From Xylophilus rhododendri (GTDB lineage: Bacteria; Pseudomonadota; Gammaproteobacteria; Burkholderiales; Burkholderiaceae_C): a stretch of DNA of 64,000 nucleotides. Position 1 is the stretch's first letter. Each line of letters starts with the position of its first letter. The DNA lies in the NCBI RefSeq assembly GCF_009906855.1, contig NZ_CP047650.1, positions 4,712,001 to 4,776,000 on the forward strand, read 5' to 3'. Position numbers and translations under genes: made by a program. Shown one piece after another: positions 1 through 64,000 of the stretch. Below the pieces are notes generated by a model. That model had not been told where the DNA came from. It searched no databases and saw only the letters and a program-made list of their open reading frames with translations.

Positions 1-1
1 C

Positions 2-115
2 CTGGCCCGGCAGATCGGCACCCTGAAGGCCGGCCGCGACAGCCTGCAGCAGGACTACGACCGGACCGAGGCCGAACTGGCGCAGGCCCTCGCCGACCTG
101 CGCGCCCTGGCCTGA
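2..115 (+). CDS. C-terminal end of unknown protein (5' partial)
   Basis: An open frame enters from the left edge and stops with TGA, giving 37 residues. They are rich in Leu, Ala, Gln and charged residues (ending ELAQALADLRALA) and look like an amphipathic helix or coiled coil. The stop lies 1 nt from the stop of the convergent deacetylase gene, the usual tight spacing here. Too little is present to name a family. Confidence 0.5.
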   Translation: MARQIGTLKAGRDSLQQDYDRTEAELAQALADLRALA

Positions 116-116
116 T

Positions 117-1055
117 TCAGGCGGCGGCGCGCTGGTGCGCCGCCCGCGCATGGGCGCAGACCGCGCCCGGCGTGGCCAGCCAGATCTCGCCCCGGTCGCG
201 TGCCTGCGCGAAGCGCTCCAGCACCCGGCGCAGGTGCTTGAGGCGATAGGGCTGGCCGACGATGTAGGGATGCAGGGCCAGGCCCATCACCAGGGGCTGG
301 GCGGCGGACTGCAGCAGCATCTCGTCGAGGTTGTCCAGCGTCATCTGCGCGAAGGCGGCGGCGTCCATGCGGCGGCCGACGATCATCGGGATGTCGTTGA
401 GTTCCTGCGGATAGGGCACCGACCACAGCTCGGTGCCGGCGCGGGTGCGCATGGGCAGGGGCTGGTCGTCGTGGCACCAGTTGAGGGTGTAGGCGTAGCC
501 GGTCTCGGCCAGCAGGTCGGGGGTGCGGGCGCTCTCCGATATCCAGGGCGATAGCCAGCCGGCCGGAGCCTGGCCGCTCTCGCGTGTGATGCGTTCGCGG
601 CAGTCGGCCAGCAGGCGGCGTTCGGCGGCTTCGGACCAGACGCCCTGGCGCTCGGCGTTGGTATGGCCGTGGCCCACCAGCTCGTCGCCGCGCGCCACGC
701 AGGCCGCCACCAGCTCGGGGCAGTGGTCGTACAAGGCGGTGTTGAGGATGGTGGCCGCGGGCATGCCCAGCGCATCGAACATCTCCAGGCAGCGCCAGGC
801 GCCCACCCGGTTGCCGTACTCGCGCCAGGAGTAGTTCAGCACGTCCGGCTCCGGCGAGGCCGGGCCTATGCAGGCGCCCATGCCTTCGCCGAAGGCGAAA
901 TGCTCCAGGTTGAAGCCCAGGTACACCGCCAGCCGCGCGCCGTTGGGCCAGGCGTAGTCCGGGCGGGCGTGGATGGGCGAGTAGTCGAAACGGTCGTGGG
1001 CCGGCAGCACGCCGCCGTAGGTGGCCGCTGTCGCGGCATTCGAAGGTTCGGTCAA
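117..1055 (-). CDS. polysaccharide deacetylase family protein (allantoinase PuuE-like)
   Basis: The 312-aa protein has the layout of NodB-fold carbohydrate esterases related to PuuE-type allantoinases. The conserved YGNRVGAWR segment lies near residues 80-88, followed by the metal-binding-type motif GHGHTN near 128-133 and a late LHPYIVG histidine. Such enzymes hydrolyse C-N bonds of N-acetyl sugars or cyclic ureides in the cytoplasm. No signal peptide is visible. The gene starts 13 nt after the stop of the exported-protein gene at 1069, so it may be the last gene of the operon running from 7708. The substrate cannot be read from the sequence. Confidence 0.8.
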   Translation of the reverse strand: MTEPSNAATAATYGGVLPAHDRFDYSPIHARPDYAWPNGARLAVYLGFNLEHFAFGEGMGACIGPASPEPDVLNYSWREYGNRVGAWRCLEMFDALGMPAATILNTALYDHCPELVAACVARGDELVGHGHTNAERQGVWSEAAERRLLADCRERITRESGQAPAGWLSPWISESARTPDLLAETGYAYTLNWCHDDQPLPMRTRAGTELWSVPYPQELNDIPMIVGRRMDAAAFAQMTLDNLDEMLLQSAAQPLVMGLALHPYIVGQPYRLKHLRRVLERFAQARDRGEIWLATPGAVCAHARAAHQRAAA

Positions 1056-1068
1056 GGAGAGGTCCGGG

Positions 1069-2253
1069 TCAGTAGGGTTGCAGCTCGAACAGGCGTTGGG
1101 GCCAGGGGTTGGGCAGCACCTGGCGCGCGGCCTGGGTGGGGTAGATGGCGGCCAGCTGCCATTGCTGCTGCGCGTCCAGGCGCCACCACAGGTCGCACAG
1201 GAAACGCAGGGGATGCGGCGCGCCGCGGTTGCCGTCGGAATAGTTGCTGACGAACTGGATGGCCGGGTCGCCGCCGCGGTCGGCCAGCCGGGCCAGGCGG
1301 CCGTCGGCGAAGCGTTCCATGGACAGGCCGTCGAAGCTGGCCAGCGTGCGCAGCGACAGGCGGGGCGGCAGCGTGCCGTCGGCCCGCCGGGCCACCGGCG
1401 GGTGGGGGGAGGGCGCGTCGTCCTGGGGACCCTTGCGCCGGGCAGCTTCGAAGGCGTCGTCGCGGGCCTTCAGGAAAAGCTCGGGCGGCTGGTCGCCCGC
1501 CAGCTGCAGCGTGGCGGCGATGCCGATCAGTTCCTCCACCAGGGTGAAGGGCCGGCCGCGCGATTCGCTGGCCTCGATGAATTCGTGGATGGCCGCGCGG
1601 CTCTCGGCGGCCAGGCGGCTGGCGGGCTCGGCATCGGGCGGCAGGCCGGCGAGGGCGTCCAGCGCGGACCAGAAGCGCTGCACGGCCGCCTGCAGGCTTT
1701 CGCGCCGGGCGGGGGTGTCGGCGATCGGCGGTGCGCCGTCCCAGCTCCGGCCGGCCGCATGGTCCCAGGCGAAGCCGCCGCTGGCCGTGTGGCCGGATGC
1801 GCTGGCGGGGTCGGCGGCGGTGCTCTGCAGGCGCAGCAGTTCCTGCTCCGGAAAGACCGTGCCCAGGTCCTGCCCGGCCTCGTAGTCGATGGACGCGACG
1901 CGGTAGTCCAGCGCGCCCTCCGGAGCGCCCCGGTACTCGATGCGCAGCTCGTTGCGGCCGGCGCGCAGGAACCAGGGATGGATGGCCGCATAGCCCTCCA
2001 TCGGCGTCTCCAGCCCGGCCGCGCGGCCGCCTGAGCCCGCACGGGCCGAAGGCAGCCAGTCGGCCGGAAAACCGTTGATCCAGGCGCGGTGCCGGCTGCC
2101 GTCGTCCCGCAGGGTCTGCAGCAGCGCGATGGGGTGTGGGGTGTTCATCTGGTCGGTCGCTTGGGCGTTCGCGGAGCCCGCGAGGGCGGCAAGGCACAGC
2201 ATCGCGCACGGCCAGGCCCGCGCGCGGCGGGCTTTGCGGGGCGCGAAGGGCAT
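1069..2253 (-). CDS. exported protein of unknown function, fourth gene of coiled-coil/metallopeptidase operon
   Basis: A 394-aa protein. The ATG at 2253 is preferred because it is followed by a basic stretch and a clear Sec signal peptide (AWPCAMLCLAALAGSANAQA, cleavage after AQA), and it lies 16 nt after the upstream stop. A longer in-frame start at 2394 would run through the upstream gene. The mature part is acidic with many Trp, Tyr and Arg residues and no motif I recognise. It is the only gene of the four with an export signal, so it may act in the periplasm or at the cell surface while its partners are cytoplasmic. Function unknown. Confidence 0.7.
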   Translation of the reverse strand: MPFAPRKARRARAWPCAMLCLAALAGSANAQATDQMNTPHPIALLQTLRDDGSRHRAWINGFPADWLPSARAGSGGRAAGLETPMEGYAAIHPWFLRAGRNELRIEYRGAPEGALDYRVASIDYEAGQDLGTVFPEQELLRLQSTAADPASASGHTASGGFAWDHAAGRSWDGAPPIADTPARRESLQAAVQRFWSALDALAGLPPDAEPASRLAAESRAAIHEFIEASESRGRPFTLVEELIGIAATLQLAGDQPPELFLKARDDAFEAARRKGPQDDAPSPHPPVARRADGTLPPRLSLRTLASFDGLSMERFADGRLARLADRGGDPAIQFVSNYSDGNRGAPHPLRFLCDLWWRLDAQQQWQLAAIYPTQAARQVLPNPWPQRLFELQPY

Positions 2254-2269
2254 GCCGGGGGATGGTCCA

Positions 2270-2962
2270 TCAGGACTGCAGCTCGGGCGTCGGCAGGAAG
2301 AGGCGCAACACGTCCACGAACATCTCCGAGGACAGGCGCTGGCGCAGCTCGGCCCATTCGCCCTCGGCCTCGATTTCCGCGAGCAGCTGGGCATCGACCT
2401 CGATCAGCTCGGTGGCGGATTCGTCCTGCAGGTCCTGCCAGCCGAAGACCAGGCGGGCGTCCTGGATGGCCAGCAGGCGCAGCGCGGCGCTGCCCAGCGG
2501 CGGCTGGCGGCTGTCGCGGATCAGCGCCATCTTGGCGAGTTCGACCGTCACGTCGTCCAGGCCCGCGCCGGCGATGAACACCTTCTCGCGCAGCGCCGCC
2601 CAGCCGAAGGTGAGGCGGCAGCGCAGGCCTTTGCCGAGTTCACGCGCGCTGGCAGGTGCGCCGCCGCCGAAAGCCTGCTCGAAGGCCTGGCGCGCGCGCT
2701 CGGCGACGGCCGACCAGTCGCCCATGCGGTCGGCCGGCCAGGCCGCGATCCACTGCCGCCGGCCCAGGTCCAGGTAATTGAATTCGGGCGCCACCCGGAA
2801 TTCGGTGCCGCAGTTCGGGCAGGCCTGGCGCTGGAACACGGTGGAGAGGATGTCCTCGCGCAGGTCCGGCCGCCGGTCGGCGTTGACGCTGTGCACGAGG
2901 GGGAAGTCCACCGCGCCGCCGCAGGCGGGGCAGGGAATGGGGGTGGTGCGGATGATGGACAT
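2270..2962 (-). CDS. CpXC domain protein
   Basis: A 230-aa protein. The N-terminal 60 residues hold two cysteine pairs, CPACGG near residues 11-16 and CPNCGTEF near 48-55, with hydrophobic spacing typical of the CpXC domain, which probably binds zinc. The remainder is helical and acidic (EIEAEGEWAELRQRL near the C terminus). The ATG at 2962 starts the zinc domain and lies 14 nt from the stop of the 1041-aa gene. CpXC proteins are generally uncharacterised. Here the gene sits inside a conserved-looking four-gene operon, so it may be an adaptor or regulatory subunit for the large metallopeptidase-like protein. Confidence 0.8.
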   Translation of the reverse strand: MSIIRTTPIPCPACGGAVDFPLVHSVNADRRPDLREDILSTVFQRQACPNCGTEFRVAPEFNYLDLGRRQWIAAWPADRMGDWSAVAERARQAFEQAFGGGAPASARELGKGLRCRLTFGWAALREKVFIAGAGLDDVTVELAKMALIRDSRQPPLGSAALRLLAIQDARLVFGWQDLQDESATELIEVDAQLLAEIEAEGEWAELRQRLSSEMFVDVLRLFLPTPELQS

Positions 2963-2976
2963 GCTGGGTTTTCCGC

Positions 2977-5900
2977 TTAAAGGGCCTTGAGCCAGCCCGC
3001 GAAGGGATGGTTGTCCTTGAGTTTGCCGCCGTGCCAGCTCATGTAGAGCTCGGCGAACCATTCGCCGGGCGCGCGCCACTGGTAGCCGGTGATGCCCTTC
3101 CTGCGTTCGTCCAGCAGGTAGCTCACCCAGTTGTTGTCGTAGGCTTCCTGGTAGACCACGCCCGCGACGGCGGCGCGTTTGGACTTGGCGTAGTCGTACC
3201 AGATGTCGCCGTTCTTGGCGAGCTCGTACCAGTTGTCCACTTCCTGTCGGGCACTGTCCCACTTGGCCTGGCCGCCCGGATGGCCGTCGGGCATCGCGAC
3301 GGCATCGGGTGTCGCGCCATTGAGCCGTTGCAGCACGTAGCCGCGGTCGTATTTCTTGGCCGCGGCGACGGCATCGGCGATGAGGCCCAGGTCGGTGTAT
3401 TCGACCCAGCCGCCGAAATCGGCCTGGCCGGCCCGGCCGGCCATGAAGGCCAGCCGGTCGTCCACCGCATGGCCGATCTCGTGCAGCATCGTCATGTTGA
3501 AGAGTTCGGCAGGCCTGGGGTCCTTGGGCGCGTAGGGGTCCTGAGAGGTGTCGTAGTCCAGCGGCAGGCCGAGGGCCTTCTGGCGGGCACTGGCGTCGTA
3601 GTCCTCGGTGCCGGTGTCGGGCCTGCCCTCCATGGTCGCCTGCTTGCGGGTCCAGCCGTAGGCACCGCTGACGCCCTTGTCGGGATTGGAGTGCACCACC
3701 GACTTCAGGCTCGGACTGCGGGTGCCGTGCGAGGCCGGCACCGAAGCCAGCGCGGCCCAGATGGCCTTGGCGGACAGGGTCTGCTTGCCGTCGTTCGAGG
3801 AAAGCAGGATGCCGAAGCGTTTTTCCGCCAGCTTCACGATCAGGTCGAAGCTGGCCCGGCCGGTGAGCGTCGAGACGAAGTCGTCCAGCATCTTCTCGCC
3901 GCCGTCGAGCTGGAGCAGTGACTCGGCTGAGCGGGCGATGTCGCCATCGGCCGGGTTGGCCTTGGCCAGGCGGGCGATCTTGAGAGCCTCCAGCTTCGCC
4001 TCCGCCTGGTCCAGGGCCTTGCGGGCATCGGCGAAGCGCAGTTCGGCCAGCGCGGTCTTGGCCGTGGCCAGCAGTTTCTCCGCGTCCTGGACCTTGTCGC
4101 CGGCCGATTTCTGGGTGGCGCTGCGCTGGCCCAGCGGCGTCGCGCGCAGGTCGTAGGCCGCGATCGCCTCGGCCGCCTGCTCGGCTGCGCGGACCGCTTC
4201 GTCGGCCTGGGCCACGGCCGAAAGCGCGGTGGCGTAGGCGCGTGTGCCGGCCGATTCGACGGCGCCGTCCAGCAAGGGCTGCAGCTTCGCCGCCTGGGAC
4301 GCGAGGGCCTGGAAGCTGCCCGTCTTCGCGCGTTCGACAAGAACCTTCTGGCGCTGGCGGGACTGGGCGAGCGCCGCATCGAAATCCAGCTGCCGCGCCC
4401 GGATGCCCTGGCCCGCCGCCGCCAGCCCGGCCGCCTGGGCCAGTGCCTTGCGTGCATGCTCCAGATCGGCGCCCTTTCCGTCGGTGCCGGGGGCGGCTTT
4501 GGCCAGGGCCTGTTCGCAGGCCAGGCGGATCGTCTTGACCTCTTCGGCGAGCAGGGCCTTGCAGGGTTCGGCTTCGAGCTTGAGCGCCTCGGCCCGCAGC
4601 GATTCGACGGCCTTGGCGACGTCCCCGGGCGTGGCGGCCGACTGCGCCGCCTGCCGGGCCGCCATGGCGTCTTTCAGGTCGGCGGCCAGGGTGCGGGCCG
4701 CGGTCAGGCCGGAGTCCAGCCGGGCCAGCCATTCCTGTCCGGCGGGCCAGTCGGGCGTTTCGCCGGCGGCGCGTTTGCCCGCCTCCGACAGCAGGCCGTC
4801 GAGCGCGCCCAGCACCTCGCCCATCTGCGCGGCGGCCGGCAGCTTGCGCAGGGCGGACAGGCCTTCTGTGAGCCGCTTGCGGTCGTCGAGGAATTTCTGG
4901 GACACGGCAGCAGCGCCCACCAGCGCCTCGCAGTCCTTCTGCACTTTCTCGCACAGGGCGATGGCTTCCTCGAAGCGCTTGCGTTGGGCGGTGGCCAGCG
5001 GGGCGGCCTGGTCCTTCAGCACGGTGTCGAAGGCCTTGACCTGACCGGCCATGGCCGTGTTGGGCCTGAGCCGCGCCACGGCATCCACGGCGCTCTGGCG
5101 CTTGCCGTCGTAGGCCAGCCGGCGTGTGGCCATATCGACCGCCCGGGTGGAGACCACCAGCGCCATGTCCTTCAGGGCCGGTATCGCGGCGAAGTCATGG
5201 GCGGCCACGCGCTGGGCGACGGCGCCGTGCATGCGCAGGAGTTCCTGGTGCTCGGCATCCACGAACGCGGCCAGGGGCAGCGCCTCGACCTTGTCGATCT
5301 CGATCTGGATCTCGTCCTGTGTCCACTCTTCCAGGTACTCGCTCATTTCCTCCAGGACCGCCTTCACGGCGGCGGTCGCCTGCGCGTACTTGCGTGTGTC
5401 CACGTCCGCGTCCTGTTCGGCCTGGTCGAGGCTGGCCTTGAAGGCATTCCAGTCCGCGTCGGAGAAATCGTCCTCCATCGCCAGCAGGATGACCTGAGCC
5501 GGCGTGCGCGCCACCCGGTAGGTGTTGAACTGGCCGGCCCAGTCCAGTGCTTCGGCGCAGGCCTTCTTCGCGGAGTCGATCTGGCTCAGGGCCTGCGGAT
5601 AGCGCTTGTTCTCGTTTTCCGCGACGGCGGTGCGCAGCAGGCCGCGGGCCTCTTCGGTGCGGGTCTCGACATGCTCGCGCTGCGGGTGCGCGGCGATCTT
5701 CTGCAGGGCAAGCTCCACTTCCTGGCGCAGCGCCGGGAAGCGCGGATTGGCGGCGCCGATCTCGGCGGCCCTGGCGGCGCGCAGCTTCACATCCTCGAGA
5801 TCCTTGTAGGCCTGCTTGAAGACGGCTGGCGCATCCTCATAACCGGCTTTCCTGGCCCGGGCCTGGATCTCCGAGACTTCGTGCTCCAGCGCCGCCACCT

Positions 5901-6102
5901 GCTTTTCGGTGCCGGCGATCCGCTCTAGCGCCGTCAGCGACAGCAGCACCTTGGCCTCGCGCCGGAGGTAGTCCTCGAACACCTCGCTGATGGCGTCGTC
6001 CTTCTTCTCGGAACTGCTGCGGATGTGCAGCGTCTTCTTGGGCCGCGCCTTCACCCCGAGCTGGTCGACGAGGAACGTGCGCTGGATGGCGGTCAGTTTC
6101 AT
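2977..6102 (-). CDS. giant coiled-coil protein with C-terminal HExxH metallopeptidase-like domain
   Basis: A 1041-aa protein. Roughly residues 30-750 are long Ala/Lys/Glu-rich helices predicted to form coiled coils (repeats such as LDQAEAKLEALK). A globular C-terminal module follows, with HEIGH at 874-878 in the context MLHEIGHAVDDR and a later EWFAELY segment with E1018. HExxH plus a downstream glutamate is the zinc site of gluzincin-type peptidases, and WFAE resembles lethal-factor-like domains. No signal peptide or membrane segment is seen. The ATG at 6102 is chosen because it fits the operon spacing (16 nt from the upstream stop). Possible roles are a protease effector or a large scaffold with a regulatory protease. 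Substrate unknown. Confidence 0.75.
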   Translation of the reverse strand: MKLTAIQRTFLVDQLGVKARPKKTLHIRSSSEKKDDAISEVFEDYLRREAKVLLSLTALERIAGTEKQVAALEHEVSEIQARARKAGYEDAPAVFKQAYKDLEDVKLRAARAAEIGAANPRFPALRQEVELALQKIAAHPQREHVETRTEEARGLLRTAVAENENKRYPQALSQIDSAKKACAEALDWAGQFNTYRVARTPAQVILLAMEDDFSDADWNAFKASLDQAEQDADVDTRKYAQATAAVKAVLEEMSEYLEEWTQDEIQIEIDKVEALPLAAFVDAEHQELLRMHGAVAQRVAAHDFAAIPALKDMALVVSTRAVDMATRRLAYDGKRQSAVDAVARLRPNTAMAGQVKAFDTVLKDQAAPLATAQRKRFEEAIALCEKVQKDCEALVGAAAVSQKFLDDRKRLTEGLSALRKLPAAAQMGEVLGALDGLLSEAGKRAAGETPDWPAGQEWLARLDSGLTAARTLAADLKDAMAARQAAQSAATPGDVAKAVESLRAEALKLEAEPCKALLAEEVKTIRLACEQALAKAAPGTDGKGADLEHARKALAQAAGLAAAGQGIRARQLDFDAALAQSRQRQKVLVERAKTGSFQALASQAAKLQPLLDGAVESAGTRAYATALSAVAQADEAVRAAEQAAEAIAAYDLRATPLGQRSATQKSAGDKVQDAEKLLATAKTALAELRFADARKALDQAEAKLEALKIARLAKANPADGDIARSAESLLQLDGGEKMLDDFVSTLTGRASFDLIVKLAEKRFGILLSSNDGKQTLSAKAIWAALASVPASHGTRSPSLKSVVHSNPDKGVSGAYGWTRKQATMEGRPDTGTEDYDASARQKALGLPLDYDTSQDPYAPKDPRPAELFNMTMLHEIGHAVDDRLAFMAGRAGQADFGGWVEYTDLGLIADAVAAAKKYDRGYVLQRLNGATPDAVAMPDGHPGGQAKWDSARQEVDNWYELAKNGDIWYDYAKSKRAAVAGVVYQEAYDNNWVSYLLDERRKGITGYQWRAPGEWFAELYMSWHGGKLKDNHPFAGWLKAL

Positions 6103-6118
6103 GGCGGGTCCGGATCGT

Positions 6119-7708
6119 TCAGAGCTGCTTTTCGAGCTCGCCCAGCGCGCGGTCCATGCTGGCACGGATCTCGGTGGGGGCGAAGCCGTTGTCGTCGATG
6201 AAGGCCAGCATCGGGTCGCTGGCGGCGAAGCCGCGGAACTGCCGGATCAGCAGTTCGGCCTCGGCATAGCGCGCGTCGCGCTGCGCGCCCTCGACGCCCA
6301 GGGCCTGGTCGAGCTTGTCGATCAGGCCGCGGTCCATGCGGTCCAGCGAGACGAAGAGCGCCTGCAGCTGGGCCTGGACCTCGGTCTCGTCGAATTCGTC
6401 TTCCTGCTCCGGGTCGGCGTTGTGGGCGCGCACGCCCGCCAGCACCGCGCTCTGGATGGTGCCGAACTGGCTCTGCACGCTCTTGCGCATGCCGTCCCAG
6501 ACCAGCCGGGCGCCCTGCAGCACGACCAGCGAGGGGGCCGGCTTGTGGCTGCCCGCGGGCGCGGGCGCTGGCGCCGCCGCGTCGGCTTCGAGGGCCTGGC
6601 GCAGCCGGCGCAGCGCGCCGGAATCGGCGACCTTCTTCAGGATCAGCAAGGCCCGCTCGTGCAGGCCCTTGTCGGTGGAGTCCTGCGCCATCGCCCAGGC
6701 ATTGGCGAAGGGCTGGAAACTCTCGCGCAGGGCGGGTGTCAGGGGGCCGCGCTGCAGGCGTTCGAAATCGGGCTGCAGGGCCTTGCGCAGGGCCTGGACC
6801 TGGGCGGCGCGGGGATCCTCGGCCGCGGCGGTGCCGGCGGCCGCAGGCGCGGCGGGCGGCTGCGCGGCGGGGGCGGCATCGGCCGGGGTGTCCTCGGGCG
6901 ACTCGTCCTGCTCGAAGACGCTGCCGTCCTCGTTCCACAGCACCACCTTGGCGATGCGGAAGCCACAGGCCTTGACCGGCACCCGCACCTTCTTCACCAC
7001 GCCCGACTGCGGCTTGTCCAGCTGCAGCATCAGCGCGCTGCCCTCCACCCATGCGGTGCCGTAGGTGCCGGTCTTCACGCCGGCGGCGGCCTGCAGCTTG
7101 TTGAACAGGCCGCGCGCCCGCATGCGGGGATGCACGGCCATCAGGGCGGGCTGCTTGTCCTTGCCGTCGACGTAGGCGAACTTCACGCTGCGCTCGGGGT
7201 CCTTGCGGCACAGGGTCAGCTGCTTGAGCAGTGCGCGGGGATCGAGCAGCGCGCTGGGGGCGGAGTCCTCGTCGTCCTCGTCGCCCAGGGCTTCCTCGGC
7301 GTTTTCGATGGCCTGCTTGAGCGCCTCGCCGCAATGGTCGATGGCGGCGGAATAGGCATCGGCCGCCTTGCCGATGGTCTTGAGGGTGGCGAGCAGTTCC
7401 TTGTCGGCCTTCTTCTCCGCCGCCCGGGCTGCGGCGACGGCGGCCGCGGCGTCCTTCTTGAGCGCCAGCACGCCGGAGCCGAAGAGCTTGCTGCGCTTGC
7501 CGGCCTCGGCCTGCAGCTCGGCCACGGTCTTGATGGACCTTGTCCAGCCCTCGGCGAACAGTTTCCAGTCGATGGCGTCGCTGCGTTTGTGCAGGGCCTT
7601 GAGTTTGTCCGCCAGGTCGGACTTGGCCTCCCAGCCGCTCTTCGATTTCTTCTCCCAGAACGTGCTGCTCAGCTCGTCGGGATACTCCGGATAGGCACTC
7701 GCACTCAT
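6119..7708 (-). CDS. helical protein of unknown function, first gene of coiled-coil/metallopeptidase operon
   Basis: A 529-aa cytoplasmic-looking protein. The N-terminal 150 residues are helical and Lys/Ala-rich. An acidic linker (GDEDDEDS) follows, then a beta-rich segment near 165-265 with many Val and Lys. A low-complexity Ala/Pro linker lies around 285-310 and a second helical region follows with another Ala/Pro break near 395. No family is recognised. It opens the four-gene unit, starting at an ATG with a purine-rich stretch upstream (AGCGGAGCC). Its alternation of helices and linkers resembles the neighbouring 1041-aa protein, which suggests direct interaction. That is inference only. 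Confidence 0.7.
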   Translation of the reverse strand: MSASAYPEYPDELSSTFWEKKSKSGWEAKSDLADKLKALHKRSDAIDWKLFAEGWTRSIKTVAELQAEAGKRSKLFGSGVLALKKDAAAAVAAARAAEKKADKELLATLKTIGKAADAYSAAIDHCGEALKQAIENAEEALGDEDDEDSAPSALLDPRALLKQLTLCRKDPERSVKFAYVDGKDKQPALMAVHPRMRARGLFNKLQAAAGVKTGTYGTAWVEGSALMLQLDKPQSGVVKKVRVPVKACGFRIAKVVLWNEDGSVFEQDESPEDTPADAAPAAQPPAAPAAAGTAAAEDPRAAQVQALRKALQPDFERLQRGPLTPALRESFQPFANAWAMAQDSTDKGLHERALLILKKVADSGALRRLRQALEADAAAPAPAPAGSHKPAPSLVVLQGARLVWDGMRKSVQSQFGTIQSAVLAGVRAHNADPEQEDEFDETEVQAQLQALFVSLDRMDRGLIDKLDQALGVEGAQRDARYAEAELLIRQFRGFAASDPMLAFIDDNGFAPTEIRASMDRALGELEKQL

Positions 7709-7774
7709 GGCGGCTCCGCTGGTTAGCGACAGAGGGGCGGGCAGCCAGGCCCGGCTGCTCGACTGGAGAAGGTG

Positions 7775-7835
7775 CCATCCGCAAACGGCAGCGGATGATA
7801 AATTAAGTTACAAATCCGCGGCAAGCGATCGCAGG
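7775..7835 (-). promoter_or_regulatory. candidate promoter region of the 7708-1069 operon
   Basis: Between the hybrid kinase gene and the operon lies a short AT-rich patch (GTAACTTAATTTATCAT on the minus strand) in an otherwise GC-rich interval, with TTGCCG upstream at about 17 nt. It is the only promoter-like composition in the 145-nt gap. The hexamers match consensus poorly, so this is a weak call. Confidence 0.3.
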
Positions 7836-7853
7836 CCGTGGGCGCTGCCTGGC

Positions 7854-9998
7854 TTAGGGGCTCAGCGCCTGCCGCACCTTGTCCACCAGCGCATCGGCGT
7901 CGAAGGGCTTGACCAGCAGCTCCATGCCGGAGTCGATGAAGACGTTGCGGTGCGCCGCTTCCTCGGCATAGCCGGTCATGAGCACGATGCGGATGCCGGG
8001 AATGCGCTCGCGCGCCAGCTCCGCCACCTGCCGGCCGTTGGGGCCGGGCAGGCCGACATCGCTCAGCAGCAGGTCGAAGTCGCGCTGCACCTCGAGCAGG
8101 CGCATGGCCTGGTGGCCGCTGACCGCCTCGCTCACCACGAAGCCGTCCGTCTGGAGCAGTTCGACGGCGTAGCGGCGCACGGTCTCGTCGTCTTCCACCA
8201 CCAGCACGCGTTTGCCGGCCGGCGCGCGTTCGGTGGCCATGGTGTCGGCGGCGGGCAGGGCCTGGGTCTCGGAAGCGCGAGGGAAGTACAGCGCGATGCG
8301 CGTGCCCTGGCCGATGCTGCTGCCGATCACCGCGATGCCGCCCGACTGGCGTGCATAGCCGTAGACCATCGAAAGCCCCAGCCCGGTGCCCTGGCCGATC
8401 GGCTTGGTGGTGAAGAAGGGATCGAAGGCGCGTTCGATCACGCTGGCCGGCATGCCGGTGCCGGTGTCGGCCACCGTCACCCGCACATAGTCGCCCGGCG
8501 TCAGCTCGGCCAGCGGGCCCTTGGCGTCGGCCGGCTGCAGCCACAGGTTCTCGGCGGTGATGCGCAGCGTGCCGCCGGCGGGCATGGCGTCTCGGGCATT
8601 GATCGTCAGGTTGAGGATGGCGCTTTCGAACTGGTGCTGGTCGGTGACGACCGGACCGAGTCCGTCGGCCATCTCCACCTCCAGCGCGATGTTCACGCCG
8701 CAGGTGTTGCGCAGCATCGGCTCCAGCCCGGCCAGCGAGGCATCCAGCGCCACGGTGCGCGAATCCAGCGGCTGGCGGCGGGCGAAGGCCAGCAGGCGCT
8801 GGGTGAGGCCGGCGGCGCGCCGGGCGGCGGCCATGCTGGCCTCGATGTGCTTGCCGATGCTCTCGTACTGCTGCTGCGCCAGCCGTTTCTGCGCGATCTG
8901 CAGCGGCAGCACCACGCCCTGCAGCAGGTTGTTGAAATCGTGGGCGATGCCGCCGGTCAGCTGGCCCAGCGATTCCATCTTCTGCGCCTGCCGCAGCTGC
9001 TCCTCCAGCTGGCGCTGGCGGGTGGTCTCCACACCGACGCCGGTGCGCCGCACCGGCCGGTTGTCGGCATCGAAATAGGTGTGGCCGCGCGAGAGCACCC
9101 AGCGCACCTTGCCGTCGGGATGCACCAGGCGGTATTCCAGCTCCAGGTCGCCGCTGCGCTCCAGCCCGCCGGACATGGTGGCGCGCAGCTTCGGAACATC
9201 GTCCGGATGCACATTGGCCAGGAAACGGGTGCGCAGGATGCCGGCCGCGCCTTCTTCCGCATCGATGCCGTAGAGGTCGGACACCGAGGCATCGCAGAAG
9301 AAGCGGTCGCTCGCCACCTCGTAGGTCCAGACACCGACGCCGCCGGTGGCGGTGAGCGCCAGGCGGGTGAAGTCCTGCGAATCGCGCAGGGCCTCGGTGC
9401 GCTCGGCCACTCGCTGCTCCAGTGTCCAGGCCAGCTCGTGCAGCTTCTGCTCCGATTGGCGGCGCTCGATCGCCCGGGCCACCCGCTCCACCGCCAGGCG
9501 GGCGAAGCAGGTCTCTTCGACCGTCCACTGCCGGGGCTCTGGCGCATGCACGAAGAAGATGGGGCCGGCGCGCTCGCCATCCGTCACCGGCAGGCCGAGC
9601 CGGGCGCGGATGCCCACGGCTTCCATGGCCTGCGATTCGGCGGGGGCGAGACCGTCCTCCCGCACATCGTCGACCACCGCCGCCCGGCCCCGGTGCTGCA
9701 GGCGTGCCAGCCCGGTGTGGCCGGCGATGCGATGCGGTCCGGCCAGGCTGGGCCAGCCCGGCGCGGTCCAGTCGTCCAGCACGGTGAAGCCCTGGCCGTC
9801 CGCCGAGAGTTCGCCCCAGCCCGCCCGCGAGGGGTTCAGCGCCTGCGCCAGGGCATCGATGCCGACTCGGGCCAGTTCCGCGGGATCGCAGCCTTGCCGC
9901 AGGCCGGCATCGAGCGATGCCAGTGCGTCTTCCCAGCGGTGCGTATCGGTTTCAGGTGGGGGCAGAGCGTCCAAGCGGTTGCGCCGGTTCGTGAACAA
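7854..9998 (-). CDS. hybrid sensor histidine kinase/response regulator (GAF-PAS-HisKA-HATPase-REC)
   Basis: A 714-aa protein with no membrane segments, so it senses a cytoplasmic signal. Order: GAF-like domain (about 25-175), coiled coil (180-205), PAS with PAC (210-330), HisKA with the phosphoacceptor in GGIAHDFNN (H353), HATPase with N-box [11 protein letters not shown] (463-472), DTGTGMP and GTGLGLS, then a C-terminal receiver with D647 in LLSDVGLP and K697. The most upstream start in the frame is a TTG at 9998; an internal start is possible. It lies on the same strand as the 7708-1069 operon, 145 nt upstream, but no link to it can be shown. The signal and any output regulator are unknown. 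Confidence 0.88.
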
Positions 9999-10046
9999 CC
10001 CGCCATTCTGTCAGGCCCTGCGCAAGGCCGCAGGGGGCCGCGCCGC

Positions 10047-10637
10047 TCAGCCCGGGCAGCTGCTGCCCTGCCGGTCCAGTCCCTGGTGATCGAGCTGGAA
10101 GCTGGCCGTGCCGTCGCTGCGCAGGGTCAGCACATGGATGCTGTCGAAATCCTCGCTCTGCCACTTGGGCACCTGTGCAGGATCGCTGCCGCGCCGGGTG
10201 AGGATCTGGCGTGTCATGGCTTCGAGCAGATGGTGTTCCCAGGCCACGTACAGCGTCTGGCCTTCGTGGGAGGGCAGCAGCAGTTCCTCCTGCAGGCCGG
10301 CGATGTCGTTCCAGGCCCAGCGGGTGTTCACCGGCAGTTCGGCGCGGATGGCGGTCGGCTCGATAGTGGCCAGCGGGCGGATGTAGTGGTAGGGCTTGCC
10401 GTTGTCGTTCTTGATGACACCGGGGTTGGGCGCATACAGCGCGGCCGGCTTGCCATAGGCCGCGAACAGCACACGCGGCAGGGCCAGCGCGCGGTTCAGG
10501 CCCTGGCAGCTCAGCTGCCCCAGCCCGGCGGCCGGCTTCTCGCCGTGGCGGAACATCACCAGCCGCACATCCGCGCTGGCCGGAGCGGCCGACAGCAGCC
10601 AGGCAAATCCCAGGGTGAAAGCCGCCAGTGTTTTCAT
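10047..10637 (-). CDS. exported histidine-phosphatase-like protein
   Basis: A 196-aa protein with a Sec signal peptide (MKTLAAFTLGFAWLLSAAPASA) and, straight after it, the RHGEKP signature that carries the catalytic histidine of the histidine phosphatase (phosphoglycerate-mutase-like) superfamily. A second histidine pair (WEHHLLEAM, near 135) sits where the family's distal catalytic histidine is expected. It probably acts in the periplasm on a phospho-ester. The ATG at 10637 is chosen because it begins the signal peptide. The divergent hydrolase gene starts at 10773. Substrate unknown. Confidence 0.75.
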   Translation of the reverse strand: MKTLAAFTLGFAWLLSAAPASADVRLVMFRHGEKPAAGLGQLSCQGLNRALALPRVLFAAYGKPAALYAPNPGVIKNDNGKPYHYIRPLATIEPTAIRAELPVNTRWAWNDIAGLQEELLLPSHEGQTLYVAWEHHLLEAMTRQILTRRGSDPAQVPKWQSEDFDSIHVLTLRSDGTASFQLDHQGLDRQGSSCPG

Positions 10638-10772
10638 GAGCCTGTCTTGATCGAGTGATAAGGGAAGGCGCCGATGGTAGTGGCTCACGCAGCCCGGTTC
10701 GCAGGAATCACCCGGTTTGCGGCAGGCCGATCCGGCGTACGATCCCTGCCCACGCAGCAAAGGGTGAGGGTC

Positions 10773-11933
10773 ATGGCGTTCGGTGATGCAAGCTTTCTTT
10801 CCAGGGTCCGGGGCTTCCTGATCCCCATCGGCTTGGCGCTGCTGCCCTGCGCCATCGCGCCGGCCTTCGGCGCCGCCGCCTTGCCGGAAGAGGTCACCGT
10901 GGTCGCCAAGGGCTCCGGCCTGTTCAACATCGAGCTGGAGACCACCGTCTACCGGCCGGAGGGCCCCGGCCCCTTTCCCATCGTCGTCATCAACCACGGC
11001 AAGGCGCCCGGCAACCCGAGGTTCCAGGGCCGCTACCGGCCGGCGATCGCCGCACGGTTCTTCCTGGCGCGCGGCTATGCGGTGGTGGTGCCGATGCGCC
11101 AGGGTTTCTCCAAATCGAGCGGCAGCTACATCGTCGGCGGCTGCAATGTGGAGGGCAACGGCCGCGAGCAGGCCAACGACGTGGTGGCCGCGCTCGACTG
11201 GGCCACCGCCCAGCCCTGGGCGGACAAGAGCCGCATCCTGGTCGTCGGCCAGTCGCACGGCGGCTGGACCACGCTGGCCTTCGGCACCCGCGGTTATCCG
11301 GGCGTGAAGGGCCTGGTCGACTTCGCCGGCGGCCTGCGGCAGGAGAACTGCACCAGCTGGCAGCAGGGCCTGATCAGCGGCGCCGGCAACTACGGCGCGC
11401 AGACGACGGTGCCCTCGCTCTGGTTCTACGGCGACAACGACAGCTACTGGCCCACGCCCACCTGGAAGAGCATGTTCGAGCAGTACGTGGCCGGCGGCGC
11501 CAAGGCGCGCATGGTCGCTTTCGGCAGCTTCGCCAGCGATTCGCACACCATGTTCGGCTCGCCCGCCGGCGCGCCGATCTGGCAGCCGCAGGTGCAGGCC
11601 TTCCTGCAGGAGATCGGCCTGCCCTACGAGCCACAGCCCGCGTTCGCCCAGTACGCCGCGGACCCGGCCCCGGTCGCCAGCGGCTTCGCCGCCATCGACG
11701 AGACCGACCGCCTGCCCGACGCCAGCCCCGCCGCGCTCGAAGGCTACCGGGTGTTCCTGAGCCACCAGAACCCGCGCGCCTTCGCCTTCAGCGCCAAGGG
11801 CGGCTGGGGTTCGGGCTGGGGCAGGGGGGACACGCGCGCCCGGGCACTGGAGAACTGCACGAAGAAGGCGCCCGAGGGTGCTTGCCAGCTCTACGCGGTG
11901 GATGACGAAGTGGTCTGGGCGGTCAAACCGTGA
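10773..11933 (+). CDS. exported alpha/beta hydrolase (dienelactone hydrolase-like)
   Basis: A 386-aa protein with an N-terminal hydrophobic export segment (GFLIPIGLALLPCAIAPAFG). The core is an alpha/beta hydrolase: VVINHGKAPG forms the oxyanion-hole region, GQSHGGW is the nucleophile elbow, and the acid (YGDNDSYWP) and histidine (SDSHTMF) follow in the usual order. An extra C-terminal segment contains Cys pairs (ALENCTKKAPEGACQLY). The ATG at 10773 is preferred over one at 10674 because AGGGTGAGGG lies just before it and it starts the export signal. The next gene overlaps its stop (GTGA), so the two are co-translated. Probably a periplasmic esterase; substrate unknown. Confidence 0.8.
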   Translation: MAFGDASFLSRVRGFLIPIGLALLPCAIAPAFGAAALPEEVTVVAKGSGLFNIELETTVYRPEGPGPFPIVVINHGKAPGNPRFQGRYRPAIAARFFLARGYAVVVPMRQGFSKSSGSYIVGGCNVEGNGREQANDVVAALDWATAQPWADKSRILVVGQSHGGWTTLAFGTRGYPGVKGLVDFAGGLRQENCTSWQQGLISGAGNYGAQTTVPSLWFYGDNDSYWPTPTWKSMFEQYVAGGAKARMVAFGSFASDSHTMFGSPAGAPIWQPQVQAFLQEIGLPYEPQPAFAQYAADPAPVASGFAAIDETDRLPDASPAALEGYRVFLSHQNPRAFAFSAKGGWGSGWGRGDTRARALENCTKKAPEGACQLYAVDDEVVWAVKP

Positions 11934-12307
11934 GCCAGCGGGCAGCACATCGTGCGTGGCGGCTGCTCGGCCTGGGCTGCCTGGCGGCCATGTCCTGCGC
12001 ACCGGCTTTTGCTGCCGAGCAATCGCTGAGCTGCAACGGCTTTCTGGTGGGCAAGGGCGAGCCCGCCGAGTCCTTGATCCGCAAGTGCGGCGAGCCGATC
12101 GACTTCCAGGCGGTCTGCGTGTCACTGCTGCAGATCAATGCCAACGAACGGCCGATCCGCTCGGAAGCCGAGCGCATGCTGCTGGCCTCGCACTGCGTGC
12201 GCATGGACGAATGGCTGTACGACCGCGGCCCGGGCACCTTCTACGGCATCGTGCGCATCCGCGACGGCGTGGTCGAATCGGTGCGCGACGGCGCACGCGG
12301 GCGCTGA
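11930..12307 (+). CDS. small exported DUF2845-like protein
   Basis: A 125-aa protein starting at a GTG that overlaps the stop of the hydrolase gene by 4 nt. A signal peptide (GLGCLAAMSCAPAFAAE) precedes a mature part with the pattern SCNGFLVGKGEPAESLIRKCGEP, which fits the DUF2845 outline of Cys, glycine-rich turn, and CGEP. Three or four cysteines suggest disulfides in the periplasm. The tight coupling points to a joint role with the hydrolase, but no function is known for the family. Confidence 0.7.
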   Translation: MSQRAAHRAWRLLGLGCLAAMSCAPAFAAEQSLSCNGFLVGKGEPAESLIRKCGEPIDFQAVCVSLLQINANERPIRSEAERMLLASHCVRMDEWLYDRGPGTFYGIVRIRDGVVESVRDGARGR

Positions 12308-12347
12308 GCGGCGCCGGAACCTTCAACAGGAATACCGAGGAAGTCAG

Positions 12348-12968
12348 ATGGATCCCTTGCTTTTCGTACCGGTGGCCATCCTGCTGTCGCTGACGCCCGG
12401 CCCCAACAACATCTGCGCGCTGAACAACGGCATCCGCCAGGGCCCGGCCGTGGCGGTGCTGGCCACCTTCGGCCGCGTGGCGGCCTTCGCCATCTTCCTG
12501 ACCGTCTCCGCCCTGGGCCTGGGCGCGATGCTGCTGGCCTCGGAAAAGGCCTTCGTCGTCATCAAATGGGTGGGCGCCGCCTACCTGTTCTGGCTGGGCG
12601 TGCGCACCTGGCGCAGCGCGCCCCATATCGCCGCCGACGCAGCCGCATCGCCGGCGGCCGCCGCCCGGCCGCTGCGCAGCCTGGTGCTGCAGGAGTTCCT
12701 GGTGGCCATCAGCAACCCCAAGGCGGTCCTGCTGTTCGCAGCGGTCTTCCCGCAGTTCATCAAGCCGGACCAGCCGGCCGCGCATCAGTTCCTGGTGCTG
12801 GGCAGCATCTACCTGCTGGCGGAGTTCGTCTCGTCCCTGGTCTACGGCCTGGGTGGGCAGCAGCTCAGCCGCATCATCAGCAGCCGGCGCGGCGCGAAGA
12901 ACATGAACCGGGTGACCGGGGGATTCTTCGTCGGGGCGGGGGGCTTGCTGCTGTCGGTGCATCGCTAG
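12348..12968 (+). CDS. LysE family translocator (RhtB-like amino-acid exporter)
   Basis: A 206-aa integral membrane protein. It opens with the hallmark FVPVAILLSLTPGPNN of the LysE/RhtB family and has about six hydrophobic segments (for example VAAFAIFLTVSALGLGAMLL and a Leu/Ser-rich final helix). Length is typical (about 205 aa). Members export amino acids or related metabolites. The ATG at 12348 follows a good ribosome-binding site (GAGGAAG). It is preceded by the DUF2845-like gene at 40 nt but has no obvious functional link with it. Confidence 0.88.
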   Translation: MDPLLFVPVAILLSLTPGPNNICALNNGIRQGPAVAVLATFGRVAAFAIFLTVSALGLGAMLLASEKAFVVIKWVGAAYLFWLGVRTWRSAPHIAADAAASPAAAARPLRSLVLQEFLVAISNPKAVLLFAAVFPQFIKPDQPAAHQFLVLGSIYLLAEFVSSLVYGLGGQQLSRIISSRRGAKNMNRVTGGFFVGAGGLLLSVHR

Positions 12969-13119
12969 GAGCCCGGTGCGACCCGCGGCGATGGATAGAA
13001 GAAATCTTGCCCCTGCATGCAAAAACACTTCTTTTTCAAAGCCCGGTGACTGACTAGATTCGAAGCCCATGCCCTGACCCGGCCAGGCTCCCTTGCAGCA
13101 CCCACCACCGGAACCCCTC

Positions 13120-13863
13120 ATGGCATCCCAACCCACGGCCGACGAAGGCCAGACCCGCATCGACCTCGCGGCCGCCTTCCGCCTCTTCGCCCGGCTGGGC
13201 ATGCACGAGGCCGTGGCCAACCACATGAGCGCGGCGGTCGGTCCCACCGGCAACACCTTCCTGATCAACCCGAAGTGGAAGCACTTCTCCACCATCCGCG
13301 CCAGCGACCTGATGCTGCTGGACGCCGACATGGACCCGGCCGGCCTGGACGGTTCCAGGGTGGATGTGACCGCCTGGGCGATCCACGGCCAGCTGCACAA
13401 ACGCCTGCCCGCGGTGCGGGTGGCGATGCACCTGCACCCGGTGCATGTGACGGCCATCTCCTGCCTGCAGCGGGCCGAGATCATCCCCATCGACCAGAAC
13501 ACCGCCCGCTATTTCCGGCGCGTGGCGCTGGACACCGCCTACGGCGGCATGGCGGACTCCGAAGCCGAAGGCGCCCGCCTGGTGGCCCTGCTCGGCGACA
13601 AGTCGCGCCTGCTGATGGGCAACCACGGCGTGCTGGTCACCGCCGACAACATCGGCGAGGCCTTCGACGACCTCTACACCATGGAGCGCGCCTGCCAGGT
13701 GCTGGTGGCCGCCTATGCCACCGGCCAGCCCCTGCGGGTGCTGCCGGACGAGGTGGCTGAAGCCACCGCGCGGGATTGGGAAGGCATACGGGATTTCTCG
13801 GTCGCGCATTTCGAGGAAATGAAGCGGCTGCTGGATGGGGAGGATCCTTCCTACGCGGATTGA
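13120..13863 (+). CDS. class II aldolase/adducin family protein
   Basis: A 247-aa cytoplasmic protein. The class II aldolase fold is shown by NHMSAAVG near residues 29-36, the glycine and beta strands that follow, the metal-binding pair in MHLHPVH (about 104-110), and GNHGVLVTA (about 167-175). These zinc enzymes cleave or epimerise phosphorylated or free sugar acids, and some decarboxylate. The start at 13120 gives the standard family length. A long antisense frame covers the same DNA but has none of these signatures. No pathway partner lies next to it, so the substrate is unknown. Confidence 0.85.
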   Translation: MASQPTADEGQTRIDLAAAFRLFARLGMHEAVANHMSAAVGPTGNTFLINPKWKHFSTIRASDLMLLDADMDPAGLDGSRVDVTAWAIHGQLHKRLPAVRVAMHLHPVHVTAISCLQRAEIIPIDQNTARYFRRVALDTAYGGMADSEAEGARLVALLGDKSRLLMGNHGVLVTADNIGEAFDDLYTMERACQVLVAAYATGQPLRVLPDEVAEATARDWEGIRDFSVAHFEEMKRLLDGEDPSYAD

Positions 13864-14024
13864 GTAGGGCGAACGCCGGCGTCGGTGCTGCATATAAAGC
13901 AGATACATTTCGGGCGGAATGGCAATTCACGGAGTCGCGAAGAACTCCGCTTGCTGATCGAGCCCACCGACTCCGACGGCAGTCGCCCCACGGCCCGCCA
14001 CCGCATTCCAAGTCGCAGCTGCCC

Positions 14025-14456
14025 ATGTCACTGAATATCCCGAACCATCGACGGCCCGGCCGCCGAATCGCCGCCGCCTGCTCCATCGTGCTGCTTGCGC
14101 TGGCCGCAAGCGGCTGCAGCACTGCGCCGCCTGCTGGCGCCAAGCTGGTGAATGCCGATGCGTTGCGCCCCATGGGCCGCATTCGCACGCAGTTGAATAC
14201 CCGCGATTTCCAGAAATCGTTCGCCGGCGGCACCACCGTATTGCGTCTGGCCATCGGAGCCGATGGCAAGGTCGATGACATCAGGATCGCGGAGTCCAGC
14301 GGCAATGCGTCGGTCGATGCCGCCGCAGCGCGTTCGTTGGTCGGCGCGGCCTTTGTGCCTTATCGGGAGAACGGGGTGGCCATTCCCGTCACCACGCTGA
14401 TGCCCATGCGTTTTTCGCCTTCGGGTTGCATCATGGCCAAGCCGCTGGATTGCTAG
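14025..14456 (+). CDS. TonB C-terminal-like lipoprotein
   Basis: A 143-aa protein with a lipoprotein signal (ALAASGC, lipidated C31) and a C-terminal segment resembling the TonB C-terminal domain (TTVLRLAIGADGKVDDIRIAES, then AARSLVGAAFVPY). The ATG at 14025 starts the lipoprotein signal. Such small TonB-box-like lipoproteins are anchored to a membrane and are mostly uncharacterised; they lack the Pro-rich spacer of true TonB. The gene marks the left edge of the AT-richer island, although its own composition is still close to that of the host. Confidence 0.75.
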   Translation: MSLNIPNHRRPGRRIAAACSIVLLALAASGCSTAPPAGAKLVNADALRPMGRIRTQLNTRDFQKSFAGGTTVLRLAIGADGKVDDIRIAESSGNASVDAAAARSLVGAAFVPYRENGVAIPVTTLMPMRFSPSGCIMAKPLDC

Positions 14457-14569
14457 TCCATTCCGACAATGACTGGCAATAGTGTGCAATGAAGGATGCA
14501 AAAACTCTCTGGATTGCGGGCTCGACGTCGAACCATAGTATCGAACACAATATAAAGCGAACGCTAGCA

Positions 14570-15271
14570 ATGAATTGGATCAAGAGTGCTGTTATAGGCG
14601 TAGGTGTCGTATTAATAGCCGGGTGCGCGACGCCCCCACAGCCACCAAGGATGGTTGAGCAAAAGGTCGTTGCGCCCGCATCGCATCGTTCGCCTGCCCG
14701 TATGGTTTCCCTGTCCATTGTGAAAACCAATATTCCTTTGGGCAAGGCTTTTGCGGTGTTCGAGTATGGATGGTTTTGCAAGTATGCCTCGACGACGCAG
14801 TACAGAGGTACAGAACTGAACATCACGGGTGCTGAATATCTGCAATCGTTCAGCGGGGTTTTGAAAGCTGCGCAGTACCCCCAACCCATAGTGCCAGTTG
14901 GAGCCTTTGACGAACCCAAGATGGAGGACGTCGACCTATTGGCTGGCGCAACCATCGAAGATGTTGATCTAAATGTTTGTGTTCCTTTTTCTGGAGACCC
15001 TAACCTTCGGCTCGGCTTCCTTGGGACGCTGAAGGGAAGTGTTTACATGAAAGTTCGCTGGCAATTGTTCAGCCTCGTGGCAAAAAAAGTTGTCTATGAG
15101 GCAGTCACTGAAGGCTCATACAAGTCTGAGGGAGCCATTAGCTCTTCTACGACGGAATTTCTTCGTAAAGCGTTTGAGTCCAGCCTTCAGAACCTGCTGA
15201 CCGAACCTGGTTTCATGGATGTGATGCACGAGCCCAAAGAAGGCGGAAAATCGGGCCGTGATCCTAACTGA
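14570..15271 (+). CDS. predicted lipoprotein of unknown function
   Basis: A 233-aa protein with a short lipoprotein signal (IGVGVVLIAGC, lipidated C19). The mature part has no recognised domain; it shows alternating strands and a Ser-rich stretch (AISSSTTEFLRKAFESSL) before an amphipathic helix, and could be a GNA1162/LptE-like periplasmic lipoprotein by general layout only. The ATG at 14570 is preferred over 14489 because it begins the lipoprotein signal. The gene is AT-richer than its left neighbour. A repeat copy follows 18 nt after the stop. Confidence 0.6.
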   Translation: MNWIKSAVIGVGVVLIAGCATPPQPPRMVEQKVVAPASHRSPARMVSLSIVKTNIPLGKAFAVFEYGWFCKYASTTQYRGTELNITGAEYLQSFSGVLKAAQYPQPIVPVGAFDEPKMEDVDLLAGATIEDVDLNVCVPFSGDPNLRLGFLGTLKGSVYMKVRWQLFSLVAKKVVYEAVTEGSYKSEGAISSSTTEFLRKAFESSLQNLLTEPGFMDVMHEPKEGGKSGRDPN

Positions 15272-15289
15272 CGTCGTTCCGGCGCCTTT

Positions 15290-15304
15290 CGGCCAGAAGC
15301 GGAC
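15290..15304 (+). repeat. 15-nt island repeat, copy 1
   Basis: Sequence CGGCCAGAAGCGGAC, located between the stop of the lipoprotein gene and the start of the next small gene. The same word recurs at 15685, 16185, 16508 and 16910 (partial), always at the 3' end of a small gene. Confidence 0.75.
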
Positions 15305-15323
15305 ATAAGCCTATAAAGGCCAT

Positions 15324-15674
15324 ATGATGAACTACAGAATAATTTTCTATTTCGCCGTACGCCTCATGTGGAGCTCTTTGTTTTGCGCGCTATTGGCGTT
15401 CGCCTGGGTTCAGCGTGAAATTCATGATATGCCAGTTGCGGCCACACTTTTTGCAGCGGTCTTATCTCTGCCTGCAGGACCTCTAGCCATCATGGTCGTC
15501 GGAGTTTTTTACGGTGAAACTATACAGCGTTTTGCAATTCCTTATGAATCATTTCGCGATTTTCTTCCGCTATGGGCCGCGAGTGCTGCGGTCGCGTATT
15601 TTCAATGGTTTGTGATATTCCCGGGCTTTTTACGTTGGCTTCGTGGCCGCCTTAAAGCACGAGCAAACGGTTAA
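15324..15674 (+). CDS. small membrane protein, cassette-like gene 1
   Basis: A 116-aa protein with about three hydrophobic segments (RIIFYFAVRLMWSSLFCALLAF; a Leu/Ala-rich segment near 40-62; and AAVAYFQWFVIFPGFL) and a basic C-terminal tail (RWLRGRLKARANG). No family is recognised. Codon use is AT-richer than in the surrounding chromosome. Repeat copy 1 precedes it by 20 nt and copy 2 follows its stop by 11 nt. No good ribosome-binding site is visible before the ATG pair. Confidence 0.5.
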   Translation: MMNYRIIFYFAVRLMWSSLFCALLAFAWVQREIHDMPVAATLFAAVLSLPAGPLAIMVVGVFYGETIQRFAIPYESFRDFLPLWAASAAVAYFQWFVIFPGFLRWLRGRLKARANG

Positions 15675-15684
15675 AGCCTGCATT

Positions 15685-15699
15685 CGGCCAGAAGCGCAC
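15685..15699 (+). repeat. 15-nt island repeat, copy 2
   Basis: CGGCCAGAAGCGCAC, one mismatch to copy 1. It lies 11 nt after the stop of the 116-aa membrane-protein gene and before the 111-aa gene. Confidence 0.7.
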
Positions 15700-15775
15700 A
15701 CACATGAATGCAACGGGCTGTCTCTTGCTGAGCCTTCTATCCGCGTATTACAGTCGTATTTAACCAAGCCACCGC

Positions 15776-16111
15776 ATGCCATTTCTCGCTTCACTCATAC
15801 TCCCTTTTATTGTCTGTTTTTTGTTAGTAGGCGGAACAGCAATGTTGTGGTGGACACGATTATCTACACCTTGGGCGTACGTCGCATTCGGATTTCTTGG
15901 TGTCCTAGGTTTGCACAGATGCTTGCTGGCAATTGCCGAATTGGTGAAACTATTCTCTGGAGGCGGCTATTTCCTCGAATATCAAAAAAGGGCTGATGTC
16001 GCGAAGCTGATGGAAAAATCTCTTACTGGCGAAGCATTCGCCGTTTCGGTAGCTCTAGCAATCATCGGCTGGTTCTTGCTTATTTGGCTGAAGACCATCA
16101 TGGTTCGGTAG
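15776..16111 (+). CDS. small membrane protein, cassette-like gene 2
   Basis: A 111-aa protein with about three membrane segments (ASLILPFIVCFLLVGGTAM, WAYVAFGFLGVLGLHRCLL and AVSVALAIIGWFLLIWL) joined by a charged loop (EYQKRADVAKLMEKS). No family is recognised. Another frame starting at 15643 overlaps it but has no membrane or domain logic, so this frame is preferred. Repeat copies flank it at 15685 and 16185. Confidence 0.5.
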   Translation: MPFLASLILPFIVCFLLVGGTAMLWWTRLSTPWAYVAFGFLGVLGLHRCLLAIAELVKLFSGGGYFLEYQKRADVAKLMEKSLTGEAFAVSVALAIIGWFLLIWLKTIMVR

Positions 16112-16184
16112 GGGCGAGATTGATTCGGTGCTGCTGCACCTTCGACTGTGAGCTCTTCCCGGAAAACGCGCCAACGGCTAATAT

Positions 16185-16199
16185 TGGCCAGAAGCGGAC
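16185..16199 (+). repeat. 15-nt island repeat, copy 3
   Basis: TGGCCAGAAGCGGAC, one mismatch to copy 1. It lies between the 111-aa and 107-aa genes, 17 nt before the next ATG. Confidence 0.72.
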
Positions 16200-16216
16200 T
16201 CTGAAATGGAGGCGGT

Positions 16217-16540
16217 ATGGCGCTAGATGGACTGGCGGAACTGATTTTGCGCCCCGTCGTAGAACTTGCTTTGCACGTCGCAGGCTATTTGACGGGATAT
16301 GTCGTCGTACCCGTGTTCACGCTAGGGTATGTGGTTGTTGAGCCCGACCGGAAAGGGACAAATTTCAGCTCAGGCGGGCGCATTAAGCGGCGCCGTGATG
16401 GGAAATTCGTTATGGAAGCTGAGAGGGCGTCGGTGTGCGGCCTTGTGTTTTGGGCAGGCCTTGCCCTTGTTTTCTATTTTTTCGTCATCACGCATGAAGG
16501 CCGACTTCGGCCAGAAGCGGACTTGGTGACCATTCAGTAA
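16217..16540 (+). CDS. small membrane protein, cassette-like gene 3
   Basis: A 107-aa protein with hydrophobic stretches near 15-38 and 73-92 (GLVFWAGLALVFYFFVI) separated by a basic loop (GGRIKRRRDGKF). A clear ribosome-binding site (GGAGGCGG) precedes the ATG. Repeat copy 4 lies inside the coding sequence and encodes the residues RPEAD close to the C terminus, so the protein end appears to have been formed by the repeat. The stop is 2 nt before the next ATG. No family is recognised. Confidence 0.55.
   Translation: MALDGLAELILRPVVELALHVAGYLTGYVVVPVFTLGYVVVEPDRKGTNFSSGGRIKRRRDGKFVMEAERASVCGLVFWAGLALVFYFFVITHEGRLRPEADLVTIQ
16508..16522 (+). repeat. 15-nt island repeat, copy 4 (inside a coding sequence)
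   Basis: CGGCCAGAAGCGGAC, identical to copy 1, but located within the last codons of the 107-aa gene rather than after its stop. Confidence 0.75.
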
Positions 16541-16542
16541 AG

Positions 16543-16896
16543 ATGCCAAGAATATTGCTTGCATTCGCGATATGTGCACTCGGGTTGCCCGTGACATTGG
16601 CGGCCTGTGGTCGATGGTCGATTGGAGCACCGGCTTTGGCCGTTACGGTGATTGGGCCGTTAGTTTTGGGCTTCCCAGCGTTCCGTTATTTTCAGCGACG
16701 TGGCTACAGCAGGTTGTGGCAGTTCGCAGTGGGCGGAGGTATGTTGGGCCTATTGATTGCTTCGCCTATACTATTTTCCAGCTTAAAGGATGCGCTGGGT
16801 GGTGCGGTTATATTTGCTCCACTCGGGGCCATGCATGGCGCGTTGTTTTGGCTAATCGGCATTTACCGCAATCAATATTTCTTGCGCCAGTTGTAA
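16543..16896 (+). CDS. small membrane protein, cassette-like gene 4
   Basis: A 117-aa protein with about three to four membrane segments (ILLAFAICALGLPVTLAAC, APALAVTVIGPLVLGFPAF, GGGMLGLLIASPILF and GAMHGALFWLIGIY). Its ATG follows the previous stop by 2 nt, so translation is probably coupled. The stop is immediately followed by the 24-bp palindrome at 16898. Family unknown. Confidence 0.5.
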   Translation: MPRILLAFAICALGLPVTLAACGRWSIGAPALAVTVIGPLVLGFPAFRYFQRRGYSRLWQFAVGGGMLGLLIASPILFSSLKDALGGAVIFAPLGAMHGALFWLIGIYRNQYFLRQL

Positions 16897-16897
16897 T

Positions 16898-16921
16898 GTC
16901 CGCTTTGGGCCCAAAGCGGAC
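16898..16921. repeat. perfect 24-bp palindrome, full version of the island repeat
   Basis: Left half GTCCGCTTTGGG, right half its exact reverse complement CCCAAAGCGGAC. It begins 1 nt after the stop of the 117-aa gene. The right half matches the AAGCGGAC end of the 15-nt repeats, so those look like half-sites of this element. It can fold into a 12-bp hairpin but has no T-run, so it is not a classical terminator. Confidence 0.85.
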
Positions 16922-17128
16922 GTCGGAGCTGATTCTTGCGATATTCAGCATTCGGCGGCTAACTTTTGGGCGAATTAGTCAACGGGCAGTTTGAGGCCTC
17001 CACTTCGAACGACCGCGCTTCTGCGTGCTGCAGTCGTACAACGTTAAATATCAATTAAACTGCCTGATTTTTCACCAGTCCGAAATTAATCGATGGCAAT
17101 GATGCTGTTCGAGGAAGTCCAGATGCGA

Positions 17129-18298
17129 CTACTTATAGAAATCCGGGTAGAACACGCTCACCGGGTTGCCAACGCTTTCAGGATCTTCAATTGCTTTGCG
17201 AGCTTGGTTCGCTATCTCTGCTCTGTAAGTCTGAATTTTTGGAATCAGGCTGTAGATATCTGTTGTATCGAAGACAAGCGTTCGAGATTGGTTGACGTCG
17301 AATGGAAGCCGGTCGGCCTTGCGAATAAGCTGAACTACCGGCAAACGCAGTGCATGCCGGAGCGCGACTTCATAGAAGACATTCGGGTTTAGGTAAGAAA
17401 GATCGGCGATAGCCAGTTTTGACTTCTTGAGGTATTCCAGCACTTGGGTGGTGATCATCCCTGGCTCACCGATGTGATCCGCCCTGACGACGATTAGGCC
17501 AAGCTCTTCAAGTGCGGGCTGCACGAGTGAAGACATGAAGAGATCTGCGTGTTTGCGTGCTTCACTGTCCTCCGTGCCTATCGGTGTAATGTAGAAGCAC
17601 ACCTTCTCCCAATCCGATGAAATGGCCGAGTCGTTCGCAACCTTCTTCACGATCGCCGGCGTTGCTTGCGCCAGGGCAGCGTGCACCGTGTGAGCTACGC
17701 CGTCCGCCCTAGGAGTCTCTTCCAATAGCTGTTCGATGGAAATGAGCGTTTCTGCTCCACCAATTGTACGAAGTAGGCCTAGGTCCTTTACGTTAACTGT
17801 GAACGTATCGACGCATTCGTCTAAGTCCGGTACATCGATGCCGGAGTCTCGCACGACATCTTTGATGATCTCGCGTTCCGGTAGTCGCTTGCTCTTGTAA
17901 TGCTCGTACAGGAGCTTGAATGGGGCCACGCCATTGATAGCCAAGTCAAAAGCAGCCTTGCGCCGCTCGGCGTCCGATCGTGAAGTATTGACCACCACAG
18001 CACCGACGGGCGTCAATTCGAGAAAATCGGCAGCGTACGATCCAGTGGTAATGCCGTATTTGCCGGAATTCGTGATCGCCATCTTGGTCGCGCTACTAGT
18101 AGCGGACTTGCCCATCTTCTCCAGCAGCGTAAGACGACGCACGCGTTCTCCGGCAGCGTGCGTCATGATCGCGTTGCCGAGGCCTAATGCATCCTGAAAC
18201 GACGACGCTGGGTAAGGGCGGGCTGTGCGCGTGCGCCCTACATCTGCGCTCGGATTGTCTGCCTTCTTCGCGGGTGCCTTTTTCTTCGCAGTTGCCAT
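17129..18298 (-). CDS. putative effector: winged-helix-like N terminus plus deoxyribosyltransferase/TIR-like domain
   Basis: A 389-aa protein. A Lys/Ala-rich tail (1-25) precedes a region with winged-helix character (about 31-105; ITNSGKYGITTGSY near 75-88), then a helical middle. Residues 232-347 look like a Rossmann-type domain of the nucleoside deoxyribosyltransferase/TIR-related class: VCFYITPIG at the first strand, VVRADH, IADLSYLNPNVFYE with D299, N306 and E310, then LPVVQLI. Such domains act on nucleotides or NAD in several bacterial defence proteins. Codon use is AT-rich. The gene stands alone on the minus strand between the membrane-gene array and the integrase. A role in phage defence is inference. 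Confidence 0.6.
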   Translation of the reverse strand: MATAKKKAPAKKADNPSADVGRTRTARPYPASSFQDALGLGNAIMTHAAGERVRRLTLLEKMGKSATSSATKMAITNSGKYGITTGSYAADFLELTPVGAVVVNTSRSDAERRKAAFDLAINGVAPFKLLYEHYKSKRLPEREIIKDVVRDSGIDVPDLDECVDTFTVNVKDLGLLRTIGGAETLISIEQLLEETPRADGVAHTVHAALAQATPAIVKKVANDSAISSDWEKVCFYITPIGTEDSEARKHADLFMSSLVQPALEELGLIVVRADHIGEPGMITTQVLEYLKKSKLAIADLSYLNPNVFYEVALRHALRLPVVQLIRKADRLPFDVNQSRTLVFDTTDIYSLIPKIQTYRAEIANQARKAIEDPESVGNPVSVFYPDFYK

Positions 18299-18523
18299 GC
18301 CTGAGTCCTATTTGGTTGTCGCCGTCGAACAAGACGCTTTGACTCAGTGCTACAGGTCTGGAAGTCAACCGCGTCCCTCCCGTCATGCGCACTAATTGGC
18401 GTCTATTCAGTGTAACAGTGAGTCAAGTATGCGTGCGGCGGCTCCCTCGCTAGGGGCTAATCCACTGTTCGATAATTGCTGGCACCGCAATGGCCATAAT
18501 TTCCAAATAGTAGTGCAGCTGGG

Positions 18524-18548
18524 TGTCTGCTTCTGGCCGTTAGCGGCA
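18524..18548 (-). repeat. inverted, imperfect copy of the island repeat
   Basis: TGTCTGCTTCTGGCCGTTAG followed by CGGCA is an imperfect palindrome related to the 16898 element. Its reverse complement contains GGCCAGAAGC, so it lies opposite in orientation to copies 1-4 and closes the repeat-containing stretch beside the integrase. Confidence 0.6.
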
Positions 18549-18552
18549 GGAA

Positions 18553-19119
18553 TTACCGACCCGGCCGATGTCTTAAAGCTTCCGTCAGCTCAGAAATTTC
18601 CAGAGCATCATCGACCTCGACGCCAAGGTAGCGCACGGTGCTCTCGAGCTTAGTGTGCCCCAGCAATAGTTGTACCGCGCGCAGGTTTTTGGTTCGCCTG
18701 TAAATCAGCGACGCCTTGGTGCGTCTCATCGTGTGCGTACGGTACGCCGCCGGGTCGAGGCCGATTTCCTCTACCCAGGAGTCCACGATTCGGGCGTATT
18801 GCCTGGTGCTGAGATGGTGGGCATAGGCATTGCGCGACGGAAAAACATAGTCGCGGGCTTGAAGCTGCGCTTCTTCCAGCCAAGCCGCTACCGATACGCG
18901 GGTGAGTTCGGTGATCTCGAACTGGGTGGGCAAGCGCGTCTTCTGTTGAACGATGGATGCGCGCGCCGCCACTCGGCCAGCGCACGCGATGTCTTGGACA
19001 CGCAATTGCAGCAGATCACAGCCTCGCAGCTTGCTGTCTATGCCTAAATTAGACAGGGCTAAGTCGCGGGTTCGATGGCGCAGTTGAAGGTGTATGCGGA
19101 TCGCCCAGATGTCTTTCAA
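18553..19119 (-). CDS. short tyrosine recombinase/integrase (possibly 5'-truncated)
   Basis: A 188-aa catalytic domain without the usual N-terminal core-binding region. Catalytic residues are in order: arginine in SKLRGCDLLQL, THTMRRTK (H..R), LLLGH, and the tyrosine in STVRYLGVE. The first available start is a TTG at 19119; upstream the frame continues as APLK without an ATG before a stop. Related short integrases usually carry about 20-30 more N-terminal residues before the KDIWAIRI segment. The gene may therefore be truncated. It is the only recombinase in the window and lies at the end of the AT-rich island. Confidence 0.75.
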   Translation of the reverse strand: MKDIWAIRIHLQLRHRTRDLALSNLGIDSKLRGCDLLQLRVQDIACAGRVAARASIVQQKTRLPTQFEITELTRVSVAAWLEEAQLQARDYVFPSRNAYAHHLSTRQYARIVDSWVEEIGLDPAAYRTHTMRRTKASLIYRRTKNLRAVQLLLGHTKLESTVRYLGVEVDDALEISELTEALRHRPGR

Positions 19120-19221
19120 TTTGAGCGGTGCTTTCTGGCATGGTGAACTTCGGCAGTTGGAAGGGACGTACTGTGCGCCGCATCGATCCGATGCAGGCCC
19201 ATGCCGGTTCCCGCCATCGAT

Positions 19222-19497
19222 TCACACGTGGGCCAGCATCCAGTCCTCGGCGCTTTCGAAGGCGCCGGGCTCGCCCAGCCGGCGCAGCGCGACGTCGGCG
19301 ATCCAGCCGACACGCTCCATCGCCTGTCGCAACAGCAGGATGCGTTGGTCCTTGTCTTCTTCTTCCCCGGTGCCTTGAAGCGCCAGCTGGATCGCGTTGC
19401 TGGCGAGCACGTTGATCTCGCGTAGCAGTGCCTGTACCTGATCTGGTGTCTGCGATGGGGTGGGTTCCGGTGTGACGGATGTCGTCTGTTTCTTCAT
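19222..19497 (-). CDS. small conserved-looking protein of unknown function
   Basis: A 91-aa soluble protein: a Thr/Pro/Ser-rich start (TTSVTPEPTPSQTPD) followed by an amphipathic helical body (ALLREINVLASNAIQLALQG, ILLLRQAMERVGWIADVALR). It has a strong ribosome-binding site (CAGGAGGCAGGC before ATG). Upstream lies a sequence able to form a long stem, suggesting a structured leader. No family name can be given. Confidence 0.65.
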   Translation of the reverse strand: MKKQTTSVTPEPTPSQTPDQVQALLREINVLASNAIQLALQGTGEEEDKDQRILLLRQAMERVGWIADVALRRLGEPGAFESAEDWMLAHV

Positions 19498-19564
19498 GCC
19501 TGCCTCCTGATCGTTGGCTCCACAAAGGGATGCCGCCGTCAATTCGTCGGGTAGAAGAAGTGGC

Positions 19565-19640
19565 GGCGGTTCGAACAGGTTGGCGTACCGTGACCTCCTG
19601 CGAAGAACGGCAGGGCGTGAGCCCTCCCATCCGAACCGCC
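19565..19640 (-). ncRNA. candidate structured leader RNA upstream of the 91-aa gene
   Basis: A 9-bp inverted repeat (GGCGGTTCG at 19565-19573, CGAACCGCC at 19632-19640) encloses a smaller hairpin AGGGC-GTGA-GCCCT at 19612-19625. Transcribed leftward, this stretch would form the 5' leader about 70-145 nt upstream of the ATG at 19497. A multi-stem leader could be a cis-regulatory element. There is no terminator-like T-run inside it. The ligand or mechanism is unknown. Confidence 0.4.
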
Positions 19641-19655
19641 ATAAACGAGTCGAAT

Positions 19656-19698
19656 GAAAAGGCCGCAGTCCCTGCGGAAATGCGGTGTCCTGCGGCCT
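19656..19698 (-). terminator. intrinsic terminator of the 23952-19793 operon
   Basis: Read on the minus strand, AGGCCGCAG (19698-19690) pairs with CTGCGGCCT (19668-19660) and is followed by TTTT (19660-19657). It lies about 95 nt after the stop of the aldolase gene and before the structured leader of the next minus-strand gene. Confidence 0.6.
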
Positions 19699-19792
19699 AG
19701 GCCACAGAAGGTCGTCAGGACGCCAATCCTGGTCGCGTTTTTTGCGCGACAGCGAACTCTATCTCAAGCACCCGCCCATCGGGAACGGCCGC

Positions 19793-20722
19793 TCACCGCC
19801 CCCAGCGCAGCACCATCGGATCCAGCCGCCGCGCCGTCTCCAGCAGCCCCTCGCGCACCTCCGGATGCATCGAAGGCCAGGGGTGCCGCGGCTCCTCGCA
19901 GTCGATCACCCCGCCGGCCTTCATCAGCGCCTTGCAGGCCAGGAAACCCGCCTGCCGGTTCTCGTAGTTGATCAGCGGCAGCCACTGCTGGTAGCGGGCG
20001 AAGGCCAGGTCCCTGTCGCCTGCGCGATGGGCTTCGATGATGGGGCGGATGCCGTCCGCGAAACCCCCGCCGGTCATGGCGCCGGTGGCGCCTGCGTCCA
20101 GGTCGGCCAGCAGGGTGATGGCCTCCTCGCCGTCCCAGGGGCCTTCGATGGCTTCGCCGCCCAGGCGGATCAGCTCGCGCAGCTTGCTGGCGGCGCCGGG
20201 TGTTTCGATCTTGAAGTAGCTCAAGTTTTCGATCTCGCGCGCCATGCGGGCGAGCAGGGCGGCCGACAGCACCGTGCCGCTGGCAGGCGCGTCCTGCACC
20301 ATGATCGGGATGGAGACGGCGTCGGACACCCGTGCGTAGAAGTCGAAGATTTGCCGCTCCGGCACCCGGAAGGTGGCGCCGTGGTAGGGCGGCATCAGCA
20401 TCAGCATGGCGGCGCCCATCTCCTGCGCGCGGCGGCTGCGTTCGGCGCAGACCTTGGTGCTGAAGTGGGTGGTGGTGACGATCACCGGCACCCGGCCGGC
20501 CACATGGTCGAGCACGGTGCGGGTGAGGATCTCGCGCTCCTCGTCGGAGATCAGGAACTGCTCCGAGAAGTTGGCCAGGATGCAGATGCCGTCCACGCCG
20601 GAGTCGATCATGAAATCGATGCAGCGTTTCTGGCTCGGCAGGTCGAGTGCGCCGTCCTCGGTGAAGGTGGTGGGCGCGACGGGGAAGATGCCGCGAAAGC
20701 GGGGGTTGCTCAGGCCGGGCAT
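19793..20722 (-). CDS. dihydrodipicolinate synthase (DapA) family aldolase
   Basis: A 309-aa TIM-barrel protein with family features: FRGIFPVAPTTF at the N terminus, a Schiff-base lysine in LSYFKIETPG, the conserved GATGAMTGG segment and typical length. It lies 2 nt downstream of the enolase-superfamily dehydratase gene and has its own Shine-Dalgarno (GGAGTGAAG). In this setting it most likely cleaves or processes a 2-keto-3-deoxy sugar acid made by the dehydratase, rather than acting in lysine synthesis. The exact sugar acid is not known. Confidence 0.85.
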   Translation of the reverse strand: MPGLSNPRFRGIFPVAPTTFTEDGALDLPSQKRCIDFMIDSGVDGICILANFSEQFLISDEEREILTRTVLDHVAGRVPVIVTTTHFSTKVCAERSRRAQEMGAAMLMLMPPYHGATFRVPERQIFDFYARVSDAVSIPIMVQDAPASGTVLSAALLARMAREIENLSYFKIETPGAASKLRELIRLGGEAIEGPWDGEEAITLLADLDAGATGAMTGGGFADGIRPIIEAHRAGDRDLAFARYQQWLPLINYENRQAGFLACKALMKAGGVIDCEEPRHPWPSMHPEVREGLLETARRLDPMVLRWGR

Positions 20723-20724
20723 CT

Positions 20725-21897
20725 TCACTCCACGATGTCGAACTGGTCGAGGAACTCGGTCTTGAGTGTCAGGCCCAGCCCGGGCACGTCGTCCCTGAGT
20801 TGCACGAAGCCGTTCTCGGCCACCGGCTCGCCGTCGAAGATGTAGTAGAAAAGTTCGTTGCCCACTTCCACGTCGAACATGGGGAAGTATTCGCTCATCG
20901 GCGAGGCCAGCGAACTCATGGTGAGGTGGTAGTTGTGCATCTGCCCGGCATGGGGCACCACCGGCACGCTGTAGGCCTCGCACAGGGCGTTGATCTTGTG
21001 GGCGGCGGTGATGCCGCCGACGCGGTTGGTGTCGTACTGCACCACGCTCACCGCCTTCTTCTCCAGCAGCTGCTTGAAGCCGTAGAGGCTGAACTCGTGC
21101 TCGCCGCCGGAGATCGGGATGCTGGTCAGGGCATTGAGTTCGGCATAGCCGTCGATGTCGTCGGCGATCACCGGTTCCTCCACCCAGCGGGGCGCGAACT
21201 TCTCCAGCTTGGGCAGCAGGCGTTTGCCGTATTCCAGGTTCCAGCCCATGTAGCACTCCAGCATCAGGTCGCTGTCGTAGCCGATGACTTCACGCAGGGC
21301 CTCGACCATTTTCAGGTTCTCGGCCACGCCTTTGGTGCCGTGTGCCGGGCCGTAGCCGAAGCGGGACTTGAACATGGTGAAGCCCTGGTCCAGGAATTTC
21401 TCGGCCTCGTCCTGCATGTCCTTCAGGTCGGTGCGGTAGAGCTTGCTGTAGTAGCAGGGGATCTTCTCCTTGGTGCGGCCGCCCAGCAGCTTGAAGACGG
21501 GTTTGTTCACCGACTTGCCCAGGATGTCCCAGATGGCCAGGTCCACCGCCGAGATCGCCGCCATGGTCACGCCCTTGCGGCCCCAGGCATGGGTGCTGCG
21601 GTACATGCGCTGCCAGAGGTATTCGTAGTCCCAGGGATCCTGGCCGATGACCAGCGGGGCGAGGTACTGGTCGATGATGGCCTTGGCGATGGCCGGGGCC
21701 AGGGCCACGTTGCCCAGGCCGACGATGCCGTCGTCGGTCTCGATCTCCACCACGGTCCAGGAATGGAAGCGGAAGGTGCTCATGGTCTCGGCGGGCGAGT
21801 AGAGCAGGTCCATGGCGTTGGAGCAGAAGTTGCCCTGGGGCGGAACGGTCTTGCCCTTCCACTGGAACACGCGGGCGCGGACGGATTTGATCTTCAT
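20725..21897 (-). CDS. enolase-superfamily sugar-acid dehydratase (L-rhamnonate dehydratase-like)
   Basis: A 390-aa member of the mandelate racemase/muconate lactonising group. The closest outline I recognise is L-rhamnonate dehydratase: [11 protein letters not shown] (acid/base K177), metal ligands at E214 (LMLECYMGW), E240 and E266 (SGGEHE), then VVPHAGQ with H315. E214 stands where Asp is common. It dehydrates an acid sugar to a 2-keto-3-deoxy product with Mg2+. Downstream is an aldolase, upstream a PdxA-type dehydrogenase and a Bug receptor, consistent with a complete uptake and breakdown route. The substrate assignment is inference. Confidence 0.82.
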
Positions 21898-21917
21898 GGT
21901 TCGGCTGTCTCTCTGTC

Positions 21918-22966
21918 TTATGCGGTGGGAAGGCTGTGCTTGCGGCGCTGGGCGATGCCCATGCGGCAGGCGATCAGGAAGGCCTGCCAGGTGGCATCGA
22001 CGTTGGCGCGGCCCTGGCCGGCGATGTCGTAGGCGGTGCCGTGGGCCGGCGTGGTGATGGGGATGGGCAGGCCGCCCTGCACCGTCACCCCGCGCGAGAA
22101 GCCCAGCAGCTTGATGGCGATCTGGCCCTGGTCGTGGTACATGGTGACGATGGCCTGGTACTCGCCGGCCTGGGCCTTGAGGAAGATGGTGTCGGCGGGG
22201 AAAGGGCCGTGGAAGGGCGCCTCGGTGGGCCATGCGCGGGCCTGCAGGGCGCGCACGGCGGGCTCGATGGTGTCCACCTCCTCGCGGCCGCAGACGCCGC
22301 CGTCGCCGCCATGCGGGTTGAAGGCGGCGATGGCCACTTTGGGCGCTTCTATGCCGCTGGCCAGCAGGGAGCGGTAGAGCAGCTCGGCCGCCTGCTCGAT
22401 GCGTTCGCGGGTGATGTATTGGGCCACGTCCTTCATCGGCACATGGGAGGAGATGCGGGAGGTCCACAGCTCGCCCAGGGTGTTGAACTCGCAGAAATAG
22501 CCGCTCACGCCCAGGTATTCGGCGAAGTGGTGCAGCTCGTCTTCATGGCGCAGGCCGCCGATCTTCATGGCCTGCTTGTTGAGCGGGGCGAAGCAGATGG
22601 CGTCGATGTCGCCTGCCAGGGCGGCGTCCATGCAGCGGTCCAGCACCTGCAGCACGGAGCGGCCGCCGGGGCGTCGGCCCTGGACCGCTGTACTTCGGTT
22701 TGCGACACGGTGTGCACTTCCAGGAAGGCGGGCCGCTCGCTGCCGCTGCGGCCGCGCACCTCGGCCAGGCTGGCCACCTCGGCGGTCGGCACCCGCAGGC
22801 CGGTGATGCGCTGGCCTTCCTCCCACAGCCAGCGGTCGCCCACCAGCACGATGTTGGCGCGCTCTGTCGCCTCGGGTTTGGCGAGCAGGCGGGCGATGAG
22901 TTCGGCGCCTATGCCGGCGGGGTCGCCCAGGGTGAGGGCGACGACGGGTTTTTCTTGCTGTGTCAT
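21918..22966 (-). pseudogene. PdxA-family dehydrogenase, frameshifted
   Basis: Two frames together give a complete PdxA-type protein (about 349 aa if one base is restored). The N-terminal frame from ATG 22966 reads KPVVALTLGDPAGIGAELIA and ends near HTVSQTEVQ. The C-terminal frame resumes at GGRSVLQVLDRC and carries [21 protein letters not shown] and [14 protein letters not shown], the metal and NAD-site motifs. The break maps to a run of four G at 22668-22671 (C4 on the coding strand), where five restore the frame. In sugar-acid operons this family usually oxidises 4-phosphothreonate-type compounds. The break may be a real mutation or a base-calling error. Confidence 0.85.
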
Positions 22967-22971
22967 GGCTG

Positions 22972-23952
22972 TCAGTCCACCTTGATGTTGGCCTTGCGGA
23001 TCAGGTCGCCGTAGCGCTTGAACTCGGCCGCGTTGAAGGCCATGAACTCGGCCTGGGTCATGGGGGTGATCTCGGCGCCCACGGCTTCGAGGCGGGTGCG
23101 TGTCTCGGGCATGGCGAGCACCCGGTTGACCTCGTCGTGCACCCGCGCCTGCACCGCCTTGGGCGTGGCCGCCGGCATGTAGAGGCCGTACCAGGCGGTG
23201 ACTTCGACGTAGGGCAGGCCGGCCTCGGCCATGGTCGGCACGTTGGGCAGCTGGGGGTTGCGCTTGGCGGTGGTCACGGCCAGCGGGCGCATCTTGCCGG
23301 CCTTGATCTGGCCGATCACCGAGGGCATGGTGTCGAAGCTCATCTGCACCTGGCCGCCCACCAGGTCCATCAGGGCCGGGCCGCTGCCCTTGTAGGGCAC
23401 GTGCACGATGTCCACGCCCGCCGCCTCGCGGAACATCTCGGCGGCAATGTGCTGGGTGCTGCCGGCGCCGCTGCTGGCGAAGTTGATCTTGCCGGGCTCC
23501 TTCTTGGCCAGCGCCACCAGCTCCTGCACGTTCTTCGCCGGCAGCTCGTTGGTGACGACCAGCACGTTGGGCACGCCGCCCACGTAGGCGACCGGCACCA
23601 GGTCGCGGTTGGTGTCGTAGCCGAGCTTGAGCAGATGCGGCGCGATGGCATGGGCGGTGACCACGCCCATCACCAGGGTGTGGCCGTCGGTGGACTTGGC
23701 GGTGAAGTCGGCGGCGATGGTGTTGGAGACGCCCGGGCGGTTCTCCACCACGATGGGCTGCTTGAGCAGGGGCCCGAGCCGGTCGGCCACCGCACGCGCC
23801 ATGGCGTCGGTGCCGCCGCCGGGGGCCGAGCCGACCTCGATGCGCAGGGGGCGGTTGGGCCAGTCCGCGCCGGGCTGGGCCTGCGTGATCGAGGGGACGA
23901 GGGCCGACCCGGCCAGCGCCAGGCAGGCGGCGGTCCGCAGCAGTGTCTTCAT
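22972..23952 (-). CDS. Bug/TctC-family periplasmic solute-binding receptor
   Basis: A 326-aa protein with a Sec signal peptide (ACLALAGSALVPSITQAQ) and standard Bug motifs: WPNRPLRIEVGSAPGGGTD, VENRPG, a GKINFASSGAGS segment, and VPYKGSGPALMDLVGGQ. Bug proteins capture carboxylates in the periplasm; no TctA/TctB membrane partners are encoded nearby. It is the first gene of the sugar-acid operon, divergent from a LysR gene, so its ligand is probably the acid consumed by the dehydratase downstream. Confidence 0.9.
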   Translation of the reverse strand: MKTLLRTAACLALAGSALVPSITQAQPGADWPNRPLRIEVGSAPGGGTDAMARAVADRLGPLLKQPIVVENRPGVSNTIAADFTAKSTDGHTLVMGVVTAHAIAPHLLKLGYDTNRDLVPVAYVGGVPNVLVVTNELPAKNVQELVALAKKEPGKINFASSGAGSTQHIAAEMFREAAGVDIVHVPYKGSGPALMDLVGGQVQMSFDTMPSVIGQIKAGKMRPLAVTTAKRNPQLPNVPTMAEAGLPYVEVTAWYGLYMPAATPKAVQARVHDEVNRVLAMPETRTRLEAVGAEITPMTQAEFMAFNAAEFKRYGDLIRKANIKVD

Positions 23953-24064
23953 GTTGTCTCCGGTGTTTTTTAGGGGAACGCCGGGCCATCTTAGGAAGGC
24001 GATTGATGCCCGTAAACTGAAAGTATTTGATAGGCTGATCGCCTCAGGTTATCGGTCGACGCCC

Positions 24065-25003
24065 ATGGACACCACCCCCCAATTGCTCAACCGGCTGCGC
24101 ATGCGCCAGGTGGCGCTGCTGCTGGCCATCGAGGAGCGCGGCACCCTGCGCGCCGCCGCCGCGCACCTGGGCCTGAGCCAGCCCGCGGCCACCAAGATGC
24201 TGCACGAGCTGGAGCTGACGCTGGGCCAGCCGCTGTTCGAACGGGTGGGGCGCGGCCTGCGCACCAGCCCGGCGGGCGATATCGCCCTGGCGTATTTCCG
24301 CGGGGTGCGCGGCACGATGGAGACGCTCAACCGCGAGCTGCAGGAGTTGAAGCGCGGCGGCAGCGGCCGGCTGCGGGTGGGCAGCATCATGGCGGCCTCG
24401 CCGGCCGACCTCACCGAGGCGCTGATCCGCATCAAGGCCGAATACCCGCTGCTGGCGGTGAAGATCGATGTGGGCACCAGCGACCGGCTGATGGAGGGCC
24501 TGGACGAAGGCTCGCTCGACCTGGTGATCGGCCGGGTGCCGGCCCAGGCGGGGGACGACTACCTGTTCCGCGCGCTGTCGGAAGAGGCGCTGTCGGTGGT
24601 GGTCGCCACCGGCCATCCGCTGGCCGGCAAGGGCCAGGTGGATTTCGCGGCGCTGCAGGCCTTCCACTGGATCCTGCAGCCGCACGGCAGCCCCATGCGC
24701 GACGTGATCGAGCAGGAGTTCCGCAGCCGGCACACGCCGCTGCCGCGCGGGCTGATCGAGACGGCCTCCATCCTCACGACGACCAACCTGATCGCCCGCA
24801 CCGACATGGTGGCCGTGATCCCCGAGGCGGTGGCCAGCCGGTACGAGAAGCACGGGCTGCTGGCGATCCTGCCCTGCCGCTTCCGGGCGGAGCTGGCGTC
24901 TTACGGCACCATCGTGCGGCGGGACCGGCCGGCGGGGATGGCGGCAGGCCGGTTCATGGAGATACTTCACCGGTCCTCGTCTGCCGAGCCGGCTGGTGCA
25001 TAG
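24065..25003 (+). CDS. LysR-family transcriptional regulator of the sugar-acid operon
   Basis: A 312-aa protein. The N-terminal helix-turn-helix is LRAAAAHLGLSQPAATKMLHELE (given in two parts: LRAAAAHLGL and SQPAATKMLHELE), followed by LGQPLFERVGRGLRTSPAG and a periplasmic-binding-like effector domain. It is transcribed divergently from the Bug-dehydratase-aldolase operon with 112 nt between the starts, the classical LysR arrangement, so it likely controls that operon in response to the substrate or an intermediate. The ATG at 24065 gives the usual length; upstream in-frame codons lack domain content. Confidence 0.9.
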   Translation: MDTTPQLLNRLRMRQVALLLAIEERGTLRAAAAHLGLSQPAATKMLHELELTLGQPLFERVGRGLRTSPAGDIALAYFRGVRGTMETLNRELQELKRGGSGRLRVGSIMAASPADLTEALIRIKAEYPLLAVKIDVGTSDRLMEGLDEGSLDLVIGRVPAQAGDDYLFRALSEEALSVVVATGHPLAGKGQVDFAALQAFHWILQPHGSPMRDVIEQEFRSRHTPLPRGLIETASILTTTNLIARTDMVAVIPEAVASRYEKHGLLAILPCRFRAELASYGTIVRRDRPAGMAAGRFMEILHRSSSAEPAGA

Positions 25004-25040
25004 CTCATCCGTTCTCGCCACGCACGCTCCGCCCATGCAG

Positions 25041-25068
25041 CTTGGGGCTCCAAGCCAGGATCGATAAT
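25041..25068 (+). promoter_or_regulatory. candidate promoter with hairpin/operator before the AAA-PIN-ligase operon
   Basis: A -10-like GATAAT lies at 25063-25068, 25 nt before the ATG. Just upstream, CTTGG (25041-25045) and CCAAG (25050-25054) form a perfect inverted repeat where the -35 region would be, which could be an operator. No good -35 hexamer is visible. Confidence 0.3.
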
Positions 25069-25092
25069 TCGACTCCGGACCCAGGAAACACG

Positions 25093-26385
25093 ATGCTTAC
25101 CGAGATTCAGCTGAAAAACTTCAAGGCCTGGCGCGACACCAAGGCGGTGCGGTTCGCTCCCGTGACGATGCTGCTGGGGACCAACTCATCGGGCAAGTCC
25201 ACCTTGATCCAGAGTCTGCTCCTGCTCAAGCAGACCGCCTTGTCGCCGGATCGCTCCATCCATCTCAACATGGGCGGTGACGAGGTCAACGATCTGTTCA
25301 ATTTCGGGGACTTCGACAATGTGCTCAGCGCTGGCGTAGAAGGTGAAGCGCGCCGGTTCGAGCTGGCCTTCAAATTCAGCCGGCCCGACTCCGAGCGGGT
25401 GACGCAGGGCGAGTTCAGTTGCAGCTACGGCAAGACCTCCAGCGGTGCGGTGGTCGTGCAGGAACTCAAGCTGGGAACCGAGGGTTTTCAGCTTCGTGTG
25501 CTTCGCCGCGACAAGGGCGCTTTCTCGCTGGTGGTCAACGATGAGGTGCAGCCGCGCGGCAAGGGGCGTGACTACGCACCGGAACGCTCCATCGCATTGC
25601 CGCCCCCAGCCATCGTGGCCTTGGGTGCTGAAGGCCCTTTGGTGCAAGACCTGAGCCTTGCCATCAGACGCGAACTGGAGGAGCTGCGCTACCTGGGGCC
25701 GTTGCGACGCAAGCCGGAGCGGGACTATGTCTGGAACAAGTCCAGCCCGGGGGACATCGGCAGCGATGGGGCTAAAACCATGGACGCACTCCTGGCCAGT
25801 GCCTTGCTGCGAGACGGCAACCAGGCCAAGGTGCTGGACGGGGTGTCCACATGGCTGAAGCGGATGAAGCTGGCCGACCGCATCCAGGCCCGGCAGGTCG
25901 GACGATCCACGCGGTATGAGCTGGTGGTGTCCCGCGACGGCGTCGATGCCAACATCCGGGACGTTGGCATCGGCGTCTCGCAAGTCCTGCCGGTCCTGAC
26001 GCTTGCGCACTTCGCGGCGCCAGGCAGCACCATCGTCCTGGAGGAGCCGGAGATCCATCTGCACCCGCTAGCCCAGGCGGTGCTCGCCGAGCTGTTCGTG
26101 GAGACCAGCCGCAAGCGCAAGGTGCAGTTCATCGTGGAGACGCATTCGGAACACCTGTTCCGCCGGATGCAGACGCTCATCGCGCAAGACAAGACCAGGC
26201 CCGACGAATGCGCCATGTACTTCGTCGAGCGCGCCCAGAAACAGGCTCGGCTTCGACCCTTGCAGATCGACGAGTTCGGTGCGGTCAACAATTGGCCGGA
26301 ACACTTCTTCGGCGACAGCGTTGGCGAGGCGCGCGCCCAGGCGCTGGCACGCGCCAGCCGCATGCGGAGCGACCGGCATGGCTGA
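25093..26385 (+). CDS. AAA ATPase (OLD/DUF3696-like), first gene of AAA-PIN-RNA ligase operon
   Basis: A 430-aa SMC/ABC-like ATPase. It begins MLTEIQLKNFKAW with the Walker A motif GTNSSGKS at 29-36. The central 70-280 is variable and the C-terminal half carries VGIGVSQVLP (signature-like, 291-300), Walker B TIVLEEPEIHLHP (313-325) and THSEH (350-354). This is the layout of DUF3696/AAA_15 proteins found in anti-phage and conflict modules, where the ATPase senses or regulates a partner nuclease. The ATG at 25093 starts the conserved N terminus after AGGAAA. It overlaps the PIN-like gene by 8 nt. No Toprim nuclease domain is present, so it depends on a partner for catalysis. Confidence 0.85.
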   Translation: MLTEIQLKNFKAWRDTKAVRFAPVTMLLGTNSSGKSTLIQSLLLLKQTALSPDRSIHLNMGGDEVNDLFNFGDFDNVLSAGVEGEARRFELAFKFSRPDSERVTQGEFSCSYGKTSSGAVVVQELKLGTEGFQLRVLRRDKGAFSLVVNDEVQPRGKGRDYAPERSIALPPPAIVALGAEGPLVQDLSLAIRRELEELRYLGPLRRKPERDYVWNKSSPGDIGSDGAKTMDALLASALLRDGNQAKVLDGVSTWLKRMKLADRIQARQVGRSTRYELVVSRDGVDANIRDVGIGVSQVLPVLTLAHFAAPGSTIVLEEPEIHLHPLAQAVLAELFVETSRKRKVQFIVETHSEHLFRRMQTLIAQDKTRPDECAMYFVERAQKQARLRPLQIDEFGAVNNWPEHFFGDSVGEARAQALARASRMRSDRHG

Positions 26386-26926
26386 TGGCTCGGTGGTGGA
26401 TACTAATGTCCTGATCGTCGCCAGCGCGGCAGACTACGGTTCGCCGTTCCGCCCGGATGCGACCCCCGTGCAGGACGATATTCTGCGCATGGAGGTGCTG
26501 GACTGGGTGCAAGCCTTCGATTGCGACGCCGGCCGCAGTGTCGTCTTGGACTGGGATTGGCACATCTGCAGCGAATACCAGAACAAGCTTAACGTCGATC
26601 AGGACTATGGTTGGCTGGCCATGATGGCAAAAAAGGACCGCAACGAGGTGGTCTGGATTGGCCTGGAGATGGATTCGGATGGTCATGCGATCTTGCCTGC
26701 TGACTTGGGCAGCGCAGTCACGGATCTGGCGGATAGAAAAATGGTGGCCGCCGTTCTATCGGCCCAGTCGGACGGTCACGATTGCCGCCTGGTCAACGCC
26801 TGCGACACGGATTGGCTGGACTGCGAGCCAGCCTTGAAGAACGCTGGTGTCCACGTGCACCAGCTGCTCGGCGACTGGCTCAAGCACAAGCACAGCCAAA
26901 AGAGCAAGAAGCAACGCGGTGAGTGA
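26378..26926 (+). CDS. PIN-like domain protein, second gene of AAA-PIN-RNA ligase operon
   Basis: A 182-aa protein. VVDTNVLIVAS at the N terminus with D8, then E66 (CSEYQ), D119 in LADRKMVAAVL and D143/D145 in NACDTDWLD, match the acidic metal-binding set and order of PIN-fold ribonucleases. A basic tail (KHKHSQKSKKQRGE) could bind RNA. The start at 26378 overlaps the ATPase stop by 8 nt, and its stop overlaps the ligase start by 8 nt, so the three are translationally coupled. It probably cuts RNA (tRNA is the usual PIN target) under control of the ATPase. The target is not visible from sequence. Confidence 0.75.
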   Translation: MADGSVVDTNVLIVASAADYGSPFRPDATPVQDDILRMEVLDWVQAFDCDAGRSVVLDWDWHICSEYQNKLNVDQDYGWLAMMAKKDRNEVVWIGLEMDSDGHAILPADLGSAVTDLADRKMVAAVLSAQSDGHDCRLVNACDTDWLDCEPALKNAGVHVHQLLGDWLKHKHSQKSKKQRGE

Positions 26927-27608
26927 TTCGGGCTTCTTCCGTTTTCCCCATACGCCGCACCTGGCGTGGCTCGGTCAGGATGCGCCTCGCGACGACAAGG
27001 TGCTCTCCCGCAAGGAGGCCGACGAATTCCTGGCCTGCGAGCTGACGGTGGAGGAGAAGCTCGACGGCGCCAATCTGGGCGTTTCGGTCGATGCGGCCGG
27101 CGAGCTGCTGTTCCAGAACCGCGGCCAGTACTTGCGGCAGCCCTATCCAGGCCAGTTTGCCCGGCTGTCGCATTGGCTGGCGAGCAGGGCCGACACGCTG
27201 TTCGATGCCCTGCATCCAGACCTGCTGGTCTTTGGCGAGTGGTGCGCGGCGCGGCACTCATTGGACTACGGCGGGCTGCCGGACTGGTGGATGGTTTTTG
27301 ACGTGTACGACCGGTCGGCAGGGCGCTTCTGGAGCGCTGGTCGGCGGGATGCCTGGGCGGCCGCGCACGGCCTGTACACCGTGCCCACTCTGGCGCGCGG
27401 GCGCTTCACGTTGCCGGGTCTGGTGCGGATGGTGGATGAACGGCCGAGCGGCTTTCGCAATGGGCCGCTGGAAGGCATCGTGGCCAGGGCGAACGGGGTG
27501 GAGTGGACCGCTGCGCGGGCCAAGCTGGTTCGCCCCGACTTCGTGCAGACCATGGGCGAACACTGGCGCAATCGACCCCTGCAATGGAACCGGTTAGCCG
27601 GACAGTGA
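26919..27608 (+). CDS. RNA ligase (T4 Rnl2-like), third gene of AAA-PIN-RNA ligase operon
   Basis: A 229-aa protein with all core nucleotidyltransferase motifs: I, EEKLDGANLG with the adenylated lysine K47; III, VFGEW with E107; IIIa, WWMVFDVYD; IV, EGIVAR with E185; and V, AKLVRPDF with K202. This is the minimal ATP-dependent RNA ligase fold without an extra C-terminal domain. The start is a GTG at 26919 inside the end of the PIN-like gene; longer frames read out of frame through that gene. Pairing with a probable ribonuclease suggests nick-and-reseal chemistry on RNA, or an antidote to the nuclease. It could also act independently in RNA repair. Confidence 0.85.
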   Translation: MSDSGFFRFPHTPHLAWLGQDAPRDDKVLSRKEADEFLACELTVEEKLDGANLGVSVDAAGELLFQNRGQYLRQPYPGQFARLSHWLASRADTLFDALHPDLLVFGEWCAARHSLDYGGLPDWWMVFDVYDRSAGRFWSAGRRDAWAAAHGLYTVPTLARGRFTLPGLVRMVDERPSGFRNGPLEGIVARANGVEWTAARAKLVRPDFVQTMGEHWRNRPLQWNRLAGQ

Positions 27609-27627
27609 CGGTAGTTTGGTTAAATCG

Positions 27628-27644
27628 CTAGACGACTGGTCTAG
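27628..27644. promoter_or_regulatory. TetR-family operator 1
   Basis: CTAGAC-GACTG-GTCTAG, perfect 6-bp arms with a 5-nt centre, 21 nt before the TetR start. The core GACTGGTCTA recurs at 28341 before the DJ-1/PfpI gene, which points to one regulator acting on both. Confidence 0.65.
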
Positions 27645-27665
27645 TTCAACGTTAGACTCCGCCCC

Positions 27666-28271
27666 ATGCCTTCCGCCATCACCAAAGACTCCACCGACAC
27701 CCGCGCCAGCATCCTGGCCTCGGGCCAGCGCCTGATGGCGGGCAAGGGCTTCTCGGCGGTGGGCCTCAACGAATTGCTAGGCGCCACCGGCGTGCCCAAG
27801 GGCTCCTTCTATCACTACTTCGCCTCGAAGGAGGCCTTCGGCGAAGCCATGCTCGACAGCTACTTCGATGCCTACCTGGCCGAGATGGACGAGATCCTGC
27901 GCAAGCCCGGCCTGAGCATGGCGCAGCGCCTGATGCACTACTGGGACAGCTGGCAGGAGAACCAGTCCTTCCTCGACTGCCAGGGCAAGTGCCTGGCGGT
28001 GAAGCTGGGCGCCGAGGTGGCCGATTTGTCCGAGGCGATGCGGCTGGCGCTCAAGCAGGGCACGGCGGGAATCACCGCCCGGCTGGCGCGGGCCATCGAG
28101 GCGGGCGCGGCCGAGGGCTCGCTCTCGATCCAGGGCGAGCCGGCGCAGGTGGCCGAAGGCCTCTACCAGCTGTGGCTGGGCGCGAGTGTGATGGCCAAGA
28201 TCGTGCGGGGCCGGCAGCCCTTCGAGGCGGCCATGGCGAGCACCCGGCTGATCCTGAAATTGCCTCCCTGA
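27666..28271 (+). CDS. TetR-family repressor (NemR-like)
   Basis: A 201-aa protein. Helix-turn-helix FSAVGLNELLGATGVPKGSFYHYF followed by the TetR ligand domain (helix-turn-helix here split as FSAVGLNELLGATG and VPKGSFYHYF). C105 and C109 in FLDCQGKCLAVK sit where NemR-type repressors have a redox-sensitive cysteine, so electrophiles or hypochlorous acid may be the signal. The gene has an operator in its own promoter and a matching one before the DJ-1/PfpI gene, so it probably represses both. A terminator separates the two genes, so each has its own promoter. Confidence 0.85.
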   Translation: MPSAITKDSTDTRASILASGQRLMAGKGFSAVGLNELLGATGVPKGSFYHYFASKEAFGEAMLDSYFDAYLAEMDEILRKPGLSMAQRLMHYWDSWQENQSFLDCQGKCLAVKLGAEVADLSEAMRLALKQGTAGITARLARAIEAGAAEGSLSIQGEPAQVAEGLYQLWLGASVMAKIVRGRQPFEAAMASTRLILKLPP

Positions 28272-28298
28272 TCCGGCCGGCGGCTGGCCTCCCGGAAC

Positions 28299-28323
28299 AC
28301 GCTTCGATGGAAGCGTTTTTTTT
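28299..28323 (+). terminator. intrinsic terminator after the TetR gene
   Basis: Stem ACGCTTC/GAAGCGT with loop GATG, followed by a run of eight T that starts within the last stem base. It lies 28 nt after the TetR stop and before the second operator. Confidence 0.88.
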
Positions 28324-28334
28324 GGGATAGATCA

Positions 28335-28351
28335 CTAGCCGACTGGTCTAA
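28335..28351. promoter_or_regulatory. TetR-family operator 2
   Basis: CTAGCCGACTGGTCTAA, sharing CTAG-CGACTGGTCTA with operator 1 (one arm mismatch). It lies 37 nt before the DJ-1/PfpI start, where repression of transcription is expected. Confidence 0.6.
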
Positions 28352-28388
28352 TATTTTCCAACCCCAGCAAGCAAACGAAAGAAGCAAC

Positions 28389-29078
28389 ATGAAAATCCTG
28401 ATGGTCCTCACCTCCCACGACGAACTCGGCGACACCGGCCGCAAGACCGGTTTCTGGCTCGAAGAGCTGGCCGCTCCCTACTACGCCTTCAAGGACGCCG
28501 GTGTCGAGGTCGTGCTCGCCTCTCCCAAGGGCGGCCAGCCGCCGCTGGATCCCAAGAGCAACGAACCGTCCTTCCAGACCGAACTCACCCGCCGCTTCGA
28601 GGCGGATGCGGCGGCCAAGGCGCAGCTGGCTTCCACCGTGCGGCTGGACAGCGTCTCCCAGGCCGACTTCGACACGGTGTTCTACCCGGGCGGCCACGGC
28701 CCGCTGTGGGACCTGGCGGAAGACCGCCACTCCATCGCACTGATCGAATCCTTCATCGCGGCGGGCAAGCCGGTGGCGCTGGTCTGCCATGCGCCGGGCG
28801 TGCTGCGCCATGTGAAGGGCACGGACGGCCGGCCGCTGGTGGCGGGGCGCAAGGTGACGGGTTTCACCAATACCGAGGAAGAGGCGGTCGGCCTCACCAA
28901 GGTCGTGCCCTTCCTGGTGGAGGACATGCTGGTTGACAAGGGCGGGCTTTATTCCAAGGGGGCCGACTGGGGCTCGTATGTGGTGACCGACGGGCAGCTG
29001 ATCACCGGCCAGAACCCGGCCTCGTCCGCCGAGGCAGCCCGGGTGCTGCTGGCCCGGGTCGGCCAGTCCGCCGCCTGA
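28389..29078 (+). CDS. DJ-1/PfpI family protein (Hsp31/glyoxalase III-like)
   Basis: A 229-aa protein of the type 1 glutamine amidotransferase-like group. E26 (LEELAAPYYAF), the VFYPGGHGPLWDL loop and the nucleophile elbow C133-H134 in ALVCHAPGVL match the catalytic set of the DJ-1/PfpI superfamily, whose Hsp31-like members convert methylglyoxal to lactate or act on glycated protein. It is preceded by the same operator as the thiol-containing TetR regulator, so induction by reactive aldehydes or oxidants is plausible. Confidence 0.85.
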   Translation: MKILMVLTSHDELGDTGRKTGFWLEELAAPYYAFKDAGVEVVLASPKGGQPPLDPKSNEPSFQTELTRRFEADAAAKAQLASTVRLDSVSQADFDTVFYPGGHGPLWDLAEDRHSIALIESFIAAGKPVALVCHAPGVLRHVKGTDGRPLVAGRKVTGFTNTEEEAVGLTKVVPFLVEDMLVDKGGLYSKGADWGSYVVTDGQLITGQNPASSAEAARVLLARVGQSAA

Positions 29079-29085
29079 AACGCCC

Positions 29086-29119
29086 AAAAAAGAGCCCCTG
29101 GGCCGTGAGGCACAGGGGC
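29086..29119 (-). terminator. intrinsic terminator for leftward transcription of the DUF1439 gene
   Basis: On the minus strand, GCCCCTG (29119-29113) pairs with CAGGGGC (29100-29094) and is followed, after a 2-nt gap, by six T (29091-29086). It lies about 90 nt after the stop of the DUF1439 gene. The stem could also affect rightward transcription from the DJ-1 gene, but the T-run exists only in the leftward direction. Confidence 0.7.
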
Positions 29120-29207
29120 GAGTCTTGGAGAACCTGAGTGGATTATCGGCGGGCCTGCTTAAAAGTTAAGCACAAAAAGCAGGGCATTTCTGGCCCGGCT
29201 CGGCGCT

Positions 29208-29774
29208 TCAATCCAGCTTGACCACGATCGCCCCATCCACCACGGTGATCTCGCCGGGCACGAAGACCCGGCTGCCGACGCTCAGTTCCTCGGGCTTGAA
29301 GGTGTGCACCGGCAAGTCCTGCAAGGCCTCCTGCGCCACCACCTGGCCGATGGCCTGCAGCTGCTGCGCGTCCTGCGGCGCCAGGCCGGCGAAGTCGATA
29401 CGGTCGGCCTGCGGCGAGACCAGGCGGATGGAGCTTGTGGGGGCGTCGAAGCGCAGCCGGCTGCTGATGGTGAGCACGCCGGTCAGCGCCTTGGACGCGA
29501 GGGGGCTGCGCACCAGCAGGTCCACCGTGATGGCGGCGCGTGCGGTGCCGGCGCTCAGGGCCAGCCGTGGGTGGGACACATCCACCTGGAAGAGCTGGGC
29601 GTAGCTCAGGCGCAGCGGAAAGCGTGTGTCGATGCGGGCCTGCAGCTCGGCCTGGGCGACGGTGTATTCGCCGGTGAAGATGTTGTAGCCGGCTTGGGCC
29701 GGCAGGGGGAGGAGGGCGGCCAGGGCCGCGCCGGTGAGGGACTGCAGCAGGGCACGACGGTGGGAATAAGCCAT
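29208..29774 (-). CDS. exported DUF1439 family protein
   Basis: A 188-aa protein with a Sec/Tat-like signal (MAYSHRRALLQSLTGAALAALLPLPAQA). The mature part begins YNIFTGEYTVAQAELQARIDTRFPLRL and continues with beta-rich Val/Leu/Asp segments, matching the YceB/DUF1439 outline of periplasmic lipid-binding-like barrels. Unlike YceB it has no lipobox cysteine, so it should be soluble in the periplasm. It ends in an intrinsic terminator and is not obviously tied to its neighbours. Confidence 0.78.
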   Translation of the reverse strand: MAYSHRRALLQSLTGAALAALLPLPAQAGYNIFTGEYTVAQAELQARIDTRFPLRLSYAQLFQVDVSHPRLALSAGTARAAITVDLLVRSPLASKALTGVLTISSRLRFDAPTSSIRLVSPQADRIDFAGLAPQDAQQLQAIGQVVAQEALQDLPVHTFKPEELSVGSRVFVPGEITVVDGAIVVKLD

Positions 29775-29814
29775 CCCCCATTGTCCCGCGCCTGCCGCGC
29801 CCGCCGGGGTGCTG

Positions 29815-30827
29815 TCAGCTGTCGGCCTTGATGTCGGCCGCGCGGATCACCTTGGCCCATTTGGCCGTCTCCGATGCGATGTAGGCATCGAACTCGGCCG
29901 GCGTGCCGCCGGCGGGCAGGGTGCCCATGGCGTCGAGCCGGGCGCGGGCATCGGCGCCGCGCACCACGGCGGTCACTTCCTCGGCCATGCGCTGCACGAT
30001 GGCGGTGGGCGTGCCCGCCGGGGCCAGCACGCCGGCCCAGGTGCTGCCGTTGAAGCCGGCGAAACCCTGCTCGATGAAGGTGGGCACCTCCGGAATGCTG
30101 GGCAGGCGCTGGTCGCCGGCCAGGCCGACCAGGCGGATCTTGCCGTCCTTGCCGGTGGGCGCCAGGCTGCTGGGGGTGTCGAACAGCAGCTGGATCTGGC
30201 CGCCCAGCAGGTCGGCCAGGGCCGGCGCGGTGCCGCGGTAGGGCACATGGACCATGTCGATGCCGGTCTGCAGCTTGAGCAGCTCGGTCGTCAGGTGCGC
30301 CGCCGAGCCGTTGCCCGAGGAGCCGAAGCTGACCTTGCCCGGATGGGCTCGGGCGTAGTCCACCAGCTCGCGCGCGGTCTTGAAGGGCGCTTGCGGCGCC
30401 ACCGCCGCCACCAGGGGCGACACACCGATCAGCGATACGCCGCGCAAATCCCTGGCCGGGTCGTAGGGCAGCTTGGGGTAGAGCGTGGTGTTGGCCGAGT
30501 AGGCGGCGATCACCACACCGAAGGTGTAGCCGTCGGCCGGCGCCTTGGCCACGGCATCCACGCCGATGATGCTGTTGGCGCCGGGCTTGTTGTCCACCAC
30601 CACCGGCTGGCCGAGCCGGGCCTGCAGGCCGACCTGCACCAGGCGGGCCATCTGGTCGGTGAAACCGCCGGGGTGTAGGGCACGACGATGCGGATCGGGC
30701 GGGCCGGCCATGCGGCCTGGGCCCGGGCCGGCAGGGCCAGCGATGCGGCGGCTGCGGCGGCGGCCATGGTGGCCAGGGAGAAGGACCGGCGGTCGATACC
30801 GCGGTGGCGAGGGTCGTCTGGGAACAT
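29815..30827 (-). pseudogene. Bug/TctC-family receptor, frameshifted
   Basis: The N-terminal frame from ATG 30827 carries a signal region (DRRSFSLATMAAAAAAASLALPARAQA; written here only as a landmark, split DRRSFSLATM / AAAAAAASLALPARAQA) and RPIRIVVPYTP. The remainder, FTDQMARLVQ onward with VVDNKPGANSIIG, KVSFGSSGNGS and VPYRGTAPALADLLGGQ, is in the next frame. Restoring one base in the C4 run at 30670-30673 gives a normal 337-aa Bug protein. It lies 110 nt downstream of the GMC oxidoreductase gene on the same strand. Mutation and sequencing error cannot be told apart here. Confidence 0.85.
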
Positions 30828-30938
30828 CGGGCTTTCCGGTTGCTGGATCGCCCCATGTTCCGGTGCCGGCCCGGCTGGCGCAGCATCGATAACCCTATCG
30901 GGTCTTCCCCTTGGTCTTCTTCCTGGTTCCCCTCGGCC

Positions 30939-32537
30939 TCAGGCCATGCGCCGCGCCAGCGCCTCGCCGATCGCCACGCAGGTGAAGTGCAGGTTGGCGC
31001 GGCAGTCGGTGGGCATGATGGAGGCGTCGGCCACCCGCAGGCCGTGGATGCCGTGCACCTTCAGGTCGGCGTCGGCGACGGCCATGGGGTCGCTGGACGG
31101 GCCCATGCGGCAGGTGCCGGCGGCATGCTGGATGTCGCCGCACTGGGCCAGCATCAGCGCGTCGAGTTCGTCGTCGGGCAGGGCGGCGGCCTGCTGGAAG
31201 TCCAGGCCCGAGGCCTCGAAGGTGATGGATTGCGCGATGCCGGCCAGCGCCGGCTGGGCCACGATGCGCGCCAGCCGGCGCACGCCGTCGCGCATGCGGT
31301 GGCGGTCGCGCGGGTCGGCCAGCATGTTCTCGTCGACTTCCGGATTGGCCTCGGGATCGGCCGACACCAGCCGCACCTGGCCGCGCGACAGGGCGTTGTA
31401 GATCGACAGGCCGATGGCGCCGGTGGTGTTGGGCATGTCCCCCTCGCCCAGGCCGCGGTGGTTGAAGGCGATCATGATCATGTCCCGGTCGCCGCCCTGC
31501 TCCAGGCCGGAGCTGTAGGTCAGGCAGCAGTTGGTGTGGCGGGCGTCGCGATGCTTCGCGACGTGCTCCGGCTTCAGGGCGATGGTGGCGCGCAGCATGG
31601 GATGGTCCATGAAGTTCTGGCCGACGCCGGGCAGGTCCCGGACCACCGCGATGCCCAGTCCGGCCAGGTGCGCGGCGGGGCCTATGCCCGAGCGCATCAG
31701 GATGGCCGGGCTGTGGATGGCACCGGCCGAGAGCACGACTTCATCGGCCGGGATGTCCTCCAGGCCCGATGCGGTGAGGATGCGCACGCCGGTGGCGCGG
31801 CCCCGGTCCAGCAGCACCCGATCCACCGTGGCGCCGCCGCGGATGGTGAGGTTGGCGCGGCCGCGGGCGGGCTCCAGGTAGGCGTCGTTGGTGGTGACGC
31901 GCCGGCCGTCGCGCACGTTGTAGGGATAGCAGGACACGCCTTCGCCCTCGGGCGCGTTGAGGTCGGCCTTCCAGGGATAGCCCAGCGCCAGCGCGGCCTC
32001 GCGCACGCCGCGGTCGATGGCGCCCCATTCGGCGAGCGGCGCGCGGTACAGCGGCAGCGGGCCGGGCCGGGTGATGCCGCGGGCGGCGGCGGTCTGCGGG
32101 TCGTCCTCGATGCGGTTGAAGAGGGGCATGATGTCCCGCGCGGCCCAGCCGGGGTTGCCCAGGGCCTCCCATTCGTCGAAGGCGGCGGGCGTGCCGCGGA
32201 TCGCGATCTGGGCGTTGACGGTGGAGCAGCCGCCCATGGTCTTGCCGCGCCAGTAGAAACGCGGCTGCTGCACCCGGGTGCGGCGGGTGAGCAGGCCGGG
32301 CCACTGCCATTCGGCCTGGTGCGCCGGGTCCTGCATGAAGGGGTAGATATTGCTGCTGCGCAATACCTGCGGCGCGTCGGCGGTGCGCCAGTCCTTGCCG
32401 GCTTCGAGCAGCAGGACCTGGCGGGCCGGATCTTCCGACAGGCGGGCGGCCAGGGCCGCGCCGGCCGAGCCGGCGCCGACCACGATGACATCGAATTTCA
32501 TGGCTGGAGGGAGAGCGGAAGGTTCGGGGGAATTCAT
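30939..32537 (-). CDS. GMC-family FAD oxidoreductase
   Basis: A 532-aa protein with the FAD-binding VIVVGAGSAGAALAARL at about 18-34, the GMC signature GKTMGGCSTVNAQI, a second signature VVLSAGAIHSPAILMRSGIG, and the C-terminal AGTCRMG and LRVADASIMP segments around the active site. It oxidises alcohol groups (choline/glucose dehydrogenase superfamily). The start at 32537 overlaps the stop of the ABC ATPase gene (ATGA); an internal ATG at 32501 begins the FAD motif and is an alternative. Co-translation with a peptide-type ABC transporter suggests the substrate may be imported by it. Confidence 0.87.
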   Translation of the reverse strand: MNSPEPSALPPAMKFDVIVVGAGSAGAALAARLSEDPARQVLLLEAGKDWRTADAPQVLRSSNIYPFMQDPAHQAEWQWPGLLTRRTRVQQPRFYWRGKTMGGCSTVNAQIAIRGTPAAFDEWEALGNPGWAARDIMPLFNRIEDDPQTAAARGITRPGPLPLYRAPLAEWGAIDRGVREAALALGYPWKADLNAPEGEGVSCYPYNVRDGRRVTTNDAYLEPARGRANLTIRGGATVDRVLLDRGRATGVRILTASGLEDIPADEVVLSAGAIHSPAILMRSGIGPAAHLAGLGIAVVRDLPGVGQNFMDHPMLRATIALKPEHVAKHRDARHTNCCLTYSSGLEQGGDRDMIMIAFNHRGLGEGDMPNTTGAIGLSIYNALSRGQVRLVSADPEANPEVDENMLADPRDRHRMRDGVRRLARIVAQPALAGIAQSITFEASGLDFQQAAALPDDELDALMLAQCGDIQHAAGTCRMGPSSDPMAVADADLKVHGIHGLRVADASIMPTDCRANLHFTCVAIGEALARRMA

Positions 32538-34210
32538 GCGGCGGCGGCCACCGCCTCGGCGGGGGTCTCGGGCCGATCGGCGTTCAGGCTCCAGCTGCGG
32601 CCGGGCACGGCGCCCAGCAGGCTTTTGGTGTAGGCATGCTGGGGCGCGGCGAACAGCGCGGCAGTGCGGCCCTGTTCCACGATGCGGCCCTGGTGCATCA
32701 CCGCCAGGCTGTCGCAGAGCTGGGCGGCCACCCGCAGGTCATGGGTGACGAAGAGCATGGCCACCCCGCGGCTCTCGCGGATCTCGGCCAGCAGCTCCAG
32801 GATCTTCTTCTGCACCGACACGTCCAGCGCCGAGACCGGCTCGTCGGCCACGATCACCGCGGGTTTCATCGCCAGCGCGCGGGCGATGCCGATGCGCTGG
32901 CGCTGGCCGCCGGAGAACTCGTGCGGGAAACGCCCGGCGGCCGAGGGGTCGAGCTGCACCACGGCCAGCAGCTCGGCCGCCTCGCGCAGCGCCTGCTGGC
33001 GCGGCACGCCGTTGGCGATCGGCCCCTGCGCGATCAGCTCGGCCACCGGCAGGCGGGGGTTGAGCGAGGCATAGGGGTCCTGGAAGATCATCTGGATGCG
33101 GCTGCGCAGCGGCCGCAGCTGGCGCCGGCCGAGCTGCGCGAGTTCGCGGCCTTCGAGCACGATGCTGCCGCTGTCGGCATCCACCAGGCGGGTGATGCAG
33201 CGCGCCAGCGTCGATTTGCCGGAGCCGGATTCGCCGACCAGGCCGAGGATCTCGCCCTTCTTCAGCTGCAGGTCCACCGAGGCCAGCGCGGGTTTGATGG
33301 CCCTGGCCTTGCCCAGTCCGAACCAGCTGCCGCTCTTTCCGTAGGTCTTGTCCAGGCCCTTGACTTCCAGCACCACCGCCTGCGTGTTGTCGGGCCGGGG
33401 CACGGCCTTGTGCATGCTGGGCACGGCGGCGATCAGCGCGCGGGTGTAGGGGTGTTGGGGATCGCGCAGCACCTGCTCGGCGGTGCCGATCTCGACCAGC
33501 CTGCCGGACTGCATCACGGCGACCCGGTCGGCGATCTCGGCCACCACGCCGAAGTCGTGGGTGATGAAGAGCACGCCGGTCTGGCGCTTCTTCTGCAGGG
33601 CCTTGATCAGCACCAGGATCTGCGCCTGGGTGGTCACGTCCAGCGCGGTGGTGGGCTCGTCGGCGATCAGGATGCGCGGCTCCAGGATCAGCGCCATCAC
33701 GATCATGGCGCGCTGGCGCTGGCCGCCGGAGAGCTGGTGCGGATAGGAGCCGAGGATGCGCGCGGCGTCGGGCAGGCCCACTTCCAGCATCAGGGCACTC
33801 ATCTTCTCCAGGCTCTGCTGCTTCGTCAGCTGCACATGGGTGGCGAGGGTCTCCTCGATCTGCTGGCCGATGGTCATCAGCGGATTGAGCGCGGTCATAG
33901 GCTCCTGGAACACCATGCCGATGCCGTTGCCGCGGATGGCGCGCAGGCGTTCGGGCGAAACGCGCACCAGGTCCTCGCCCTCGAAACGGATGCTGCCGGC
34001 GGCGATGCGTACATGCGGCGCGGCCAGCAGGCCCATGACGGACTTGGCCATCATCGACTTGCCCGAGCCCGATTCGCCGACCACGCACAGCACCTCGTCG
34101 GCCTGCAGCTGCAGGCTGAGGTCCTCCACGGCGGTGCGCCGGTCGGCCCAGGCGGGCAGGGCCACGCTCAGGCCCTCGATGGACAGCAGGGGAGTGGCGT
34201 CTGTGTTCAT
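32534..34210 (-). CDS. peptide/nickel-type ABC transporter, fused double ATPase (DppD-DppF-like)
   Basis: A 558-aa protein with two complete ATPase domains. The first has Walker A GESGSGKS at 45-52, HQLSGGQRQRAM at 158-169 and ILIADEPTTALD. The second has GESGSGKS at 326-333, HEFSGGQRQRIG and VIVADEPVSALD. Each ends with the oligopeptide-transporter tail (HPYTRALI, HAYTKSLL). It energises import of a peptide-like substrate through the two permeases encoded just upstream. It overlaps the DppC-like gene by 4 nt. Confidence 0.93.
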   Translation of the reverse strand: MNTDATPLLSIEGLSVALPAWADRRTAVEDLSLQLQADEVLCVVGESGSGKSMMAKSVMGLLAAPHVRIAAGSIRFEGEDLVRVSPERLRAIRGNGIGMVFQEPMTALNPLMTIGQQIEETLATHVQLTKQQSLEKMSALMLEVGLPDAARILGSYPHQLSGGQRQRAMIVMALILEPRILIADEPTTALDVTTQAQILVLIKALQKKRQTGVLFITHDFGVVAEIADRVAVMQSGRLVEIGTAEQVLRDPQHPYTRALIAAVPSMHKAVPRPDNTQAVVLEVKGLDKTYGKSGSWFGLGKARAIKPALASVDLQLKKGEILGLVGESGSGKSTLARCITRLVDADSGSIVLEGRELAQLGRRQLRPLRSRIQMIFQDPYASLNPRLPVAELIAQGPIANGVPRQQALREAAELLAVVQLDPSAAGRFPHEFSGGQRQRIGIARALAMKPAVIVADEPVSALDVSVQKKILELLAEIRESRGVAMLFVTHDLRVAAQLCDSLAVMHQGRIVEQGRTAALFAAPQHAYTKSLLGAVPGRSWSLNADRPETPAEAVAAAA

Positions 34211-35037
34211 AGGGTCCTCAGCCGCGGGTTCAGCGCATCGTTGATGCCCTCGCCCACCAGGTTGATGCTCAGCACGGTCAGCAGGATGGCGATGCCCGGG
34301 ATGGCGCACAGCCACCAGGCGTCCTGCAGGAAGCTGCGGCCGGCGCCGATCATGAAGCCCCAGCTGATCGCATTGGGGTCGCCCAGGCCCAGGAAGGAGA
34401 GCGCGGCCTCGGTCAGGATGGCGGTGGCGATCATCAGCGAGCCGGCCACGATCACCGGCGAGAAGGTGTTGGGCAGGATCTGGCGGAAGATGATCTGCGA
34501 GTCGCTCATGCCCAGGCAGATGCAGGCCTGCACGAAATCGCGCTCGCGCAGGGCGATCACCTCGGCCCGCACCAGGCGCACGATGGGCGGCCAGCTGATC
34601 ACCGCGATCGAGATGACGATGCTGCGCAGCGAGGGCGAGAGCACGGCCACCAGCACGATGGCGAAGAGGAAGGTGGGAATCGTCTGGAAGAACTCGGTCA
34701 GGCGCATCAGCAGGTTGTCCACCCGGCCGCCGTAGAAGCCGGCGATGGCGCCTATGGTCACGCCCACCGCCATGGCGACGGCGGTGGCGACGAGGCCCAC
34801 CATCAGCGAGGTGCGCCCGCCGTGCGCCAGGCCGGCGGCGATGTCGCGGCCCAGCGAGTCGGTGCCCAGCAGCCGTTCGCCGAAGGGGCTCATGAAGGGC
34901 TTGCCGACGATCTGCATCGGGTCGCCCGGAAACAGCAGCGGCGCGGCGAGCACCAGCACGCACACCAGCAGCAGGAAGACCAGGCCCCACAGGGCCATGC
35001 GGTTGCGCACGAAGCGGCCGAGGAAGGTACTGTTCAT
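34207..35037 (-). CDS. peptide-type ABC transporter permease (DppC-like)
   Basis: A 276-aa membrane protein with about six helices, an N-terminal FVRNRMALWGLVFLLLV segment typical of OppC/DppC proteins, and the ATPase-coupling EAA loop around EVIALRERDFVQA. It starts 9 nt after the DppB-like gene stop and overlaps the ATPase gene. It forms the heterodimeric channel with the DppB-like protein. Confidence 0.92.
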   Translation of the reverse strand: MNSTFLGRFVRNRMALWGLVFLLLVCVLVLAAPLLFPGDPMQIVGKPFMSPFGERLLGTDSLGRDIAAGLAHGGRTSLMVGLVATAVAMAVGVTIGAIAGFYGGRVDNLLMRLTEFFQTIPTFLFAIVLVAVLSPSLRSIVISIAVISWPPIVRLVRAEVIALRERDFVQACICLGMSDSQIIFRQILPNTFSPVIVAGSLMIATAILTEAALSFLGLGDPNAISWGFMIGAGRSFLQDAWWLCAIPGIAILLTVLSINLVGEGINDALNPRLRTL

Positions 35038-35046
35038 CGATGGACC

Positions 35047-36033
35047 TCAGCCCAGTTTCATGCGGGGATCGATCGCCGAATACAGCAGATCGACCACCAG
35101 GTTGACGACCACCACCAGGCAGGCCGACAGGAAGAAGATGCCCAGCAGCAGGTTGTAGTCCCGCGCGAACAGCGACTGGAAGGCCAGCTGCCCCAGGCCC
35201 GGCCAGGCGAAGACCGATTCGATGACCACCGAGCCGCCCAGCAGCGCGCCCACCTGCACGCCGGCCATGGTGAGCACCGGCAGCAGGGCGTTGCGCAGGA
35301 TGTGGCGTCGCGTGATGACAGCTTCGGCCAGGCCCTTGGCGCGGGCGGTCAGCACATAGTCCTGGCCGCGCTGGTCGAGCATGGAGGAGCGCATCATGCG
35401 GGTGTAGACCGCCATGTTGAACAACGACAGCGTGAGCACCGGCAGCACCAGGTGCCAGGCGATGTCCAGCACCCGGGCCCAGCCGGTGTTGAAGGCCACC
35501 ACGTCCTCCATGCCGGAGGTGGGCAGCCAGCCCAGCTTCACCGAGAAGACCAGGATCAGCATGATGCCCATCCAGAACAGCGGCGTGGCGTAGGTGACCA
35601 CGGCCAGCACCGAGATCAGCCGGTCGCGCCAGCCGTTGAGCGCGGTGGCCGCGGCGATGCCCAGCAGCACGCCGCCGCAGATCGAGAAGACGAAGGCCAG
35701 GCCCATCAGCAGGAGCGTCGGGCCCATGCGGTCGAGGATCAGCGCCAGCACCGTCTCGCCGTGGCGGTAGGAGTAGCCCAGGTCCAGGGTGAGCATGTTG
35801 CGCAGGTAGCGCAGCAGCTGCAGGTACATGGGCTGGTCCAGGCCGAACTGGGCGCGCAGCTGGGCCAGGTACTCCGGCGGCGCGCCGCCCGATTCGCCGG
35901 CCAGCACCGTGGCCGCGTCGCCCGGCGCCAGGTGCACCAGCAGGAAGTTCAGCACCGCGATGCCGATCAGGATGGGCAGGGCCTGCAGCAGGCGCCGCAG
36001 CACGAAACGCAGGCCGGAGTGGTTGAGTTGCAT
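35047..36033 (-). CDS. peptide-type ABC transporter permease (DppB-like)
   Basis: A 328-aa membrane protein with about six helices. FVLRRLLQALPILIGIAVLNFLL is the standard OppB/DppB first helix (split FVLRRLLQAL and PILIGIAVLNFLL), followed by the long periplasmic loop with LAPGDAA, and the coupling segment YVLTARAKGLAEAVITRRH near the ATPase contact. It is encoded 19 nt after the substrate-binding protein gene in one transcription unit. Confidence 0.92.
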   Translation of the reverse strand: MQLNHSGLRFVLRRLLQALPILIGIAVLNFLLVHLAPGDAATVLAGESGGAPPEYLAQLRAQFGLDQPMYLQLLRYLRNMLTLDLGYSYRHGETVLALILDRMGPTLLLMGLAFVFSICGGVLLGIAAATALNGWRDRLISVLAVVTYATPLFWMGIMLILVFSVKLGWLPTSGMEDVVAFNTGWARVLDIAWHLVLPVLTLSLFNMAVYTRMMRSSMLDQRGQDYVLTARAKGLAEAVITRRHILRNALLPVLTMAGVQVGALLGGSVVIESVFAWPGLGQLAFQSLFARDYNLLLGIFFLSACLVVVVNLVVDLLYSAIDPRMKLG

Positions 36034-36052
36034 GGGCGCCGTCCTGCCTGGC

Positions 36053-37660
36053 TTACTGGTCGAGCCAGGTGGAGTAGAAGCTGCCCTGCAGGCCCTGCGG
36101 CGAGGTGATCATGTTCTTGAACTTCTTGCTGTAGGCGGTGGGGAACTGGGTCTCCACGTACCAGGCGGCGGGCGCGGCCTCGGCGGTGAGCTGCTGCAGC
36201 TCCTTGTAGAGCGCGCCGCGCTTGGCGGGGTCGAGCTCGCGGGCGGCGGCGTCCATCAGCTCGTCGGTGCGAGGGGTGCTCCACTGCGAGTTGTTGGTGA
36301 ACACCGCGCCCTGCTTGATGTAGACCGAATGCAGCGCGCGGTAGGCGCCCAGCACCGGGTCGGCCAGGTTGGCCAGGCCCACCTCGGTCATGTCGAAGTC
36401 GTACTGGGTGAACACCCGGTTGAGCCAGGTGGCCACGTCTTCCGAGCGGATGTTGACCTTGATGCCGATGCGCGCCAGGTTCTGCTGCACCACCTCGGCC
36501 GAGCGCTGGTAGTACTCGCCGTAGGCGGCGGTGGTGTCCAGCGTGGTCTCGAAGCGGATGCCGTTGTCCTTCTTCGGCAGGCCGGCCTCGTCGAGCAGCT
36601 TGTTGGCGATGGCCAGGTTGTCCGGCACCGCGTAGTTCTTCACCTGGTTGGTGTAGAAGCCGGCCGGCGCGAAGTTGGAACTGATCTGGCCGGTGGCCGC
36701 CTTGGCATAGCCGAAGTAGACGTTGTCGACGATGAACTGGCGGTCGATGGCGTAGGAGATGGCCTGGCGCACCTTCACGTTGTCGAAGGGCTTGCGTTTG
36801 GTGTTGAAGGTGATGGACTCGATGATGGAGAACATCTCGTAGCCCTTGGTCGTCACCTCGATGTTGGGGTTGCCGGCCAGGCGCTTGGCCTGGGCGAAGG
36901 GCACGGTGCCGTAGCCGGCCAGGTGGGCCTCGCCCTTTTCCAGCAGGGCGGTGCGGGTGGAGGCGTCGGGGATGAAACGCACCACCACGCGGTCGAGGTA
37001 GGGCATGCCGGGGCGCCAGTAGTCGGGGTTGCGGTCCAGGCGGATGAATTCGCCCTTGCGCCATTCCACCAGCTTGAAGGGGCCGGTGCCGATCGGCTTG
37101 TTGGCGTTGGGATGGTTGCGGATGTCGCCGGTGCCGAAGACGTGCTTGGGGATGATGGGCGCATCGGCGCCGGCCAGGGCCATCACGATGTAGGGAGCCG
37201 GGTTGCTCAGCTTGAAGACGGCGGTGTAGTCGTCGGGTGTCTCCACCGCCTCCAGTTCGCGCAGCGCGCCGATGCCGCGCGGGTGCACCTTCTTGAGCAC
37301 ATCCATGAAGGTGAACTGCACGTCGGCGCTGGTGAAGGGCGAGCCGTCGTGGAACTTCACGCCGTGGCGCAGCTTGAAGGTGATGGACTTGCCGTCCGGC
37401 GCCACGGTGAAGGACTCGGCCAGCGAGGGCTGGGGCTTGAGGCTGAAGTCGTATTCGAGCAGCCCGTCGTAGATCTTGCCGGTGACCTGCGGCACGGCGA
37501 AGGAGGTGTTCATGTAGGAGGCCAGGGTCGGCGGCTCGGGCGAGGTCAGCTGGACCAGGGTCCCGCCTCTTTTCTGGGCATACGCAGCGCCCGTCAGACC
37601 CAGGGAGGCGATGACCGCCGTGCCGATGACGGCTCGAAAGGTGGCAAGGATTCGGGGCAT
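36053..37660 (-). CDS. peptide-type ABC transporter substrate-binding protein (DppA/OppA-like, SBP family 5)
   Basis: A 535-aa protein with an N-terminal signal ([19 protein letters not shown]) and the SBP_bac_5 sequence features: [19 protein letters not shown] segment (here [20 protein letters not shown]), [10 protein letters not shown], and FDMTEVG. It captures a peptide or similar amphiphilic ligand in the periplasm and delivers it to the permeases. It is the second gene in the unit after the M20 peptidase, which fits import followed by hydrolysis. Confidence 0.92.
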
Positions 37661-37723
37661 GGTTTCTCTATCTGTCGGTGGACTTGGGAAAGCGGATGGA
37701 AAGAGGCGGGAGGGAGCTTGGGC

Positions 37724-38914
37724 TCAGGGCTGCACGGCGAGCCCTCCGTCCCGGGTGGCGCTGGCGAGCGCGGGGTGCAGCGCCAGCACCGACAGCGCCA
37801 CCGCCTGGGCGCGCGGCACCAGGGTGCTGATGTCGCAATACTCCTTGACCGTGTGCGGATGCGCGCCCACCGGGCCGGTGCCGCACAGCGTGGGCACGCC
37901 GCGGCTGGCGGTCAGGCCGCTGTCGGCGCAGCCGCCGGAGAACTCGCCCTTGACGTCGAAGCCCAGCTGCCGGGCGCTGCTGCGGTAGATGTCCAGCATC
38001 TTCTGGCTGGCGCCGGAATCGGCCATGGCCAGGAAACGCCCCACGTGCGAGATGTGGCCGCAGGTGTAGCGCACCGACTCTTCCTTCACGATGGAATCGA
38101 TGGTGCGGTAGAGCGCATCGGCATCGGTGTCGGCGGTGAACCGCACATCGACCTGGGCGAAGGCGCTGTCGGCCACGGTGTTGACCGTGCTGCCGCCGCG
38201 CACCGTGCCGACGTTGGTGGTGATGCCGCTGTCGTAGTCGGTGAGGGCGTGCAGGGCCAGCGTCTTGGCGGCCAGCGCGCCGATGGCGCTGGCGCCGGCC
38301 GCATGGTTGCCGCCGGCATGCGCGGCCACGCCGGAGACCTCGAAGTCGATGAAGAAGGCGCCCTTGCGGCCGGTGACCACATTGCCGTTGGGCCGTCCGG
38401 GCTCGGCGTTGAAGACGGCGGCCGCGCCCTCGGACGCGGCCAGGATCCATTCGCGCGAGGCGGGCGAGGCGATCTCCTCGTCGCAGCTGTAGAACAGGCG
38501 CAGCGGCACCCGGCCCACGCCGATCACCTCGGCGAAGGCCTTGGCGATGAAGGTGTTCATCACCAGGCCGGACTTCATGTCGGCCACGCCCGGGCCGTAG
38601 GCCAGGTTGCCCTCCACCCGGTAGGGGCGGGCGGCGGCGGTGCCGGCGGGAAACACCGTGTCCATATGGCCCATCAGCAGCACCGGCGCCGGGCCGCCGG
38701 GCGCCAGCTCGGCGCGCAGGCAGCTGCCGTAGCCGGGGCAGGGGATGGTCTGCACCTCGATGCCGGAGGCTTCGAGGCTCTGGCGGATCAGCCCGGCCAC
38801 CCGGTCGATGCCGGCCACGTGGCGGCTGCCGCTGTCGGTATCGACCAGCTGCTGCAGCAGCTGGCGCATCGCGCCATCGTGCCGGCTCAGCCAATCCAGG
38901 ATCTCTGCTTGCAT
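37724..38914 (-). CDS. M20 family metallopeptidase (carboxypeptidase G2-like)
   Basis: A 396-aa cytoplasmic protein. LMGHMDTVFPAG holds the first zinc histidine and the catalytic Asp, YGPGVADMKSG the bridging Asp, CDEEIASPASR the general base and a zinc Glu, and GPVGAHPHT the last zinc histidine. The central GVAAHAGGNHAAGAS belongs to the dimerisation lid. It removes an amino acid from a peptide or folate-like amide. The ATG at 38914 has AGAGGAACCCC before it. It heads the operon with the peptide transporter; the divergent RpiR gene and two palindromes in the gap indicate local control. Confidence 0.9.
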   Translation of the reverse strand: MQAEILDWLSRHDGAMRQLLQQLVDTDSGSRHVAGIDRVAGLIRQSLEASGIEVQTIPCPGYGSCLRAELAPGGPAPVLLMGHMDTVFPAGTAAARPYRVEGNLAYGPGVADMKSGLVMNTFIAKAFAEVIGVGRVPLRLFYSCDEEIASPASREWILAASEGAAAVFNAEPGRPNGNVVTGRKGAFFIDFEVSGVAAHAGGNHAAGASAIGALAAKTLALHALTDYDSGITTNVGTVRGGSTVNTVADSAFAQVDVRFTADTDADALYRTIDSIVKEESVRYTCGHISHVGRFLAMADSGASQKMLDIYRSSARQLGFDVKGEFSGGCADSGLTASRGVPTLCGTGPVGAHPHTVKEYCDISTLVPRAQAVALSVLALHPALASATRDGGLAVQP

Positions 38915-38965
38915 GGGGTTCCTCTGTCTGCTGGTGCGGGCCAGTGAATCAAATATCGGGCTGCA

Positions 38966-38983
38966 ATGCAATGGGGCTTGCAT
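38966..38983. promoter_or_regulatory. palindromic operator A between M20 and RpiR genes
   Basis: ATGCAA-TGGGGC-TTGCAT, perfect 6-bp arms. It lies 52 nt before the M20 start and is almost repeated 31 bp to the right, which is close to three helical turns. Confidence 0.6.
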
Positions 38984-38996
38984 GTGCATTTTTGTG

Positions 38997-39014
38997 GTGC
39001 AATGAGCTTTGCAT
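38997..39014. promoter_or_regulatory. palindromic operator B between M20 and RpiR genes
   Basis: GTGCAA-TGAGCT-TTGCAT, five of six arm positions paired, same spacing and core as operator A. It sits 58 nt before the RpiR start. The pair suggests two dimers binding on one DNA face. Confidence 0.58.
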
Positions 39015-39071
39015 GAATGGTGTCAAAGCACAATCCGTTCCAGCGCCGCCCAACACCTTCCACCAGATGCC

Positions 39072-39932
39072 ATGAACCTTTTGGACAAGATCGCCAGCGC
39101 CGGCCTGCGCCTCACGCCGGGCGAGAGCGCGCTGGTCGACTACCTCGCCAGCCACTATCCGCAGGGCGTGCTGGAATCGGCCACGGCGATCGCCGCGCAC
39201 ACCGGCATCAGCGCCTCGACGGTGGTGCGTTTCTTCAGCAAGCTGGGCTATCCGAGTTTTCCGGAGGTGCAGCGCGAGATCCGCGAGGAGGTGTCGGCGC
39301 GGCTGGCATCGCCCGCCAACCGGGCCGAGGCGGTGATGTCCACCGGCCAGCCGATGAAGGCCGCGCTGGAGGGCGCCTACAGCCACGACCGCAACAACCT
39401 GGCCGCCACCTACGAGCAGCTGGACGTGCGGGCCTTCGAGGCCGCGGTGCAGATGCTGACCCGGCGTGGTGCGCGGGTCTCGCTGCTGGCCTCCAAGAAC
39501 AGCGCCGCGGTGGCGCTGTACCTGGCGACGCATCTCAATATGTGCCTGCCGCACGTGCGCCTGCTGGACGGCGGTCCGATGGTGCTGGCCGACCAGCTGA
39601 TCTGGGCCGGGCCGGACGATGTGCTGCTGGCGATCTCGATCCGGCGTTATTCGCGCTCCATCCTCACCGCGGCGAAACACGTGAAGGCCCGGGGCGGCAA
39701 GGTGGTGGCGCTGACCGACAGCCCGCTCGCCCCGGTGGCCGCGCTGGCCGACGAGTACCTGACCTTCCGCACCGCCAACGCCTCGCCCTTCGACAGCTAC
39801 ACGGCGGCGATCTTCCTGGGCAACGCCCTGGTGTCGGCGGTGGCCGCCCGGCGCGGCAAGGAGGTGCGCCAGGCGCTGGACCGCGGGGAGGGGCTCTGGA
39901 CGGAGTTCGGGGTGTTCACCGCCAAGAGCTGA
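39072..39932 (+). CDS. RpiR-family transcriptional regulator
   Basis: A 286-aa protein. The N-terminal RpiR helix-turn-helix (ATAIAAHTGISASTVVRFFSKLGYPSF, in parts ATAIAAHTGIS and ASTVVRFFSKLGYPSF) is followed by a sugar-isomerase (SIS) domain from about 115 (RVSLLASKNSAAVALYLAT, ISIRRYSRS, VALTDSPLAPVA). SIS domains normally sense phosphosugars; here the regulated genes are a peptidase and transporter, so the ligand may be different. It is divergent from the M20-ABC operon with two palindromes between them. The ATG at 39072 gives the normal family length. Confidence 0.88.
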   Translation: MNLLDKIASAGLRLTPGESALVDYLASHYPQGVLESATAIAAHTGISASTVVRFFSKLGYPSFPEVQREIREEVSARLASPANRAEAVMSTGQPMKAALEGAYSHDRNNLAATYEQLDVRAFEAAVQMLTRRGARVSLLASKNSAAVALYLATHLNMCLPHVRLLDGGPMVLADQLIWAGPDDVLLAISIRRYSRSILTAAKHVKARGGKVVALTDSPLAPVAALADEYLTFRTANASPFDSYTAAIFLGNALVSAVAARRGKEVRQALDRGEGLWTEFGVFTAKS

Positions 39933-39945
39933 GGATCCCTGGCGC

Positions 39946-41112
39946 TCAGTTCGCCAGCGCGCGCATCTCGGCGATCAGGTCCGACTTGCCCTCGAAGCCG
40001 ATGCCCGGCAGCGGCGGCAGGGTGACGTAGCCGTCCTGCACCCGCACCCCATCCGGGAAGCCGCCGTAGGGCTGGAACAGGTCCGGATAACTCTCGTTGC
40101 CGCCCAGCCCCAGGCCGGCCGCGATGGCCAGCGACATCTGGTGGCCGCCGTGCGGTATGCAGCGGCTGGGCGACCAGCCGTGTTCCTTCAGCATCTCCAG
40201 CGTGCGCAGGTATTCGACCAGGCCGTAGCTGAGCGCGCAGTCGAACTGCAGCCAGTCGCGGTCCGGCCGCATGCCGCCGTGGCGGATCAGGTTGCGGGCG
40301 TCCTGCATGGAGAACAGGTTCTCGCCGGTGGCCAGCGCGCCCTGGTAGGCCTCGCCGAGCCGGGCCTGCAGTTCGTAGTCCAGCGGATCGCCGGCCTCCT
40401 CGTACCAGAAGAGCGGGTATTGCGACAGGGCGCGGCCGTAATCGAGGGCGGTCTTCAGGTCGAAGCGGCCGTTGGCGTCCACCGCCAGCTGCTGGCCGGG
40501 GCCGAGGATCTTCAGCACCGATTCGATGCGCTCGCAGTCCTCGGCCAGCGAGGCGCCGCCGATCTTCATCTTGACGACCGAGTAGCCGCGGGCGAGGTAG
40601 CTCTCCATCTCCTTCCTCAGGCCGTCCAGGCCCTTGCCGGGGTAGTAGTAGCCGCCGGCCGCGTAGACGAACACCCGCGGGTCGGGCGTGCCGCTGCCGT
40701 AGCGTTCGGCCAGCAACTGGTGGAGGGGCTTTTCGGCGATCTTGGCGACGGCGTCCCAGACCGCCATGTCGATGGTGCCGACGGCGACAGAACGCTCGCC
40801 GTGGCCGCCGGGCTTCTCGTTGATCATCAGGCGTGACCAGATCTTGTGCGGGTCGAGGTTCTCGCCGCTGTCGTCCACCATCGAGGGGGTGTCGGCCTCC
40901 AGCAGGCGCGGCAGGAAACGGTCGCGTATCAGCCCGCCCTGGCCGTAGCGGCCGTTGGAGTTGAAGCCGTAGCCGATCACCGGCCTGCCTTCGCGGATCA
41001 CGTCGGTGACGACGGCGACCAGGCTCAGGGTCATCTTGGAGAAATCGATATAGGCGTTGCGGATGTCCGACTTGATCGGGCGGGTGGATTCGCGGATGTC
41101 AACGATCTTCAT
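39946..41112 (-). CDS. tarD: D(-)-tartrate dehydratase (enolase superfamily)
   Basis: A 388-aa protein that matches the characterised D(-)-tartrate dehydratase type closely in remembered segments: RNAYIDFSKMT, GYGFNSNGRYGQGGLIRDRF, GGHGERSVAVGTIDMAVWDA and PSRCIPHGGHQMSL. Catalytic set: KMK with K183, metal ligands D212, E238 and E264, and H321. It converts D-tartrate to oxaloacetate with Mg2+. It ends 13 nt from the convergent RpiR gene and is the last gene of a minus-strand cluster with an SDR enzyme, a Bug receptor and a DHDPS-family protein. Confidence 0.9.
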   Translation of the reverse strand: MKIVDIRESTRPIKSDIRNAYIDFSKMTLSLVAVVTDVIREGRPVIGYGFNSNGRYGQGGLIRDRFLPRLLEADTPSMVDDSGENLDPHKIWSRLMINEKPGGHGERSVAVGTIDMAVWDAVAKIAEKPLHQLLAERYGSGTPDPRVFVYAAGGYYYPGKGLDGLRKEMESYLARGYSVVKMKIGGASLAEDCERIESVLKILGPGQQLAVDANGRFDLKTALDYGRALSQYPLFWYEEAGDPLDYELQARLGEAYQGALATGENLFSMQDARNLIRHGGMRPDRDWLQFDCALSYGLVEYLRTLEMLKEHGWSPSRCIPHGGHQMSLAIAAGLGLGGNESYPDLFQPYGGFPDGVRVQDGYVTLPPLPGIGFEGKSDLIAEMRALAN

Positions 41113-41144
41113 GGCATGGGGTTCCGAGGGGGAAAGCAGGCGTT

Positions 41145-41843
41145 CTAGGAGGCGAGCGAGGAGCCGCCGCAGATGGCGATGTCCTGCCCGGTGATGGCGG
41201 CTGCCGCGGGCGACAGCAGGAAGGCGGTGAGCGCGGCGATCTCGGCGGGCTCGATCAGCCGGCCGATGGGCGGCAGGCGCGGAGCGCTGGCGGCGCGCGC
41301 CGGGTCCTGCAGCATGGCGGTGGCCGTGGCGGCGGGGGAGACGACGTTGATCGTCACGCCGCGTGCCGCCACCTCCACCGCCCAGCTGCGCGCCAGGGCG
41401 ATGACGGCGGCCTTGGTGGCGGCGTACTGGCCGCGGCCGGGCATGCCCTGCGCGACCCGGCTGCCGATGAAGACCACCCGGCCGCCGCCGCGCGCCGCCA
41501 TGGCCGGCACCAGCGCATCGGCCAAGCGGGCGGCGGCATCCACATGCAGGCGCCACATCAGCTCGCCGCCGCCGTGGTCCAGCGTGCCCAGCGGGCCGAC
41601 CCGCAGCACACCGGCCGCATGCACCAGGGCATCGACCGGGCCGAGGCTGGCGCAGGCGCTGGCGATCTGCTCGCCCCGCGACAGGTCGACCGGGATCGCC
41701 GTGAAGGCCGCATGCGTGATGGCCGGCGCGGCCAGGTCCAGCCCGCTGACGCGCCAGCCCTGGGCCAGCAGGTGTTCGGCGATGGCCCGGCCTATGCCCG
41801 AGCTGCTGCCGCTGACGGCCGCATGGCGCGCCTCATTCGACAC
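41145..41843 (-). CDS. short-chain dehydrogenase/reductase (SDR)
   Basis: A 232-aa Rossmann protein: cofactor loop SGSSSGIGRAIAEHL near residues 11-25, VHAAGVL replacing NNAG, catalytic S in FIGSRVA, and YAATKAAV (YxxxK) followed by INVVSPAATAT. It starts at a GTG that overlaps the Bug gene stop by 11 nt. In the tartrate cluster it may oxidise or reduce a hydroxy-acid intermediate; the substrate is not known. Confidence 0.87.
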   Translation of the reverse strand: MSNEARHAAVSGSSSGIGRAIAEHLLAQGWRVSGLDLAAPAITHAAFTAIPVDLSRGEQIASACASLGPVDALVHAAGVLRVGPLGTLDHGGGELMWRLHVDAAARLADALVPAMAARGGGRVVFIGSRVAQGMPGRGQYAATKAAVIALARSWAVEVAARGVTINVVSPAATATAMLQDPARAASAPRLPPIGRLIEPAEIAALTAFLLSPAAAAITGQDIAICGGSSLAS

Positions 41844-42798
41844 GGATGTTCCCCTCGGTGATGATCTTCTGCGAGCGTTCCATGTCGCTGGCCTGGAACT
41901 TCGTGAAGTCCTCCACGCTGCCGGGCGTGAGCAGCAGGCCCAGCTCGCGCAGCTTGTCCTTGATGTCGGTGGCCAGGGCCTTGTTGACCTCGGCGTTCAG
42001 GCGCGCGGTGACCTCGGCTGGCAGCTTCGCCGGCCCCCAGAGGCCGTACCAGCTGTAGAACTCGTAGCCGGGAATCGTCTCGCCCACGGTGGGCACGTCC
42101 GGCAGGCTGGGCGCGCGGGCGGCGGAGGTGACGGCGACCACCCGCAGCATGCCGGCCTTGTGGTACTGCAGCGAGCCCAGGATGGGGTCGATGAAACCGT
42201 CGATCTGGCCGCCCACCAGGTCCTGGAAGGCGGGCGCCGTGCCCTTGTAGGGCACGATCAGGAAGTCCATCTTGCCGGCGCGCTTGAGCAGCTCGGTCGA
42301 GAGGTGGCCGGCCGAGCCGATGGAGCCGACCGCGAAGGTCATCTTGCCGGCATGGGCCTGGCCGTAGGCGATCAGCGACTTGATGTCGGTGATCGGCAGG
42401 TTCTTGTTGATGGCCACCGACAGCGGCGCCTTGCCGACCAGGGCGACCGGGGTGAAATCCCGGGTGACCGCGTAGGGCACCGACTTCATCGTCATCGGCG
42501 CCGTGACGAAGGTGGAGGCGTTGAAGAGCAGGGTGTAGCCGTCGGCCGGCGAACGGGCAACGGCCTCGGCGCCGATGGTGCCGTTGCCGCCGGGGCGGTT
42601 CTCCACGATGAAACTCTGGCCGGTCTGCTCGCCGAGTTTCTGGGCGAGCTGGCGGCCCACGGTGTCCAGCGTGCCGCCGGGCGGGAAGGGGATGATCACC
42701 CGCACCGGCTTGCTCGGATAGGGCTGGGCCAGGCAGGCGCCGGCCGCGGCCAGCGCCGCCGCCGTGAGCACCGAGCGCAGGAAGGATTTGCGTTGCAT
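41833..42798 (-). CDS. Bug/TctC-family receptor of the tartrate cluster
   Basis: A 321-aa protein with a signal peptide (SVLTAAALAAAGACLAQ) and Bug motifs VRVIIPFPPGGTLD, VENRPGGNGTIGAEA, KMTFAVGSIGSAGHLS and VPYKGTAPAFQDLVGGQ. No membrane TctAB genes are nearby. Its position between a DHDPS-family gene and the SDR/tartrate dehydratase genes suggests that it binds tartrate or a related dicarboxylate. Confidence 0.9.
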   Translation of the reverse strand: MQRKSFLRSVLTAAALAAAGACLAQPYPSKPVRVIIPFPPGGTLDTVGRQLAQKLGEQTGQSFIVENRPGGNGTIGAEAVARSPADGYTLLFNASTFVTAPMTMKSVPYAVTRDFTPVALVGKAPLSVAINKNLPITDIKSLIAYGQAHAGKMTFAVGSIGSAGHLSTELLKRAGKMDFLIVPYKGTAPAFQDLVGGQIDGFIDPILGSLQYHKAGMLRVVAVTSAARAPSLPDVPTVGETIPGYEFYSWYGLWGPAKLPAEVTARLNAEVNKALATDIKDKLRELGLLLTPGSVEDFTKFQASDMERSQKIITEGNIRVE

Positions 42799-42864
42799 GT
42801 CTTGTCTCCGTCTTTCTTGGGGAACCCCGGGCGGCCGCTTCTGGCGAGCGGCCTTTGCCGCGTT

Positions 42865-43803
42865 CTATCGCTTGAGCAAGCCTGCCTGCTGCACGGCGGC
42901 GCGCAGGGCCTCGGTTTCCCTGGCATTGGGCGCCTCGGTGGGCGGGCGCACCGTAGCGTCGGCTATCACGCCGGCCAGGTACATGCCGCCCTTCATGCGG
43001 GCATGGGCCTCGCCGGTGGGCTCGCCGCCGCCGTAGACCGCGTCCTTCAGCGGGGTGATGACGGCCTGGATCGCCATGGCCTTCTTCAGGTCGCCGGCCT
43101 TCACCGCGTTCCACAGGTCGATGATGAGCTGCGGTATGAAGGTGGCGAAGCCCACCAGCGCGCCGTCCACGCCCTGCACCATGGAGGCCAGCAGGTATTC
43201 GTCGTGGCAGGTGAGGATGGCCTTGGAGGCGTCGGCCTCGCGGATCGCCTGGATGTCGCGGGCGTACTTGTTCATGTCGCGCTGGCCCACCTTGAAGGCC
43301 TGCAGATAGGGCAGGCGGGCCAGCTCGGCCAGCAGCTGCGAGGAGTAGGAGGCGCGTGTCCAGGCCGGATAGACGTGGCAGACCAGGTCCAGCCCCGGCG
43401 CGGCCTGGTGGATCGCCTCGAAGTACTGCAGCGCATGGCCGGGCGTGAAGCCGAAGCGCAGCCAGTGGTGGGGCGGCATCACGTCGAGCGCCACGGCGCC
43501 CGCGGCCTGGGCCATGCGGGCATGCTCGGCGGCCTCGGCCAGGCCTTCGCAGACGATGGAGGAGATGACCGGCGTGCGGCCCTTCAGCTCGTCGGCCACG
43601 ATGCGGGTGACTTCGGCGCGTTCGGTGGGGGTGAGGGAGAACACCTCGCCGGTATGGCCGTTGGTCATGATGGCGACCACGCCTTCGTGGCCGGCCAGCC
43701 AGGAGGCCAGCTGGCGCAGGGCCGGTTCGTCGATGCGGTGGTCGGGGGTAAACGGGCAGGAAATGGCGGGGATGATCCCGCGATAATTCGCGATGGTCGG
43801 CAT
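42865..43803 (-). CDS. dihydrodipicolinate synthase family protein of the tartrate cluster
   Basis: A 312-aa TIM-barrel protein. YRGIIPAISCPFTPD at the N terminus, IMTNGHTGEVFSLTPTER, a central VCHVYPAW and a lysine in LQAFKVGQRD in place of the Schiff-base lysine. The usual Tyr of the catalytic triad is represented by CHVYP. It could be an aldolase or hydratase for a keto acid. It starts the minus-strand cluster opposite the LysR gene at 43906. Confidence 0.83.
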   Translation of the reverse strand: MPTIANYRGIIPAISCPFTPDHRIDEPALRQLASWLAGHEGVVAIMTNGHTGEVFSLTPTERAEVTRIVADELKGRTPVISSIVCEGLAEAAEHARMAQAAGAVALDVMPPHHWLRFGFTPGHALQYFEAIHQAAPGLDLVCHVYPAWTRASYSSQLLAELARLPYLQAFKVGQRDMNKYARDIQAIREADASKAILTCHDEYLLASMVQGVDGALVGFATFIPQLIIDLWNAVKAGDLKKAMAIQAVITPLKDAVYGGGEPTGEAHARMKGGMYLAGVIADATVRPPTEAPNARETEALRAAVQQAGLLKR

Positions 43804-43871
43804 GTCTCTTTGTCTCCGTGTATCGGTAGGGGGCAGGCCGATGATCGGCGCGGGGCTCCTGGCGGGTCCAA

Positions 43872-43886
43872 TACTCGAAACGAATA
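43872..43886. promoter_or_regulatory. candidate LysR binding site
   Basis: TACTCG-AAA-CGAATA is a near-palindrome (one mismatch in six-bp arms) and contains a T-N11-A pattern. It lies in the gap between the divergent DHDPS-family and LysR genes, close to the LysR start. Confidence 0.4.
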
Positions 43887-43905
43887 CATCTATCCGCAGC
43901 GACCC

Positions 43906-44844
43906 ATGGGCCCTGGCAACCGACCGCTCGACCTGGAATGGCTCGAGGACTTCCTGGCCCTGGCCGAGACCGGCAATTTCTCCCGCGCGGCCGAGGCCCG
44001 CAACATCGCCCAGCCGGCCTTCAGCCGCCATATCCGTTCGCTGGAGGAATGGACCGGCGCGGAGCTGTTCGACCGCAGCGCCCATCCCGCCGCGCTGACG
44101 GCGGCGGGCAAGCGTTTCCATCCCCTGCTGGCGGACGTGCTCGCCGCGCTGGAAGCCGCCCGCATCAAGGCCCGCGCCGCGCAGGACCAGGCCGCCGCCG
44201 GCCTGCGTTTCGCGGCCACGCACCTGCTGTCGCTGTCCTTCTTCCCGGCCTGGCTGTCGGGCCTGGAGGCGGGCTCGGCGCGCTGGCCGATCCAGATGTT
44301 TTCCGACAGCGCCCATGCCTGCGAGGACCTGATGCTGCAGCGGCGGGTGCAGTTCCTGATGTGCCACGGCCATGACGCCGTGCCGGGGCGCATGGAGGAG
44401 GCGCATTGCCCCATGCTGCGTTTGCGGACGGACGAGCTGTTGCCGGTGTCCGTCCCCGGTCCCGACGGCGCCGTTCCGCTGCACGCCCTGGACGGCTCCG
44501 GCCCGTTGCCTCTGCTGAGCTACAGCGATGTCTCGGCCCTGGGCCGCATCCTGGCCGCCCGCCTGGGCAGCCGCATGACCCGCGGCGCCGCGCCGCTGCA
44601 CACCGTGTTCACCGCGCACCATGCCAGCCTGCTGCGCACCATGGCCCTGGAAGGCCGCGGCATCGCCTGGCTGCCGCGCAGCCTGGTGGCGGAAGACCTG
44701 GCCGCCGGCCGGCTGGTGCCCGCGGCGGGCGCTGACTGGGAGGTGCCGCTGGAGATCCGGCTCTACCGGCAGCGCAGCGAGATGTCGGCTGCGGCCGAGT
44801 CGCTGTGGGAGCGGGCCGGGCCGGGCCTCAGCGCAGGTCCTTGA
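43906..44844 (+). CDS. LysR-family transcriptional regulator of the tartrate cluster
   Basis: A 312-aa protein. The helix-turn-helix NFSRAAEARNIAQPAFSRHI is followed by EEWTGAELFDRSAHPAALTAAG. The effector domain ends RLYRQRSEMSAAAESLW. It is divergent from the DHDPS-Bug-SDR-tarD cluster with a 102-nt gap, so it is the likely activator. Its 3' end overlaps the end of the degraded BNR gene on the other strand by 17 nt. The ATG at 43906 starts just before the DNA-binding domain. Confidence 0.88.
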   Translation: MGPGNRPLDLEWLEDFLALAETGNFSRAAEARNIAQPAFSRHIRSLEEWTGAELFDRSAHPAALTAAGKRFHPLLADVLAALEAARIKARAAQDQAAAGLRFAATHLLSLSFFPAWLSGLEAGSARWPIQMFSDSAHACEDLMLQRRVQFLMCHGHDAVPGRMEEAHCPMLRLRTDELLPVSVPGPDGAVPLHALDGSGPLPLLSYSDVSALGRILAARLGSRMTRGAAPLHTVFTAHHASLLRTMALEGRGIAWLPRSLVAEDLAAGRLVPAAGADWEVPLEIRLYRQRSEMSAAAESLWERAGPGLSAGP

Positions 44845-45586
44845 CGATGCGCCAGGTGGCGCCTTCGTCCGGGCTGCGCATGATGGCGTTGTCGGGCAGG
44901 AAGGCGAGCAGGGCGCCGTCGCGGCGGTCCACCGCCATCGCATCGACGGCGCGCGGGCCGGTCAGCCCGGGGGATTCGCCGGTGTGCTTCCAGGTCTTGC
45001 CGCCGTCGTGCGACACGATGGTGCTGGGCCCCACGATGGCCATACGGGCGTACAGGGCGCCATCGGGCTCGGCGACCAGGCCGAAGGTCGACTGGCCGGT
45101 GGTCAGGCGCTGCATTTGCTGTCCGTCCTAGAGGCGGATCTCGTCGTTGGGCAGCACCACGCCGGCGCGGTCGGGCAGGGCGATGGCGCTGGGCCGCTTC
45201 CAGCCGATGTTGAGCGAGTCCCTGTCCTCGAAACTCTCGATCTTCTGCCATGCGAGGGTGTCGGTGCCGCTGCCCACTCAGACCGTCCAAAGCCGGTCCG
45301 CCGGGCAAAGGCCAGGATGCGGTCATCGGCCAGCGGTTGGGTCACGGCGATGAAGGCGGCATCGGGCGGGTTGAGCATCTTCCAGTTCCGGCCTTCGGCA
45401 TGGGAAAGGGCGAGCAGGCCTTCCTCGCCGGCCGCCAGCAGGCCGCCGCGGCAGGGGCGCACGAAGCTGACCTCACGCAGGGTACCGATGTCCAGTTCCT
45501 GCTAGCGGGCGGTGCCGGTCCGGCGCCACGTAGCCGGTGGTGTAGCGGTTGCCGAGGGTGGCGGCGAGAAAGGTGCGTTTTTTCAT
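44828..45586 (-). pseudogene. degraded BNR-repeat (sialidase/photosystem-II-assembly-factor-like) protein gene
   Basis: Fragments of one ancestral protein lie in different frames. A start with MKKRTFLAATLG at 45586 runs into a stop after about 37 codons. A second piece reads LLALSHAEGRNWKMLNPPDAAF in the 45300-45460 area. A short piece near 45130-45270 ends in a stop at 45128. A last piece (STIVSHDGGKTWKHTGES, IMRSPDEGATWRIVKDLR) is open to 44828. SxDGGxTW-type Asp boxes identify BNR/WD-like beta-propellers. Several stops and frame changes mean it cannot be explained by one sequencing error. Confidence 0.75.
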
Positions 45587-45650
45587 GCGAGGAGAGACGG
45601 GGCGGAGGTCGCTTGCAAACGGCGATGCTACAAGGCCTGCATGGAGTTCA

Positions 45651-45700
45651 CCGGCAAGTTAGAAGCCTGGATCCGGCAAGTTGCCGTACAATTCCGGCAG
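45651..45700. promoter_or_regulatory. candidate toxin-antitoxin operator (direct repeats)
   Basis: CCGGCAAGTT occurs at 45651-45660 and again at 45673-45682, 22 bp apart, with a third partial CCGGCAG at 45694. They lie 13-60 nt before the antitoxin start, where ribbon-helix-helix antitoxins usually bind to repress their own operon. Confidence 0.5.
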
Positions 45701-45712
45701 GAGGCCATCGCC

Positions 45713-45991
45713 ATGCCAGCCACTTCTTCCGCGCGGCTCGAAGCCCGCATCAGCCCGGAACTGCAGCAAACCATCAAACGAGCTGCCGACATCGAGGGAC
45801 GCTCCCTTACTGACTTCGTGGTGGGCGCCGCCCTGGATGCGGCTTACCGAACCATCGAGCAGGCCGAGGTGATCCGCCTGTCTCGCGATGACCAGCAGCG
45901 TTTTGCCGAGGCCTTGCTATCGCCTCCCGCGCCGTCCCCTGGGCTCAAGCGCGCGATGAAGCGCCACGACAAGCTGCTGCGCAGCGAATGA
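45713..45991 (+). CDS. TacA-like antitoxin (DUF1778, ribbon-helix-helix)
   Basis: A 92-aa protein. ARLEARISPELQQTIKRAAD followed by EGRSLTDFVVGAALDAAYRTI is the DUF1778 DNA-binding fold, and the C-terminal ALLSPPAPSPGLKRAMKRHD is the toxin-wrapping tail. The ATG at 45713 follows a strong ribosome-binding site (AGGAGG). The toxin gene overlaps the stop by 4 nt. It neutralises the acetyltransferase toxin and represses the operon. Confidence 0.88.
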   Translation: MPATSSARLEARISPELQQTIKRAADIEGRSLTDFVVGAALDAAYRTIEQAEVIRLSRDDQQRFAEALLSPPAPSPGLKRAMKRHDKLLRSE

Positions 45992-46488
45992 GCCGGGCAC
46001 CGTTCCGGATCGCCGCGCTCGATGCCGGCGAACGTGATCGAAGCCGTTTCGACAGCGGCACACCAGCGCTGGACCGTTATCTGAAGGAACAGGTTTCGCA
46101 GGACATCCGGCGCCGCGTGGCGGCCTGTTTTGTCGCCCTCACCGATGAGGGGCGAATCGCCGGCTACTACACGCTGGCCGCCGCCAGCGTACCGCTTCCC
46201 GACCTGCCGGAAGCGCTGCGCCGCAAACTGCCCCGTTACCCGTCCGTACCGGCCATCCGCATGGGCCGGCTGGCCGTGGACGTGGCCTTCAAGGGACAGG
46301 GCCTCGGTGGGGCCTTGCTGGTGAACGCGCTGCACCGCGCCGCGGGCATCGAGGTGGGGGCGGTCGTCCTGATCGTGGATGCAAAGGATGAGCAGGCGGC
46401 CGCGTTCTACCTGCACCACGGTTTCATCGCCATCACGGCGTCTCCTCTGACTCTCTTCCTGCCCCTCGCATCGGTGTCTCGGCCTTAA
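45988..46488 (+). CDS. TacT-like GNAT acetyltransferase toxin
   Basis: A 166-aa GNAT-fold protein. FDSGTPALDRYLKEQVSQD is the characteristic N-terminal segment of these toxins; GRLAVDVAFKGQGLGGALL is the acetyl-CoA loop, and AAAFYLHHGF holds the catalytic tyrosine region near the C terminus. Family members acetylate the amino acid on charged tRNA and stop translation. It is coupled to the DUF1778 antitoxin and overlaps the convergent RraA-like gene by 4 nt. Confidence 0.88.
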   Translation: MSRAPFRIAALDAGERDRSRFDSGTPALDRYLKEQVSQDIRRRVAACFVALTDEGRIAGYYTLAAASVPLPDLPEALRRKLPRYPSVPAIRMGRLAVDVAFKGQGLGGALLVNALHRAAGIEVGAVVLIVDAKDEQAAAFYLHHGFIAITASPLTLFLPLASVSRP

Positions 46489-47219
46489 GGCTTGCCCTCC
46501 CGCCGCGCCACCCAGGCCCGATACCTCGCCTGGTTCTCCGCATTCGGCGGATACAGCCCCGGCAGCGGCAGGTCCGCCTCCACCTGCGACATGATCCAGC
46601 CTTCGAGCCGCTCCTGCTCGACCGAGGTGGCCACCACCTCCTGCAGCATCGCGGCGGGGATCAGCACCGCGCCGTCCTGATCGACAACGATCACGTCGTT
46701 GGGAAACACCGCCACGCCGCCGCAGTCGATGGCCTCCTGCCAGCCGACGAAGGTCAGCCCGGCCACCGAGGGCGGGGCGGCCGTGCCCTGGCACCACACC
46801 GGCAGGCCGGTGCCCAGCACGCCGGCCACGTCGCGCACCACGCCGTCGGTCACCAGGGCCTGCACGCCGCGGCGCTGCATGCGGGCGCAGAGGATGTCGC
46901 CGAAGATGCCCGCGTCGGTGGTGCCCAGCGCGCCCACCACGGCGATGCAGCCGGCCGGCATGGCCTCGATGGCGGCGCGGGTGGAGATGGGCGAGGCCCA
47001 GGAGGCCGGCGTGGCCAGGTCCTCGCGGGCCGGCACGAAACGCAGGGTGAAGGCCCGGCCCACCAGGCGCGGCAGGCCGGGCGAGAGCGGGCGCGTGCCG
47101 CGCAGCCAGACATTACGCAGCCCGTGCTTGAGCAGCACGGTGGTCAGCGTGGCGGTCGAGACGCCGGACAGTGCTTGAACGACGGCGGGATCCAGAGGCA
47201 GGGGACTCACGGCTTCCAT
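46485..47219 (-). CDS. RraA/HMG-aldolase family protein
   Basis: A 244-aa protein of the RraA/4-hydroxy-4-methyl-2-oxoglutarate aldolase fold. Recognised segments are GDILCARMQRRGVQALVTDGVVRD (core GDILCARMQ, VTDGVVRD), the Asp/Arg pair that binds Mg2+ and carboxylate, and VVDQDGAVLIP. Although some homologues bind RNase E, those next to sugar-acid genes act as aldolases or decarboxylases of keto acids. The divergent Bug receptor and IlvD/Edd-type dehydratase at 47416-50199 support the catabolic role. Confidence 0.83.
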   Translation of the reverse strand: MEAVSPLPLDPAVVQALSGVSTATLTTVLLKHGLRNVWLRGTRPLSPGLPRLVGRAFTLRFVPAREDLATPASWASPISTRAAIEAMPAGCIAVVGALGTTDAGIFGDILCARMQRRGVQALVTDGVVRDVAGVLGTGLPVWCQGTAAPPSVAGLTFVGWQEAIDCGGVAVFPNDVIVVDQDGAVLIPAAMLQEVVATSVEQERLEGWIMSQVEADLPLPGLYPPNAENQARYRAWVARREGKP

Positions 47220-47415
47220 GAAGGCCTTTCTTCCTTGAGAGGCCGGAACCTTACGCCGGCTGACAACAAAATTTTTATGGTCTGACCGTGTCCGGACCGC
47301 ATCCTCGCCGCCCCGCGATTGGCAACACTGCGGGCAGCGACGACACGCCTGCCACGCCAGGGGTTCCAGGCCGGAGCACAGCGGTCAGATCGCGGCCAGC
47401 CAACGGAGACACACC

Positions 47416-48426
47416 ATCAAAACCACCCCCGCTACCCCCCACGGGCCGCGACGCGGCTTCCTGCAGGTCTGCCTGGCCTGCGCCCTGGCGCTCGGCGCCT
47501 CGGCGCCGGCGTACGCGGCCTATCCCGACAAGCCGATCAAACTCATCATTCCCTATCCGCCCGGCGGCGCGACCGATGTCATCGGCCGCATCGTGGCACT
47601 CAAGCTCGGCGAAGAGTTGAACCAGCAGATCGTGGTGGACAACCGCGGCGGCGCGGGCGGCAACATCGGCGCCGAGGCCGCGGCCCGGTCGGCGCCCGAT
47701 GGCTATACCCTGCTGATGGGCGCGCTCACCAGCCACGCCACCATCGTCACCCTGGAGAAGGGAAAGCTGCGCTACAACCTGGTGAAGGACTTCGCGCCGG
47801 TGATGGTGGTGGGTTCGGTGCCGCTGGTGGTGGTGGTCAATCCTCAGCTGCCGGTGAAGACGCTCAAGGAGCTGATCGCCTACGGCCAGGCCAACCCCGA
47901 CAAGCTCAACTTCGCCTCTTCCGGCCCCGGCGCGCCGCAGCGCCTGGGCGGCGAGATCATCCGCAAGGACGCCAACATCCGCATGCAGCACGTGGCCTAC
48001 AAGGGCAGCGGCCCGGCCATGACCGACCTGGTCGGCGGCCAGGTCAACATGATGGTGGAGACGGTGCCCGCCGCCCTGCAGTTCATCCAGGCCGGCAAGC
48101 TGCGCGCCCTGGCCGTCACCATGCCGCAGCGCATCTCCATGCTGCCCGACGTGCCCTCGGCGCCCGAGGCCGGCATGCCCAGCCTGGACGTGGCTTCCAC
48201 TTTCGGCGTGCTGGCGCCGGCCGGCACGCCCGAGCCCATCGTGACCCGGCTCAACGAAGCCCTGGCCAAGCTGGTGCAGTCGCCCGAGGTGAAGGAACTG
48301 CTGCTCAAGCAGGGCGTGTATGCCGCACCGCCCACCACGCCGGCGCAGTCGGCCGAACGCATCAGCGCGGAAGTGGCGCGCTGGGAGAAACTCATCCACG
48401 AGGCCAACATCAAGGCCGAGGAATAA
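47416..48426 (+). CDS. Bug/TctC-family receptor with apparent ATC start codon
   Basis: A 336-aa frame with a signal peptide (LQVCLACALALGASAPAYAA) and Bug motifs KLIIPYPPGGATD, VVDNRGGAGGNIGAEA, KLNFASSGPGAPQ and YKGSGPAMTDLVGGQ. The first ATG/GTG/TTG in frame is a GTG at 47593, which would remove the signal peptide and first lobe. Instead GGAGA stands 8-12 nt before ATC AAA ACC at 47416, where homologues would have ATG AAA. Either ATC is used, or an ATG has mutated (or been misread). The stop is 7 nt before the IlvD/Edd gene, so the two form an operon. Confidence 0.8.
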   Translation: MKTTPATPHGPRRGFLQVCLACALALGASAPAYAAYPDKPIKLIIPYPPGGATDVIGRIVALKLGEELNQQIVVDNRGGAGGNIGAEAAARSAPDGYTLLMGALTSHATIVTLEKGKLRYNLVKDFAPVMVVGSVPLVVVVNPQLPVKTLKELIAYGQANPDKLNFASSGPGAPQRLGGEIIRKDANIRMQHVAYKGSGPAMTDLVGGQVNMMVETVPAALQFIQAGKLRALAVTMPQRISMLPDVPSAPEAGMPSLDVASTFGVLAPAGTPEPIVTRLNEALAKLVQSPEVKELLLKQGVYAAPPTTPAQSAERISAEVARWEKLIHEANIKAEE

Positions 48427-48433
48427 AACCCCG

Positions 48434-50199
48434 ATGACCGACAAGAAGCAATCCCCGTTCGAGCCCGACACCGATTCACAAGCCGCCGCCGACACCGGCA
48501 TGCGCAAGGGCCTGACCAGCTACGGCGACCAGGGCTTCTCGCTCTTCCTGCGCAAGGCCTTCATCAAGGGGCGGGTTTCACCGACACCGCGCTCGACCGC
48601 CCGGTGATCGGCATCACCAACACCGGCAGCGCCTACAACCCCTGCCATGGCAATGCGCCGCAGCTGATCGAGGCGGTCAAGCGCGGCGTGATGCTGGCCG
48701 GCGGCCTGCCGATGGACTTCCCGACGATCTCGGTGCACGAGAGTTTCTCCTCGCCCACCAGCATGTACCTGCGCAACCTCATGTCCATGGACACCGAGGA
48801 GCTGGTGCGCGCCCAGCCCATGGACGCGGTGGTGCTGATCGGCGGCTGCGACAAGACCGTGCCCGCGCAGCTGATGGGCGCGGCGTCGGCCGGCATCCCT
48901 TCGATCCAGCTGATCACCGGCTCCATGCTCACCGGCAGCCACCGCGGCGAGCGGGTGGGCGCCTGCACCGACTGCCGGCGCTACTGGGGCAGGTTCCGCG
49001 CGGGCGAGATCGATGTCGAGGAGACGGTGGACGTGAACAACCAGCTCGTCGCCAGCGTGGGCACCTGCTCGGTGATGGGCACGGCCAGCACCATGGCCTG
49101 CATCGCCGAGGCCCTGGGCATGACGGTGCCGGGCGGCGCCTCGCCGCCGGCCGTCACCGCCGACCGCATCCGCATCGCCGAGATGACCGGCGCGCAGGCG
49201 GTGGAGATGGCGCGCACCGGCCTCACCATCGACAAGATCCTCACGGCAGATGCCTTCGAGAACGCCATGCGGGTGCTGCTGGCCATCGGCGGATCGACCA
49301 ACGCCGTCGTGCACCTGACCGCCATCGCCGGCCGCATGGGCCTGGAGATCGACCTGGCCGCCCTCGACCGCATGGGCCGCGACACGCCGGTGCTGGTCGA
49401 CCTGAAGCCTTCCGGCCAGCACTACATGGAGGACTTCCACCACGCGGGCGGCATGGCCACGCTGCTGCGCGAGCTGAAACCCCTGCTCAAGCTGGATGCG
49501 CTGACCGTCACCGGCCGCACGCTGGGCGAGGAGATCGAACGCGCCGGCCCCGGCTTCCCGCAGGACGTGGTGCGGCCGGCCAGCAACCCCATCTATCCCC
49601 AAGGCGGCATCGCCGTGCTGCGCGGCAACCTGGCGCCGGGCGGCGCCATCGTCAAGCAGTCGGCGGCCGACCCCAGGCTGATGGAGCACGAGGGCCGGGC
49701 GGTGGTCTTCGAGAACCTGGAAGACCTGGTCACCCGCATCGACCGCGACGACCTCGACGTGAGGGCCGAGGACATGCTGGTGCTCAAGAACATCGGCCCC
49801 AAGGGCGCGCCCGGCATGCCGGAAGCCGGCTACATCCCCATCCCGCGCAAGCTGGCCCGGGCGGGGGTGAAGGACATCGTGCGCATCTCCGACGGCCGCA
49901 TGAGCGGCACCGCCTTCGGCACCATCGTGCTGCATGTGACGCCCGAGTCGGCCGTGGGCGGTCCGCTGGCGCATGTGCACAACGGCGACCGCATCCGGCT
50001 GAGCGTGAAGAACCGGGAGATCGCGCTGCTGGTGTCCGACGAGGAACTGGCGCGGCGCGCCGCCGCCAACCCGGTGGTGGAGCCGACCGCCGAGCGGGGC
50101 TACCGCAAGCTCTTCCTGCAGTCGGTCACCCAGGCCGACCAGGGGGTGGATTTCGATTTCCTGCGCGCCGCGAAGATGGTGGGCAAGGCGCCGAGGTAG
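48434..50199 (+). pseudogene. IlvD/Edd-family dehydratase (arabinonate/xylonate dehydratase-like), frameshifted
   Basis: The first frame from ATG 48434 reads RKGLTSYGDQGFSLFLRKAFIKG and is then lost; landmark pieces are RKGLTSYGDQGF and LFLRKAFIKG. The rest, RPVIGITNTGSAYNPCHG, IGGCDKTVPAQLMG, TCSVMGTASTMACIAEALGM (landmark CSVMGTASTMACIAEALG) and the C-terminal ISDGRMSGTAFG, is in another frame and complete. Restoring one G in the G4 run at 48568-48571 gives about 588 aa. The cysteines in the motifs ligate an Fe-S cluster. This group dehydrates pentonates. The gene is co-transcribed with the Bug receptor. The frameshift may be real or an error. Confidence 0.87.
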
Positions 50200-50339
50200 G
50201 GAGCGCGGCCGGTGATCGGGTTGGTAAGAATGTGACGATTTCTCGCGAAAGCAAGAGATTGATCGGGCGGCCTCCTGGCGTGTGAAAGGCCCGACCGTCA
50301 CACTAGAATCGTTAATCCTTTCACCTGTCGGAGCGATCC

Positions 50340-50867
50340 ATGGAACTGCAATCGGCGTACCGCCAGGCGTCGCCTCCATGTGCCATATCCCATTCGCCTG
50401 CGCAGGCGGCACAGATTCTGCTGACAAGACACTGGGATAAAAGATTCCCAGTGAATGTGGCCGCCATCATCGCGGCTGAGGGCCTGAATCTCGTCTGCCG
50501 CGGCATCCTGAATGACGAGGGCTATGGATTCAGCGGTTATTACAACCGCGCCGCCCGTACGGTCGAATACAACGGCAACGAAGCCCATGTTCGCCAGCGG
50601 TTCACCATGGCGCATGAACTCGGCCACTACGCCCTGGGCCATTCGGATGCGCCGCGGGACACGGCCAGCTCATTCGTCAGCGACAGCACCAAACCGCAGG
50701 AGCGCGCAGCCAACCAGTTCGCCGCCGCCTTGCTGATGCCGGCGGCCGCCGTCAAGGTGGTCATCCAGGCTGGCACCGTCAAGACCTCGGACGAATTGGC
50801 CCGGATATTCGGCGTATCCAAGGTGGCCATGGCGTACAGGGTGCAGAACCTGGGTATTGCGGTGTGA
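50340..50867 (+). CDS. ImmA/IrrE family metallo-endopeptidase
   Basis: A 175-aa protein. FTMAHELGHYALGH holds the zinc site H92-E93-H96, and ERAANQFAAALLMP supplies E121 and the family's C-terminal helix; the final segment (TSDELARIFGVSKVAMAYRV) resembles the small helix-turn-helix-like end of ImmA proteins. Family members cut repressors or antitoxins. No XRE-type repressor is encoded next to it; the partner is instead the two-TM protein whose GTG start overlaps its stop by 4 nt. A TAGAAT -10-like hexamer lies at 50304, 36 nt before the ATG. Confidence 0.88.
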   Translation: MELQSAYRQASPPCAISHSPAQAAQILLTRHWDKRFPVNVAAIIAAEGLNLVCRGILNDEGYGFSGYYNRAARTVEYNGNEAHVRQRFTMAHELGHYALGHSDAPRDTASSFVSDSTKPQERAANQFAAALLMPAAAVKVVIQAGTVKTSDELARIFGVSKVAMAYRVQNLGIAV

Positions 50868-51292
50868 CGAAATCGCCTGAGAGATTCGACCTGGCGGGCG
50901 GGGAATATTCGCCGCCGAGCCCTTTCCAGACCCTGGATGAAATCATCGCAGAGAGTCGTTCCCGGAAATATCACCGCACCGCCTCTGCGGTGCTGGTTTA
51001 TCTGGTCGTGGCGGGCCTGCTCGTTTTTCTGGCAGCGCTATTGCTGGCGCTGAAAATGGATCTGGCCCATGCCAGCACGCCGGTCGTCGCCATCGCAGCG
51101 TCCACCATCGTGTCGATCACCGTGCTGACCATCGCCTTGGCCAAGTATTCGTTCGGCATGGGCGACAGGCCGGACGACAGCGGCAAGAAGGAAAAAGGCG
51201 AGGCATTCACGGCGCCCACCATCGAAATGGTGAAGGTGCTGGGCGATGTCGTCGGCAAGGCGGGTGAGGCCCTCAAGGGGCTGAAGCCCTAA
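50864..51292 (+). CDS. two-TM protein coupled to ImmA/IrrE peptidase
   Basis: A 142-aa protein with a polar N terminus (1-38), two adjacent membrane segments (LVYLVVAGLLVFLAALLLAL and ASTIVSITVLTIALAKYSF), and a soluble C-terminal tail with Gly/Lys-rich start (DDSGKKEKGEAF) then a helix (EMVKVLGDVVGKAGEALKGL). It starts at a GTG overlapping the peptidase stop (GTGA). No family is recognised. Two-TM proteins beside regulatory proteases are seen in some toxin or defence modules; here that is only a suggestion. Confidence 0.7.
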   Translation: MTKSPERFDLAGGEYSPPSPFQTLDEIIAESRSRKYHRTASAVLVYLVVAGLLVFLAALLLALKMDLAHASTPVVAIAASTIVSITVLTIALAKYSFGMGDRPDDSGKKEKGEAFTAPTIEMVKVLGDVVGKAGEALKGLKP

Positions 51293-52180
51293 TCAGCTTT
51301 CGATGGCGCGGGCGCTGCCGCACACGGCGCGGGCTTCTTCCAGCAGCGCATCGGCCAGTGCCGCCCGCGGCCCGTGGGTGGCCCACACCAGGCCCACACG
51401 CCGCACCGGCGCGCGTTCGGGCAGGGGGATCTTCACGATCTCCAGCCCGCCCTGCCACATCGGCACCCAGTCCGGCAGCAGGGCCACGCCCAGGCCCTGG
51501 CCGACCAGCGCGGCCACGGCCATCAGGCTGTTGATCTCCAGGCGCTGGCGTACACGGATGCCGTGGTCGCGCAGATAGCGGTCCGCCAGCTGGCCGCCGA
51601 GTACCGAGCGGTCGTAGCGGATGAAGGGCAGGCTGGCCAGCAGCTCGTGCGCATCGCGGCCGGCCTGGGCGGCCGGGGCCACCACCACCATCTGCTCCTC
51701 CAGCAGCACCGACCAGGAACTGGCCTTGCCGATGGAGAACTGCGGCTCCACCACGATGGCCGCATCCAGGCTGCCGGCCGCGACCTGGCGGCACAGCTCC
51801 ACCGAGGCGCCTGGTTCGACATAGACGGACAGTTCCGGATACCGCCGGTAGAGCCGCTGCAGCACCGGCGGCAGCACGCCGGTGAGCGCCGAGCCGAAGA
51901 CACCCAGGCGCAGTTCGCCGAGCGAGCCGCCGCCGGTCACCGACCGCAGGTCGCGCACCTCGCGCAGCACGCTGCGGGCGCGGTCCAGCATGGCCAGCCC
52001 CACCTCGGTCGGCCGCACCGAGCGGCCCACGCGCTGCACCAGGGCCGAGCCGATATCGTCCTCCAGCGCCTTCACCCGTGCGGCGATGGCGGCGGGTGTC
52101 AGGTCGAGCCGGCGCGCGGCCTCGGCCATGGAGCCGAGTTCGACCACGGCGACGAAGCTCTGCAGGTAGCGGGTGTCCAT
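51293..52180 (-). CDS. LysR-family transcriptional regulator
   Basis: A 295-aa protein. The HTH region MAEAARRLDLTPAAIAARVK is followed by the linker helix and an effector domain (LGELRLGVFGSALTGVLPP; LVGQGLGVALLPDWV). It lies 52 nt downstream of the amino-acid-binding protein gene, on the same strand, so it may be co-transcribed with it or have its own promoter. Its stop meets the stop of the two-TM gene with no gap. The ATG at 52180 gives the standard N terminus MDTRYLQSFVAVVELG. Confidence 0.88.
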   Translation of the reverse strand: MDTRYLQSFVAVVELGSMAEAARRLDLTPAAIAARVKALEDDIGSALVQRVGRSVRPTEVGLAMLDRARSVLREVRDLRSVTGGGSLGELRLGVFGSALTGVLPPVLQRLYRRYPELSVYVEPGASVELCRQVAAGSLDAAIVVEPQFSIGKASSWSVLLEEQMVVVAPAAQAGRDAHELLASLPFIRYDRSVLGGQLADRYLRDHGIRVRQRLEINSLMAVAALVGQGLGVALLPDWVPMWQGGLEIVKIPLPERAPVRRVGLVWATHGPRAALADALLEEARAVCGSARAIES

Positions 52181-52232
52181 GGCGGGCAAATGTACGTGCG
52201 GTCCATCGCGCCGGCCATGGGCATAGTCCCGG

Positions 52233-53129
52233 TCAGACCCCGTTGCTGTTCGGATTGCGATAGATATCCTTGATCGCATCCGTCATCGGGAAATTCAGGT
52301 TCGCGTTGGTCGGCGGGATGGGCTTCAGGAACCACTTGGCGTAGATCTGCTCGATCGCGCCGGATTTCATCAGCTCGGTCACCGTGCCGTCGACCACGTC
52401 CTTGAAGGCCGGATCGTCCTTGCGGTACATGATCCCGTAGGGCTCCTGGCGCAGGGATTCGCCGGTGAGGATCTTGAACTCGCCCGGGTTGGGCGCGGTG
52501 GCGATGAAGCCGGCCAGCTGCACGTCGTCCAGCACATAGGCCACGGCGCGGTCGGAGGCCATCATCAGGAAGCCGTCGGCCGTGTCCTTGGCGTAGATCT
52601 CCTTGACCTCCAGCGTCTTGCGCTGGGCGCGCAGCAGCGCGATGGAGGTGCTGCCCGACACGGCCGACACCGTCTTGCCGTTCATGTCGGCGAAGCTGTT
52701 GATGCCCGAGCTCTTCTTCACCGCCGCCGTGATCGAGGTCACGAAATGGCTGGGCGCGAAGGCCACCTGCTTCTGCCGGTCCACCGTGTTGGTGGTGGTG
52801 GCGCAGTCCAGGTCCACCGTGCCGTTGGTCAGCAGCGGGATGCGGTTGGTGGAGGTGAGCATGGTGTAGCGCACCTCCAGGTTGGGCATGGCCAGCTTGG
52901 CCTTGATGGCGTCCACGATCTTCAGGCAAATGTCGGTGGTGAAGCCGACCGGGTCGCCGCCGCCGTTGGGCTTGTACGAGAAGGGGATCTGGCTCTCGCG
53001 GCCGCCGATCTGGATCACGCCGCTGGACTTGATCTTGGCGAGCGTGTCGTTGCTCTGCGCCATGGCGGTGGAACACAGGAGCGCGGCGGTGGCGGCGACG
53101 GCGAGCATGGCGGGCAAACGGAGCTTCAT
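52233..53129 (-). CDS. polar amino-acid ABC transporter substrate-binding protein (GltI-like, SBP family 3)
   Basis: A 298-aa protein with a signal peptide (LPAMLAVAATAALLCSTAMAQ) and family-3 binding features resembling the glutamate/aspartate protein GltI: IKSSGVIQIGGRESQIPFSY, GFTTDICLKIVDAIK, VDLDCATTTNTVDRQKQVAF and EPYGIMYRKDDPAF. No permease or ATPase gene is adjacent, so it must use a transporter encoded elsewhere. Downstream of the aminotransferase gene by 47 nt, it may supply that enzyme's amino-acid substrate. Confidence 0.88.
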   Translation of the reverse strand: MKLRLPAMLAVAATAALLCSTAMAQSNDTLAKIKSSGVIQIGGRESQIPFSYKPNGGGDPVGFTTDICLKIVDAIKAKLAMPNLEVRYTMLTSTNRIPLLTNGTVDLDCATTTNTVDRQKQVAFAPSHFVTSITAAVKKSSGINSFADMNGKTVSAVSGSTSIALLRAQRKTLEVKEIYAKDTADGFLMMASDRAVAYVLDDVQLAGFIATAPNPGEFKILTGESLRQEPYGIMYRKDDPAFKDVVDGTVTELMKSGAIEQIYAKWFLKPIPPTNANLNFPMTDAIKDIYRNPNSNGV

Positions 53130-53176
53130 GGTCTTCTCTTTCGGGGTGGATCGGGTCAGGGTTCGGTTCGACGGAT

Positions 53177-54394
53177 TCAGCGCAGCGCGGCGACGGCCTG
53201 GGCGATGGCCGCGCAGCCGCGGTCGATCTCCGCGGCCGAGGTGGCGAACGACAGGCGCAGGTAGCCCGGCATGCCGTAGGAGCTGCCGTCCACGCTGGCC
53301 ACGCCGACCGCGTCGAGCAGGTAGGCGGCCACGTCGGGGTCGCCGGCCAGCAGCCGGCCCTGGGGCGTGGTCTTGCCGAGCAGGCCTTGCACGCTGGGGA
53401 ACAGGTAGAACGCGCCGTCGGGGCTGCTGCACGACACGCCGGGGATGGTGGCCAGGCCGCTCACCATGCGGTCGCGGCGTTGTTCGAACAGATCGCGGGC
53501 CTGTGCCACGCACTCCTGCGGGCCTTCGAGGGCGGTCACCGCGGCGGCCTGGCCCACGGCGCTGGCGCAGGTGGTGGTCTGCGAGGCCAGCAGGGTCATG
53601 GCGCGGATCAGGTCCAGCGGCCCGGCCGCGTAGCCCACGCGCCAGCCGGTCATGGCATAGGCCTTGGAGACGCCGTTGACCACCAGCGTGCGATCGGCCA
53701 GATCGGGCGCCACGTTCAGCGGCGACAGGTGGCGGGCGCCGCCGTAGGCGAAGTGTTCGTAGATCTCGTCGGTCATCACCCGCACGGCGGGAAACCCGCG
53801 CAGCACCTCGCACAGCGCGCCCAGCTCGGACTCGGTGTAGATGGCGCCGCTGGGGTTGTTGGGCGTGTTCAACACCAGCCAGCGGCTGCGCGGTGTCAGG
53901 GCCTGGCGCAGCGCCTCGGGCGTGAGCTTGAAACCGGTGGCGGCGCTGCTGGGCGCGATCACCGGCGTGCCGCCGTTGAGCAGCACCATGTCCGGATAGG
54001 ACACCCAGTAGGGCGCCGGGATGACCACCTCGTCGTCCTCGTTCAGGGTGGCGGCGAAGGCATTGAAGATCAGCTGCTTGGCGCCGGTGCCCACGATCAC
54101 CTGCCCGGGCTGGAAGTCCAGCCGGTTCTCGCGCTGGAGTTTGGCGCAGATGGCGCGGCGCAGCGCGGGTGTGCCGGCCGAGCCGGTGTAGCGGGTGGCG
54201 CCTTCGGCCAGGGCGCGTGCGCCGGCCTGCACGATGTGTTCGGGCGTGGGGAAGTCGGGCTCGCCGATGGTGAAGTCGATGATGTCGCGGCCGGCCGCGC
54301 GCAGGGCGTCGACCCGGGCCTTGGCCGCCACGCTGGGCGAGGGCTTGACCTGGGCCAGGCGCGAGGAAAAGGAGGCAGTGGAAGCAGTGCTCAT
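53177..54394 (-). CDS. class I pyridoxal-phosphate aminotransferase (aspartate aminotransferase-like)
   Basis: A 405-aa fold type I enzyme. IIDFTIGEPDFPTP at the N terminus, YPDMVLLNGG, LNTPNNPSGAIY, VMTDEIYEHFAY, the PLP lysine K244 in VSKAYAMTGWRVGY, and LRLSFATS with the carboxylate-binding arginine. It transfers amino groups between amino and 2-oxo acids. The ATG at 54394 is preferred; an upstream in-frame start would lie in the control region shared with the divergent LysR gene. Grouping with a GltI-like protein suggests use of an acidic amino acid or its analogue. Confidence 0.9.
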   Translation of the reverse strand: MSTASTASFSSRLAQVKPSPSVAAKARVDALRAAGRDIIDFTIGEPDFPTPEHIVQAGARALAEGATRYTGSAGTPALRRAICAKLQRENRLDFQPGQVIVGTGAKQLIFNAFAATLNEDDEVVIPAPYWVSYPDMVLLNGGTPVIAPSSAATGFKLTPEALRQALTPRSRWLVLNTPNNPSGAIYTESELGALCEVLRGFPAVRVMTDEIYEHFAYGGARHLSPLNVAPDLADRTLVVNGVSKAYAMTGWRVGYAAGPLDLIRAMTLLASQTTTCASAVGQAAAVTALEGPQECVAQARDLFEQRRDRMVSGLATIPGVSCSSPDGAFYLFPSVQGLLGKTTPQGRLLAGDPDVAAYLLDAVGVASVDGSSYGMPGYLRLSFATSAAEIDRGCAAIAQAVAALR

Positions 54395-54420
54395 GCCGCG
54401 CATTCTTCGAGCGCCGGGAA

Positions 54421-54441
54421 ATTTAAAAAAGCGATTTAAAT
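54421..54441. promoter_or_regulatory. palindromic operator between aminotransferase and LysR genes
   Basis: ATTTAAA-AAAGCGA-TTTAAAT, perfect 7-bp arms around a 7-nt centre, in the middle of the 111-nt gap between the divergent genes. It is AT-rich in a GC-rich genome and is a good candidate for binding by the LysR regulator encoded at 54506. Confidence 0.6.
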
Positions 54442-54505
54442 CTATCTGTATGCATTCCAAAAGTGGATATAAACCCGATAGCACCCCAGTTTCAGCACCA
54501 AAACG

Positions 54506-55450
54506 ATGACTTTCAAACAGCTAGAGGCCTTGTTCTGGATCGCCCAGCTCGGCGGCTTCTCGCAGGCCGCGCAGAAGCTGCACACCAGCCAGTCGGCGGT
54601 TTCCAAGCGGGTGCAGGAGCTGGAGGAGTTCTTCGAAACCCCGCTCTTCGACCGCAGCCAGCGCGCCGCCCGCCTCACCGAAAAGGGCGAGGAGATGTTC
54701 GTGCTGGCCAAAAAGCTCCTGGCCCAGCGCGACTCCGCCATCGAGCAGTTCAGCCGCCCCGAGGTGCTGGAGCGCCGGCTGCGCCTGGGCATCACCGAGC
54801 TGACCGCCATGACCTGGCTGCCGCGGCTGATCGAGACCATCCGCGATCTCTATCCCAAGGTGGTGATCGAACCCACGGTGGACAGCAGCCCGCACCTGCG
54901 CGACCAGCTGCTGGCCGGCGAACTCGACCTGGTGGTGGTGCCCGACGCCTTTGGCGACAGCCGCATGACGAGCACCCGCATCGGCCAGGTCGCCCACGCC
55001 TGGCTGTGCCGCCCGGGGCTGATCGCCACCGACCGCGCCTGGCGCCTGCACGAGCTGGCCCAGTACCGCATGCTGGTGCAGGGGCCGCAGTCGGGCACCG
55101 GCAGGGTCTACGACGCCTGGCTGAAGGAGCAGGGCGCCGAGCCGCGCGACCCGATCCAGGTGAGCAACCTGGTGGCGATGCTGGGCCTGGTGATGTCCGG
55201 CCTGGGCGTGACCTACCTGCCGCACCAGTGCCTGGCGCCGCTGATCGCGGCCGGCATGCTCAGCGCCATCGAGGTCACGCCGCAGCTGCCGCCGATGCAC
55301 TACGTGGCCATGCACAAGGTGGAGCAGCGCAGCACCCTGGTCACGGCGGTGGTGATGCTGGCGCAGGAGTGCTGCGATTTCGGGGCGATGTTCCAGGGGC
55401 TGGGGCAGACCATGGCGCATCGGGGGAAAGTCGCGGGCCTGGAGCGATGA
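54506..55450 (+). CDS. LysR-family transcriptional regulator of the aminotransferase unit
   Basis: A 314-aa protein. FSQAAQKLHTSQSAVSKRVQ is the helix-turn-helix, followed by ETPLFDRSQRAARLTEKGEE and a full effector domain (LRLGITELTAMTWLPRLIE; MSGLGVTYLPHQCL). It is divergent from the aminotransferase gene with an AT-rich palindrome between them, so it probably controls that gene and the GltI-like gene downstream of it. Confidence 0.9.
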   Translation: MTFKQLEALFWIAQLGGFSQAAQKLHTSQSAVSKRVQELEEFFETPLFDRSQRAARLTEKGEEMFVLAKKLLAQRDSAIEQFSRPEVLERRLRLGITELTAMTWLPRLIETIRDLYPKVVIEPTVDSSPHLRDQLLAGELDLVVVPDAFGDSRMTSTRIGQVAHAWLCRPGLIATDRAWRLHELAQYRMLVQGPQSGTGRVYDAWLKEQGAEPRDPIQVSNLVAMLGLVMSGLGVTYLPHQCLAPLIAAGMLSAIEVTPQLPPMHYVAMHKVEQRSTLVTAVVMLAQECCDFGAMFQGLGQTMAHRGKVAGLER

Positions 55451-55599
55451 GAGTGATGCTTGCGAGCCTGGTCGGCGCGCCGCGCAGCTTCGTGATGTCG
55501 GCGAGCGTGGATTTCTGAACGCGGCCCTATGCCGGAGCTAAGTCTGGGCGGGCAGGATGGTTTTCCTCCTCCACTCACGCGCCCCGGCGCCCGCCGCCC

Positions 55600-56382
55600 A
55601 TGAAGACCCGCCAGCCGCCCGTCACGCCCGGCCTGCTCAACAAGGTGCCCGAGGTGGCCCTGTCGTTCTGGGTCATCAAGATCATGTCGACCACCGTGGG
55701 CGAAACCGCGGCCGACTATCTGGCCGCCGATGCCGGCCTGGGCCTGGGGCCCACCACCGTCGTCATGGGCCTGCTGCTGGCCGGCGCGCTGGCGCTGCAG
55801 CTGCGCAGCCGGCGCTGCGTGCCGGCCCTCTACTGGCTGACGGTGGTGCTGGTGAGCATCGTCGGCACGCAGATCACCGACCTGCTGACCGACCAGGCGG
55901 GCGTCAGCCTCTACCTCAGCAGCTCGGCCTTCGCCCTGGCGCTGGCGGCCATCTTCGCCGTCTGGTTCGCCAGCGAACGCACGCTGTCGATCCACGCCAT
56001 CGTCACGCCGCGGCGCGAGGGCTTCTACTGGGCCGCCATCCTCTGCACCTTCGCGCTGGGCACCGCCGCGGGCGACCTGGCCACCGAGGCGCTCGGCCTG
56101 GGCTTCCTGCCAGGGGCGGCATGCTTCGGCGCGCTGATCGCCGCGACCATCGTGTTCTGGCGCCTGGGCGGGCATCCGGTGCTGTGCTTCTGGATCGCCT
56201 ATATCCTCACGCGTCCCTTCGGCGCGGCGTTGGGCGACTGGCTCACCCAGCCGCGCGCCGACGGCGGGCTGGAGCTGGGCACGATGCTGGTCAGCGCGGC
56301 CTTCCTGGCCACCATCGTGGTGCTGGTGGCCGTGGCGCAGCTGCGGCCGGCAAGCCCGGAACTGAAACAGGACAAGGCATGA
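55600..56382 (+). CDS. COG4705-type membrane protein
   Basis: A 260-aa integral membrane protein with about seven or eight hydrophobic segments. The N-terminal KVPEVALSFWVIKIMSTTVGETAADYL matches the conserved COG4705 signature (core KVPEVALSFW, TTVGETAADYL), and the related segment FALGTAAGDLATEALGLGF repeats in the second half, suggesting internal duplication. Family function is unknown. It is followed at 60 nt by the OmpR-type regulator, so the three genes may be one unit. A CTAAGTC at 55538 resembles half of the regulator site found before the PepSY gene. Confidence 0.8.
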   Translation: MKTRQPPVTPGLLNKVPEVALSFWVIKIMSTTVGETAADYLAADAGLGLGPTTVVMGLLLAGALALQLRSRRCVPALYWLTVVLVSIVGTQITDLLTDQAGVSLYLSSSAFALALAAIFAVWFASERTLSIHAIVTPRREGFYWAAILCTFALGTAAGDLATEALGLGFLPGAACFGALIAATIVFWRLGGHPVLCFWIAYILTRPFGAALGDWLTQPRADGGLELGTMLVSAAFLATIVVLVAVAQLRPASPELKQDKA

Positions 56383-56442
56383 ACATCCGCGCACAGAGGA
56401 TCACCGAGACACCGGCCATGCAGGCGCCACGGGCGCGCTGAC

Positions 56443-57120
56443 ATGCGCGTGCTGCTGGTCGAGGACGACGGCATGATCGGCGAGGCCGTCCATGCCGCCC
56501 TGGCCGATGCCGGCGACGCCGCCGACTGGGTGCGCGACGGCAGCGCCGCCCTGGCCGCGCTGGCCTGCCAGCACTACGACCTGGTGCTGCTCGACCTGGG
56601 CCTGCCCGGCGCCGACGGCCTGGAGGTGCTGGCCCGCCTGCGTGCCGCGCAGAACCCGGTGCCGGTGCTGGTGGTCACCGCGCGCGACGCGCTCGACGAC
56701 CGCCTGCGCGGCCTGGACGGCGGCGCCGACGACTATGTGCTCAAGCCCTTCGAGATGGCCGAACTGCTGGCCCGCATGCGCGCGGTGCTGCGCCGCAAGT
56801 CGGGCAGCGGCGCGCCGCTGCTGGGCAACGGGGTGGTGTCGCTCGATCCCGCCACCCGCGAGGCGGTGGTGCAGGGCGCCGGGGGGGCCGCGCCGCCGGT
56901 GCAGCTGTCGCGGCGCGAGTTCGCCCTGCTGCAGGCGCTGCTGCTGCGGCCGGGCGCCATCCTGTCGCGCGCCGACCTGGAGGACCGCATCTACGGCTGG
57001 GGCCAGGAGGTGGAGAGCAATGCGGTGGAATTCCTGATCCACGCCCTGCGCCGCAAGCTGGGCACCGACATCATCAAGAACGTGCGGGGGGCCGGATGGC
57101 GGGTATCCAGGGGCGCATGA
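56443..57120 (+). CDS. OmpR-family response regulator (PmrA/QseB-like)
   Basis: A 225-aa protein. The receiver domain has acidic E7-D8-D9 (LVEDDG), phosphoacceptor D51 in LLDLGLPG, T79 and K101 in VLKPF. The C-terminal winged helix contains LSRREFALLQALLL and VEFLIHALRRKLG. It overlaps the kinase gene (ATGA). Its subgroup recognises direct repeats with an 11-bp period, and such a pair is present before the PepSY gene at 58857-58874. Confidence 0.92.
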   Translation: MRVLLVEDDGMIGEAVHAALADAGDAADWVRDGSAALAALACQHYDLVLLDLGLPGADGLEVLARLRAAQNPVPVLVVTARDALDDRLRGLDGGADDYVLKPFEMAELLARMRAVLRRKSGSGAPLLGNGVVSLDPATREAVVQGAGGAAPPVQLSRREFALLQALLLRPGAILSRADLEDRIYGWGQEVESNAVEFLIHALRRKLGTDIIKNVRGAGWRVSRGA

Positions 57121-58448
57121 AGCGCATCGGCGCATCGCTGCAGCTGCGGCTGTCGGTCTCGCTGGCGCTGGCCATCCTGCTGGTCGGCGCGCTGGCGGGC
57201 GGCCTGGCCTTCCGTGCCGCCCTGGAGGAGGCCCACGAACTGCAGGACGACACCCTGCGCCAGGTGGCCCTGCTGTTCGACCGGCAGCCGCTGCCGCCCT
57301 CCGCCGCGCAGGCGGACGCCCCGCAGGATTCGGACGAGGACTCCCGTGTGCTGGTGCAGCTGCTGGGCGAGCCGCATCCCGCCGCCCGCGCGCTGCCGCT
57401 GCCGCCCGGCCTGGCCGACGGGCTGCATACCCTGGAGATCCAGGGCGAGACCTACCGCGCCCTGGTCCGCGGCAGTGCCGCCGGCCAGCGCATCGCCGTG
57501 CTGCAGCCCACCGAACTGCGCGACGAGATCGCCCGCGAAGGCGCCTTGCGCGCCCTGGTGCCGCTGCTGGTGCTGGTGCCGGTGCTGCTGCTGGTCGTGG
57601 CGCACCTGGTGCGCAAGATGTTCCGGCCGATCGCCGTGCTCTCGCGCGAGATCGACCGGCGTGCCGACGACGCGCTGCATCCGGTGGACGAGGCGCCGCT
57701 GCCGCTGGAAGTGCGCCCCTTCGCGGTGGCCATCAACCGCATGCTGGGCCGGGTGGAGCAGTCCATGCAGGTCCAGCGCCGCTTCGTGGCCGATGCGGCG
57801 CACGAGCTGCGCTCGCCGCTGACCGCCTTGTCGCTGCAGGCCGAAAGGCTGGCCGAGGCCGACATGTCCGCGCCCGCGCGCGATCGCCTGGCCGCCCTGC
57901 GCCAGGGCATCGCGCGCGGCCGCCGCCTGCTCGACCAGCTGCTGGGCCTGGCGCGCGCTCAGGCCCCGGCGCAGTCCGTCCCGCGCGAGGGCGCGCGGCC
58001 GGCCTCGGTGCAGCAGGTGTTCCGCGAGGTACTGGAGGACCTGATGCCGCTGGCGGAAGCCCGCGGCATCGACATCGGCGTGGAGGGCGAGCAGGACGCC
58101 CTGGTCCGCCTCGACGCCTTCGAACTGGCCGCCGTCATCCGCAACCTGGTCGACAACGCCGTGCGCTACACCCCCGAAGGCGGCCAGGTCGACCTGTCGG
58201 TGCGCCTGGCCTCGGGCCGCGCCGTGCTCTGCGTGGAGGACTCCGGCCCCGGCATCGCGCCCGGGGAGCGCGAACGGGTGTTCGATCCCTTCTACCGGGT
58301 GCCGGGCAGCAGCCAGTCCGGCGCGGGGCTGGGCCTGTCCATCGTGCGCACCTTGCTGGCGCGGATCGGCGGCGACATCGATCTGGCCTACCGCGACGAG
58401 GCGGCGGCCACCGGCCTGCGGGTCAGGCTGGTGCTGCCGCTGGCCTGA
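57117..58448 (+). CDS. sensor histidine kinase (PmrB/QseC-like)
   Basis: A 443-aa inner-membrane kinase: TM1 about 13-33, a periplasmic domain of about 110 residues rich in Ala, Asp and Glu, TM2 about 146-163, then a HAMP-like linker. H229 lies in DAAHELRSPLTALSL, the N-box IRNLVDNAVRYTP at 341-353, and EDSGPGI and GAGLGLSIV in the ATP domain. It phosphorylates the OmpR-type partner whose gene it overlaps. The acidic periplasmic part could bind cations, in keeping with the nearby metal-type efflux operon. Confidence 0.92.
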   Translation: MKRIGASLQLRLSVSLALAILLVGALAGGLAFRAALEEAHELQDDTLRQVALLFDRQPLPPSAAQADAPQDSDEDSRVLVQLLGEPHPAARALPLPPGLADGLHTLEIQGETYRALVRGSAAGQRIAVLQPTELRDEIAREGALRALVPLLVLVPVLLLVVAHLVRKMFRPIAVLSREIDRRADDALHPVDEAPLPLEVRPFAVAINRMLGRVEQSMQVQRRFVADAAHELRSPLTALSLQAERLAEADMSAPARDRLAALRQGIARGRRLLDQLLGLARAQAPAQSVPREGARPASVQQVFREVLEDLMPLAEARGIDIGVEGEQDALVRLDAFELAAVIRNLVDNAVRYTPEGGQVDLSVRLASGRAVLCVEDSGPGIAPGERERVFDPFYRVPGSSQSGAGLGLSIVRTLLARIGGDIDLAYRDEAAATGLRVRLVLPLA

Positions 58449-58453
58449 GGATT

Positions 58454-58801
58454 TCAGTCCTTCTCGCCGTGTTCGTCGTCGTGGTCCATCCGGTCCTCGG
58501 CCGAGGAGATCACGGTGCCCTTGTCGGCATCGATGCGCACATCGAACACCTTGGCGCCGCTGACCACCTCCACCTCGTAGATGCCGCCCTGCCGCGAGTG
58601 CTCGTATTCGGCGCGGGAGGCCTTGCCGTTGGCGGCCTGCTCGGCGGCGGCCACGGCCTGGACCAGGCTGAACCTGGCGCTGGCGATGGCCATCGCGTCG
58701 TTCTCCGCCTTGCCGAGGTCCGCATGGGCCAGGGTGCCGGCCGCGCCGGCCACCGCGGCCACGAGGGTGCAGGCGAGGGCTGTCTTGTGATGCTTTTGCA
58801 T
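58454..58801 (-). CDS. exported PepSY-domain protein
   Basis: A 115-aa protein with a signal peptide (ALACTLVAAVAGAAGTLAHA) and a PepSY domain: SLVQAVAAAEQAANGKASRAEYE then YEVEVVSGAKVFDVRIDADKG (cores VQAVAAAEQAANGKA and YEVEVVSGAKVFDV). An acidic, His-containing tail (EDRMDHDDEHGEKD) could bind metal. Such small PepSY proteins are often co-located with OmpR/kinase pairs and are induced by them. It is convergent with the kinase gene (5 nt between the stops) and has regulator-like repeats in its upstream region. Confidence 0.88.
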   Translation of the reverse strand: MQKHHKTALACTLVAAVAGAAGTLAHADLGKAENDAMAIASARFSLVQAVAAAEQAANGKASRAEYEHSRQGGIYEVEVVSGAKVFDVRIDADKGTVISSAEDRMDHDDEHGEKD

Positions 58802-58856
58802 GGATGTCTTCCTGAGGGCACGCAGGGATTTGCGTAACCCGCAGGCTAGGCCCCGT

Positions 58857-58874
58857 CACTTAGCCCACACTGAG
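58857..58874 (-). promoter_or_regulatory. OmpR-type response-regulator box upstream of the PepSY gene
   Basis: On the minus strand CTCAGTG (58874-58868), TGGG, CTAAGTG (58863-58857) form direct repeats with an 11-bp period, as used by PmrA/QseB-type regulators. It lies 56 nt before the PepSY start, between the end of the phosphoethanolamine-transferase-like gene and the PepSY gene. Confidence 0.55.
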
Positions 58875-58894
58875 CGGGCCTGCATGCGTGCTGC

Positions 58895-60532
58895 CTAGCG
58901 TTCGAAGGACTCCACCGCCATCGGCAGCACCGGCGGCTGCCAGCGGTAGTTCGGCCGCAGCGCGTCGCGCTCGGTGGCATCGCCCGGCCAGCGCAGGTGC
59001 AGCAGCTCGGCGAGCGTCCAGCTGGCCCAGTCGGTGCGCAAGGGCCGGGCCTCGATGGCGGCCGTGTCCCGGGGCTCGATCGGCCGGTTGCGCCAGACGA
59101 TGGCCGGGATGCGGTAGCCCGACGCGGTCTGCGGGCTGTGGCCCGCATGGTCGCCGCCGTGGCCGACCTCCTGGCCGTGGTCGGACAGGAACATCCAGGC
59201 GCGGTAGCCGTCCTGCCGGCCGACGCCGCGGGCCAGCCGCAGGGTCTCGGCCACCACGAAGTCGCTGTAGAGGATGGCCGAGTCGTACTCCTGGCGGAAA
59301 CGCCGCACCCAGGCGGAGCGGCCGCGTTCGGAGAGCTGTTCCTCCACCCTGTCGATGCTGTCGTCGAAGGGGTTGGCGCCATCGGGAAAACGCAGCGCGT
59401 AATGCGGATGCGCGCCCAGGAAATGCACCACGATCAGCTTGCGTTCGGCCGGGTCCTCCAGGGCTTCCTGCAGGCAGTCGAGCAGCTCGCCGTCCAGCGA
59501 GGCGCCGGCCCGGCCGGGCACCCGGTTGACGATCTCCACCACATCGGCCAGCCGGGCATGCTGCTGCTCGATGCCGATGTCGTCGTGGTTGCTCATCCAC
59601 CAGGTCTTGTAGCCGGCGGCGCGCGCCAGGGCCAGCACATGCTGCGGGTCCTGCGACTCGGGCTGGCCGAAGTTGAGGATGTTGTGCACCGAGGGCAGGG
59701 TGCTGGCGTCCACCGACCAGGCGTTGCGCATCACCAGCATCTGGTCCTGCAGCTGGGCCTTGTGGGCCAGCAGGCGCGGCGTGGTGGCGCGGCCGTAGCC
59801 GTAGAGCGCCATGTTGTCGCGGTTGATGCTGTCGGTGATGACCAGCACCAGGGTGGACGGCCCGGTCTCGGCGATCACCGGCGCGGCAGCGCGTGCCCGC
59901 GCCAGCACGGCTTCGCGCTGCTGCTGGCGGTCGGCCCAGCCGGCGCGCAGGGTCTGCACCGTGCCGCCCCATTGCGACCAGAAGACGGCCGGATGCAGCC
60001 GCCGCCAGGGCTTGCTGGCATAGGCCAGGGCCGAGGCCAGCACGGCCAGGCAGAGCAGGCCGGCCAGCCAGCGCGATCCAGCCGCCGGCCCGCGCGCGCC
60101 GCGCGGCGCGAAGCGGCCGAACACCAGGGCGGCGGCCAGCAGCACGGCCGACCAGGCGGCCAGGCTGCGCCAGTGCATGGCCAGGTATTCGCCCGACTCA
60201 CGGGCATTGGTGTTGGCCGCCGCGCCCAGCACCAGGGCGCTGTCGGGCGCTGCCTGGTAGGCCTCCAGCAGATAGGCGCGGGCCACCGCATCGAAGGCGA
60301 AGGCCATGGCCCAGAGCCAGACCACCGCGCCGCGCAGCCGGTGCACGGCCGGGCTGCGCACCGGCCAGGCCGGCCAGGCCAGCACCGGGAGCGCCAGCAC
60401 CAGCAACTGGGCCACGCGCCGGCCTTCGTGGCCCAGCACCACCAGCAGGACCATGGCCGCGAACACGGCGAGGCCGGCCAGCGGCGCACGGCGTGCGGGC
60501 GGGCCGGAAGGCGTGGTGACGGCGCCGTTCAT
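58895..60532 (-). CDS. phosphoethanolamine-transferase-like membrane sulfatase-fold protein
   Basis: A 545-aa protein. About five membrane segments fill residues 15-170; a periplasmic alkaline-phosphatase/sulfatase-fold domain follows. ITDSINRDNMALYGYGRATTP (core ITDSINRDN, LYGYGRATTP) corresponds to the nucleophile loop, where EptA-type enzymes have GETAR; here S235 is the likely nucleophile. FLSDHGQEVGHGG with D451-H452 and later HAGHSP are the metal ligands. It probably modifies lipid A or another envelope glycan with phosphoethanolamine. It overlaps the TolC-like gene by 4 nt and closes the efflux operon. Confidence 0.83.
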   Translation of the reverse strand: MNGAVTTPSGPPARRAPLAGLAVFAAMVLLVVLGHEGRRVAQLLVLALPVLAWPAWPVRSPAVHRLRGAVVWLWAMAFAFDAVARAYLLEAYQAAPDSALVLGAAANTNARESGEYLAMHWRSLAAWSAVLLAAALVFGRFAPRGARGPAAGSRWLAGLLCLAVLASALAYASKPWRRLHPAVFWSQWGGTVQTLRAGWADRQQQREAVLARARAAAPVIAETGPSTLVLVITDSINRDNMALYGYGRATTPRLLAHKAQLQDQMLVMRNAWSVDASTLPSVHNILNFGQPESQDPQHVLALARAAGYKTWWMSNHDDIGIEQQHARLADVVEIVNRVPGRAGASLDGELLDCLQEALEDPAERKLIVVHFLGAHPHYALRFPDGANPFDDSIDRVEEQLSERGRSAWVRRFRQEYDSAILYSDFVVAETLRLARGVGRQDGYRAWMFLSDHGQEVGHGGDHAGHSPQTASGYRIPAIVWRNRPIEPRDTAAIEARPLRTDWASWTLAELLHLRWPGDATERDALRPNYRWQPPVLPMAVESFER

Positions 60533-61764
60533 GGCTCCAGCGCCCACAGCTGATGCGCCTCCAGCCGCAGCCGGTAGCCCGCGCGCAGGGCGGCGCTGCG
60601 CGCCTGCAGCTCGCCCAGCGCGGCGTCGCCCGACAGGCGCCGGCTCAGCAGCAGGGTCTGCAGGTCGGCCTCGCCCAGGCTGAAGGCGCGCTGGGTCAGC
60701 CGCGCGTTGTCGCGGGTGATGGCCATCGAGCGGCTGGCGTACTGCCAGCGCGCATAACTGCCGCCGGCATCGGCCAGGCGTTCGGCGACCAGGGCTTCCA
60801 GCTCCAGCCACCGGGCGTCCAGGGCCGATTGCGCCGCATCCTGCATCCGCAGCGCCTCCTGCACCCGCGCGTCGCGATAGGTGCCGCCGAGCGGAATCGA
60901 CAGGGTCAGGCCGATCAGCCGCTCGGCGCCGGCCCGGCCTTCCGAGACGGTGTTCACGCCCAGGGTGGGGTCGGGCGTGCGGTCGGCCTCGGCGCGGCTG
61001 GCGGCGAGCGCGGCCTCGCGGCTCTGCTCCTGCAGCACCGCCAGGGCGGCGTTGCCGTCGAGGATGGCGCTGCGCAGGCTGCCCGCCTCGCCGTCCAGCG
61101 GCAGCGGATCGCGCAGCGGCGGCGCGGCCAGCCGCAGCTGGGGGAAACGCGCCTGCAGCCGGGCGCGGGCGATGGCGCCCAGGCTGTCGGCATCGGCGCG
61201 CTGGCGCTGCACCTCCACCAGGTCGGCGGCGGCGTTGTTCTCGTCCAGGCGCGAGGCATCGCCGGCCTTCTGGCGCCGGCCCACCGCGTCGGCATTGGCC
61301 TGGGCGAAATCCTGCTGCGCGGCCCAGGCGGCGCGCAGGCGTTCGGCGCCGGCCCAGTCCATCCACATCTCCAGCAGGGACTGGGCCACCTCCAGCCGGG
61401 CCAGCGCGAACTGCGCGCTGGCCACCCGCACCTGGGCATCGCCCAGGCGGCTGTCCAGGCCGGCCTTGCCGGGGGCGCGGAAGGTGCGCTCCAGGCCGGC
61501 CGACCATTCACGCGCATCGGGCTCGCCGGTGCGGTAGCGCCGCCGCTGGGCGCTGGTGCTGATCGTCCATTCGTAGGGGCCGGCGGCGATGGCCGTGCCG
61601 CGGTGGCGGGCGGCTTCCAGGGCGAAGCGGGCGCGGGCCACGGCCGGGTCGGCATCGATCACGGCCAGGGCCATGGCGGTGTCGGGCAGGTCGGGGCGGT
61701 CGGTGGCCTGCGCCTGGGCGGCCAGGCAGGCGGCCAGGGCCAGCAGGGGACAGAGCCGCTTCAT
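60529..61764 (-). CDS. TolC-family outer-membrane protein (CzcC/CusC-like)
   Basis: A 411-aa protein with a signal peptide (LCPLLALAACLAAQAQA) and two long helical repeats with TolC-family character: a first around LEAARHRGTAIAAGPYEWTIS and a second around LTLSIPLGGTYRDARVQEALRMQDAA (cores AAGPYEWTIS and LTLSIPLGGTYRDA). It forms the outer-membrane duct of the HME-RND pump encoded upstream. It overlaps the DUF3240 gene and the phosphoethanolamine-transferase-like gene by 4 nt each, unlike typical czcCBA order where the duct gene comes first. Confidence 0.85.
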   Translation of the reverse strand: MKRLCPLLALAACLAAQAQATDRPDLPDTAMALAVIDADPAVARARFALEAARHRGTAIAAGPYEWTISTSAQRRRYRTGEPDAREWSAGLERTFRAPGKAGLDSRLGDAQVRVASAQFALARLEVAQSLLEMWMDWAGAERLRAAWAAQQDFAQANADAVGRRQKAGDASRLDENNAAADLVEVQRQRADADSLGAIARARLQARFPQLRLAAPPLRDPLPLDGEAGSLRSAILDGNAALAVLQEQSREAALAASRAEADRTPDPTLGVNTVSEGRAGAERLIGLTLSIPLGGTYRDARVQEALRMQDAAQSALDARWLELEALVAERLADAGGSYARWQYASRSMAITRDNARLTQRAFSLGEADLQTLLLSRRLSGDAALGELQARSAALRAGYRLRLEAHQLWALEP

Positions 61765-62063
61765 GCCAGGCTCCCCGCGGCGATCGCCGGTGTCAGCCAG
61801 TACTGCACTTCAAGCCCTTTGAGGGCGCTGGACAGCCCTTGCAGCAGTTCCTCGGGCGTGCGCTCGCGCACCACCATGTCGAATCGCACCATGTGGCACA
61901 TGCCGATCACTTCTTCTTCCTTGGTCAACGATGCATGGAAAGCGCCTTGCGAATAGACGGGCGCGCGGATGAAGCCCAGCGGGCCGGCGATGGACAGCAG
62001 GTGGTCGGCCGCCGCGTCGGCGGCCGAATCCCGGCAGAGCAGGTGCAGCACGAAATCAGCCAT
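61761..62063 (-). CDS. DUF3240 family protein of HME-RND operon
   Basis: A 100-aa soluble protein: DFVLHLLCRDSAADAAADHLLS at the start and YSQGAFHASLTKEEEVIGMCHMVRFDMVV in the middle (cores FVLHLLCRDSAAD and LTKEEEVIGMCHMVRF). This matches DUF3240 proteins, which are nearly always next to CzcA/CusA-type pumps and look like PII-fold regulators. It overlaps the pump gene by 8 nt and the TolC-like gene by 4 nt, so expression is tightly linked. It may sense metal or control pump activity. Confidence 0.83.
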   Translation of the reverse strand: MADFVLHLLCRDSAADAAADHLLSIAGPLGFIRAPVYSQGAFHASLTKEEEVIGMCHMVRFDMVVRERTPEELLQGLSSALKGLEVQYWLTPAIAAGSLA

Positions 62064-64000
62064 GGAGCACCTCCCGCTTCGTGGCCGCGCCGGCCCTGGG
62101 AAAGGCGAAGCGCTGGAACAGCAGCGGCAGCAGGATCAGCGTCAGCGCCGTGGCCGACACCAGCCCGCCGATCACCACGATGGCCAGCGGCCGCTGGATC
62201 TCCGATCCCGGCCCGCTGGCGAACAGCAGCGGCACCAGGCCGAAGGCGGTGATGGAGGCGGTCATCATCACCGGCCGCAAGCGCCGCTGCGCGCCCAGCA
62301 CCACGCTGTCGCGCAGGCTGGCGCCGGCCGCGTGCAGCTGGTTGAAGTAGCTCACCAGCACCACGCCGTTGAGCACCGCGATGCCCAGCAGCGCGATGAA
62401 ACCCACCGAGGCCGGCACCGACAGGTATTCCCCCGTCAGCCACAGCGCCACGATGCCGCCCACCATGGCGAAGGGCACGTTGCTCAGCACCAGCAGGGCC
62501 TGGCGCATCGAGCCGAACAGGGTGAAGAGGATGACGAAGATCACCCCCAGCGCGGCCGGAATCACCAGCGTGAGCCGGGCCGCGGCCCGCTGCTGGTTCT
62601 CGAACTGCCCGCCCCAGCTCAGCCGGTAGCCGGGCGGCAGCTTCACCTCGGCGGCGATGCGCGCCTGCGCCTCCTGCACGAAGCCGACCAGGTCGCGCCC
62701 GGCCACGTTGGCCACCACCACGTTGTAGCGGCTGCCCATCTCGCGGTCGATCTTCACCGGGCCGTCCTCGCGCTTCAGGGTGGCGATCTCGCGCAGCGGC
62801 ACGCTGCGGCCGTCGGCGGCGGTGATGTGCAGGCTGGCGAAGTCCGAGGGCGACACCAGGACGTTGTCCGCCCCGCGCAGCAGGATGGGGATGCGCTGAT
62901 TGCCGTCGATCACGATGCCGGCGCGCCGTCCTTCGAGCTGGGCGCGCAGCGTGTCCTGGATGTCCTCCACGCTGAAGCCGTAGCGGCCGGCGGCCAGGCG
63001 GTCGATGTGCACCGCCAGGTACTGCACGCCGTCGTTGGCCACGGTGAACACGTCCTGGCTGCCCTGGATGGACTTGGTGACATCGACGATGCGCCCGGCC
63101 AGCTCGTTCAACTGGCGGATGTCGGGGCCGAAGATCTTGATGGCGATGTCGCCGCGCACGCCGATCACCATCTCGGAGATGCGCATCTCGATCGGCTGGG
63201 TGAAGTTGAAGCGCAGGCCGGGCATGTCGTCCAGCACGGCGCGCATTTTCTCCATCAGGGCGGCCTTGCTCGGCATCACCCAGTCCTTCTCGGGCTTGAA
63301 GACAAGGAAGGTGTCGGTCTGGTTGAAGCCCATGGGGTCCAGCCCGATCTCGTCGGAGCCGGTGCGGGCGACGATGCGTTCGATGTCGGGCAGCTCCTGC
63401 ATCAGGCGCTGCTGGATGCGCAGGTCCATGGCCGCCGTCTCCTCCAGGCTGATCGAGGGCAGCTTCTCCAGGCCGACGATGACGTTGCCCTCGTCCATGC
63501 TGGGCATGAAGGTCTTGCCGACCTGGGTGTAGACGGCGGCGGCGGCCAGCAGCATCGCGGCGGCGGCTACATACACCGTGCGGGGATGGGCCAGGGCCTT
63601 GTCCAGCAGCGGGCTGTAGAGCGCCAGCATCTTGCGCGGCAGCCAGGGCTCGTGGTGGCCGCCCTGCTTGAGCAGGAAGGAGGACAGCACCGGGATCACG
63701 GTGAGCGACAGCACCAGCGAGCCGGCCAGGGCGAAGACGATGGTCATGGCCACCGGCACGAAGTACTTGCCCTCCAGGCCCTGGAGCGTGAGCAGCGGCA
63801 GGAACACCACCACGATGATCAGCACCCCGGCGGCCACCGGCATGGCGACTTCCTTCACCGCGCGAAAGACCACGTGGAGCAGCGGCGTGCGGTCGCCGGG
63901 CGGCTTGCGGCCCAGGTGCTCGACCACGTTCTCCACCACCACCACCGCGCCGTCCACCAGCATGCCCAGGGCGATGGCGAGCCCGCCCAGGCTCATCAGG
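62056..64000 (-). CDS. HME-RND efflux transporter, CzcA/CusA-like (5' end outside window)
   Basis: The last 648 or so residues of a protein expected to have about 1030-1070. The visible part starts in transmembrane helix 4 with LGGLAIALGMLVDGAVVVVEN (core LAIALGMLVDGAVVVVEN), whose Asp and Glu are proton-relay residues, and continues with the docking domain, VGKTFMPSMDEGNVIVGLEK (core FMPSMDEGNVIV), and ends with a second membrane block (FVILFTLFGSMRQALLVL). It exports metal cations or similar with a membrane-fusion protein probably encoded upstream, outside the window. The frame is open at the right edge. Confidence 0.93.
   Translation of the reverse strand, partial: LMSLGGLAIALGMLVDGAVVVVENVVEHLGRKPPGDRTPLLHVVFRAVKEVAMPVAAGVLIIVVVFLPLLTLQGLEGKYFVPVAMTIVFALAGSLVLSLTVIPVLSSFLLKQGGHHEPWLPRKMLALYSPLLDKALAHPRTVYVAAAAMLLAAAAVYTQVGKTFMPSMDEGNVIVGLEKLPSISLEETAAMDLRIQQRLMQELPDIERIVARTGSDEIGLDPMGFNQTDTFLVFKPEKDWVMPSKAALMEKMRAVLDDMPGLRFNFTQPIEMRISEMVIGVRGDIAIKIFGPDIRQLNELAGRIVDVTKSIQGSQDVFTVANDGVQYLAVHIDRLAAGRYGFSVEDIQDTLRAQLEGRRAGIVIDGNQRIPILLRGADNVLVSPSDFASLHITAADGRSVPLREIATLKREDGPVKIDREMGSRYNVVVANVAGRDLVGFVQEAQARIAAEVKLPPGYRLSWGGQFENQQRAAARLTLVIPAALGVIFVILFTLFGSMRQALLVLSNVPFAMVGGIVALWLTGEYLSVPASVGFIALLGIAVLNGVVLVSYFNQLHAAGASLRDSVVLGAQRRLRPVMMTASITAFGLVPLLFASGPGSEIQRPLAIVVIGGLVSATALTLILLPLLFQRFAFPRAGAATKREVLHG

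Follow-up and report, generated by a model that had tools for sequence, protein, structure and literature searches.

The operon considered here lies on the forward strand of the Xylophilus rhododendri genome, within a stretch of 64,000 nucleotides (the window, to whose numbering all coordinates refer unless a locus is named), and consists of three genes in the order ATPase (25093-26385), PIN-type nuclease (26378-26926) and RNA ligase (26919-27608). Each junction is an overlap of 8 nucleotides, recomputation of the coordinates having borne out the initial annotation in this respect. The first gene encodes an ABC-type ATPase of 430 amino acids, and the DUF3696-like ATPase that had been proposed is borne out by Pfam matches to AAA_15/AAA_21 and to a C-terminal DUF3696 (residues 370-414); the tail containing the latter (26200-26382) is considered below as a candidate element for docking the nuclease. 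The second gene encodes a protein of 182 amino acids, and the third, which begins with GTG, a ligase of 229 amino acids. Upstream of the trio stands a gene for a LysR regulator (24065-25003) and downstream one for a TetR regulator (27666-28271), further neighbours in the window being TctC-type receptors, a DJ-1/PfpI protein and a GMC oxidoreductase; among the ten window proteins scanned there was no obvious defence family. The G+C content is 63.8% in the trio as against 68.1% in the window, and the RNA_ligase family has one match in the whole genome. A tRNA search of the window found none, no pair of repeats bounding the trio stood out in the window, and in an empty-site comparison with six other genomes of the genus the relatives of the TetR gene were distant (best 30% identity among the matches listed). 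Two further features of the window are a phage-integrase-like piece of 139 amino acids (18556-18972, minus strand), some 6 kb upstream of the trio, and a 25-nt repeat present in four copies between 15280 and 16522, with the core GGCCAGAAGCG.

The active-site residues of all three proteins are nearly invariant. In an alignment of 86 relatives the ATPase keeps its nucleotide-binding motifs, which we take to be Walker A, the signature, Walker B and the switch-His, and a Pfam scan of its 430 residues finds no Toprim domain, so that it does not qualify as an OLD-family nuclease. The middle protein, on whose having a PIN fold the initial annotation had made its module idea depend, does model as a PIN fold with the expected acidic residue set, and these residues are invariant among the relatives aligned (64 of the 73 called PINs, those left out being near copies, redundant or cut off). 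The nearest solved fold is that of VapC, as given by realignment of the Foldseek list; plain Foldseek with the model gave no match at E<=0.001. For the third protein the earlier call of a minimal Rnl2-type ligase with its nucleotidyltransferase residues holds good: PF09414 is matched at 103.8 bits (cut-off 27), the 11 nucleotidyltransferase positions checked are invariant in 61 of 61 sequences (the alignment set comprising 60 of 85 called ligases, again leaving out near copies and redundant or cut-off sequences), and in structure comparison the closest matches of the model are Naegleria Rnl and T4 Rnl2. On this basis it is predicted to be an ATP-dependent joiner of RNA ends. Assignment of the ligase to Rnl3 was rejected (TIGR01209 at 12 bits, cut-off 136.9), as was assignment of the PIN protein to HARP, the HARP Pfam family not being matched.

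Part of this arrangement is already catalogued. The ATPase matches the PADLOC model HEC-03B at E 4.1e-86, while the window PIN matches HEC-03A weakly, at E 1e-5, although all 65 family members do match it, the best at 2.8e-28; since the two models are matched by adjacent genes, the ATPase-PIN pair is, as judged by these matches, the already listed HEC-03, a candidate (unproven) defence system of PADLOC-DB 2.0.0. The name also appears among detected subtypes in the accessible part of one paper (PMC13356809), and the literature searched yielded no account of the origin or testing of HEC-03. The RNA ligase, in contrast, is covered by no PADLOC model, the ligases of the window and of one relative (L013) having been compared. 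The initial annotation knew of no named system with this exact trio, and that claim now has to be divided: the pair is listed, but the sources searched gave no instance of the ligase as its regular third member, nor did any title in a partial listing of the open-licence literature describe an ATPase-PIN-RNA ligase operon. The regular third gene thus appears to be the new element beside the listed pair, the main risk to its novelty being the 2016 survey of RNA repair systems by Burroughs and Aravind, which may mention related gene sets.

The nearest published analogy is that of HARP with Rnl3, in which, according to the accessible text of PMC12153264, a gene for a PIN-superfamily RNase lies near one for an ATP-dependent RNA ligase (within 5 kb in a third of archaeal and 80% of bacterial cases), mostly in extremophiles and with a proposed role in RNA maturation. 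The likeness lies in the closeness of two such genes; the differences are another PIN family, another ligase family and, as far as that text goes, no ATPase and looser linkage. VapBC resembles the trio in the fold of its toxin, but here the PIN gene is flanked by ATPase and ligase genes and no small DNA-binding antitoxin is found. PARIS likewise joins an ATPase to an RNA-cutting partner, which in PARIS is a Toprim nuclease and here a PIN protein. T4 Pnk/Rnl1 acting against PrrC offers an RNA ligase that reverses a defence cut (in the part of PMC12409363 that was available), but there the ligase is carried by the phage against its host and a kinase is needed, whereas here it belongs to a host operon that holds no kinase.

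In order to establish how regularly the three genes travel together, the ligase was chosen as the better bait because the window PIN is too divergent: used as a query, the latter recovered no protein but itself from 40 relatives and had no match in plasmids, phages or viral contigs. Among the best 80 of 551 confirmed ligase loci, a selection that for this reason leans towards close relatives, 65 carry the complete set, closely spaced and in the same order, the ATPase match being partial in five of these (three of them at contig ends). The other 15 of these best 80 comprise four that are truncated by a contig end with a PIN piece at the edge, eight with PIN and ligase but without the ATPase, and three without PIN. 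Four PIN-ligase pairs lacking the ATPase (L021, L065, L071 and L078) have a GspA-like gene upstream on the other strand, called by Pfam for L021 and by likeness for the remainder, and look as if they were held at one chromosomal place.

On plasmids, where eight of 29 records with ligase matches were opened, trios in the same gene order occur in Azotobacter, two Aeromonas, Tistrella and Rhodococcus, and a sixth has its ligase interrupted by insertion elements. More remote ligases on Pseudomonas aeruginosa and Sphaerospermopsis plasmids lack PIN and ATPase neighbours of the trio kind; on the former (L009:4956-6974) the remote RNA ligase is followed by an AAA ATPase gene, a different ligase-ATPase arrangement. 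In a viral collection, 39 ligase loci comprise three full trios and 36 ligases alone (including L091, which starts at a contig end). On one viral contig of 80 kb (L093:6998-7660) a ligase of the same subfamily, 44% identical, sits among many small genes without PIN or ATPase, and is possibly a counter-defence gene. DNA relatives of the two trios compared were not found in E. coli genomes.

Two partly overlapping samples did not start from near relatives, one of 398 genomes of the phylum and one of 399 of the order. The ligase model matches 19 genomes of the phylum sample, 12 of them strongly (E 1.7e-57 or lower) and seven weakly (E 3.6e-36 or higher); 11 of the strong ligases stand in full trios and the twelfth is a fragment, while none of the weak ones has a PIN or ATPase gene near it. 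The PIN model matches 15 of the 398, in 11 cases with the ligase and in four with the ATPase only. All 11 strong ligases of the order sample (E 3.3e-86 or lower) adjoin a PIN gene, in ten cases with the ATPase as well (in one case the PIN is a mere piece at the end of a contig, and in another the ligase has an internal stop codon); the 12 weak ligases have no PIN near them, and PIN is found in 13 of the 399 genomes, twice without the ligase. Three genomes (G000, G036 and G494) are positive in each of the two samples; with this overlap removed, there are 25 genomes with PIN and 22 with a strong ligase: the ligase adjoins PIN in 21 of the former and in 21 of the latter, the one exception there being the fragment. 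Linkage of the three families had been made the other support of the module idea, and they are indeed linked rather than scattered, the ligase being a near-constant third gene of the ATPase-PIN pair. It is not essential to every form, because four of the 25 PIN genomes have the pair only, as do two of the four genomes matched by the HEC-03A model among 274 of the class (the other two having the ligase; at E<=0.001 this model missed the window's own genome). A search for ligase remnants at two such ATPase-PIN loci (L191, L193) gave none at E<=0.01. In the PIN tree four of the ligase-less pairs (L134, L135, L192, L194) are placed close together and L191 and L193 fall among ligase-bearing rows; the loci without ATPase that are not contig-cut form two groups nested among trios. 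As this quick tree has no inferred root, it does not separate gain from loss.

The relatives of the trio often sit in defence-rich neighbourhoods. When 122 neighbour proteins were compared with PADLOC (out of 199, from 28 of the 80 loci, after filtering by length and start call), 56 families were matched at E<=1e-30, as against one (dGTPase) for 122 control proteins; these are counts of families rather than genes, several models being able to match one gene (DrmD models make up nine of the 25 families shown), and the controls, 122 of 132 proteins picked from 142, were drawn from eight genomes, of which at least seven carry PIN and which were not matched to the neighbours' genomes. DISARM, type IIG and type IV restriction, a BREX helicase, Argonaute and HEC-05 are represented among the families; matches to RtcR models were set aside as probably generic sigma-54 activators. 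Behind the trio in two loci (L018, L062) come HNH and GmrSD-type restriction proteins, and an integrase gene directly precedes it in two others (L094, by Pfam; L095, by likeness), the second of which also has a primase-helicase gene. A primase-helicase gene is likewise found in P4-type satellites. The closeness to defence genes that the initial annotation had proposed to look for is therefore supported for a set of relatives, but not by the ten proteins scanned in the window.

The ligase is also found behind other systems, in a single locus each. In L069 (4972-7738) it directly follows near full-length matches to PD-T4-4_A (4.9e-203) and PD-T4-4_B (2e-93), and shares 81% identity with a trio ligase (that of L056); PD-T4-4 was selected experimentally for anti-phage defence (PMC9519451, accessible part). 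The likeness to the trio is that of an ATPase gene and then a small partner gene, followed in this one locus by the same ligase subfamily, but the ATPase and partner families differ. After the L069 ligase comes a DUF3800 protein matching PDC-M04A. In L041 (1453-5652) the ligase lies between an AAA_13 ATPase (PDC-S46, 1.2e-212) and an AlbA_2/RecG-C type protein.

The three parts have not all evolved in step. Over 80 trios the tree distances of PIN and ATPase agree well (rho 0.86; largest of 200 permutations 0.09), those of PIN and ligase do not rise above chance (0.09; largest permutation 0.16), and those of ATPase and ligase barely do so (0.17; largest permutation 0.16), where it must be remembered that the pairs are not independent and that the tree rows include fragments (the L008 ligase and genes at contig edges). 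With 95 rows the PIN-ligase value becomes 0.128, just over the largest of 200 permutations (0.117), and raw distances give 0.88 for PIN-ATPase, 0.16 for PIN-ligase and 0.14 for ATPase-ligase. The nearest neighbour is nevertheless the same for PIN and ATPase in 38 of the 80 trios, for PIN and ligase in 32, and for ATPase and ligase in 40, which speaks against free shuffling of the ligase over short times; close relatives keep the whole set, and exchange is visible at longer distances. Thus L052 and L018 share 86% identity in the ligase but 37% in the ATPase and 26% in the PIN, while L062 (Comamonas kerstersii) and L077 (Xanthomonas sp.) share 93% in the ATPase and 95% in the ligase but 31% in the PIN, DNA identity dropping near L062:6320 from some 95% to some 50% and recovering near 7040. 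A third comparison (L060 with L018) has the same profile at lower identity (ATPase 80%, PIN 35%, ligase 75%).

The stretch swapped between L062 and L077 includes the end of the ATPase gene along with PIN. In 290 pairs whose ATPase bodies are similar, distances over the tail of the ATPase (windows from alignment position 361, about residue 359) follow those of PIN at rho 0.66-0.79, as against 0.24-0.56 for earlier windows. The start of the ligase is not outstanding in this way (0.36; other windows 0.32-0.54, leaving aside a last window of three pairs), and partial correlations over all pairs, controlling for whole-ATPase distance, are weak but highest at the tail (0.32). These patterns suggest that the DUF3696 tail docks PIN, though linkage at the exchange boundary could account for part of the tracking.

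The favoured scheme, to which we would give roughly an even chance, is that the trio is a mobile anti-phage module in which the ATPase gates an RNA-cutting PIN protein and the ligase reseals the cuts, so as to set a threshold or permit recovery. The ATPase would hold and gate the nuclease through its DUF3696 tail until some phage cue freed or activated it, whereupon PIN would cut an essential RNA, most likely tRNA; the ligase would reseal stray cuts in healthy cells and would permit recovery after a brief or failed infection, growth stopping only on sustained activation. PIN would then be an exchangeable payload and the ligase a general reset tool unmatched to any one PIN. PIN nucleases typically require metal ions and generate 5'-phosphate and 3'-hydroxyl termini, and termini of this type can be sealed directly by Rnl2-type ligases. 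If the ends made here were of this kind, the ligase could act without end-healing enzymes, which would explain an operon that holds no kinase, phosphatase or other such enzyme. Jumbo phage ATP-grasp RNA ligases are by comparison generally accompanied by kinase/phosphatase-type enzymes (PMC7824862, in the part available), and the action of VapC in E. coli has been taken as consistent with 2',3'-cyclic-phosphate tRNA ends (PMC7790460, likewise in part); ends of that kind would not suit the trio ligase directly, and would count against direct resealing. Precedents for the individual steps, each taken from a partly accessible source, include the requirement for PIN nucleases in the DS-3 and DS-5 defences (PMC13092281), restoration of MazF-cut 16S rRNA by RtcB (PMC5408214) and T4 repair of PrrC-cut tRNA (PMC12409363).

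That the ligase might instead be a second weapon, adenylating, joining or circularising the RNA pieces made by PIN and so blocking their repair by phage enzymes, fits the same linkage and defence setting, and since phages own RNA ligases (as the available part of PMC7824862 describes), thwarting such repair would be of advantage; we consider it unlikely, as ATPase-PIN pairs occur without the ligase, its fold is nearest to nick-sealing ligases, and the simplest reaction for such an enzyme is to rejoin the ends of one cut. The initial annotation, beside cut-and-reseal control, had also suggested an antidote. Control of the toxin-antitoxin type, with the ligase (or the ATPase) binding and silencing PIN and ligation secondary, is rather improbable: PIN toxins of the VapC kind do act in pairs, the genes overlap, and PIN-ligase pairs without ATPase form two groups, but a PIN-specific ligase antidote is disfavoured because the ligase follows PIN poorly in evolution, one ligase type occurring with PINs 31% identical, and a mere binder would not need invariant catalytic residues. 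For the ATPase as antidote the close tracking of PIN is evidence not against. Quite improbable is a set for processing cellular RNA outside defence, as proposed for HARP-Rnl3, in which PIN would trim and the ligase join or circularise: patchy PIN presence in both samples, plasmid and integrase-linked copies, defence-rich neighbourhoods and families different from those of HARP-Rnl3 all argue against it, while the published linkage of PIN with an RNA ligase (PMC12153264, in part) and the seemingly stable PIN-ligase pairs beside GspA-like genes at several Burkholderiales loci speak for it. Finally, an independent RNA repair gene that has merely settled behind defence operons and is inactive on PIN products would account for the separate evolution at long distances and for ligases behind other systems (L069, L041), without PIN or ATPase partners (L081) or on the phage-like contig (L093), but is improbable too for a subfamily almost never found away from PIN in the two samples.

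Returning to the gated cut and reseal, the points in favour of the proposed repair role are that the ligase follows PD-T4-4_A/B and PDC-S46, that PIN and ligase occur without the ATPase in eight of the best 80 loci, that one ligase type goes with divergent PINs, and that no end-healing enzyme is present; the association of one ligase type with very different PINs makes it likelier that the ligase would recognise the type of break in the RNA rather than any one PIN. All this said, the interpretation in the initial annotation is partly supported overall. A wider proposal, which we put forward tentatively and regard as somewhat doubtful, is that RNA repair is a transferable part of immunity, with a reset ligase moving among HEC-03 types, PD-T4-4 and PDC-S46 and PIN payloads plugging into a constant ATPase via the DUF3696 tail.

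The occurrence of the trio through many bacteria, often near anti-virus genes, suggests a defence system with its own RNA repair tool. Dormancy or death is usually regarded as the outcome when a defence nuclease attacks host RNA, and RNA ligases are chiefly familiar as what phages deploy in reply; were a defence-type operon to have an RNA ligase of its own, reversible immunity could be put to the test in a compact module, each step of which could be disabled by mutating one residue. PIN exchanges that have occurred in nature would provide ready pairs for mapping what sets the RNA target, and the DUF3696 tail gains a testable role as a possible docking element for PIN.
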